34,861 bases of DNA from Phycisphaerae bacterium (lineage in GTDB: Bacteria; Planctomycetota; Phycisphaerae; UBA1845): positions 1 to 34,861 of the forward strand of contig JAFGJQ010000360.1 in assembly GCA_016929015.1 (NCBI GenBank), in the 5' to 3' direction. The notes under the pieces are model-generated. The model made no database searches and was not told the DNA's origin. It saw only the letters and a list, made by a program, of their open reading frames with translations. The translations under genes and the position numbers were made by a program. Shown piece after piece: positions 1 to 34,861 of this stretch; position 1 is the first letter of the stretch, and every line of letters starts with the position of its first letter.

Positions 1-1981
1 GGCCTTTCATAATCGCCATGAGTCGGGTGGCCTCCTCCCCCTCGATCCAGCGAACATGGCCGTCGGCGAAGCCGAAGTAGGCCCCGCCGTCTCGGAATTC
101 ACGCTCGCACAGAACGACCTCGCTGCCGCTGGTCGTTGGCGGCGGGCGGTACAGGTAGTATCCGTCTCGTTCGATGTCCTCGGATGGAGAGGCGGCTGGG
201 GTTTCGAGGTAAGGGGATACGAACGCCGAGGCGGGCAGACGGCATTCATTCGCAATGTCCTGCAGCCGCTCCGGCCACTCATCGTCGTGATCGGCTCTGT
301 GCATCCGGCAACACGAGAGGATCCAGCGCATGAAGGCGATCGAATCCTGCCGCATTTGAACGACTCGGACCGCTTCTGCAGAAATCCGAATCTCCTGCAG
401 CAGGGTGGCGTACGGCGCGGGTCCTCCGGCGTTGCCGAGCAGGAGGTCCATAGACATGATTTCGTTGTTCGCAGACTGAGTGTAGACCGCCTTCAGTTGA
501 GTGGCTCCCAGATGGTCGAAGAAAGCACTCACCAATGCATGCTCTTCGCCGAAATCCTCCTTCCTTGGAGAGAACGTTCGGCAGAGGCCGGCCAGATCCA
601 CGCACGCAAGTCGGGCCGACTGGGCTGGCAGCTTGCCCAGAAGCGATGCGACGTCCGGCTCCCTCACGAGCGCGCGACCACTTCGGCGGGCGCTGAGCGC
701 GGCCTTCACGGCGGCCGTGTCGTTTGCCACGACCAGGAACCCATCGATGGTGGCCATGGCGAAGGCCGGTCCCGTACCGGGCGCGGGCCGCTGAATCGTG
801 ACTCCCTCGCAATCCTCCTGTTCGAAAGACAGCCCGAATTTGCGTTTCACGGCCTCCACGTGTTCCGTGAACGCGTCCGTTTTGGCAATGCCTACGACGA
901 ACATCCAGCCCGGAATGCCGCCCTTGGCGTCGATACTCAGCGCGACCAGACCCTCGCCGACCAAGTTGCCCAGAAAATCGGCCTGGAAATCGAAGCCCAT
1001 CTCTTTCCGGAATTCCTTGGCCTCTTCGCGGTATTCCTCCACGATCTCCGGATCGATCGTGTTGATCCAGTCGGCCAAAACCTCGAACTGGTCGGATCCG
1101 TTCGTGAACGCTCCTCGCACGAGCACCATATACCCAGGCGGTACTAGCGCAGTGCTTTCGGGCTTCGTGGAGAGCGAGTTCGCCATAGAGGGCGGCGAGC
1201 CGGGCGGATCATCGAAGCTCATGGCAAACCGGATCCGCAGCGTGTCCGCTGACCGCCCATAGAGAGCGAGCGCGATGTGTTTGAGCCGATCCAGACTAAG
1301 TCGCAGGATGAGGCGGGCGCGCTCATTCTCCGAAAGGAATGGCTCGACGAACGGGTGAAACGGAAGGTATTCCACCAGCACGAAAGCATCCGGGTGGGCT
1401 TCCGGTCGCCGAAGCAGACGCTCATATGGCTCCGAGCCGATCAGACGATCCGGCAGGGTTTCCCCAGCCAGCCAGGCATCAACGTCGGCTTTGCGCGTAC
1501 TCGCGTACAGAATGTTGCCCTTCACGCCAGTCAGGAGCCCGATGGGCATCGGACCGGGCACGCGGATGATCCACAGGGCGTCCGCCTTACGGACACCGCA
1601 GGTCGCTGAGCCCGGGTCCATTTCGCGGATCGCGCCGAGGACGTCCTCATCGAGCCGCCGGAAGAATTCGTCCGGCGGTACAGATATTCGCGCGGCGAAC
1701 TCGACGCGCATTTGCGTGGACGTCATGGGGGTACCGACGATAGCCAGCATGATCGGCCCCGTGAACAGATCAGCGATCGGCCGGACCAGCGCCCCATCGC
1801 GGCGATGGCCGGTGGCCGTCACGACCGGATTGAGGATGTCCGTCGGCGCGCAGTGATACAGCAACACCGACGCGTCCTTCGGTGCCAGGGCCAGCACGGG
1901 GCATGGCGCGGCAGCCTCCGGCTGCGCCGCAGCAAGCGGAGCCGACATCAGCAGGAGGAGTGACACGAGACGGGTTCTCAT
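1..1981 (-). CDS. Exported protein B, second copy, H-X9-DG-like C-terminus; 3' end cut by window edge
   Basis: The frame is open from an ATG at 1981 to base 1, giving about 660 codons without a stop. It starts with a signal peptide (MRTRLVSLLLLMSAPLAAA). It is a paralogue of the 664-aa gene at 6003-7997: shared blocks include PMPIGLLTGVK, LYASTRKADVDAWLAG, DFLGNLV and, at the end, FADGHVRWIEG, so only a handful of residues should be missing. The ending resembles the H-X9-DG motif of planctomycete pseudopilin-like proteins, but there is no N-terminal prepilin cleavage motif. Its ATG overlaps the TGA of the upstream gene by 4 bases (ATGA), so the two are probably translationally coupled. The function is unknown; an exported structural or binding protein is an inference. 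Confidence 0.85.
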   Translation of the reverse strand, partial: MRTRLVSLLLLMSAPLAAAQPEAAAPCPVLALAPKDASVLLYHCAPTDILNPVVTATGHRRDGALVRPIADLFTGPIMLAIVGTPMTSTQMRVEFAARISVPPDEFFRRLDEDVLGAIREMDPGSATCGVRKADALWIIRVPGPMPIGLLTGVKGNILYASTRKADVDAWLAGETLPDRLIGSEPYERLLRRPEAHPDAFVLVEYLPFHPFVEPFLSENERARLILRLSLDRLKHIALALYGRSADTLRIRFAMSFDDPPGSPPSMANSLSTKPESTALVPPGYMVLVRGAFTNGSDQFEVLADWINTIDPEIVEEYREEAKEFRKEMGFDFQADFLGNLVGEGLVALSIDAKGGIPGWMFVVGIAKTDAFTEHVEAVKRKFGLSFEQEDCEGVTIQRPAPGTGPAFAMATIDGFLVVANDTAAVKAALSARRSGRALVREPDVASLLGKLPAQSARLACVDLAGLCRTFSPRKEDFGEEHALVSAFFDHLGATQLKAVYTQSANNEIMSMDLLLGNAGGPAPYATLLQEIRISAEAVRVVQMRQDSIAFMRWILSCCRMHRADHDDEWPERLQDIANECRLPASAFVSPYLETPAASPSEDIERDGYYLYRPPPTTSGSEVVLCEREFRDGGAYFGFADGHVRWIEGEEATRLMAIMKG

Positions 1982-3453
1982 TGACGCGACTCCTCAATGA
2001 AGCGCCTGGCATCTTCCATCATGTTGAACTTGGGTCGGGGCTCAAACGGCCTGGGGGCGGGCATCGGGAGCTGCAGAACAAAGTCGACCTTCCAGCTTCC
2101 GAAACTCGGTGACTTGCCACCGTCATCCGTTTCGTTTTCGCTGATGCTGTACAGCGTCCAGCCGGTTCCATCCCGGCGGTACACGAATTCCCGCCCACTG
2201 AACGGATCGATGATGTCCTCTTTCGATATGGAAGGCATCAGGGCCACGAGGCTCTCCGGCCACTGCCCCGAATGCTCCAGAGCATGCAGCCGCAGAGCCA
2301 CAACAATCTGAGTCAGCCGGGTCTCGGCATGGACCCGCTTCCCGAGTGCAAGGCCTCGCCAGGGCGAGCCACTCAGCATGATGCCCACCACGTTCCAAGT
2401 GGGGAAGGGCTCTTCTTCGCAACCTGAAGACGCGCGCTGCCATGCTGGAGAGTGATACGGCTCGCCAGCAGCTTCCACCAGAGGATCAAAGTAGCGGTGG
2501 ATTTGGCGTTTGGCTGTCCGATCCGGCAGCAGAAGCCGACCGAGACACGTTTCGAGCCGAGCCCAACCGGAATCCGGCACGCCGAACCGGCTCGACATTT
2601 CATCCGGGGACTCCCACGGTCTGCCCAGCCTTCCGATGACGTCCGGGAGGCGAGTAGGGCGGACGACCAGGTCGTCGGCGATGCTCAGGTACATCGCGCG
2701 CTCGGACTCCAGGCCACGCTTCAGGGTGGGAAGCTGACCAGTCAGTCCTGCCAATGCCTGATGCACGCGGCGCAGATCATCTGCAGGAAGGTCTCTTCGC
2801 AGGACCATCGTGCAGATCGTCCGGATCCCCTGCCCCCACACCGCCTGCGCGAACAGACCGTGCAGGAAGCTCGGCCCGGTGCCGAGGTGACGGGCAAATC
2901 CCAGAACGGCTGCGTAGTCTTCCATCGCTGCACCGTACTGCCCGTCCGTCTCAAGGCGCCGGCCGTCGACGATCAACAGCTTGCAGACGGCTCGGAAATG
3001 CTTGAGATCTGGAACCAGAACCGAAATGAGCGAGTCATTCGGGCCGGTAAGGAAGACCATCTGGCAGCGATCCATGGTGGCAGCCCGCCGCGCCGCAGCA
3101 ACGGCCGTTTGGTTGGCCGGGTCCAGAACGTAGGCCCGCAACGCAGCGTCATGCTCTGCCGGCCAGGCGATGTCGGCGGCGTAGTCAAAGACTTGCCGCA
3201 GTTCGTCTGGCGGCTCTCGGTACGCGTTCACCGCCTCCAGCATGGTCCAGAACGCGTTCTGATCGCGCGGCAGATCGGGTACGTCACAGCCGCGACGCCG
3301 CAATTCCTCGACCGGGAAGACCCACTGCTCCTCCCTGCGGACCTCAACAACCTCGGGCGTGGATTTCTGCGTGGCCGGGCCTGGAGCGGCGGGAGCCCTC
3401 GGCCCGAGCGACAATCCGATCAACACCAAGCCAACGGAGGCTTGTAGCTTCAT
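1978..3453 (-). CDS. Exported protein A, second copy, pseudopilin-like C-terminal segment
   Basis: This is a 491-aa protein. The frame is open further upstream, but the ATG at 3453 is preceded by a good ribosome site (GAGGAGGT about 8 bases away) and begins a signal peptide (MKLQASVGLVLIGLSLG...). It is a paralogue of the gene at 8036-9460: shared blocks are LLIVDGRRLE, DPANQ.A.AAARRA, LLPDRT and, near the C-terminus, IDPFSG+EF.Y with WTLYS..EN..DDGG. The latter resembles the C-terminal segment of GspG-type major pseudopilins, but no prepilin N-terminus is present. It forms an A-B pair with the gene downstream (4-base overlap). No enzyme motif is visible and the function is unknown. Confidence 0.85.
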   Translation of the reverse strand: MKLQASVGLVLIGLSLGPRAPAAPGPATQKSTPEVVEVRREEQWVFPVEELRRRGCDVPDLPRDQNAFWTMLEAVNAYREPPDELRQVFDYAADIAWPAEHDAALRAYVLDPANQTAVAAARRAATMDRCQMVFLTGPNDSLISVLVPDLKHFRAVCKLLIVDGRRLETDGQYGAAMEDYAAVLGFARHLGTGPSFLHGLFAQAVWGQGIRTICTMVLRRDLPADDLRRVHQALAGLTGQLPTLKRGLESERAMYLSIADDLVVRPTRLPDVIGRLGRPWESPDEMSSRFGVPDSGWARLETCLGRLLLPDRTAKRQIHRYFDPLVEAAGEPYHSPAWQRASSGCEEEPFPTWNVVGIMLSGSPWRGLALGKRVHAETRLTQIVVALRLHALEHSGQWPESLVALMPSISKEDIIDPFSGREFVYRRDGTGWTLYSISENETDDGGKSPSFGSWKVDFVLQLPMPAPRPFEPRPKFNMMEDARRFIEESRQ

Positions 3454-3592
3454 AAAGTTGACCTCCTCGTGTCCCTCCAATGGAGGATGTGGTCGGAATG
3501 GTAACTCCGGTGCACTCTTCGGGCAACAAGTAGGGGCGATGCCGGCCGACGAATCGGCGGCAACGCCCCAGGCCACGTCCCTTGACAGGTCG

Positions 3593-3690
3593 TCAGCGTG
3601 CGTTTCGTTGGATGTCCGCGAGCAGTTGCGCCGCGCGTCCGCCGGTCACCCACTCCACGTGGCCGTCGGCCAAGAAAACGTGGGACCGAC
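3593..3690 (-). pseudogene. 3' remnant of a third copy of gene B
   Basis: Read on the minus strand, the last codons of a B gene are preserved: VFLADGHVEWVTGG followed by RAAQLLADIQRNAR and TGA at 3593-3595. Positions 3591-3670 match 6001-6080 (the 3' end of the intact B) at 73 of 80 bases without gaps. Upstream, the frame runs only a short way before a stop near 3734, next to the end of the Cys-rich gene, so the rest of B is missing here. See the companion piece at 5772-6000. Confidence 0.85.
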
Positions 3691-3733
3691 TCTCCCGGTC
3701 ACGCCGCCGCGAGGCAGCCGGCGCGGCAGCCTG

Positions 3734-4081
3734 TCACAGGTCGTAGACCAACACGATTGCCCAGGTCGTGTTGCAGCTTCGCACACATTCCTTGTACTTC
3801 TTCTCGTTCGTCAAGACCCGACAGCATTGCCTGCACGACACGTTGTCGCGGCAATGGCGAGGACAGTCCCGAATGGCGATCACGGGTTGCTCACAGAAAT
3901 TCCTTTCGCTCAGCGTTGCATTGTCGAATTCAGTGCCAGGAGAGGAGGTGTCGATTCCACCGTCAGTGCCGATCGCCTCCCCGGGAACGGGAACACCGTT
4001 GGCCGGGCCGGACACCACAGGGCTTTGCCCCGCCGCAAGCACAAGCAAAGCAGGAACCAGAAGCAGCGTGAACACTTTCAT
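3734..4081 (-). CDS. Small secreted cysteine-rich protein
   Basis: This is a 115-aa protein. A clear signal peptide (MKVFTLLLVPALLVLAAG) is followed by a Ser/Pro/Gly-rich stretch and then a C-terminal half with eight cysteines (FCEQ, DCPRHC, SCRQCC, ECVRSC), an even number that suits disulfides or a metal site in an exported domain. An AGGAAAG ribosome site lies just upstream of the ATG. It is the last gene of the apparent operon 5628-3734 and begins 48 bases after the coiled-coil gene. I do not recognise the family. It sits between the two remnants of a third B gene, so it may have arrived with the other two genes of this operon. Confidence 0.7.
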   Translation of the reverse strand: MKVFTLLLVPALLVLAAGQSPVVSGPANGVPVPGEAIGTDGGIDTSSPGTEFDNATLSERNFCEQPVIAIRDCPRHCRDNVSCRQCCRVLTNEKKYKECVRSCNTTWAIVLVYDL

Positions 4082-4129
4082 TGGAGTCTTTCCTTTGGAA
4101 TGAAGTCCTGCGGTACAAGGGGAACCACG

Positions 4130-5431
4130 TCATTTGCCTTCCTGAATCGCATCCCACACAGCCGCGTACAAGGCTTTGTGCTCGCCCGGCCGCTCCATGT
4201 GTTCGCCGACCACCTGTCGGATGCGCCGGCCCGCCCGCCTGCCCAGCGCGGAGGCGGCCTCCGCCCATTTCTGCCACTCCTTCCCGGAAAGGTCCATGTC
4301 TGCACAGACGCAGAGGCTTTTCTCCACCTCGTCGAAGATCACCAGACGAACCTTCGGCGGCATCTGTTCGTGCTGAAGCAGCCGACGCAGGCCAAAGAAA
4401 TACAAGACCCGCATGCCCTCGTTCACCTGCGTGCTCTTCCAGTCCGTCATGGCCAGCCCTTCAAGCTCCCGAACGGTCACAGCGATTTTCTCGGGGCTTT
4501 TTCCCCTCTCCAGGGCCTTGAACTTCCGGATCATCTCCTTCCGGGCGTCGTCCGGCGACATCTTGACCGCCCGGCCTCTTAGCTCGATCTCCACCGGAAC
4601 GTCTCCAGCCGTCCAGGAAGGATAGAAGACCTCGGTCTCTCTCCAACCCTCGATGGCCCGGGACAGATCGTTCTCGATCTCAGCGCTGCTGTCCCAGCAA
4701 TGAAGCTCGTTCGACCACTTGACGGCTTCCGTCTGGATCTCCTCGACGATCTTCAAGGCCTCCTGGTCACCCGGCCTGGAGACCCGAAGGATCATTGTGC
4801 CCCAATGGGCCATCCAGAGCGGATGGACGGCGCGACCCGTATTCCCGTGATGCCGCAACTGCGCCTGGTAGTAGCCAAGGATGCCCTCCCTCAGCAGCCG
4901 CAGGGTTTCCGGCGACAGGTCCTCCTCCTCGGTCGCTCTTTCGATTTCGAAAGACAGGCAATCTCCCCATCGGCTGTTGATGAAAGGCACGCCCCAGTCT
5001 CGATGATAGAACTCATTCAGGCGTCTGGCGTCTTCGACTGTTTTGACCTGCGGCAGGGAGTCCGTCTCGTCCAACATCTGCCTCAGTAGCGGACGAAGCT
5101 CTGCCGGGACCTGCTCGAAGTCCACTATCTCGTTCCCCAAACGATCCAACTGCTTGTCCAGATCCTCCACGAGGTTCGCGTTTTCCCGCAGTTGGCGCTC
5201 CAGGTCCCTCCGCACGACCGGATCCTGAGCATCGGCCATCTGCGCCCTCAGCGCTTCGCCTGCCGATTGGGCCTGGGCAACCTGATCCTCGAGCCACTCC
5301 AGCTCGGAGTACATTGCCTCCGCTTGCTCCTCGTACAGGGCCTGCTCCTCCCCTGTCTTGACGTCCCACGCGTCCGCCTTGGGAATATCCGTCGGGATCA
5401 ACCACAGGATGGCGAGCATCATGATGTTCAT
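4130..5431 (-). CDS. Exported or membrane-anchored protein with N-terminal coiled coil, unknown function
   Basis: This is a 433-aa protein. A short hydrophobic start (MNIMMLAILWLIP) could be a signal peptide or anchor. Residues about 27-105 are rich in Glu, Gln, Leu and Ala in heptad-like order and should form a coiled coil. The remainder is acidic and largely helical, with no catalytic motif I can name. The ATG at 5431 has a strong ribosome site (GAGGAGGT) and overlaps the stop of the upstream small gene by 4 bases (ATGA). It lies in a probable operon with the 66-aa gene before it and the Cys-rich protein after it. It is unrelated to the flanking A and B genes. Confidence 0.8.
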   Translation of the reverse strand: MNIMMLAILWLIPTDIPKADAWDVKTGEEQALYEEQAEAMYSELEWLEDQVAQAQSAGEALRAQMADAQDPVVRRDLERQLRENANLVEDLDKQLDRLGNEIVDFEQVPAELRPLLRQMLDETDSLPQVKTVEDARRLNEFYHRDWGVPFINSRWGDCLSFEIERATEEEDLSPETLRLLREGILGYYQAQLRHHGNTGRAVHPLWMAHWGTMILRVSRPGDQEALKIVEEIQTEAVKWSNELHCWDSSAEIENDLSRAIEGWRETEVFYPSWTAGDVPVEIELRGRAVKMSPDDARKEMIRKFKALERGKSPEKIAVTVRELEGLAMTDWKSTQVNEGMRVLYFFGLRRLLQHEQMPPKVRLVIFDEVEKSLCVCADMDLSGKEWQKWAEAASALGRRAGRRIRQVVGEHMERPGEHKALYAAVWDAIQEGK

Positions 5432-5628
5432 GATTCGACCTCCTCTTCCATGTCTGCCGGACCCACCAGGGTCTGAAGATTTGTGGCGCAGAAGCCTATG
5501 ACATGCGCAAACACGTGCTGCCTCCTCCGCGGATCAGACAGGCGTGGACCGATGCGCAGCCACTGTACCCACAGAAAGCGGCGAGCGATCAAGACTTCCA
5601 AAGACGTGACCTGTCCGTCCCCGGCCAT
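5428..5628 (-). CDS. Small hypothetical protein, first gene of the coiled-coil operon
   Basis: This is a 66-aa frame, start chosen at the ATG at 5628 because GGGAG lies 8 bases upstream and a promoter-like sequence ends at 5671. An in-frame GTG at 5658 is only 13 bases from that -10 box and would leave almost no leader. The product (MAGDGQVTSLEVLIARR...) contains one moderately hydrophobic patch and ends in the acidic MEEEVES, whose codons supply the ribosome site of the next gene. The 4-base overlap with the coiled-coil gene supports it as real. There is no recognisable family, and it could still be a chance frame. Confidence 0.45.
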   Translation of the reverse strand: MAGDGQVTSLEVLIARRFLWVQWLRIGPRLSDPRRRQHVFAHVIGFCATNLQTLVGPADMEEEVES

Positions 5629-5670
5629 CTGGACAACTCCCAGGAGGCCCGAAGTCACTCACGATAACAG

Positions 5671-5699
5671 ATTAAAAGCACAAGCGCGTGTGAAATCAA
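5671..5699 (-). promoter_or_regulatory. Sigma-70-like promoter for the 5628-3734 operon
   Basis: On the minus strand, TTGATT (5699-5694) and TTTAAT (5676-5671) are separated by 17 bases, close to TTGACA-17-TATAAT. Transcription would start near 5664, about 36 bases before the ATG of the 66-aa gene. The stretch is AT-rich compared with its surroundings. Confidence 0.5.
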
Positions 5700-5771
5700 C
5701 TGACTTTTCGCTGAAGTCATCAAAAACGCCTGAGCACTCGCACCGCCGTGAGTCCACGATGGTAGAATGAA

Positions 5772-6000
5772 TCACGCATCGCGCCCAAAGGCAACGCACG
5801 CGATGCTTCGCCGCAAACGCAGCGGGACTTCAGTACGCCTGTAAAGCCCGTCAATCTGCGAGAGTGCCCGATCAACGAGCGCGCGTGGCCCGCCGGCACG
5901 TTCACCCCGGATGCGGGCAGGGCCTGTGCCAACCGCAGACACCCGGCCCCGTCGATGCGGGCCGGCTTGCACGACCCCTGAGGCAACGCCTTCAGCAAGT
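5772..6000 (-). pseudogene. Internal remnant of a third copy of gene B
   Basis: Immediately after the stop of the intact B gene, the minus strand encodes LLKALPQGSCKPARIDGAG then CLRLAQALP and VPAG. This matches the internal B segment LLKSLPQESCKLACLDLAG, LLRLAQAQP, VPAG. After about 45 residues the similarity drifts and seems to continue in another frame (RALVDRALSQIDG, compare ALVSAFFDHLG in the other B copy) before stops. Both ends of a full-length B are missing. Together with 3593-3690 it suggests a third B gene, truncated at its 5' side by recombination with the intact copy and interrupted by the operon between the two pieces. Confidence 0.75.
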
Positions 6001-6002
6001 CG

Positions 6003-7997
6003 TCAGCGTGCGTTTCGTTGGATTTCCGCCAGCAATTGCTCCGCTCGCGCGCCGGTCACCCACTCCACGTGGCCGTCGGCGTAGCCGACATTGAGGCCGC
6101 CGTCGCGAAGCTCACGCTCGCAGACAACGGCATCCGAAGGCGCTGTCTTGGAGGTCACGCCGGAACGGTACAAGTACGATCCCATGCGATCCACTGTGTC
6201 AGCCATCAGGACGATGGGACCTTGCTCATACGGCGCGACAAACTGATTCTCCGTCATCAGCCCCTCGCGGACCAAGTCACCCAGGGTGGCCGGCCATTGA
6301 CCCTTGTGATCGTTCGCGTAGATCAGGCAACCCGTCACAATCCCCTTGATGTTGGCCGCCGACACCATCCGCCGGGCCTGCTCGCGGCTGGCCTGCAAGC
6401 TCTCGCCGATGGACCGGATCATCACATCCCGAACCGACTTCACGCCGGGCGCACGAATGACCAGGTCCAGTGTCAGGGCATCGTTTCCCGATGACAGCGT
6501 GCAGCCCATACCGGCCTCCGAGGCCACGATCTGCTGAACGGCCGTGCGAATGCCCGCCGGCACCTCCGACGCGAACTCGGGTTGCGCCTGTGCCAGCCGG
6601 AGCAAGCCGGCCAGATCGAGACAGGCCAGCTTGCACGACTCCTGAGGCAGAGATTTCAGCAGGGCGGTCATGCCCGGCAACTGCACGAATGCCTGGCCGT
6701 CCGCCTTGGCGTCGACGACCGCCCGGAGTGCCTGTCCGTCCTGGCCGATCACCAGGCAGCCGTCCACGACCGCCAGGGCGAACTGCGGCCCGCTCCCCGC
6801 GACCGGGGTCTGGATGACCACACCCTCGTACGTCTGGGATTCGAACGGTAGCCCGTACGCCTTCGTCAGTGCTCCCAACTGCTGCGTGAACATGATGGGC
6901 TCAGCCAGTCGAACCGCTGCAAACCAGTTCTGCGGACCGTCCATGTCGACTTTCAGTGCGAACAGCCACTCGTCCACCAGGTTGCCCAGGAAGTCCTGAT
7001 GCGGATCAAAGCCCACGTCCGTTCGCCACTCCGCGCATTCCTCGCGGAACTCCGCGGCAATGGCCGGATCGACGCTGTCGAGCAGGGCATTGATCTGGTT
7101 CAGCGAGTCGGCCGCGCTGCAGAACGCACCCCGCACGAAACATGTATAGTCGGACGGCACCAGCCGCGTGATTTCTGCATTTCCGTTTCGCGGGGCGAGC
7201 AACTCGGGCAGTCCGCCCACACCCTCGTCCAGGCCGACGGTGACCCGGGCCCGGATCTCCTCGTCCGACTGCCACGAGACGGTCAGCGCGGCGCCCTGTA
7301 CGCGATCGAGTCCCAGAAGATTGACGAACGCTTCCACGCCTTCGCTGCGTGCCTCTTGTTCCAGCAGCGGGTGAAACGGTTTGTAGTCCACGTAGAACAG
7401 GGCGTCGGTCGACGTTCCGGGCCGGGCGACCATCCGGGTGTATGCGTCCGTCCCCACGAATCGCGGTCCCATCTCACCACCGGCCAGCCACGTGTCGACG
7501 TCCGACTTGCGCGTGCTTGCGTAGACCACGCCGTCCTTCACGCCGGTCAGCAGGCCGATGGGCATCGGTCCGGGCAGCCGGATGACGCGCAGCGGTCCGG
7601 CCTCGCTCACTCCGGCCGTCGCGGACGCCGGTTCCAGCTCGCGAAGCGTGCCGAAGACCTCCTCATCGAGCCGGCGGAAGAACTCCGCCTCGTCCACGGT
7701 CAACCGCGTGGCGAACTCGATCCGCATCTCCGGGCCGGTGAGCGGTGTGCCCACGACCGCCACCATGGTGGGTCCGCCGAAGATCGCGGCGGCCGGTGCC
7801 AGGGGTGTCTTGCCTTGGCAGTCCCCCGCCAGCATGGAGGCCAGGTTCAGCAGGTCGGAAGGCTTGTCGAGGTACAGCAGAAACGATGGCTCGGCCGGGG
7901 CCAGCGAGAGAATCGGCGGGGCCTCCGGCTTGGCCGGTTCGGCTCTCACCACGGGAATCACGATCAGCAACCAGGCGATCAGAATGTATGGCTTCAT
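6003..7997 (-). CDS. Exported protein B, intact copy, H-X9-DG-like C-terminus
   Basis: This is a 664-aa protein. The ATG at 7997 follows a CGGAGT ribosome site and begins a signal peptide (MKPYILIAWLLIVIPVVRA). The long middle part has paired repeats of a beta-rich character (EPSFLLYLDKPSDLLNL, GLLTGVKDGVVYASTRKSD, AVVDGCLVIGQDGQALRAV) that recall proteins of the DUF3352 type, although I cannot confirm this. The C-terminus ends in GYADGHVEWVTG, an H-X9-DG-like tail of planctomycete pseudopilins. It lies 38 bases after protein A (8036-9460) and is clearly in its operon. It is paralogous to 1-1981. The function is unknown; envelope location is inferred from the signal peptide. Confidence 0.9.
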   Translation of the reverse strand: MKPYILIAWLLIVIPVVRAEPAKPEAPPILSLAPAEPSFLLYLDKPSDLLNLASMLAGDCQGKTPLAPAAAIFGGPTMVAVVGTPLTGPEMRIEFATRLTVDEAEFFRRLDEEVFGTLRELEPASATAGVSEAGPLRVIRLPGPMPIGLLTGVKDGVVYASTRKSDVDTWLAGGEMGPRFVGTDAYTRMVARPGTSTDALFYVDYKPFHPLLEQEARSEGVEAFVNLLGLDRVQGAALTVSWQSDEEIRARVTVGLDEGVGGLPELLAPRNGNAEITRLVPSDYTCFVRGAFCSAADSLNQINALLDSVDPAIAAEFREECAEWRTDVGFDPHQDFLGNLVDEWLFALKVDMDGPQNWFAAVRLAEPIMFTQQLGALTKAYGLPFESQTYEGVVIQTPVAGSGPQFALAVVDGCLVIGQDGQALRAVVDAKADGQAFVQLPGMTALLKSLPQESCKLACLDLAGLLRLAQAQPEFASEVPAGIRTAVQQIVASEAGMGCTLSSGNDALTLDLVIRAPGVKSVRDVMIRSIGESLQASREQARRMVSAANIKGIVTGCLIYANDHKGQWPATLGDLVREGLMTENQFVAPYEQGPIVLMADTVDRMGSYLYRSGVTSKTAPSDAVVCERELRDGGLNVGYADGHVEWVTGARAEQLLAEIQRNAR

Positions 7998-8035
7998 CGG
8001 ATGTACTCCGTATGCAGGCGTTCAGGCGTCCGGGT

Positions 8036-9460
8036 CTATTCGTTGCTCGTCTCGGTCGGCTCAAAGGGCTTTGCGTCCGGTGTGGGGAACTGGAGCACGT
8101 AGTCGAGGTCCCACAACCTGCCGGACTCTGTCTTGCCGCCGTCGTCCACACGGTTCTCGGCCACGCTGTAGAGGGTCCACCCTTTGCCGTCGACTTTGTA
8201 CTTGAACTCCTTGCCGCTGAAAGGATCGATCCGGTCGTCAGCCGGGACGGCCGGGTCGAGGCTTGACAGGCTTTCCGCCGGCTGACCCTTGTTCTCCAAT
8301 ACGTGCAAACGCAGTGCGATGGCGATTCGTGTCAGCAGCGACTGCGCCCTCAGCCTTTCACTGATGGTGCACGCTCGCGTCAGCGAGGGCAGGAGCATTC
8401 GAGCGAAGATGTCCCACTGAGGGATGGACATGACGGCCTTCTCTTCGTCGAAGGATGTCCACGTTTCTGAGTAGGCCGGATTCTGTGTCAGTTCGTACTG
8501 ACGATCGTAGAACTCGTTGAAATGCTGCTTGATCGTCCGATCCGGCAGCATCAGTCGCCCCACCCGGGCCTCCAGTTTCTCCCAGCCGGTCTCCTCCCGG
8601 TTGATCTCGTAATCACCGTACATGCCCATGATGCCGTTCAAGTTCTGGAACAGACGTGTCGGCTTCGTTACGATCTCGTCGACCATGCCCCCGCCGAACA
8701 TGCGCTCGTAATACAGCCCACGCTCCACCGTCGGACGCCGGGCTGCCAGCTCCTTCAGCGTCTTGAGCATCTCGCGGAGCTGACTGGCCGGAATGCCCTC
8801 GCGGAGGCCAAGCTGACAGGCGGCCCGGTCGCCCAGGGACCAGCAGGCCACCCCAACGAGGTTCTCGATGAGCGTGATCCCGCCTCCGACATGGCTTCCC
8901 AGCCGCATGACCGCAACGTAGTTCTCGAACGCCCGGTCATACGCCCCCTCTGCCTCCAGCCGCCGGCCGTCCACGATCAGCATCTTGCAGAGCTGCCGAT
9001 GGGTACTCAGGCTCGGCAACAGAATGGAAATGATGCTGCCCTTCGGATCGCCGAAGTAATAGCTCTGGAACGTCTCCATCTTCGCCGCTCGCCGTGCCGC
9101 CGCCAGCGCTTGCTGATTGGCCGGGTCCATGAGGAAGGACTTCAGCGCTTCATCGTGGCCCTTCGGCCACGTTGCGGTCAGGGCGTAGTCGAAGGCTTCC
9201 TGCAACTCCTTCGGCACGTCTTTGTACGCGTTGATCGCCTCCAGGCAGACCCAGAACGCGTTTTCCTCCCGCGGCGGCTCCACGACGTCGTATCCGCGAC
9301 TCCGCAGCTCCTCGAACGGCCAGACCTTCATCTCGTCACCGCGGAAGATGATGACCTCCGGTGCATCATCGCCGCCGGTTTGTGCCCAGGCTGGCGGGCC
9401 CGTCAGCCCGAGAGTCACACCGGCAACGACCGCCAGCGCCGCGAGTATTGATCGTGTCAT
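8036..9460 (-). CDS. Exported protein A, intact copy, pseudopilin-like C-terminal segment
   Basis: This is a 474-aa protein starting at the ATG at 9460, behind AGGAGG, with a signal peptide (MTRSILAALAVVAGVTLGL...AWA). A helical body carries LLPSL.TH.QLCKMLIVDGRR and LMLPDRTIKQHF. It is followed by IALRLHVLENKGQPAESL, IDPFSGKEFKY and GWTLYSVAENRVDDGG, which resembles the calcium-binding end of GspG-like pseudopilins. It is paralogous to 1978-3453 in the same order with respect to B. The gene is divergent from the ECF sigma factor at 9632, with a 171-base shared upstream region. The role is unknown. Confidence 0.9.
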   Translation of the reverse strand: MTRSILAALAVVAGVTLGLTGPPAWAQTGGDDAPEVIIFRGDEMKVWPFEELRSRGYDVVEPPREENAFWVCLEAINAYKDVPKELQEAFDYALTATWPKGHDEALKSFLMDPANQQALAAARRAAKMETFQSYYFGDPKGSIISILLPSLSTHRQLCKMLIVDGRRLEAEGAYDRAFENYVAVMRLGSHVGGGITLIENLVGVACWSLGDRAACQLGLREGIPASQLREMLKTLKELAARRPTVERGLYYERMFGGGMVDEIVTKPTRLFQNLNGIMGMYGDYEINREETGWEKLEARVGRLMLPDRTIKQHFNEFYDRQYELTQNPAYSETWTSFDEEKAVMSIPQWDIFARMLLPSLTRACTISERLRAQSLLTRIAIALRLHVLENKGQPAESLSSLDPAVPADDRIDPFSGKEFKYKVDGKGWTLYSVAENRVDDGGKTESGRLWDLDYVLQFPTPDAKPFEPTETSNE

Positions 9461-9598
9461 TCGTGGTTCCTCCTGCGCCCCCGGGTGGTGATCCCGCGGG
9501 ACGGATGCCGCACCTGCCCGACCCGGACATTGCCCGGGAGTTTCTTGCAGCGGCACTCGGCTTTCTTACACAGTGGCGTGAAATTGCACGGGGGGCGC

Positions 9599-9625
9599 TT
9601 GCTATTTGCCGTTCCGCCGTACAAT
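9599..9625 (+). promoter_or_regulatory. Candidate promoter directly abutting the ECF sigma gene
   Basis: TACAAT at 9620-9625 is a good -10 box; TTGCTA at 9599-9604 is a possible -35 box at a short 15-base spacing. The predicted start of transcription (about 9631-9633) coincides with the TTG/GTG codons that begin the sigma-factor homology, and no ribosome site is visible, so the mRNA could be leaderless. Confidence 0.35.
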
Positions 9626-9631
9626 GCGTTG

Positions 9632-10249
9632 GTGGATCAGACCCAGACCAGCCTGCTATGGGCCGTTCGCGATGGGCAGGACACCCGCGCCTGGGCCGAT
9701 TTCTACCGCATTTACGCCCCCCTTGTCCGCAACTACACGCGCCGATTGGGTCTGCCGGACGCGGATGCGGACGACGCCACGCAGGAGATACTCCTGGTCG
9801 CCCACGACGGGCTGCAGCATGGCAGCTACGACCCCCAAAAAGGCCGGTTTCGAGCCTGGCTTTATGGGGTCGCCCGCAAGCGCGTCCTGATGACCCACCG
9901 GGCCCGACACCGACCCTCTCGAGCCCAGGCCGTTCCGTTTGATACCGGTGTCGATCTGCTCAGCAGCCTGGAAGATCACCACGACGAGGCAGACCGCGAG
10001 ATCTGGGAGCAGGAATGGCGGTTCGCCATGCTGGACGAGGCCCTGCGCCGGTTGCAGGGGACGCTGGGCCAGAAGGTGTATCAGTCGTTCATCCTGTATG
10101 CCATTCAGGGCTCACCGGTGGAGAGGGTGGCCGATGAGCTGGGAATCTCTCCGTCCAGCGTGTACGTGTATAAGAGCCGCGTTCTGGATGCCATAAGGGA
10201 GTGGGTTTCGCGGTTTGAGGATGACGCTCATGAACACGGGCCTGCCTGA
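9632..10249 (+). CDS. ECF-type RNA polymerase sigma factor
   Basis: This is a 205-aa protein from the GTG at 9632 (a TTG lies just before it at 9629). The open frame extends upstream to 9485, but homology begins at VDQTQTSLLWAVRDG, the usual N-terminus of planctomycete ECF factors. Region 2 spans about residues 22-88 (WADFYRIYAPLVRNYTRRLG, DADDATQEILL, GRFRAWLYGVARKR). Region 4 spans about 135-192, with the helix-turn-helix at SPVERVADELGISPSSVYVYKSR. It directs RNA polymerase to a dedicated promoter set, unknown here. It overlaps the kinase start by 20 bases, so the pair is co-translated; kinase-linked regulation of such sigma factors is known in planctomycetes but is inferred here. The divergent A-B operon is a candidate target. 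Confidence 0.9.
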   Translation: MDQTQTSLLWAVRDGQDTRAWADFYRIYAPLVRNYTRRLGLPDADADDATQEILLVAHDGLQHGSYDPQKGRFRAWLYGVARKRVLMTHRARHRPSRAQAVPFDTGVDLLSSLEDHHDEADREIWEQEWRFAMLDEALRRLQGTLGQKVYQSFILYAIQGSPVERVADELGISPSSVYVYKSRVLDAIREWVSRFEDDAHEHGPA

Positions 10250-11771
10250 TCCATCCATCACGCCGGCCGGTGCCTTCGAGCCGTCCGACGAAAACCTCAT
10301 CGGAGAGCTGCGCGTGGTGCTCGCACGGCGGGCGGATGCCGGCGCGGCGGCGGCATGCCCGGCCGATTCCCTCATCGGCCGACGGCTGGGGCACTACGAG
10401 ATTCGCGAGCGGCTGGGCGAGGGCGGCATGGCCCGCGTGTACCGAGCGGCGGACCTGGAGACGCCGCGGGAGGTGGCCCTCAAGCTCCTCCTGCCGGAAT
10501 ACCAGGGTCGCGACGACGTCCGGGCCCGGTTCGAGCAGGAAGCGCTCAGCATGGCCCGCGTCCGGCACGACAACGTCGTCCGCATCTACGACTGCCCGAA
10601 GGACGCGGACCTGACCGCCATCGCGATGGAACTCGTGTCCGGCGGCAGTCTGCGCGACCTGATCGAGACCGGCCGGCGGCAGAGCCAGCGGTTCACCGTC
10701 GACGCCGTCGCGCGCTTTGCCCGGCAGGCGGCCCTGGGCCTGGGCGCGGCGCATCGCGCCGGCATCGTGCATCGGGACATCAAGCCCGCCAATCTCATGC
10801 TCGACGAATCGTGCAACGTGAAGGTGGCGGACTTCGGCGTGGTCCTGGCTCTGGAGCGCGCGACCTGGCTGACCGGGCTCGGACGGCAGATCGGCACGCC
10901 GGCATACATGAGCCCGGAGCAGTGCCGCGGCGAGCGCGTCGGGCCGGCCAGCGACGTCTACTCGCTGGGCGTAACACTGTACGAACTCACCACCGGCCGC
11001 CTGCCGTTCAGCGAAGACGCCGGCAGTCCGTTCGCCATCATGCTCAAGCACATCCACGAGATGCCGCCCGACCCGCGCACGTATCGTGATGCGCTGCCCA
11101 AGTGGCTGGTGTGGGTCCTGCTGAAATGCCTGGACAAGGACCCGCAGGATCGATATCCCGACGGCGACGCCCTGGCGGAGGCGCTCGTTACCGCCCCGAA
11201 CGAACCGGACCTGGAGGAAACGGACGAAGGCCCCAAAACCGTCTGGCGCGTAAACCCGGTGGCCATTCGCGAGCAACTCAAACAATTGCCGCAGCGGGCG
11301 ATCGTGGCCTGGGCCTGCCGGTGCGCGCGGCGGGTCCAGCACCTCAACACCGATCCCCGGCTGGACCGCTCCATCGCCATGGCGGAGTCGACGGCGTTCG
11401 GACCGGCCGGCGATGCCTCGCAGGAATCGCTGACGCACGCGCTTCAGCGGGTGCAGAAACTGCGGACCGCCTCGTTCCGGGCGGCCTACACGGGCGGGCC
11501 GGCCAAAAAGCAGGATCCCGCCTCGTACGCGGCGCTGGCCGCGGCGGCGTCGGGCGCCTGCGCCGCAGCCCGATGCGCGGAAGATGCCGCGGCCGACGCG
11601 GCGTTTGTCGCGCAGAACGCGGTGACCGCCCTGGAACTGGCCGAAGGGCCGGTGTCAGAATTCTGGCAGTGGGCCCAGCGTGACTACCAGCACCTCGTCA
11701 CCGCGAAGCTCGGCGAAAAAGGCACGATCGGCCGCCCCATCCCCCCGGGCTTCTGGCAGGAGCGGACCTGA
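10230..11771 (+). CDS. Soluble Hanks-type Ser/Thr protein kinase
   Basis: This is a 513-aa protein. The ATG at 10230 is preferred because TGAGG lies 9 bases upstream. The kinase domain spans about residues 50-320: glycine loop GEGGMARV, Lys85 in VALKLLL, HRDIKPANLML with catalytic Asp183, DFG at 201 and SPEQ. All catalytic residues are present and it is an RD kinase. Unlike many bacterial relatives there is no membrane segment and no PASTA or TPR repeat. The C-terminal 180 residues are Ala-rich and helical (SYAALAAAASGACAAARC...) and end in WQWAQRDYQHL, possibly a protein-binding region. It is encoded with the ECF factor and may control it by phosphorylation. Confidence 0.92.
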   Translation: MNTGLPDPSITPAGAFEPSDENLIGELRVVLARRADAGAAAACPADSLIGRRLGHYEIRERLGEGGMARVYRAADLETPREVALKLLLPEYQGRDDVRARFEQEALSMARVRHDNVVRIYDCPKDADLTAIAMELVSGGSLRDLIETGRRQSQRFTVDAVARFARQAALGLGAAHRAGIVHRDIKPANLMLDESCNVKVADFGVVLALERATWLTGLGRQIGTPAYMSPEQCRGERVGPASDVYSLGVTLYELTTGRLPFSEDAGSPFAIMLKHIHEMPPDPRTYRDALPKWLVWVLLKCLDKDPQDRYPDGDALAEALVTAPNEPDLEETDEGPKTVWRVNPVAIREQLKQLPQRAIVAWACRCARRVQHLNTDPRLDRSIAMAESTAFGPAGDASQESLTHALQRVQKLRTASFRAAYTGGPAKKQDPASYAALAAAASGACAAARCAEDAAADAAFVAQNAVTALELAEGPVSEFWQWAQRDYQHLVTAKLGEKGTIGRPIPPGFWQERT

Positions 11772-11807
11772 AGCAAGAGACGTTTCAAGCCGATCGAGGC
11801 GTGAGAA

Positions 11808-12386
11808 TCAGGCGAGCGGCAGCCGGTCCACCTCTCCGAGCGACAGGTCGGTGATTTCGCGAGCGTGTTTGTTCCCCTTGGCGGTGATCGCGGCGATCGG
11901 CGGCTTCGTTTCGGCGGCGTTCTCGCTGTGGCGGCGAAGCACGGCCGCCTCGATGGAGAACCGGCCCAACGGTGAATCACACGGAAGTGAAATGGCCGCC
12001 GTTTCGTTCGGTTCCACGATCCTGTGCCGTTCACCGACGATGATGCGCGGAATGGAGACCGCGATGCCGAAACCACCCAGTCGGAGACGTGCCTGTTCGG
12101 CGATCCGGCCGGCCACGCCGGAAAGGATCTGACCGAAGGCCGCATAGTCCACGCCGATCTCCGCGCCATGGATCTTGGTGGCGACGGTCTGCGCGGCACG
12201 ATTGGACATGCAGATGGCCGCGCTGCCTGTCACGTCTCCGGTGAACCCGAAGATGGCCGATACGTCGGCGGGCGGACTATCCTTTGCGCGCAGGTGAGGC
12301 GAGCCCAGCAGGACGTCCACGCCCATCATCTCGTGGAACACGCTGCGTACGGCGTCAACGAACAGATTGATGTAGCGAACGTTCAT
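11808..12386 (-). CDS. CheX-like protein lacking the phosphatase catalytic residues
   Basis: This is a 192-aa protein from the ATG at 12386, preceded by GGGGAG. The fold signature is CheX (CheC-like): MNVRYINLFVDAVRSVF, then GDVTGSAAICMS, the helix AFGQILSGVAGRIAEQA, then VSIPRIIVGERHRI and PLGRFSIEAAV. In active CheX proteins the helix carries E-x2-N, which removes phosphate from CheY-P. Here those positions are Gln86 and Ser89, so dephosphorylation looks lost. About 35 extra residues follow the domain. No chemotaxis or flagellar gene is nearby. It may be a binding or regulatory CheX homologue. It is convergent with the kinase gene, with 36 bases between the stops. Confidence 0.8.
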   Translation of the reverse strand: MNVRYINLFVDAVRSVFHEMMGVDVLLGSPHLRAKDSPPADVSAIFGFTGDVTGSAAICMSNRAAQTVATKIHGAEIGVDYAAFGQILSGVAGRIAEQARLRLGGFGIAVSIPRIIVGERHRIVEPNETAAISLPCDSPLGRFSIEAAVLRRHSENAAETKPPIAAITAKGNKHAREITDLSLGEVDRLPLA

Positions 12387-12937
12387 TCGCGCGACAACTC
12401 CCCGGGCACTGCAACGAGCAGGAGTGTGTGAGAGGTCGGCGCGGCGTCCCAGCCGCGCACCCCGATGGCAAGGCGTCATCTGCTCCCGGCCCCTGCGTTG
12501 TGGTGCCCGGCAAGTATCGGTTTCCGGCAGGCGCGGGGCCATGGGGTGAACACCGTGGTGGTTCCGATAAGACCAGTGTTTTCCATGGACCACAGCGTCC
12601 CGGTGATTCCCCCGGCCGCCGGGAATCGGTGCGACGAGACTCGTCCGGCAACTTCCTGCGTCCGCGACGGCGAGACGGTCCGAGTGGACAGGGAAATCGT
12701 CGCCCACCCTCTGGCAGAGGCGTGCAACGCCCCCGTGCCGGCCCTTCCCCAAAAAGGGAGAAAACGCATCACCCAACTGCCCCCCGCTCGTCAAGTCGAA
12801 GAAGCTCCCGCATGCGTTTCTTCCTTCTTCGGATGAGCGCCGGATTCCACCGGTCTCCGCCGACACCACGAGGTACGCGCCGGATCGACCGGACACGAGC
12901 GGAGCGCCTCACCTCGTCGGCGCGGGTGAATCCAGCC
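12387..12937. other. Upstream region of the CheX-like gene; no gene seen
   Basis: The frames here have no recognisable product on either strand. It contains the leader of the minus-strand CheX-like gene and, at its right end, the promoter-like sequence of the rsgA transcript. Confidence 0.5.
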
Positions 12938-12965
12938 TTGCATCCGCCGGGGCGTTCACTACAAT
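12938..12965 (+). promoter_or_regulatory. Sigma-70-like promoter upstream of rsgA
   Basis: TTGCAT (12938-12943), a 16-base spacer and TACAAT (12960-12965). Transcription would begin near 12972, leaving a leader of about 230 bases before the first well-placed ribosome site at 13194. Confidence 0.5.
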
Positions 12966-13204
12966 AGCAGGCTGATGTTGACCATTGCCTAAGACAATCG
13001 CACGGCTGCACGACCGCCCAAGGCGACGATGAGTCGTGGTGCGCGCGTCGTTCCGGTGCCCATCGTGGCCGTGCGCTGTATCCCCCCGACCACAACGTAA
13101 TGGGATTTCGTTTCCGCGGCGCGTCTTCCTGATGCGCGGGCGGCCTTTGTCCGAAACCGGTGCGGCCGGCGCCGCGCCACAACATTCAGAAGCAGGAGTA
13201 TTGG

Positions 13205-13363
13205 ATGTCAACCACTGCGACCCGTGTGGCTTGTTGCCCTCACTTCGTGATGTGTGTGAACGACCGAACCTGGAACGGCACGAATTGCCACAAGGGAGCA
13301 TTCCATTGGATTCTCAAGAAGTTACCGCGGCGGCCGGCCGGCCGTCGCAGTTCGATACATTGA
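13205..13363 (+). CDS. Small Cys/His-containing frame overlapping the rsgA start
   Basis: This 52-aa frame runs from an ATG with a good ribosome site (AGGAG, 6 bases away). The product starts MSTTATRVACCPHFVMCVND and has further Cys and His (TNCHKG), which could bind metal, then a basic tail. It overlaps the rsgA frame by 58 bases in another frame, so translating ribosomes would pass over the rsgA start. It may be a leader peptide that couples translation, or a chance frame. No family recognised. Confidence 0.35.
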   Translation: MSTTATRVACCPHFVMCVNDRTWNGTNCHKGAFHWILKKLPRRPAGRRSSIH

Positions 13364-14643
13364 CGGGCGTCGTCGTCCGACGCCTGCGCGAGCACCTGGA
13401 CGTCACCGCCGCCGGCACCGTGCTGCGCTGCACGCCGGCCGGCAGCTTGCGGCACGCCGAGCAGCAGCCGGTCGTCGGCGACCGCGTCACCCTGACCGCC
13501 GCCGCCGGCCGAACCGGCGTCGTGCAAACGGTGCAGCCGCGGCGCAACGCCTTGCGCCGCCGCGCCGCCGGTCCGCGCCCGGACGAGCAGGTCCTGGCGG
13601 CGAACGTCGACCGCCTGATCATCGTGGTGGCCGCGGCCGACCCGAAGCCGAAGTGGCCTCTGGTCGATCGCTATCTCGTCACGGCCGAAGCGGAGGGGCT
13701 GGCGGCGTTGATCTGCCTGACAAAGGTTGATCTGCCGGGCGCCTCGGCCGCGCGGCACGGTGCGGCGCTCTACGAGCGTCTGGGTTACCCGGTGGCCTAC
13801 GTCGCAGCGGACGACCCGGACGGCGTCGCGGCCCTGCGTGCGCAGCTCATCGGCCAAACCAGCGTCTTCGTCGGCAAGTCCGGCGTCGGAAAGACCACGC
13901 TGGTCAACCTGCTTTCGGGCGAGCCCTGTGGACGCACGCAGGCGGTCAGCCGCCGCACGCATAAGGGCCGGCACACGACGACAGAGGTGGCCGCCGTGGC
14001 GCTGCCGGAAGGCGGCCTCCTCATCGACACCCCCGGCGTCCGCGAGTTCGCCCTCGCCTCGGCTGCGGCAGGGGACATCGCGGCCGGCTTCGTCGAGATG
14101 CGTCCTCTGCTGGAGCGCTGCCGCTTCCGCGCCGACTGCACGCACACGCACGAGAAAGAGTGTGCCGTAAAGGCGGCCGTCGCCGACGGCACCATCGACG
14201 CCCGCCGCTATCAGAGCTATCTGCGGCTCGTGGCGAAGGGCAATGACCGCCGGCAGCGCGGCGACGCCGGGCCGCGTTCCCCATCCGGCGACACCCCTGC
14301 CGACGGCGGCTTCGCCTGCATTCGCTGTGGGACCCCCGTCCCTTATGACGCCCACGGCACGCGCCAACGCAACCACTGTCCGCTCTGCCTCTGGAGCGTT
14401 CATCTCGACGTCCGTCCCGGCGACCGGGCGGCCGGCTGCGGCGGCGCGATGGAACCCATCGCCATTTGGGCCCGCCCCGGCGGCGAATGGGCGCTCGTGC
14501 ACCGCTGCGAGCGGTGCGGCGCGGTACGCACCAACCGCATCGCCGGCGACGACAACGAGGCCGTGCTCATGTCGCTGGCCGTGCGAGCGCTGGCCTCACC
14601 GCCCTTCCCGCTCGACCGGATCGGAGGGGCCGTGCGGGCCTGA
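13306..14643 (+). CDS. rsgA: Ribosome-biogenesis GTPase RsgA fused to a C-terminal RNHCP domain
   Basis: This is a 445-aa protein. The TTG at 13306 is chosen because AAGGGAG lies 7 bases upstream and RsgA homology starts soon after it. An OB-fold comes first. The circularly permuted GTPase domain follows (TKVD, then GKSGVGKTTLVN, then LIDTPGVREF) and then the RsgA zinc motif (CRFRADCTHTHEKEC). RsgA checks maturation of the 30S subunit. From about residue 335 an RNHCP domain is appended: FACIRCGTPV, GTRQRNHCPLCLWSVHLD, PGDRAAGC, HRCERCGAVRTNRI, GDDN, with four Cys-rich knuckles. RNHCP normally occurs as a small stand-alone protein of unknown role; the fusion suggests that it too acts at the ribosome or on RNA. 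Confidence 0.9.
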   Translation: MDSQEVTAAAGRPSQFDTLTGVVVRRLREHLDVTAAGTVLRCTPAGSLRHAEQQPVVGDRVTLTAAAGRTGVVQTVQPRRNALRRRAAGPRPDEQVLAANVDRLIIVVAAADPKPKWPLVDRYLVTAEAEGLAALICLTKVDLPGASAARHGAALYERLGYPVAYVAADDPDGVAALRAQLIGQTSVFVGKSGVGKTTLVNLLSGEPCGRTQAVSRRTHKGRHTTTEVAAVALPEGGLLIDTPGVREFALASAAAGDIAAGFVEMRPLLERCRFRADCTHTHEKECAVKAAVADGTIDARRYQSYLRLVAKGNDRRQRGDAGPRSPSGDTPADGGFACIRCGTPVPYDAHGTRQRNHCPLCLWSVHLDVRPGDRAAGCGGAMEPIAIWARPGGEWALVHRCERCGAVRTNRIAGDDNEAVLMSLAVRALASPPFPLDRIGGAVRA

Positions 14644-15166
14644 CGGCGCCCGCCCGTAACGCCGTAAGCCTCACAGCGCGGCGGGTGCGAGCCAACTCCA
14701 CCCGTCGCGCCCGCTTGCGGTTTGCGCGGGAGGAAGGTCGGGAGGGAGGGTGTCAGGATGATTTCTGTGACGGATTCCGGAGGCGTCGTGATGCTCCTGC
14801 TCCATCATTGCGGGGTCGAGTGCAACGGCGGCGAGGCATCGGCAAAGACCGCGAGGAATGCCCAACGGCCTGTGAGGTACGTCAGGCAACTCGGCCCAGC
14901 CGGAATTCCGGCCCGCGAGGCGGACTGTGCGTGGGCGGCGTTTGCCCCTGGCCCGTGGGTTCCACGATCCCTTGGTCCCTCGGCGCTGCCCGCACCCTGG
15001 AGAAATCAGTCCGCCGGCCGGTAAATGGCGCCGGAAACTGCCGTCCGCACCCCGCGGCTGGTCACGGAAGGAACCTGCAAAATCTGCCGACACTCTTGTT
15101 CTGCCCGAGCAAGATGTGGATTGTGGCTTGAGCTGGCTTCTCGATGAGATAGAGGAAGTATCCCGA
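14644..15166. other. Intergenic stretch after rsgA; no gene seen
   Basis: No frame here has a convincing start or a recognisable product. At 14750-14766 it carries a short sequence (GTGTCAGGATGATTT) that recurs inverted inside the signal-peptide region of the GH127 gene near 20470. Confidence 0.4.
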
Positions 15167-15700
15167 ATGAGACACCGCGTGAGAGATCACCTCCGACACG
15201 TCAAGAACATCGTGCGATTGTCTGTTGTCTGCACACTGGGGGTGCTTTGGTGCTCGCATGTTCACGGGTGCGTCCCCGACAAGAGCGAGGATGCAGCAAG
15301 AGACCAAGCGTCTCTGAAGAACGTGAATATGACTGAGGAGAACGAGTCTGAAAGCGTGGGGGACCGGGGGGAATTCCACGACCTCTACCGCGAGCTTAAG
15401 GAGTTCCGCGACGATATTCGCGTGGAGGTCAGCTCAAGACCGGAAGACCACAACGACTGCGAGGCATTCCGCCGGATCGTGGCGGGTGGAGAGAGATTTC
15501 TCCCGTTCATTGTCGAGGAAATCAGACGAGGTGACTTCTATCTGAACCAAGCCATGCATGAGATCACGGGGATCGATGTGCGCAAACACTACAACGATCA
15601 AGCAGGGCTTGGTGGAGAGCAACACGATTCGGAACTCTGGATCAGGTGGTGGAACGGCCAAAGCAGCTCACGTCGGAGTGCCGACGCGCGCAATGACTAA
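15167..15700 (+). CDS. Putative lipoprotein or exported protein, unknown function
   Basis: This is a 177-aa protein from the ATG at 15167 (GAGGAAG upstream). The basic N-terminus (MRHRVRDHLRHVKNIVR) leads into a hydrophobic core and VHGC, a weak lipobox, so attachment as a lipoprotein is possible. The mature part is acidic and hydrophilic (NMTEENESESVGDRGEF...) and ends with HEITGIDVRKHYND and ELWIRWWNG, a pattern seen at the ends of HEAT-like exported bacterial proteins. No enzyme motif is visible. An in-frame extension to 14927 exists but lacks coding character. Confidence 0.65.
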   Translation: MRHRVRDHLRHVKNIVRLSVVCTLGVLWCSHVHGCVPDKSEDAARDQASLKNVNMTEENESESVGDRGEFHDLYRELKEFRDDIRVEVSSRPEDHNDCEAFRRIVAGGERFLPFIVEEIRRGDFYLNQAMHEITGIDVRKHYNDQAGLGGEQHDSELWIRWWNGQSSSRRSADARND

Positions 15701-16143
15701 CAGGCTGGGACGGGAAAACGGGTCATCACGACGGGGAAACGGGATATCACCAATAGCGTTCGGCACACGACGTGCTTGCTTGGCTGGGATGGAATCGGGC
15801 GGGGGCTTGTGCTAGACTTCGGGGGAGCGGTTTGTGGCTGGGCGGACGGGAGGAGCGGCCCCGGCGCGCCGGGACTCGCCCTTCGGAAGGCTGGACGGAA
15901 GAGCAGGACAAGGAGAATGGAAAGGATAGTCGGGGAGGCGTGGTCGGGGCGTGAGTGTCATCGTCGTGTCACTCCTAAGCAATGCAGGTGGCTGTCCCCC
16001 ACATCGTCCATATCGCGTGTCTTTGGCTCTATCCATGTGTGACCTCGAGCGGTCATCCGATCGCCAAGAAGAGCAGATACCATCGGCCGTCCCCTTGACC
16101 ACGCGCGGTCCGCTGAATGGGGCCCTACGTTGGAGTGATTCAC
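15701..16143. other. Intergenic stretch; no gene seen
   Basis: No frame has a good start or a recognisable product. Purine-rich near-repeats such as GACGGGAAAACGGG and GACGGGGAAACGGG occur at about 15709-15742. Confidence 0.4.
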
Positions 16144-16404
16144 ATGGCGTTTCAACGAGTCTACAGTCACAAGAAGGTAAACGCTCAGATTACGGTTGAG
16201 TCGGGTCTGCTCAAATGGAAGTATACACTCATCCTCAACGGCATCCCCGTCGAAAGACGCGAGGGTTATCACAGTATGGAGGATGTGCTCAACCTGCGAA
16301 CCGGCGCAGTGACGTCCGTGGGCGTTAACCATGAGGCTCTTGGACACTACACTATTCGCTTTCAGCGAAATGATGCGAGTATTGACGGAAAAGACTGGCA
16401 GTAA
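16144..16404 (+). CDS. Small hypothetical protein
   Basis: This is an 86-aa protein. The ATG at 16144 (MAFQRVYSHKKVNAQITVE) has GGAG about 6-8 bases upstream and is preferred to an upstream in-frame start at 16117. The product is predicted to be mostly beta strand (ITVESGLLKWKYTLILNGI, HYTIRFQRND), soluble, with no signal peptide and no Cys. It is followed after 25 bases by a membrane-anchored protein and probably shares its transcript. No family recognised. Confidence 0.55.
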   Translation: MAFQRVYSHKKVNAQITVESGLLKWKYTLILNGIPVERREGYHSMEDVLNLRTGAVTSVGVNHEALGHYTIRFQRNDASIDGKDWQ

Positions 16405-16429
16405 TCACGCGACAGAGGAGTGTCTTGCG

Positions 16430-16939
16430 GTGGAGAAGTATGAGTTTTGGACTCTTTTGATCGCGACTGCGGGGCTGGTTCTCGCAATTGTCTCCATTGG
16501 ATGGAATATAGCCCTGCATTTCCTGTCTTTGCCGAACATCAAGGTCACGGCGACAACATCGTTCCTGTATCCGTCGCCTCCTGGGATTCAGGATGGTGAA
16601 GAACTGTTGGTCATTCAGGCAGTGAATACTCGGACACGGGTGGTCACGATTACGAGCTTCTGCATGACCGGGGGAGGAAAGGGGCCCAAGAACTACTTCA
16701 TTAAGGGATCCGCAGGGCCGTTACAGCACTTTTCGACGACGCTTCCCTCATCGCTCAACGAGGGGCAGCAGGCGACGCTTATGATGAGGCGTCAACAAAC
16801 CAACCCTGACTTGCGGCTGGAAGACATCAAGTATTTCATCGCGTGGGATACAGCGGGACGCCAATGGAAGAGCCGCAGGTATCCGCTTAGGAAGCAAAGC
16901 AAGAAGCGGACCAAAGCTAGCCGAAACCTGAATCCGTGA
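16430..16939 (+). CDS. Membrane-anchored hypothetical protein
   Basis: This is a 169-aa protein from a GTG at 16430 with AGAGGAG 9 bases upstream. The frame is open to 16331, but that part overlaps the preceding gene. One transmembrane helix lies near the N-terminus (FWTLLIATAGLVLAIVSIGW). It is followed by a soluble beta-rich domain (NIKVTATTSFLY, ELLVIQAVNTRTRVVTITSF, IKYFIAWDTAGRQW) and a strongly basic tail (KQSKKRTKASR). The topology suggests a signal-anchored protein with an Ig-like domain. Sequence here looks less GC-rich than in the surrounding kilobases. Confidence 0.6.
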   Translation: MEKYEFWTLLIATAGLVLAIVSIGWNIALHFLSLPNIKVTATTSFLYPSPPGIQDGEELLVIQAVNTRTRVVTITSFCMTGGGKGPKNYFIKGSAGPLQHFSTTLPSSLNEGQQATLMMRRQQTNPDLRLEDIKYFIAWDTAGRQWKSRRYPLRKQSKKRTKASRNLNP

Positions 16940-16954
16940 CGGCGTGTTTCCTCA

Positions 16955-16977
16955 AATCGCCATTTCGCGATTGTTTT
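16955..16977 (+). terminator. Weak Rho-independent terminator candidate
   Basis: AATCGC and GCGATT form a 6-bp stem around CATTTC, followed by GTTTT, 16 bases after the stop of the membrane-anchored gene. Confidence 0.4.
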
Positions 16978-17042
16978 ACCGCCGCATTCGTGCATGATGG
17001 GTCTGGTGAAAGATTCACCCGCGGGGTGAGGCGAGGAGACCC

Positions 17043-17216
17043 ATGAAGTTCCATATCATCTGCACAAAGGAAGTACTCGTTTCTCATTCGGGCCTGGCCC
17101 TGGCGGGCACGTTGCTGCAAGGAACAAAGATCCGGCAGCGCCTGAATCGCCGGAAGCGCGAATTGTCGCCGGGCGCCCAAACCCAGCCATCGAGGAGGCG
17201 AGGATTCGTCCGGTAG
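17043..17216 (+). pseudogene. N-terminal remnant of a DDE transposase (IS1380/IS4-like)
   Basis: This 57-codon frame has a strong ribosome site (GCGAGGAG) just before the ATG. It begins MKFHIICTKEVLVSHSGLAL and continues AGTLLQGTKIRQRLNR, which resembles the start of IS1380/IS4-type transposases (typically ...TSHAGLALVG..L..T.L..RLN). After about 37 residues the similarity stops and the frame ends at TAG. Everything downstream, including the DDE catalytic core, is absent. The break lies near TGTCGCC at 17164; IS21-family ends begin TGT, so the following IstA fragment may have inserted here (inference). Confidence 0.5.
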
Positions 17217-17252
17217 GCTTCGTCGCGAGCATGGTGCTCGCGGAGGCCTCGC

Positions 17253-17480
17253 ATGGCGAATCGGCTCAAGATGGCTGTGGTGGATTCCATTTGCACGCTG
17301 CTGGAGCAGGGCTACTCCCAACGCTGGATCGCCCGGACGCTGCGGATCGATCGGGCGACGGTGCGGCAGTACGCCGAGTCCCGACGCCCGTCGGGGCCAA
17401 AACCAGCCGGGGCGCCTCCCGGGTCGACGGGGATTTCGGGGTTCGTCCGTTTCAGCGCCTGTGAGCCGTTCGGCGAACGG
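17253..17480 (+). pseudogene. Truncated IS21-family transposase IstA
   Basis: The ATG at 17253 has GGAGG 6 bases upstream. MANRLKMAVVDSICTLLEQG and YSQRWIARTLRIDRATVRQY form the N-terminal helix-turn-helix of IstA, followed by the usual Pro/Ala linker (PKPAGAPPGSTG) and SACEPFGERI. After roughly 75 residues homology is lost, although the frame stays open to 17777. The integrase core and the IstB ATPase are missing, so the element is dead. Confidence 0.75.
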
Positions 17481-17605
17481 ATCCTGGGCCTATCGGGGTC
17501 AGGAATCTTTTCTGATCGCACTATCGCGGATCGGGTATCTTTTCCGAAAGCTGACCCGCGGCAGAACGCCCCGCCCCGCATCACAACGCGAGCCTCGCAC
17601 GCCCA

Positions 17606-17923
17606 ACCCCGTTCAAAACGGGGTACGGGGGTAGGTAAGGATCGAGCGTCCGATCGACCGGCCCTCGAAGGACCGGCCAACATCTGGAAAGAAGAAACTC
17701 GAGACTGGAAACTAGAAGGGATGGTCCGCGGCGAATCCTCCCCGAGTGTGGCGGGGAAGGCCCGTGAACGGGCTTAGGGCGGGCCGAGATCGGAATCTCG
17801 GCCCAGCGGGCTTAGGGGGGCCGAGATGGGAATCTTGGCCGAGCGGAGAGTGAAGCTCATCCGGTCCCTTCAGGACCGGGAGGTTGGGGTGGGGCGGAGC
17901 GGACCCGCGGTTGAAACCGCGGG
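17606..17923. repeat. Cluster of short perfect hairpins (REP-like)
   Basis: Six inverted repeats with tiny loops occur: 17606-17624 (8-bp stem, loop CAA); 17760-17773 (6 bp, loop GA); 17781-17804 (10 bp, loop CGGA); 17819-17840 (9 bp with one G-T, loop GGGA); 17861-17879 (7 bp, loop CTTCA); 17904-17923 (9 bp, loop GA). The third and fourth belong to an imperfect tandem repeat of about 37 bases that starts GGGCTTAGGG. No reading frame makes sense of the region. Confidence 0.7.
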
Positions 17924-17999
17924 CTGATCTCGGGCGGGCCTACGGCCCTGATGCGGAGACGGGGCGGGGCCCATCTGTTCACAGTCCCCCCGGCCTCCA

Positions 18000-18030
18000 T
18001 TCGCAATTCATCGTTCGCAATTCGCAATTC
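18000..18030. repeat. Three copies of the 10-mer TTCGCAATTC
   Basis: Copies lie at 18000-18009, 18014-18023 and 18021-18030 (the last two overlap). The same 10-mer occurs inverted twice at 30017-30047, over the 3' end of the hemY-type gene. Confidence 0.6.
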
Positions 18031-18577
18031 CTTCCGCAGCCTGTCCCGGCCGCGCCGGGATGCCTGTTTCTGCGTTTTTGCGTTTGCTCGTTTTTGCGTT
18101 TGCCCGTCCGCCCACCATGTTCCATCTCTACACGGCCCCGCGCGCATTCCGCGCCCCCGTGCAGGAGAACCGCCTATGCCTCCGGCCTACAGCCCACAGC
18201 TCGCCACGACGAGTCGCCTGCGGCGACCCGCAGCCTCCCCTCGTCGTTCGTGCCGGAGCCTGCCCGCCGCGGCGGGTGCCTTCGTGCCTTCCCATCCACC
18301 CCTCAGCCCAGGATGTTTTGGCGACGGGGATGTTGCTCGGGGGCAACGGGATCGGCAGATTCGGTAACGCTTGACGGCGCGGGTGGTGGCCGGCTTGCGG
18401 CGGCTTCTCGGACGCAGCCGGCACGTTATTCGTCTTCAGCCGGCAGCAATGCCGCACATTATCGCCACCGGTCTGAAGCCCGGCTGCAATTGCCTGGGCC
18501 GGGGCCTGCGGTGGCCGGCTTGCCGGTACTTGGGGCGTGGCGGCCGGTTGGTCGTCGCGAGGAGGAGGAAGAAGCCG

Positions 18578-20005
18578 GTGGCCCCCCGATTCGAGCAGCC
18601 GATCCGCATCCCTCGTCGGTCCGTGGCGACGACCGCAGCGCCGGCCGTGCAGGCGGAGGCCGTCCTGCTGGGCGCCGCGTTGACGATGCTCGTGCTGGTG
18701 GGCTCGCTCACGCCGTTTCAGTTTCAATGGCGCGGTGCGGTCGGGCTGTCGTGGGTGGCGCCGACGGGGGAAGACCTGGTGGTGAACCTGCTGGTCTACC
18801 TGCCGGTGGGCTTCACGCTGTTCGGCGGGCTGAGCCGGTGGCTGCGTCAAAGGCGCTGGGCGGTTGTGGCCGCCGCGGCGGGTGCGGCGGGTCTGAGCCT
18901 GGGGCTCGAGACGCTTCAGACGTTTTCCGCGGCGCGGTGGGCGTCGTGGGTGGATGTGCTGCTGAATACGGCCGGCGGCCTGGCGGGCGCGATGATGGCG
19001 CCGGGCATCGGGCTGGCGGCCGAAGGCGTGACGGCTGCCGTGCGGCGGGCCTGGCGGCGGTGTCCGCTGGGTGTCATATCTTTGGCACTGACCGTGGGTG
19101 TTGTGGTGCACGGGCTGGTACCGTTTGATTTCGTCCGCAGCGGTGCGGAGTTTCGGGCGTCGCTGCTGGCCTCACAGTGGTGGCCGATCGCCGAGCGATA
19201 CACGCCGCCGCAGGCGGCGGCGATGGTGAATCCGTACGCCGGCCTGTTGAGCACGCTGAGCCTGGCCGGGCTCTTCTGTCTGCTGGCGGCGGTGCATGCC
19301 CTGGCCCAGCGGGCACTCGGCCGGGACGGCAACGCGGCGCTGGCCGCAGGCGTCGGGCACGCGGCGCTGGTGGCCGTGCTGATCGAGGTACTGCAACTCT
19401 TCCTGCGGTCGCGGGTGTTCAGCACGCTGGACGTCTGTACGGCCATCGTCGCGGGCGTGGCGGGTGCGTGGCCGGCAGCGTTTGCCTACGACGCCTGGGA
19501 CGGGCGCGACCGGCGGACGCACAGGCCGGTGAACATGGTGTCGGCGGCTCTTACGGTTGTGGTTGCGTACCAGGTCGCGTGGCATCTGGCCCTTGGGCTG
19601 GCGCATGGCGAGCCGGCCGTTTGGTCTTGCGTGCCGTTTGCGACGTTGTTTGGGATGCCGTTTGTGCAGGCAGTCGGCGTGATGACGGGGACGGTGCTCA
19701 CATACGTGCTGCTGGGCTCCACGTTGGCGTTGCTGTCGTGGTCGGCCGCGCGCACGGTGCGATGGGGCCGAGTGTTTGCGTGCGTGATGATTGTGGCCGT
19801 TCTGACCGCCTGGTGCCGGACGGGCTTTGCGTTGCACCTGCCGGACCTGACGCCCGTCTGCCTGGCAATGATCGCGGTGATTCTCTGCAGCGCCCCGGGG
19901 CAGACTCGTGACAGCAGGCCGCGGAAGGATGCGGGCGAGATCCCCGTCAGCCCAAGAGCGGCCAGGGCGCTGCGCTCCAGGCCGGCCAGGTCCATCTTGC
20001 GGTGA
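18578..20005 (+). CDS. VanZ-like polytopic membrane protein with a chimeric tail
   Basis: This is a 475-aa protein. The GTG at 18578 is preceded by GAGGAGGAAGAA. About thirteen hydrophobic segments make it an inner-membrane protein. Two VanZ-like blocks can be seen: EDLVVNLLVYLPVGFTLFGG with LSLGLETLQTFSAARWASWVD and VLLNTAGGLAGAMM, then VAVLIEVLQLFLRSR with STLDVCTAIVAGVAGAW. VanZ proteins are of largely unknown function; some confer teicoplanin resistance. The last 35 or so residues (SAPGQTRDSRPRKDAG...) are read from the opposite strand of an RNase HII-like gene remnant, so the native C-terminus was replaced by rearrangement. Confidence 0.8.
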   Translation: MAPRFEQPIRIPRRSVATTAAPAVQAEAVLLGAALTMLVLVGSLTPFQFQWRGAVGLSWVAPTGEDLVVNLLVYLPVGFTLFGGLSRWLRQRRWAVVAAAAGAAGLSLGLETLQTFSAARWASWVDVLLNTAGGLAGAMMAPGIGLAAEGVTAAVRRAWRRCPLGVISLALTVGVVVHGLVPFDFVRSGAEFRASLLASQWWPIAERYTPPQAAAMVNPYAGLLSTLSLAGLFCLLAAVHALAQRALGRDGNAALAAGVGHAALVAVLIEVLQLFLRSRVFSTLDVCTAIVAGVAGAWPAAFAYDAWDGRDRRTHRPVNMVSAALTVVVAYQVAWHLALGLAHGEPAVWSCVPFATLFGMPFVQAVGVMTGTVLTYVLLGSTLALLSWSAARTVRWGRVFACVMIVAVLTAWCRTGFALHLPDLTPVCLAMIAVILCSAPGQTRDSRPRKDAGEIPVSPRAARALRSRPARSILR

Positions 20006-20199
20006 TGCAGCTTCTTGCTGTCGAGGATGGGCAGTCGCCGGTCACGCCGCACCGCCTGGCGGCAGACACTCTGGCGGAGCAGGTCCCACAGGCACCGGTC
20101 CACCGTGTCATCCGGAACGCGCCAGGCGGTGGCCGATACCACCAGCGGCCCGAGCACCGGCCCGTAACCAGCTTCGTCAATCCCGACCAGAATCGCCAC
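19894..20199 (-). pseudogene. Truncated RNase HII-like gene
   Basis: A GTG at 20199 with GGAGG 7 bases upstream starts AILVGIDEAGYGPVLGPLVV, the RNase H type 2 signature with its catalytic Asp-Glu, followed by LPILDSKKL, the second conserved block. After about 102 residues (FRGLLSRVCPG) similarity ends and the frame runs on as a shadow of the VanZ-like gene. The later catalytic aspartates are missing, so the fragment cannot be an active nuclease. The break falls at the 3' end of the VanZ-like gene near 19894. Confidence 0.75.
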
Positions 20200-20443
20200 G
20201 CATCAGCCTCCGCGTGCATCGCTGTCTGACGGATCGGGATCAATTGTAGGGCGCCGGTTCACAACAGACCAGCACAAGCGGGCCCGACCGTAGATGCCGC
20301 GTCAGACGCCGCCCGCGCGGAGGAAAACGCGTTACGCAGAACGCTGCGCCTGGACGCACGCCGGGCCCCGGGGGTACCCTGGCGCCGTGAACCGACCGAC
20401 GTACATCGTGGAACCGGGGGGCGTGCACTCTCCGCCGTCATGC

Positions 20444-22198
20444 ATGACCGCATGGGCTCTCGCAAAAATCATCCTGACACTCTTCTTTTGGGTGACACCT
20501 TTCTTTTGGGTCGCGGGTGTACGGGCTGACCTGCCGGCGGAGACACTCGGGCCCGAGCCGATTGCCCTGGCCGACCAGAAGCCGGGCGGCGAACTCCGGG
20601 CACGCCTCATGAAAAACTTCGATCGGCTCGAAGAGGAGAAGTACCAGCCGCACCGCGTCTTCCTGACGAACCAGGAAAGCAACCACTGGCCCGGTGACAC
20701 CGAAGGGCGGACGGTGCTGGCCTTGACCCTGTTGGGCCAGGCCACCGGCCGCGCCCCGCGGCACCTCGACACCATCCTGGATCTGCTCCCCGAGCGGATG
20801 AACTCGCGCGGATATTTCGGCGACATCGCGGGGGAGAGCGTGGCGGACGAGCAGCAACTGGCCTCGCACGGCTGGGTCCTGTGCAGCCTGTGCGAGCACT
20901 ACCAGTGGTCGAGGGATCCGGCCACGCTCGAACTGATCCGCGGAGTGATGAAGGGCCTGGTCCTGCCGGCGCGGGGCCGGTTCGAACGGTATCCCATCGA
21001 CCCCGGCCGGCGCGAGCACGGGGGGAGCTACAGCGGCTCGCTGAGCAGCCGGCCGGTGGACAACTGGTTCCTGTCCACGGACACCGGCTGCGTGCTCATC
21101 CTTCTGGACGGCGTGGTCCAGGCCTACGCGATCGAGCCGTCACCGGAACTCAAAACCGTCATCGATGAGATGATCGCGTTGCTCGACCGCATTGACTTTC
21201 GGGAGGTGAAGGCTCAAACGCATGCCACGCTCACCGGCGCCCGCGGCCTGCTGCGTTACTACGCGCTGACGGGCGATACGGCGCTGCTGAAGAAGGCCCA
21301 GGACATCTTCGCGATCTACACGCGTCACGGCATGACCGAAACGTACGAGAACTACAACTGGTTCGGCCGCCCCATGCACACCGAACCATGTGCGGTTGTG
21401 GACGCCTTCATGGTGGCCATGGAGCTGTGGCGCCTCACCGCCCGGCCCGACTATCTCGAAACCGCCCACCACATCTATTACAACGGGCTCTGCGCTGAGC
21501 AACGCGCCAACGGCGGCTTCGGCTGCAACAGTTGCGCCGGCGCCGACAGCTCCGGACTGAAGGTCAAGCTCGATGAGGCACATTGGTGCTGCACCATGCG
21601 CGGCGCCGAGGGGCTCGCCCGGGTCGCCCAGGCCGCCTACTTCACCCTCGACGATTCGGTGTTCGTGACCTTCTACGCGGACAACGAAGCGAGCCTGCGG
21701 CTGGGCAACCGCCACCTGTGGATTCGGCAGCGCAGCCGCTATCCGTTTGCGGGCGAAAGCACGATCGACATACAGGTCAGTTCGCCGGAGCAGGACATCT
21801 CGCTGCGACTGTTCGCGCCGTCATTCGCCGAGAATTACCGGGTACAGGTCAACGGGGCACCGGTTGAAACGAGTGTCGACCACGGGTTTGTGGTCGTCCC
21901 GCTGCGTCCGCGCTCGGGGGATACCGTCCGGCTGACCTTCGATCTGGCGACTCGGTGGGCCGAGCCCGTGAATGCGCACACGATCCCCGGCCTGGCCACG
22001 GTGCGGTACGGACCGCTCGTACTCGCTTCCCTGGACGCCGACGCCAGGGTTCCCCCGGACCTGGTGGTCCGGCACACGCAGTTGAACCACTTCGATTGCT
22101 CCGGAGTGCCGATGGTATCCGTCTACCACCTGATGGACGCGACGATCCGTGAAACCGGGCCGGAACGGAGGATCTTGTTCGCCCGCGATGGCTCGTAG
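20444..22198 (+). CDS. Secreted GH127-type glycosidase (beta-L-arabinofuranosidase family, DUF1680)
   Basis: This is a 584-aa protein from the ATG at 20444. A GTG at 20423 is an alternative, and neither has a clear ribosome site. The signal peptide is MTAWALAKIILTLFFWVTP with cleavage near VRADL. The (alpha/alpha)6 barrel follows (ESNHWPGDTEGRTVLALTLL, HGWVLCSLCEHYQW), then a beta-sandwich C-terminus. GH127 enzymes use a zinc-bound cysteine nucleophile held by Glu, Cys and a Cys-Cys pair. Matching residues are Glu314 and Cys316 (TEPC) and Cys382-Cys383 (HWCCTMRGAEGLARV). It would release L-arabinofuranose or a related sugar from plant or algal polysaccharide; the exact substrate is not readable. 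It stands alone, with no transporter or other glycosidase beside it. Confidence 0.88.
   Translation: MTAWALAKIILTLFFWVTPFFWVAGVRADLPAETLGPEPIALADQKPGGELRARLMKNFDRLEEEKYQPHRVFLTNQESNHWPGDTEGRTVLALTLLGQATGRAPRHLDTILDLLPERMNSRGYFGDIAGESVADEQQLASHGWVLCSLCEHYQWSRDPATLELIRGVMKGLVLPARGRFERYPIDPGRREHGGSYSGSLSSRPVDNWFLSTDTGCVLILLDGVVQAYAIEPSPELKTVIDEMIALLDRIDFREVKAQTHATLTGARGLLRYYALTGDTALLKKAQDIFAIYTRHGMTETYENYNWFGRPMHTEPCAVVDAFMVAMELWRLTARPDYLETAHHIYYNGLCAEQRANGGFGCNSCAGADSSGLKVKLDEAHWCCTMRGAEGLARVAQAAYFTLDDSVFVTFYADNEASLRLGNRHLWIRQRSRYPFAGESTIDIQVSSPEQDISLRLFAPSFAENYRVQVNGAPVETSVDHGFVVVPLRPRSGDTVRLTFDLATRWAEPVNAHTIPGLATVRYGPLVLASLDADARVPPDLVVRHTQLNHFDCSGVPMVSVYHLMDATIRETGPERRILFARDGS
20475..20510 (+). 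repeat. Two 18-bp tandem units inside the GH127 signal-peptide codons
   Basis: TGACACTCTTCTTTTGGG (20475-20492) is followed directly by TGACACCTTTCTTTTGGG (16 of 18 identical). The unit length is six codons, so the repeat encodes FFWVTP-FFWVAG in the hydrophobic core. Confidence 0.75.
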
Positions 22199-22222
22199 AG
22201 AGGCTGCAGCGCGGAGAGCGGG

Positions 22223-22528
22223 ATGAAGAGAGAAGACATGATCGCCGCCCTGTGGGACATTGTCTGGGTACTTCCCTTGATGTTGTTCCTCGTAGGGTTG
22301 ATCGAATACAGAGTCGCCGGCTTTGGCGCGTTTCCCCCCATGGTGCAGTGGGGTGTACCGTGCTTCCTGACAAGTATCGACGTCTGGATCAGAGCGCGTC
22401 GGAACCAGCGACGGCGGGAACGGCGTGAGCGACTCGCGAGCGGTCAGTGCGAGAACTGCGGATATGACCTGACCGGTAACGTGAGCGGTCGATGCCCTGA
22501 ATGCGGGACGGAGATCAAACGAGAGTAA
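22223..22528 (+). CDS. Small membrane protein with C-terminal CPECG zinc ribbon
   Basis: This is a 101-aa protein. Two hydrophobic segments (IVWVLPLMLFLVGLIEY and MVQWGVPCFLTSIDVWI) are followed by a very basic linker (RARRNQRRRERRERL) and CENCGYDLTGN...GRCPECG, four cysteines of a rubredoxin-like zinc ribbon. This combination is a common planctomycete architecture of unknown function; the basic linker suggests that the ribbon faces the cytoplasm. The gene follows the glycosidase by 24 bases and may share its transcript. Confidence 0.8.
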   Translation: MKREDMIAALWDIVWVLPLMLFLVGLIEYRVAGFGAFPPMVQWGVPCFLTSIDVWIRARRNQRRRERRERLASGQCENCGYDLTGNVSGRCPECGTEIKRE

Positions 22529-22804
22529 TCTCCAGGGAGAGCAGGCATCGCGTGCAGTAACGGCGCCGGCAGGCAGGGGTGACCGGCTGGAAGGCGGGTC
22601 CCACAGAGAGCTTGCCCCACCTCAGCGCCTCCGTCGGCCCGAACTACAAATGCCCGTATCCTCCGCGCGCCTCGCCGATTCTCACACCCGCGTGCTTGAC
22701 GCCTTTTTTCCTGCAGCCCAAAGCCCACAACCCACAGCCTTCCCTCGCTCTCCGTCCCTCCGCCGCTATGTCGCTTCGTCGTTTCGGTTGCGGGCGCAGC
22801 CGCG
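22529..22804. other. Intergenic stretch with a dispersed hairpin repeat
   Basis: No gene seen. It contains one copy of the GACCGGCTGGAA-type repeat and low-complexity CCCACAGCC-like sequence near 22710-22740. It separates the zinc-ribbon gene from the convergent endonuclease V gene. Confidence 0.4.
22579..22606. repeat. Dispersed palindromic repeat, copy 1
   Basis: The sequence GACCGGCTGGAAGGCGGG followed by TCCCACAG matches the copy at 32357-32383 except for two or three bases. The core forms a short hairpin with a GGAA loop. Confidence 0.55.
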
Positions 22805-23482
22805 TCATGCCTTCCCCGACGCACGTCGAACGAGTTGATCCGCCAGCCGCGTGGGTTCGGGGAGGCGGTAGCGAGTGCAGCAGGCGAGCACGAGGCTCGC
22901 GGCGGTGGCCAGGTCGATTCGGTGCCCGATGCTGACGTAGACGGGCTTCACGCGGTCGCGCGTCCGCAGCACCAGGCCGATCTGCTCTTCACCGTCCCAC
23001 AAGGGGGCCGCGGCACCGCGCTGCGACGCGGGCTCATCGTGCGTGCCGGTCAGGCGGCTTTTTGCGCAGCCGAGGCTGGGGCGGTCCAGCCAGAGCCCCA
23101 CGTGACACGCCAGGCCGAACCGGCGCGGATGCGCGTAGCCCTGCCCGTCGAACATGAACACGTCCGGCTCCGTCTCCAGTTTCTCGATAGCGGCCAGAAC
23201 GGCCGGCGCCTCTCGGAACGACAGCAGGCCGGGCACGTAGGGGAAGCTTACCCGCTTCCGCGCGGTCTGTTCCTCGACGACGGTCTGCGCGTCCACGTCC
23301 CACACCACCACGCCCGCCACGCAATGGCGCTTGTCCGGAGTGAAAGCCATGTCGGCACCGGCCACTCGGCGAATGCGAGCATGCGGTTGCCGCACAAGGA
23401 CCCGGCCTGCCATCGCGCGCTGCAGTGCAACGGCCTCTTTGGGCGTGAGGTCCCATTCGTGCAAGGGCGCAGGCAGTTCCAC
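22805..23482 (-). CDS. nfi: Endonuclease V (deoxyinosine 3' endonuclease)
   Basis: This is a 225-aa protein, GTG start at 23482 behind GGAGGG. All family blocks are present: AGADMAF with Asp44, FPYVPGLLSFREAP with Glu91, FDGQGYAHPRRFG with Asp112, GCAKSRL, and PVYVSIGHRIDLATA. Those acidic residues match the metal site of known endonuclease V enzymes (E. coli Asp35, Glu89, Asp110). It nicks DNA one base 3' of deoxyinosine formed by deamination of adenine. The length is typical. It is divergent from the LAB_N-domain gene, with a shared upstream region of about 160 bases. Confidence 0.95.
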   Translation of the reverse strand: MELPAPLHEWDLTPKEAVALQRAMAGRVLVRQPHARIRRVAGADMAFTPDKRHCVAGVVVWDVDAQTVVEEQTARKRVSFPYVPGLLSFREAPAVLAAIEKLETEPDVFMFDGQGYAHPRRFGLACHVGLWLDRPSLGCAKSRLTGTHDEPASQRGAAAPLWDGEEQIGLVLRTRDRVKPVYVSIGHRIDLATAASLVLACCTRYRLPEPTRLADQLVRRASGKA

Positions 23483-23642
23483 CGGAATCCCTCCGAACCG
23501 CGACAGGCCATCGGCAAACCCCCGTCCAACGTAGCGTGGCCGGGGGTCGTGTCCAGCATGAACAGTCCCGCTTGCGTCTCCCGTGGGCCACGAGCATAAT
23601 CGCCCGACCGGTTGTCCCGTGGGTCTCGGAGTGAGTGCAAGC

Positions 23643-24236
23643 GTGGTCCTGACATTGAACGGTCGAACCGTGAGCTGGCTGGCGGCATGTTGGCTGCTGC
23701 TTCCATTGCCGGAGGTGGGTCAGGCAGCGGAGCCGCCGTCGAGTCGCGAGCTGGTTGAACTGGTGAAGCGCGACCCGGTGGCCATGGACCTCATTCGACG
23801 CGACGACGCTTTGAAGGAAGAGATTAATCGGCGTCCGACGCTCACGCAGGTTATCCGAGAGATTCGCGATGACCCGCGGGTGTTCCTCCACCGCGTCCGC
23901 AAGACGCTTGTGAATCCCTGGGTGCTGTTCGGGTTCGGCGCCCAGGCGATGTTCTTCATGCGGTTTGTGATCCAGTGGATCGCCAGCGAGAAGCGGAAGC
24001 GGTCGCACATCCCGGTGTCGTTCTGGTGGTTCTCGCTGGCCGGCGGTGTTACGCTGTTCGTTTATGCCGTCAGCCGTTTTGACCCGGTGTTCGCGCTGGG
24101 GCAGGGGCTGGGCTGCCTGATCTACGTGCGGAACCTGGTCCTCATCCGCCGGCGATCCGTCGAATACCGCAGTCGTCAGGCAGACCGGTCGACCCGCAAC
24201 GGAAGCGGCCCCGACCTCGAACCGCTGGACCCGTAG
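23643..24236 (+). CDS. Membrane protein with lipid-A-disaccharide-synthase N-terminal domain (LAB_N)
   Basis: The start is uncertain: GTG codons at 23631, 23643 and 23670 all fit; 23643 has GGAG 11 bases upstream, giving 197 aa. A signal-like hydrophobic segment (WLAACWLLLPLP) is followed by a helical periplasm-facing or cytosolic stretch. The LAB_N block comes next: NPWVLFGFGAQAMFFMRFVI, QWIASEKRKRSHIPVSFWWF and LGQGLGCLIYVRNLVLI, with three membrane segments. LAB_N proteins are found alone or fused to LpxB and are thought to act in lipid or glycolipid handling. It lies 9 bases upstream of a glycosyltransferase, a pairing seen in envelope glycolipid modification. Confidence 0.85.
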   Translation: MVLTLNGRTVSWLAACWLLLPLPEVGQAAEPPSSRELVELVKRDPVAMDLIRRDDALKEEINRRPTLTQVIREIRDDPRVFLHRVRKTLVNPWVLFGFGAQAMFFMRFVIQWIASEKRKRSHIPVSFWWFSLAGGVTLFVYAVSRFDPVFALGQGLGCLIYVRNLVLIRRRSVEYRSRQADRSTRNGSGPDLEPLDP

Positions 24237-24245
24237 GGAGCAGCC

Positions 24246-25253
24246 GTGAGCACGAACTTAAGCAATCCCGCCTCGTCCGACGCGCTCTCGCTGTCGATCG
24301 TCGTTCCCGTGTTCAACGAAGCGCAGAACGTCCAGCCGCTGGTGGACGATATTGTTCGCGAGGCGGACGAGCTGGGCTGCACGTACGAGCTGATCCTGGT
24401 CAACGACGGCAGCACGGACGGTTCCGAAGCCGCCCTGGACCAGGCGGCCGAGGGTCGCCCCCAGGTGAAGGTCATCCACTTCGCGGCCAACCGCGGGCAG
24501 ACCATCGCGATCCGGGCCGGCCTGGAGGCCGCGAGCGGCCGGCGGTGGGTAACACTGGACGGGGACCGGCAGAACGACCCCAGCGACATGGGCCCGCTGC
24601 TGAAGCGGCTGGAAGAGGGGTTTGTCTGCGTGAGCGGATGGCGTAAAGACCGCCAAGACAACGGATTACGGAAGTTCGTGTCTCGCGTGGCCAACGGCCT
24701 GATCCGAAAGATGGCCCAATCGCCGGTGCATGATCTGGGCTGCACGCTCAAGGCATACCGTTCCGACGCCCTGGAGCCGGGGGAGCTGTTCGGAGAGATG
24801 CATCGGTTCCTTGCGATTCTGGCGGCGGCCCGCGGGCCGGTGGCGGAAATGGTCGTGAAACACCATCCCCGGACGGCCGGGATCAGCAAGTACGGGTTGA
24901 ACCGGACGGCCCGGGTGATCGCAGATGTGCTGCTGCTGCGGATACTACTGAGGTACCCAACCCGCCCGTCCCATCTGTTCGCGAGGATCGCCCAGTGGCT
25001 GGTGCTGGCCGGGGGGGCGATGTTCGTTCTGGGCCTGATCGATGCCTGGGTGTACCCCTTCACCCACTGGCTGGGAAGCTGGTTTGTGCCGGCGGTTCTT
25101 CTGGCCGTGGGCGGGGTGGTGGTGCTGTCCGGGGGGCTGGTGGCCGAACTGGTTGTGCGGAACCGTTACTTAACCACGGGCGAGCGTCCGTACCGCGTTG
25201 CCCGTCGCGTGAACTTCGATGGCGGGCATGTCACGCCCGGTCGTCACAACTAA
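24246..25253 (+). CDS. Family 2 glycosyltransferase of the polyprenyl-phosphate type with two C-terminal membrane helices
   Basis: This is a 335-aa protein from the GTG at 24246 (GGGAG upstream). The GT-A fold begins LSIVVPVFNEAQNVQPL, then YELILVNDGSTDGS, RGQTIAIRAGLEAASG and the metal-binding TLDGDRQNDP. VSGWRKDRQDNGLRKFVSRV and HDLGCTLKAYR follow, as in DPM1/ArnC/GtrB enzymes that load a sugar onto undecaprenyl phosphate. Two helices near the C-terminus (LVLAGGAMFVLGLIDAWV and VPAVLLAVGGVVVLSGGLV) hold it in the membrane. It is co-transcribed with the LAB_N gene (9-base gap), so the two may jointly decorate a lipid or polysaccharide. Confidence 0.9.
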   Translation: MSTNLSNPASSDALSLSIVVPVFNEAQNVQPLVDDIVREADELGCTYELILVNDGSTDGSEAALDQAAEGRPQVKVIHFAANRGQTIAIRAGLEAASGRRWVTLDGDRQNDPSDMGPLLKRLEEGFVCVSGWRKDRQDNGLRKFVSRVANGLIRKMAQSPVHDLGCTLKAYRSDALEPGELFGEMHRFLAILAAARGPVAEMVVKHHPRTAGISKYGLNRTARVIADVLLLRILLRYPTRPSHLFARIAQWLVLAGGAMFVLGLIDAWVYPFTHWLGSWFVPAVLLAVGGVVVLSGGLVAELVVRNRYLTTGERPYRVARRVNFDGGHVTPGRHN

Positions 25254-25318
25254 CTATTTTGTAGTAGTTTACGATTCTTGTTGAGGCGTCATCCCGTTCC
25301 GTCCGGTGATGCAGGTCG

Positions 25319-25347
25319 TTGATCGTCCGGAAACGGCCCGCTACGAT
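25319..25347 (+). promoter_or_regulatory. Sigma-70-like promoter before the small membrane gene and clpX
   Basis: TTGATC (25319-25324), a 17-base spacer and TACGAT (25342-25347). Transcription would start near 25354, just ahead of the 106-aa gene and about 475 bases before clpX. Confidence 0.5.
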
Positions 25348-25363
25348 TGATCGGGGACAGGCG

Positions 25364-25684
25364 GTGCGAAAAGCCGTGTGCGGCATGACCGTAATCGCGA
25401 TTGGGCGGCCGTTGCTGGCGGCCACAGGGAGGGAGCAATCGAGTCTCTGGGACGTCGCGTTCTATGGGGCGATCGTGCTGGGGGCCGTGCTCCTTGTCGT
25501 GCTTGTGGCGTACTGGTATCGGGCGCGGGTACATCGGACAGACGAGTCCGGGCCGACGTTTTCACTCGCCGATCTGCGTGAGTTACGAGATCGGGGGCAG
25601 TTGGCGCCGGACGAGTACGAGCGGTTGCGCGCCATGATCGTGGCGGAAGTACAGGAGCGGACCGGGAGCGGTTCTCAGTCCTGA
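25364..25684 (+). CDS. Small single-span membrane protein with SHOCT-like tail
   Basis: This is a 106-aa protein if read from the GTG at 25364 (GGGGA upstream); an ATG at 25385 is the alternative. One membrane helix (VAFYGAIVLGAVLLVVLVAYW) is followed by a basic segment and SLADLRELRDRGQLAPDEYE then RLRAMIVAEV, the short helix pair typical of SHOCT-like domains. Such proteins are common in planctomycetes and of unknown role. It lies 144 bases upstream of clpX, on the same strand. Confidence 0.7.
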   Translation: MRKAVCGMTVIAIGRPLLAATGREQSSLWDVAFYGAIVLGAVLLVVLVAYWYRARVHRTDESGPTFSLADLRELRDRGQLAPDEYERLRAMIVAEVQERTGSGSQS

Positions 25685-25828
25685 CACGGGGTGGCGAATT
25701 CGTGTGGGTTGCGTCCGGTAGGGGCCGGAGGGGAATTTCGGTGTTTCGTTTGCCTGAGGGCGGTCGATACGAGACCACAGCGGGTCGCGACACGCCCCGT
25801 GTGCAGATAGAGCCAGGAGCATAGGTGC

Positions 25829-27118
25829 ATGCCCCAGGATCGTAGCGGAAGCAGTGGCGGCGGACGGAAGCGGCGCGAGGCGGTCTGCAGCTTCTGCGGC
25901 AAGACGCAGCGTGAGACGGGCCCGATGGTGGAGGGGCCGCGGGACGTGTACATCTGCAAGTCCTGCGTGGAGCTCTGCCACAACATCATCCGGCAGGAGG
26001 TCCGCAAGTCTGCCACGACGCGGGCGATGCTGGGAACCATCCCCAAGCCACGGGAGATCAAGGAGTTCCTGGACGAATACATCATTGGCCAGATGCGCGC
26101 CAAGAAGGCGATTGCGGTGGCGGTGTACAACCACTATCGCCGGCTGGCCCACCTGGATACGTTGGTCAAAGGCGATGTGGAGCTGGACAAATCGAACGTT
26201 CTGCTGATCGGCCCGACCGGCTCGGGCAAGACGTTGATCGCCCGGACGCTGGCCCGCATCCTGCATGTTCCGTTCGCCATCGGTGATGCAACGACGTTGA
26301 CAGAGGCCGGGTACGTCGGCGAGGACGTGGAGAACATCCTGCTGCGGCTGCTTCAGAACGCGGACTACGACCTGGAGGCGGCCCAGCGAGGCATCGTCTA
26401 CATCGACGAGATCGACAAGATCGGCCGGACGACCTCGAACGTCAGTATTACCCGCGACGTTTCGGGCGAAGGGGTGCAGCAGGCGTTGCTGAAGATGCTG
26501 GAAGGGACGATTTCGAACATTCCGCCCCAGGGCGGGCGGAAGCATCCCGAGCAGCAGTACATCCAGATGGACACGTCCAATGTTCTGTTCATATGCGGGG
26601 GGACGTTTGTCGGGCTGGAGAACATCATTCGCAAGCGGCTGGGCGGCAACATGGGGTTCCATTCGTCCAGGGCAAAGGATGGGGCGGACCTGGACGATGT
26701 GGGCGTGGCCCTGCAGCATGTCATTCCGGACGACTTGGTTGAGTTCGGCATGATACCCGAGCTGATCGGTCGGCTTCCCGTGGCGGCGACGCTGGACCCC
26801 CTGGACATGGACGCCATGGTCCGCATTATGACCGAGCCGAAGGACGCCCTGATTCGGCAGTATCAGAAGTTCTTCGAGTTTGAAGGGTGCGAGTTGGAGT
26901 TCACGCAGGAGGCCCTCAAGGCCCTGGCCAACCGGGCGCTGGAGCGGAACACCGGGGCCCGTGCCCTGCGCGCCGTGACCGAGGAGATCATGCTGGAGTC
27001 CATGTACGAACTGCCGGAGCGGAAGGACAGCGGGCGGTGGGTGGTCACGGATGAGGTGGTCAACGGTCAGGCCCGGCTGTTCGAGACGCGTCCGCGGCGT
27101 CGGCGTGAGTCCGCATAA
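25829..27118 (+). CDS. clpX: ATP-dependent Clp protease ATP-binding subunit ClpX
   Basis: This is a 429-aa protein, the usual length. The ATG at 25829 has AGGAG about 9 bases upstream. The N-terminal zinc-binding domain has Cys20, Cys23, Cys43 and Cys46. The AAA+ module has Walker A GPTGSGKT at 129-136, the pore loop GYVGED, Walker [10 protein letters not shown], the RKH loop (GGRKHPEQQ) and a sensor region ending [10 protein letters not shown]. ClpX unfolds tagged proteins and feeds them to ClpP. No clpP gene is adjacent in this window, although the two often neighbour one another in bacteria. Confidence 0.97.
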
Positions 27119-27292
27119 TGGCGGAATAATCCGTTGTCCCCTTCCGGGCCCGCCGCGTCCGGATGTTCTCGGTCCGTCGCGGGCAACACCAAATCAAGCC
27201 GCGTTTCCCGGGTGACGATACCTCCACTGGTGAATCAGAGTCGTGGAATCGGCGTGCAACAGCAAGCCGGTTGGGCCCCCAAGAGCGATCCT

Positions 27293-27499
27293 ATGCCCAT
27301 CACACTACTGTGTCCAAACCTGCGTTGCCGAGCCATTCTGCAAGTGCCCGACGCATGCCGCGGCAAGCGAGTGCGGTGTGGTCAATGCGGAATCACGTTG
27401 TCTGTTCCCGCTACGGGAACGCCCGGCGGCAGAACGGACAAGTCCGTTGTGATCGACGAGGCCGGCGCAGGGGGCAAAGGCAAGGGCAAGAAGAAGTAG
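27293..27499 (+). CDS. Small MJ0042-like zinc-ribbon protein with Lys-rich tail
   Basis: This is a 68-aa protein from the ATG at 27293 (MPITLLCPNLRCRAILQVPD). CPNLRC and VRCGQCG form a four-cysteine ribbon of the MJ0042-like type (CP.C...L.VPD...GK.VRCG.CG..L.VP), frequent at the N-termini of planctomycete proteins. Here it stands nearly alone, followed by a low-complexity tail (GAGGKGKGKKK) that could bind nucleic acid. The ribosome site is weak. It may be a truncated descendant of a longer protein. Confidence 0.65.
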   Translation: MPITLLCPNLRCRAILQVPDACRGKRVRCGQCGITLSVPATGTPGGRTDKSVVIDEAGAGGKGKGKKK

Positions 27500-27603
27500 G
27501 GCCTCCATCCGATCATCTCCGGTCCGAACGGCTGAAACCCGAAGCGAAAACGACTACCATCTCCGTGTTCCTGTGCTGCGCGCGGTGACAGGATCGCCTG
27601 CGC

Positions 27604-28557
27604 ATGCTTGGCACGGGCAGGAGAGGTTCCTTGGCGATCGACGCGGTATTGCTGATGGCTTTGGGCGGGCCGGGTTCGATGGACGAGGTCCGGCCGTTCG
27701 TCGAGAGCGTGCTTGGCGGTCGACCCGTTCCACCACACCGCATTGACGAGGTTGTGCAACACTACGAGGCGGTGGGCGGTCGCTCGCCGCTGACGGAGTG
27801 GACGCGGGCACAGGCTCGTGCGCTGGAAGATCGGCTGGCCGTCGACGGGCCGACGGTGCCGGTGGTGGTCGGGATGCGATGCTGGTCGCCGTGGCTTGCG
27901 GACACGGTACGGGAACTGGTTGCGCACCGTGCGAAGCGCGTCGTGACGATTCTGATGAGCGCCTTCCGGGACGCTTTTACCGCGGGTCAATACCAGGCGA
28001 GCCTGGCCCGGGCCGCGCAAGAGGCGTCGGCTGCCGACATCGTGTTCCAGGAGGTCCCCGGCTGGCACGATCATCCCCTGTACACGGAGGCAATGGCGGA
28101 CCGGGTGAATGAGGCGGCGGAGGTCGCGCAGGGGATCGATCGCGCGGTCACGCCGTTGCTGTTCAGCATCCACAGCCTTCCGCTGAACGCACCGGGCGTG
28201 CAGGATCATGTTGCGGCCGTTCGCGCAACGGCCCGGCGTGTGGCCGAGCGGCTCGCGTGGCGCCGCTGGCAGGTGGTGTATCAGAGTCGGACCGGCCGGC
28301 CGGACGATCCGTGGCTGGAGCCGGACGTCTGTTCGGTGATTCGGGATTTGGCCGGGCAGGGACATCGAAGCGTGATGATCGCGTGCCCGGGGTTTGTTTG
28401 CGATCACGTGGAGGTGCTCTACGATCTGGACATCGAGGCGGCCGGCGTGGCGCGGGAGTGCGGAATGACCCTTGCCCGGGCGGGAACGGTGGGCGTGCAT
28501 CGGAAGTTCATCGAGTTGCTGGCCGGCCTGGTTCAGCAGGCAGCCAGGCACGAGTGA
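27604..28557 (+). CDS. hemH: Ferrochelatase (protoporphyrin or coproporphyrin type)
   Basis: This is a 317-aa protein. Family blocks: LLMALGGPGSMDEVRPF near the start, HYEAVGGRSPL, LLFSIHSLPL with His190, YQSRTGRPDDPWLEPD, and CPGFVCDHVEVLYDLDIEA with Glu270. His and Glu fall almost exactly at the catalytic positions of Bacillus subtilis CpfC (His183 and Glu264). The enzyme inserts ferrous iron into a porphyrin. The next gene is a HemY-type porphyrinogen oxidase, so the last two steps of haem synthesis are together. Whether the substrate is proto- or coproporphyrin cannot be decided from the sequence alone, and no hemQ is in the window. Confidence 0.93.
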   Translation: MLGTGRRGSLAIDAVLLMALGGPGSMDEVRPFVESVLGGRPVPPHRIDEVVQHYEAVGGRSPLTEWTRAQARALEDRLAVDGPTVPVVVGMRCWSPWLADTVRELVAHRAKRVVTILMSAFRDAFTAGQYQASLARAAQEASAADIVFQEVPGWHDHPLYTEAMADRVNEAAEVAQGIDRAVTPLLFSIHSLPLNAPGVQDHVAAVRATARRVAERLAWRRWQVVYQSRTGRPDDPWLEPDVCSVIRDLAGQGHRSVMIACPGFVCDHVEVLYDLDIEAAGVARECGMTLARAGTVGVHRKFIELLAGLVQQAARHE

Positions 28558-28590
28558 CTGTCACCCTGTGGCGCGGGAGGGGTGCCCGGT

Positions 28591-30036
28591 TTGAGCGAGG
28601 ACGCGAGAACGAAACGGATCGTGGTGATCGGCGGCGGCATGTCCGGCCTGGCGGCCGCGCATAAGCTGATCGAGCGTCGGCAGGAGGGTCGGCTGCCGCT
28701 GGAGGTGGTGCTGCTGGAAGCGCAGAGTCGGCTCGGGGGCAGCATCGAGACGGCGCGGCGGGAGGGGTTTCTTCTGGAGGGGGGGCCGGACGCGTTCATC
28801 ACGCAGAAGCCTTGGGCGATGGCGTTGTGCCGCCGCATGGGCATCGCCGAGCAGGTGATGCCGACCAACGAGAAGCACCGGCGGGCGTTCATCGTGCGCA
28901 AGCGGAAGCTGCATCCGATTCCGGAGGGGTTCATGATGCTGGCGCCGACGCGAATGTGGCCGTTCGCGTTCAGCGGGTTGTTTTCGTGGCGCGGCAAAAT
29001 GCGGATGGGGCTGGACCTGGTTTTGCCGCGCGGTCCGAGCGAGGGCGACCAGAGTCTGGGCGATTTCGTGCGGCGCCGCCTGGGGCGTGAAGCCCTGGAG
29101 CGGGCCGCCCAGCCGCTGGTGAGCGGGATCTACGCGTCGGACCCGAACCGGCTGAGCCTGCGGGCGACCATGCCGCGGTTCCTGGAGCTGGAGGCGAAGC
29201 ACCGCAGCCTGATTCTGGGGATGCGAGCCGGCCAGAAGGCGCTGGGCGACAGGACCCGCTCGGACAGCGGGGCGCGATACAGCATTTTCGTGACCATGCG
29301 GGAGGGCATGGCGTCGCTGGTGGATGCGGTGGCGGGTCGGCTGCCCGCGGGATCGGTGCGGACGGGCTGTGGTGTCAACGTTCTGGCACCGCAACCCGGC
29401 GGGCGCGGCTGGCGGCTGGAGCTGGCGGACGGGCAGCGGATGACCGCGGACGGGCTCGTGCTGGCGGCGCCGGCGTTTGCTTTGTCCCGGATGCTGAAAG
29501 CGGCGGCGCCTGCGCTGACCGCGATGCTGGACGAGATGCAATACGCCTCCACGCTGACGGTGAATCTGGCCTTCCGGCGGGAGGCGATCGTTCATCCGCT
29601 GAATGCGTTCGGCCTGGTGGTGCCGGCCGTCGAGAAGATGGCCATGATCGGGGCTTCGTTCTGCCACGTGAAGTTCCCCGGTCGGGCGCCGGAGGGAAAC
29701 GCGCTGATTCGTGCGTTCGTCGGCGGCGCGATGAACCCGTGGGCGTTCGATCTGGATAACGCGGAGGTGGTGCGGCGAGTGCTGGCGGAGCTGGGCGACC
29801 TCATCGGCCTGCGCGACCAGCCGTTGTTCACCACGATTCACCGCTGGCCGCGGGCGATGGCCCAGTACCCTGTGGGTCATCTGGACCGCGTGGCCCGGGT
29901 GGATGCTTTGTTGGCGTCGCTGCCCCCGGTGGCGGTGGCGGGCAATGCATTTGCGGGCGGCGGCGTGCCGGACTGCGTGCATCGCGGGGAGACGGCGGCG
30001 GAGCGAGTGCTGGACAGAATTGCGAAAGGCGAATAG
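28591..30036 (+). CDS. hemY: HemY-type protoporphyrinogen/coproporphyrinogen III oxidase
   Basis: This is a 481-aa flavoprotein. The TTG at 28591 is preferred (GGGAGG 10 bases upstream); a GTG at 28582 would sit only one base from that site. The N-terminal FAD-binding motif VIGGGMSGLAAAHKL is followed by LLEAQSRLGGSIETAR and FLLEGGPDAFITQKP, typical of HemY/CgoX. Later blocks are QPLVSGIYASDPNRLSLRA and, at the C-terminus, VAVAGNAFAGGGVPDCVHRG. It removes six electrons using oxygen to give the aromatic porphyrin used by HemH, encoded just upstream. Its last codons lie within a GAATTGCGAA repeat. Confidence 0.93.
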   Translation: MSEDARTKRIVVIGGGMSGLAAAHKLIERRQEGRLPLEVVLLEAQSRLGGSIETARREGFLLEGGPDAFITQKPWAMALCRRMGIAEQVMPTNEKHRRAFIVRKRKLHPIPEGFMMLAPTRMWPFAFSGLFSWRGKMRMGLDLVLPRGPSEGDQSLGDFVRRRLGREALERAAQPLVSGIYASDPNRLSLRATMPRFLELEAKHRSLILGMRAGQKALGDRTRSDSGARYSIFVTMREGMASLVDAVAGRLPAGSVRTGCGVNVLAPQPGGRGWRLELADGQRMTADGLVLAAPAFALSRMLKAAAPALTAMLDEMQYASTLTVNLAFRREAIVHPLNAFGLVVPAVEKMAMIGASFCHVKFPGRAPEGNALIRAFVGGAMNPWAFDLDNAEVVRRVLAELGDLIGLRDQPLFTTIHRWPRAMAQYPVGHLDRVARVDALLASLPPVAVAGNAFAGGGVPDCVHRGETAAERVLDRIAKGE

Positions 30037-30047
30037 CGAATTGCGAA
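30017..30047. repeat. Two copies of the 10-mer GAATTGCGAA
   Basis: Copies at 30017-30026 and 30038-30047 flank the stop codon of the hemY-type gene (30034-30036). The inverse, TTCGCAATTC, occurs three times at 18000-18030. Confidence 0.6.
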
Positions 30048-30098
30048 TTGCCAAGGGTTTTTCGCGAGTGTCGATCCGTCAAACGTGCCGGGCGTGTC

Positions 30099-30833
30099 AT
30101 GGCTGAAGCGTATCGCGATGATCTGGCTTATGTTCACGACCGTGGGTTCACGTCGTGGGCGACGGGCGCGGCGGCGGTGTTGCTGCGCGAGTTGAGGCGA
30201 AGGCGAATCCACTCCGGATTGGTGGTTGATCTGGGATGCGGCAGTGGGCGGCTGGCGGAGGAGGTCTGCGCCGCAGGTTACGATGTGCTGGGCATCGACC
30301 TTTCACCAGCCATGATTCGCATTGCGCGCAAGCGGGCCCCGGCGGCGGCGTTTCGTGTGGGGTCATTCGTCGGGTCGGACCTGCCTTCCTGCGTGGCGGT
30401 GACGGCCGTCGGCGAAGTGTTCAACTATCTGTTCGACCGGCGCAATGACGGAAGGGCGTTGACGCGGACGTTGCGAGGGATCCACAAGGCCCTGATTCCG
30501 GGGGGCGTTCTTCTGTTCGACGTCGCGGCGCCGGGCCGCGAGCCGGCCGGTGCCGCGCGGCGGTTCACTCAGGACGCGGACTGGACCGTGCTGGTGGAGG
30601 TGGAAGAGGATCCCAGGCGGCATCTGCTCACCCGCCGGATCACCACGTTTCGACGCGCGGGCAGACACTATCGTCGAGACGAAGAAGTCCATCGGCTCCG
30701 GCTGTTGGCCCGGCCGAAGGTGGAGACGTTGCTCCGCGAAACGGGGTTTCGGGTGCGTACGCTGCGGCGGTACGGCGCGGTCCGGCTTCCGTCGAGCCAC
30801 TTCGTCTATGTGGCGGTCAGGGCGCACGTGTGA
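30099..30833 (+). CDS. Class I SAM-dependent methyltransferase
   Basis: This is a 244-aa protein from the ATG at 30099 (MAEAYRDDLAYVHDRGF); the frame is open to 30048. Motif I is LVVDLGCGSGRLAEEV, with GYDVLGIDLSPAMIRIARKR binding the SAM ribose. The motif-IV region is AVTAVGEVFNYLF, and GGVLLFDVAAPG follows. The substrate cannot be told from the sequence; the C-terminal part (REEVHRLRLL-like and VETLLRETGFRVRTL) is typical of small-molecule methyltransferases. It is on the same strand as the haem genes, 62 bases on, but need not be in that pathway. Confidence 0.88.
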   Translation: MAEAYRDDLAYVHDRGFTSWATGAAAVLLRELRRRRIHSGLVVDLGCGSGRLAEEVCAAGYDVLGIDLSPAMIRIARKRAPAAAFRVGSFVGSDLPSCVAVTAVGEVFNYLFDRRNDGRALTRTLRGIHKALIPGGVLLFDVAAPGREPAGAARRFTQDADWTVLVEVEEDPRRHLLTRRITTFRRAGRHYRRDEEVHRLRLLARPKVETLLRETGFRVRTLRRYGAVRLPSSHFVYVAVRAHV

Positions 30834-30871
30834 GTGGTGCGCGGCCGGTGCATCGCGGCGGCGGAGGGGGC

Positions 30872-31966
30872 TTACAGGTTTCTCAGCCTCTGTTCCTTGT
30901 CGTACGTCTGCAGCGCCTCGATGAGTTCGTCGAGTTCGCCCTGGATGACGTGGTCGAGGTTGTAGAGGGTCAGGTTGATGCGGTGGTCGGTGCAGCGGTT
31001 CTGGGGAAAGTTGTAGGTGCGGACGCGCTGCGATCGGTCGCCGCTGCCGATCATGGCCCGGCGGGTGCTGTCGCGGGCGGAGTTCCGCTGCTGCATTTCC
31101 GTTTCGTACAGGCGGGTCAGCAGAATGCGGCGGGCCTTGGCCCGGTTCTTGTGCTGGGACTTCTCGTCGCGCATGGATACCGCGATGCCGGTGGCCTTGT
31201 GCACGAGTCGAATGGCGGAAGAGACTTTGTTGACGTTCTGTCCGCCCGGCCCGCCGGCCCGGGAGACAAACTCCTCCACGTCCGTTTCCCAGTTGACCTC
31301 AATGTTGATCTCGTCCGGCTCGGGCAGAACCGCCACCGTGGCCGCCGACGTGTGAATGCGGCCCTGCGCCTCCGTCTCCGGCACGCGCTGCACGCGGTGT
31401 CCGCCGCCCTCGTAGCCCAGGCAGCGCCAGACGTTCGGCCCGCGGATGTTGAGGATCACTTCCTTCAGGCCGCCCAGGTCGCCGCCGGACTGGTCCATTA
31501 CCTCTACCTTGAAACTCTTCCGTTCGCAGTAGCGCAGGTACATTTCGTAGAGATCGCGAGCGAACAGAGCGGCCTCGTCGCCGCCGGTGCCGGCCCGGAT
31601 CTCCAGTATGACGGAGGTGATGGCCGCGTCGTCGTCGGTGACCAGCAGTTCCTTGAGCTTCTCCAGCATCCGGTCGTGCCGGGCCTGCAAGTCCTCAATC
31701 TCCGCTTCCGCCAGGTCGCGGAGGTCGCGGTCCTGCTCGGGGTCGGCCAGGATGGCCCGGGCTTCCTCCAGACCGTCGCGGACCTTGCGGAACGCGCGGT
31801 AGGGGTCGGCCAGCCGGTCCAGACGGCCGGTTTCCTTGGCCAGCGCGATGCTGCGCGTGGGGTTGGAGGCCACGACCGGGTCGGCCATCTGCTCGCGCAG
31901 CGCGTCGCGCCGGGCGGCGATTTCGTCGAGCTTGGCTATCAGCCTGTCGTCAACACTGATGGACAT
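30872..31966 (-). CDS. prfA: Peptide chain release factor 1
   Basis: This is a 364-aa protein, the standard length. A coiled N-terminal domain is followed by EIRAGTGGDEAALFARDLY and the anticodon-like PxT tripeptide as Pro-Glu-Thr at 196-198 (VPETEAQGRIHTSAAT). The peptidyl-tRNA hydrolysis motif GGQ is at 241-243 (AGGPGGQNVNKV). It recognises UAA and UAG and frees the finished protein. No strong ribosome site precedes the ATG at 31966. It lies downstream of rpmE with a hairpin between them; the GGQ glutamine would be methylated by PrmC, which is not encoded in this window. Confidence 0.97.
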   Translation of the reverse strand: MSISVDDRLIAKLDEIAARRDALREQMADPVVASNPTRSIALAKETGRLDRLADPYRAFRKVRDGLEEARAILADPEQDRDLRDLAEAEIEDLQARHDRMLEKLKELLVTDDDAAITSVILEIRAGTGGDEAALFARDLYEMYLRYCERKSFKVEVMDQSGGDLGGLKEVILNIRGPNVWRCLGYEGGGHRVQRVPETEAQGRIHTSAATVAVLPEPDEINIEVNWETDVEEFVSRAGGPGGQNVNKVSSAIRLVHKATGIAVSMRDEKSQHKNRAKARRILLTRLYETEMQQRNSARDSTRRAMIGSGDRSQRVRTYNFPQNRCTDHRINLTLYNLDHVIQGELDELIEALQTYDKEQRLRNL

Positions 31967-32029
31967 GGGGTTTCCCGGTTCTCGGTTCGATGGCTGTCAC
32001 ACGGATTCGGCACAGAAAGTCCAAAGAGA

Positions 32030-32075
32030 ATCCACGCCCACACTTTCCGTATGATCGGAAACCACGGGCGTGGAT
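32030..32075 (-). terminator. Two-tier perfect hairpin between rpmE and prfA
   Basis: ATCCACGCCC (32030-32039) pairs with GGGCGTGGAT (32066-32075). Inside this, after a 4x4 internal loop, TTTCCG (32044-32049) pairs with CGGAAA (32056-32061) around TATGAT. On the minus strand it is followed by TCTCTTTGG, only a weak U-run. It may be a terminator, a processing site or a leader element that lowers prfA expression relative to rpmE. Confidence 0.55.
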
Positions 32076-32094
32076 GCTGAATGCGGGAACCGCG

Positions 32095-32340
32095 CTAAGC
32101 CTTGGCGGAGGTCTTCTTGGCCTTCTCGGGCTTCCTGAAGTACTCGCCGCCGAATTTCTTCTGGAACCGCTCCACCCGACCGGCCGTGTCCACAAACTTC
32201 TGCTGCCCGGTGAAAAACGGGTGGCAGGCGGAGCAGATTTCCACGTGAATCTCCGGGAGCGTGCTCCGAGTGGTGAACGTGTTGCCGCAGCCGCAGCGAA
32301 CGGTGCAGTTTTGGTATTTGGGATGGATCTTGTCTTTCAT
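32095..32340 (-). CDS. rpmE: Ribosomal protein bL31, zinc-binding type
   Basis: This is an 81-aa protein from the ATG at 32340 ([20 protein letters not shown]). The frame is open further upstream, but that part is leader. Zinc ligands are Cys in TVRCGCG and [24 protein letters not shown] is the bL31 signature, with a Lys-rich end. It bridges the ribosomal subunits. It is the zinc-containing form; paralogues without Cys replace it in zinc starvation in some bacteria, and none is seen here. AGGA is a modest ribosome site. rpmE followed by prfA is a common gene order. Confidence 0.96.
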
Positions 32341-32356
32341 CGCGTCAATCCTGCCT

Positions 32357-32383
32357 GCCAGACCGGCTGGAAAGCCGGTCCCA
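32357..32383. repeat. Dispersed palindromic repeat, copy 2, in the rpmE leader
   Basis: GACCGGCTGGAAAGCCGG followed by TCCCACAC lies 17 bases upstream of the rpmE start on the opposite strand. ACCGGCT and AGCCGGT form a perfect 7-bp stem with a 4-base loop (GGAA as written here). The other copy is at 22579-22606. Confidence 0.6.
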
Positions 32384-32451
32384 CACACAACGGGTGTCCG
32401 CCCGCCCCGGGCGGAGTCCCGCAGTATAGCGCCCCCCGTAGGAGGATGCAA

Positions 32452-32864
32452 GGGTGCTCAGGCGTGAGCCTTGCTCTGTAGCCTTCTTTGGCTGCGGGCA
32501 GGCGCCCCTGTGGAAACGAAGGCGCAAGTGCTTCGATCGCCTCATAGCCGACCGAGTTTCGAACCATGTGTGCTGTAGGGCAGGCGATCGCCGCTCATCT
32601 CTGGCGTACGCAGGTGAACGATGAGGCACCTCAATCCTCAATCACCGCCTCGTGCGACTGTGGGGAAGCCTAGCGAGTGCCAGCGTCCTTGATCATATAT
32701 AAGTAAAATTACTTAGGCAAACACTAACCACTTGCACGGTATCGGGTTGCAGAACTGTGGCGCGTCTGTCCCTCACTTCGGTCAGCGGCTCCAAAATAGC
32801 AGACCCTGGCGTGCGGCCGGCTCGGCAGCCTGCGCGAATTTCTTCGATGTGGGCATATTGACTC
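32452..32864. other. Region between rpmE and the small-gene cluster; no gene seen
   Basis: No convincing frame on either strand. Part of it (32690-32725) is AT-rich and holds the inverted repeat described separately. Confidence 0.5.
32700..32715. promoter_or_regulatory. AT-rich inverted repeat, operator-like
   Basis: TAAGTAA and TTACTTA separated by AA form a 7-bp dyad in a sharply AT-rich island (GATCATATATAAG just before it), about 150 bases ahead of the promoter of the winged-helix-like gene. A dimeric DNA-binding protein could use it; this is inference. Confidence 0.35.
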
Positions 32865-32892
32865 TTGCATTGTCTCGACATCTGTGTATATA
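32865..32892 (+). promoter_or_regulatory. Sigma-70-like promoter of the small-gene cluster
   Basis: TTGCAT (32865-32870), a 16-base spacer and TATATA (32887-32892). Transcription would start near 32899, giving a leader of about 33 bases that contains AAGGAGG (32921-32927) before the ATG at 32932. Confidence 0.6.
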
Positions 32893-32931
32893 TCGGACCG
32901 ACATGTTTGTTTCCTGTCGTAAGGAGGTTGT

Positions 32932-33312
32932 ATGGAAAGCCAGGAACGCGAAGTGCTGACGCCCCTTGAAGTGATCCGGTGGCTTCGGGATCAGGCGAGG
33001 GTCTTCGAGGAAATGGCCACGCGCCTGGAGCGAATTTTCCAGACCGCAGAAACGCTTGCACCATCGCAGGTTGCTGAAGCCTCGTCGAGCGTCGCTCGAT
33101 CGCGTAGTACATTGGATGTATGCCGAGACAGAATGTTGAAGGTACTCGCAGATGGGCGCTCGCGCCGGCCGGCCGAGTTGGCGGCGGAGATTGGATTCCC
33201 AGAACGTCTGGTCCGGGTAGTGTCGACGCGTGGCCCAGGCGTATTCTTTGCGAACGAGCGCGGATGGCTGAGTGTGAAGCGGAACGTGACGGAGTCGGGG
33301 GGAGCCCAGTGA
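32932..33312 (+). CDS. Small protein with N-terminal helix and winged-helix-like C-terminus
   Basis: This is a 126-aa protein from an ATG with a near-perfect ribosome site (AAGGAGG, 4 bases away). Residues 1-60 are helical and acidic (LTPLEVIRWLRDQARVFEEM). Residues about 63-112 (CRDRMLKVLADGRSRRPAEL, AAEIGFPERLVRVVST) look like a helix-turn-helix or winged helix, followed by a beta wing (GVFFANERGWLSVKR). A small transcription regulator or a DNA-binding accessory protein is the likeliest role, by inference. Its stop overlaps the GTG of the next small gene (GTGA), so the two are coupled. The family is not recognised by name. Confidence 0.7.
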   Translation: MESQEREVLTPLEVIRWLRDQARVFEEMATRLERIFQTAETLAPSQVAEASSSVARSRSTLDVCRDRMLKVLADGRSRRPAELAAEIGFPERLVRVVSTRGPGVFFANERGWLSVKRNVTESGGAQ

Positions 33313-33479
33313 CGAGCATCTTCTCGGTCAATGGAGTGGTAGGTGCGGCGACGTATGGACGCATCGATGCTGGCAGGCGAGGCGCCACCGCGATTCAAAG
33401 TCCCGTAGGAACTGATTCATCCGTGAAGGCCGAGAGCGGTCAAGTACTAGGGTGTTACCCGATCACAGAAGCGGATTAG
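33309..33479 (+). CDS. Very small hypothetical protein coupled to the winged-helix-like gene
   Basis: This is a 56-aa frame. The GTG at 33309 overlaps the upstream stop by 4 bases and has GGGGGGAG just before it. The product (VTSIFSVNGVVGAATYGRID and on) is rich in Gly, Ala, Ser and Val, has one Cys and no obvious membrane helix. A strong hairpin follows 5 bases after its stop. There is no recognisable family. Overlap, ribosome site and terminator placement favour a real gene, but the length makes chance possible. Confidence 0.45.
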   Translation: MTSIFSVNGVVGAATYGRIDAGRRGATAIQSPVGTDSSVKAESGQVLGCYPITEAD

Positions 33480-33483
33480 CTAA

Positions 33484-33515
33484 GCCCGTGACGCGCACGC
33501 ACGCGCGCCACGGGC
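33484..33515 (+). terminator. Strong hairpin after the two-gene unit
   Basis: GCCCGTG (33484-33490) pairs with CACGGGC (33509-33515), and inside this CGCGC pairs with GCGCG. It is followed by AGCGTTGTTT, an interrupted U-run. It starts 5 bases after the stop of the 56-aa gene. Confidence 0.5.
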
Positions 33516-33632
33516 AGCGTTGTTTGCCCCAACGGTGAATCGGAGCCACCACGGGGCAGCCGGGACTTGCCCGGGTCTAGCACTTACTCAGGCGCCGGCG
33601 GCGAGGTCTCCGTATTGATGGAGGTCGTAACA

Positions 33633-33752
33633 ATGGCCAAGATCAAGAGTGGGCGCTGGATCTACACAGCCTATATCACTCTGCGCGACGGACGGCGACT
33701 CTATGCGCGGTGGTACGGGCTGCGGGCGTTTCGGATCTGGATAGAAACCTAA
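33633..33752 (+). CDS. 39-residue basic aromatic protein
   Basis: The ATG at 33633 has GGAGGT 7 bases upstream. The product is MAKIKSGRWIYTAYITLRDG followed by RRLYARWYGLRAFRIWIET: eight or so aromatic residues, strongly basic, and likely a small beta-hairpin fold. No signal peptide or Cys. A strong hairpin follows 17 bases after the stop. The frame is open to 33567, but the ribosome site fixes the start here. It could bind nucleic acid or be a small toxin-like or ribosome-associated peptide; nothing in the sequence decides this. Confidence 0.55.
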   Translation: MAKIKSGRWIYTAYITLRDGRRLYARWYGLRAFRIWIET

Positions 33753-33769
33753 CCGAACACCAGCGCGCG

Positions 33770-33796
33770 GGGGGGCGGAACCCGCTTCCGCTCCCC
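33770..33796 (+). terminator. Strong GC hairpin after the 39-aa gene
   Basis: GGGGGGCGGAA (33770-33780) pairs with TTCCGCTCCCC (33786-33796) over 11 bp with one G-U pair and a 5-base loop. There is no clear U-run after it (ATCACTTGT), so termination may need Rho. Confidence 0.5.
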
Positions 33797-34016
33797 CATC
33801 ACTTGTACTCTACTGGCCCCCTTCGGTTCAGAGACTCGATTTGCGTTAGTTTTTCTTTCCACCACCCATTCACGGAATGCAGGATACGACCCATGGAGGG
33901 ACCTGTCAAGAGCATTACAGTGACACTGTGTGCATAAACGCGACACTGAAAGAGTCCCGTTCCCTGCTACTCTCGCTCGTCACCGGGCCATTGGCTCCTT
34001 AGGGGGTTGTCCCCTG

Positions 34017-34861
34017 CTACAGCCCCAGGTTGCCCAAAGAGAGAGGGTCGTACGCGTTGCCGACCGCGCCGGACCAGGTGGAGTATTCCTGGTGGGCGGC
34101 GTCGAACCGGGTGAAGTTGACGGCCCAGATGTGGTTCAACCGGGCGGTGGCGCCAAGGGCGGACAGGGGAACCTGCACTTCGGCTTCCCAGCGGTCGCCG
34201 TACCAGCGGACGGCCTGTCGGATGTCCGCGGCCCAGACCTCGCGCGGGCCGGTGGGCGGGAAGGTGCCGATCCCGCGTTCCCAGGCGGCCCCGGAGAGCT
34301 TGACCACCACGTGGTACAGATCGCCGGTGGATCGCGTGCCGGTGGATAGGGGGTCAAGGAGAATCTCCACGAGTTCCTCGCCCACGGGCACCATGTCGTC
34401 GTAGTGAACGAGGTTGCTGCGGGATTCGAGATCCGGGTTCCCGGACGCCTCACAGATGAAACCGAAATACAGATACTCCGCATCGCGAGCGACGCGACAC
34501 AGCGTGTCGGCAGTGGGTCGGCCGGTGGGTCCCGCGCCTTCGGACGTCCGTTCGCCGGATATCAGGACGAAATCCGCCGCGAGGTTTCCGGGTGTGATGG
34601 GCCAGTCGGACAGATCGCCGTCGACCTGGACGGGGCGGTCGAGCCGCGCCGCGGGCACGAATGCCAGACGGGCGCTGAAGCGCAGGGTTTGGCGGTTGAC
34701 GTCAAATCGGATGGGCAGATCGCGGATGCCGTCTTCATCCCAGGTGACGGCCGCGGCCCGCGCAGTCAGAAGGAAACGGCCGGCGCTGCCGGGGTCCATG
34801 CGGGGCACTTCCACGCTTGGCGGGTCGGCCGACCATCCCAGCGGCAGTTCATCGAACGCCA
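34017..34861 (-). CDS. C-terminal part of a large protein with a CBM9-like domain; 5' end outside the window
   Basis: The minus-strand frame stays open from the right edge (first full codons AFDELPLGWSADPPS) to a TAG at 34017-34019, so at least 280 residues of a longer protein are present; an internal GTG at 34814 is not the true start. A beta-rich segment (FDVNRQTLRFSARLAFVPA) precedes a carbohydrate-binding-module-9-like domain: RPVQVDGDLSDWP, DAEYLYFGFICEA, EELVEILLDP, YHVVVKLSG, WEAEVQVPLSALG, HIWAVNFTRFD. Such domains cap many exported planctomycete enzymes and bind sugars or similar ligands. The identity of the rest of the protein cannot be told. Confidence 0.8.
   Translation of the reverse strand, partial: AFDELPLGWSADPPSVEVPRMDPGSAGRFLLTARAAAVTWDEDGIRDLPIRFDVNRQTLRFSARLAFVPAARLDRPVQVDGDLSDWPITPGNLAADFVLISGERTSEGAGPTGRPTADTLCRVARDAEYLYFGFICEASGNPDLESRSNLVHYDDMVPVGEELVEILLDPLSTGTRSTGDLYHVVVKLSGAAWERGIGTFPPTGPREVWAADIRQAVRWYGDRWEAEVQVPLSALGATARLNHIWAVNFTRFDAAHQEYSTWSGAVGNAYDPLSLGNLGL

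Follow-up and report, generated by a model that had tools for sequence, protein, structure and literature searches.

An RsgA-RNHCP fusion gene in a Phycisphaerae bacterium and the recurrent linkage of RNHCP to RsgA

Why should a GTPase of 30S ribosomal subunit maturation carry an uncharacterised domain at its C-terminus? The question is raised by a gene within a 34,861-nucleotide stretch of DNA (the window) from a Phycisphaerae bacterium (contig JAFGJQ010000360.1). On the forward strand, positions 13306-14643 form a single uninterrupted frame of 445 amino acids plus stop in which, just as the initial annotation had read it, a complete RsgA runs unbroken into a full RNHCP domain; the fusion is confirmed as real. 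The TTG start codon at 13306 lies 7 bases downstream of the Shine-Dalgarno-like sequence AAGGGAG (13292-13298), which is presumably used for its translation. The N-terminal OB-fold domain (13363-13524; residues 20-73, PF16745, E 2.3e-7, 30.9 bits against a cut-off of 27) is followed by the circularly permuted GTPase domain (13531-14055; residues 76-250, PF03193, E 1.3e-51). Here the motifs occur in the permuted order G4-G5-G1-G2-G3, with TKVD (13720-13731) ahead of GKSGVGKT (13873-13896), GRHTTT (13966-13983) and DTPG (14026-14037). The zinc ligands are all kept in CRFRADCTHTHEKEC (14119-14163), whose first loop is one residue longer than in the consensus Cx(F/Y)xxCxHxx(E/D)xxC (PMC9032327), being Cx5C where the RsgA family has Cx4C. 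The fusion protein scores 209.7 bits against the NCBI equivalog TIGR00157 (cut-off 100), and its best solved match is an RsgA (6h4d, E 2.8e-50, residues 20-310). In its OB fold and permuted GTPase motifs, and in Cys-His zinc ligands set in a slightly longer loop, the protein resembles RsgA (YjeQ, YloQ/CpgA, EngC).

The end of the RsgA C-terminal helix region and a polar linker (14236-14307, an approximate boundary taken from the domain ends) lead into RNHCP (14308-14571; residues 335-422, PF12647), which matches positions 3-90 of the 90-position profile (E 7.9e-38, 128.8 bits against a gathering score of 24). Its motifs are CxxC (14311-14331), RNHCPLC (14368-14388; residues 355-361), CGG (14437-14445) and HRCERC (14500-14520). 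The domain is 49-67% identical to other members of this uncharacterised family; unlike most of them it is fused to RsgA, and it belongs to a longer branch, in which a conserved stretch at the C-terminus ends in PPFP. In the window gene this stretch is an extension (14572-14640) containing LASPPFPL, which is conserved across the RsgA-linked RNHCP branch (alignment A2). Seven cysteines are invariant in 50 RNHCP sequences (C14, C17, C34, C37, C54, C77 and C80 in A2 numbering), as are R, N, H, W, D and P residues, and the paired Cys knuckles probably form two zinc sites. In the fold predicted from 50 sequences (pLDDT 82), two helices follow a small beta domain; a single-sequence prediction of the whole fusion was unusable (pLDDT 34.5). 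Comparison of the RNHCP model by Foldseek and VIA-align gave weak, mixed matches and nothing at E ≤ 0.001, and the RNHCP profile found no match among PDB sequences. A likeness to NrdR (best Z 4.1 over 45 residues) was too weak to be accepted, and no fold was assigned.

A search of the open literature found no paper on the RNHCP domain, although its combination with RsgA may already be listed automatically by InterPro, and none on RsgA together with 'domain fusion'. No relatives were found in the viral contigs searched. Six phage records carrying RNHCP are faecal contigs that are neither verified nor annotated, and RsgA was absent from the four stretches examined of RNHCP-bearing phage records.

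The window genome is a draft of 530 contigs, as would suit an artefact in which a sequencing or assembly error joined two genes. We regard this as extremely improbable, since the frame is continuous, the window contains no N, and the same domain order occurs in unrelated isolates and in one complete genome (AP025576). Among the 80 named loci with the closest RNHCP sequences, RsgA is adjacent or fused to RNHCP in 12, comprising five fusions and seven gene pairs. The fusions are those of Konateibacter massiliensis, Enterococcus malodoratus ATCC 43197, Lachnospiraceae CE91-St56 (the complete genome), Marvinbryantia formatexigens and Eisenbergiella tayi (DSM 26961), and in all five RsgA precedes RNHCP, as in the window. 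Further fusions were found in three more Clostridia and in one spirochaete with a degenerate RsgA part.

While the Lachnospiraceae, E. malodoratus and spirochaete fusions share the domain order of the window gene, their RsgA parts come from other RsgA lineages, and some are degenerate. A single clade of the window RsgA with the fused RsgAs of Lachnospiraceae and Enterococcus was rejected (p-AU 1.1e-5). In the RNHCP tree, which has few columns and weak forks, the fusions are scattered over several positions (the window gene, one spirochaete, Enterococcus and one clade of Lachnospiraceae). These trees indicate that the fusion arose more than once. The RsgA GTPase domain scores 24.9 bits in the spirochaete fusion and 50-56 bits in part of the Lachnospiraceae fusions, with RNHCP fully conserved there; the GTPase therefore need not be the working part of those fusions.

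Several of these loci have features of their own. The spirochaete fusion (locus L280, genome G1788, reverse strand) keeps the OB fold and P loop of its degenerate RsgA and has lost the zinc motif; in its relatives L291 and L292, RNHCP is preceded by a long, polar N-terminal region that contains no RsgA. Four Lachnospiraceae loci (L061, L117, L125 and L168) have a very divergent fused RsgA in which the GRHTTT switch is lost and the P loop and zinc ligands are kept, as if the GTPase had been repurposed with RNHCP conserved. A separate fusion event for these four was considered and rejected: their RNHCP domains group with those of the other Lachnospiraceae fusions, so a fast-evolving derivative of one fusion is more likely. 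Long frames around RNHCP in GC-rich Bacilli resembled fusions and proved to be upstream frame extensions.

Stand-alone RNHCP genes beside rsgA, which the initial annotation had suggested looking for, abut an rsgA paralogue in six phyla, represented by Spirochaetota, Verrucomicrobiota, Planctomycetota, Eggerthellaceae, Clostridia and a Vibrio plasmid. Together with fusions in at least three lineages besides that of the window, they bear out the connection between RNHCP and RsgA that had been proposed from the window gene. The ends of these paired genes overlap or touch. RNHCP usually comes first, its stop codon overlapping the rsgA start (exactly ATGA in twelve pairs), which suggests translational coupling; the order is reversed at two spirochaete loci. 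The pair on the Vibrio coralliilyticus plasmid consists of genes of 411 and 1035 bases with an annotated overlap of 14. No third partner gene was common to the RsgA-linked loci, and no family accounted for more than 4 of the 61 proteins in their neighbourhood.

The frequency of linkage was determined in genomes evenly drawn from six groups, each picked because it had a known linked locus, by searching for PF12647 and checking approximately 1.5 kb on either side for RsgA; the window and group-seeding genomes were excluded from the counts. RsgA was adjacent or fused at 19 of the 126 RNHCP loci examined (the best-scoring 30 per group), where about 0.14 would be expected by chance if two RsgA genes lay at random among 3500, an expectation to be read with the caution that related genomes are not independent. 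Among these best-scoring loci, the linked ones numbered 13 of 19 in Spirochaetota, 4 of 29 in Clostridia (three of them fused), 1 of 9 in Verrucomicrobiota, 1 of 29 in Planctomycetota, 0 of 29 in Bacilli and 0 of 11 in Actinomycetota. A tie between RNHCP and a ribosome gene is thus not peculiar to the window, as RsgA links recur elsewhere. That both genes simply travel on mobile DNA, fused by chance and sharing no function, is very unlikely: it would fit the pair on the Vibrio plasmid and the lack of a fused orthologue among 59 relatives of the window genome, but both gene orders, the overlapping stop and start codons, the different fused RsgA lineages and the Spirochaetota count would be hard to obtain without selection.

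The RNHCP tree divides into two branches (SH-aLRT 98). The short branch, comprising Bacilli, many Clostridia and some Planctomycetota, has zero RsgA links, and no RsgA lay within about 1.5 kb at its 15 Clostridial loci; in the long branch many genes are still solitary, for example in Oscillospiraceae. As judged from these sequences, the RsgA link is confined to one branch. The initial annotation had proposed that RNHCP proteins act in ribosome assembly. The link of one branch to RsgA favours this, but the proposal is too broad for all RNHCP, given that none of the 29 Bacilli, 11 Actinomycetota and 15 short-branch Clostridial loci is linked.

The window RsgA is a second copy, since an ordinary RsgA is also present in the same genome, on contig C192, and groups with RsgAs from other genomes of the family. 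The window RsgA falls outside the clade of ordinary Planctomycetota RsgAs and is placed next to, though not within, a clade that second RsgAs of other phyla form; it is about 38-47% identical to the RsgAs of its order. The window protein therefore differs from ordinary RsgA in its C-terminal RNHCP, its status as a second copy, its longer zinc loop and its place outside the ordinary clade. No fused relative was found among 59 other genomes of the order, most of which have a single RsgA and lack a strong RNHCP match; the fusion gene thus occurs sporadically within the order. The contig itself belongs to the genome's own lineage and is not foreign, because a homologue of one neighbouring protein, at 55% identity, occurs in the same genus. 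At least one further RsgA was present in 11 of 12 other linked genomes. Many bacteria, this suggests, may keep a specialised second RsgA with a job other than routine 30S maturation.

What might RNHCP do for such a second RsgA? On the 30S subunit, RsgA sits at the decoding centre, where it clamps helix 44, and its C-terminal zinc domain spans from the head (h29, h31) to the platform; RbfA release depends on the last helix of RsgA (PMC9032327). Attached just behind the C-terminal part of RsgA, RNHCP would sit near the 30S head and platform, a site deduced from the RsgA structures. The fusion would hold as a domain of its own a partner that other bacteria produce as a separate protein, co-translated with RsgA. 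From this position RNHCP may contact rRNA or a head or platform protein, and may modify the action of RsgA, either by recognising a 30S subunit in one particular state, immature or stressed, or by releasing another factor. Contact with rRNA is suggested by position and, because RNHCP has no clear fold match, finds no support from structure. We consider it probable that the window gene encodes a specialised second RsgA joined to RNHCP, elsewhere its separate co-translated partner, and that RNHCP modifies the action of RsgA on the 30S subunit.

For the long RNHCP branch as a whole, the best reading is that it serves a second RsgA as dedicated partner and would act on the 30S subunit beside the RsgA C-terminal domain. 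We advance more tentatively, at a little short of an even chance, the wider proposal that this branch is an unrecognised ribosome factor, separate from or fused to its dedicated second RsgA, and that the two form a module for quality control or stress rescue of the 30S subunit that has reached six phyla by vertical descent as well as transfer. Counting against RNHCP as a modifier of RsgA action on the 30S subunit are the 107 of 126 sampled RNHCP genes without a neighbouring rsgA, the branch that is never linked, the degenerate RsgA part of some fusions and the sporadic occurrence of the window fusion. RNHCP is a widespread bacterial domain, and since it recurs with RsgA in fusions and overlapping pairs in six phyla, one of its branches becomes testable as a ribosome factor with a specific place on or near the 30S subunit alongside a second RsgA. 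Alternatively, RNHCP could be a metal or thiol sensor that tunes the second RsgA to zinc or redox state, the ribosome being contacted by RsgA only. The seven invariant cysteines would suit a sensor, but the other invariant residues point to a conserved binding surface and no metal-uptake or redox family recurs nearby, and we consider this reading improbable.

A narrower form of the partner reading is that the second RsgA and RNHCP are produced in response to a block in translation, such as that caused by ribosome-targeting antibiotics, and rescue or shield the 30S subunit rather than serving routine assembly; this is possible, though on balance we doubt it. In Streptomyces coelicolor the second RsgA, SCO6149, is activated by WblC and induced by tetracycline, unlike the ordinary SCO5211 (PMC7157823). 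As in the window genome, an extra RsgA there stands beside an ordinary one, but the likeness is by description and concerns the extra copy, not RNHCP. TetR-type regulators account for 3 of the 61 proteins near RsgA-linked loci, one of them directly upstream of RNHCP on the Vibrio plasmid, although TetR genes are common anyway; no known RNA element was found near the window gene. On a plasmid of Streptomyces sp. NBC_00984 (L050:3494-4964), two tandem RNHCP genes are followed by a gene for FBP_C (PF16571, E 3.8e-44), a FusB-like zinc finger whose fold is known from the EF-G-binding FusB proteins. This is possibly another translation-linked neighbourhood, but the arrangement was seen at a single locus, and FBP_C was not retained as a general neighbour of RNHCP.

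A different small gene recurs near RNHCP in Clostridia. It encodes a Mor-type DNA-binding regulator (L061:3413-3796), with counterparts in L057, L063, L069, L096, L109, L113, L116, L117 and L125, and lies near ten RNHCP loci, both fused and stand-alone.
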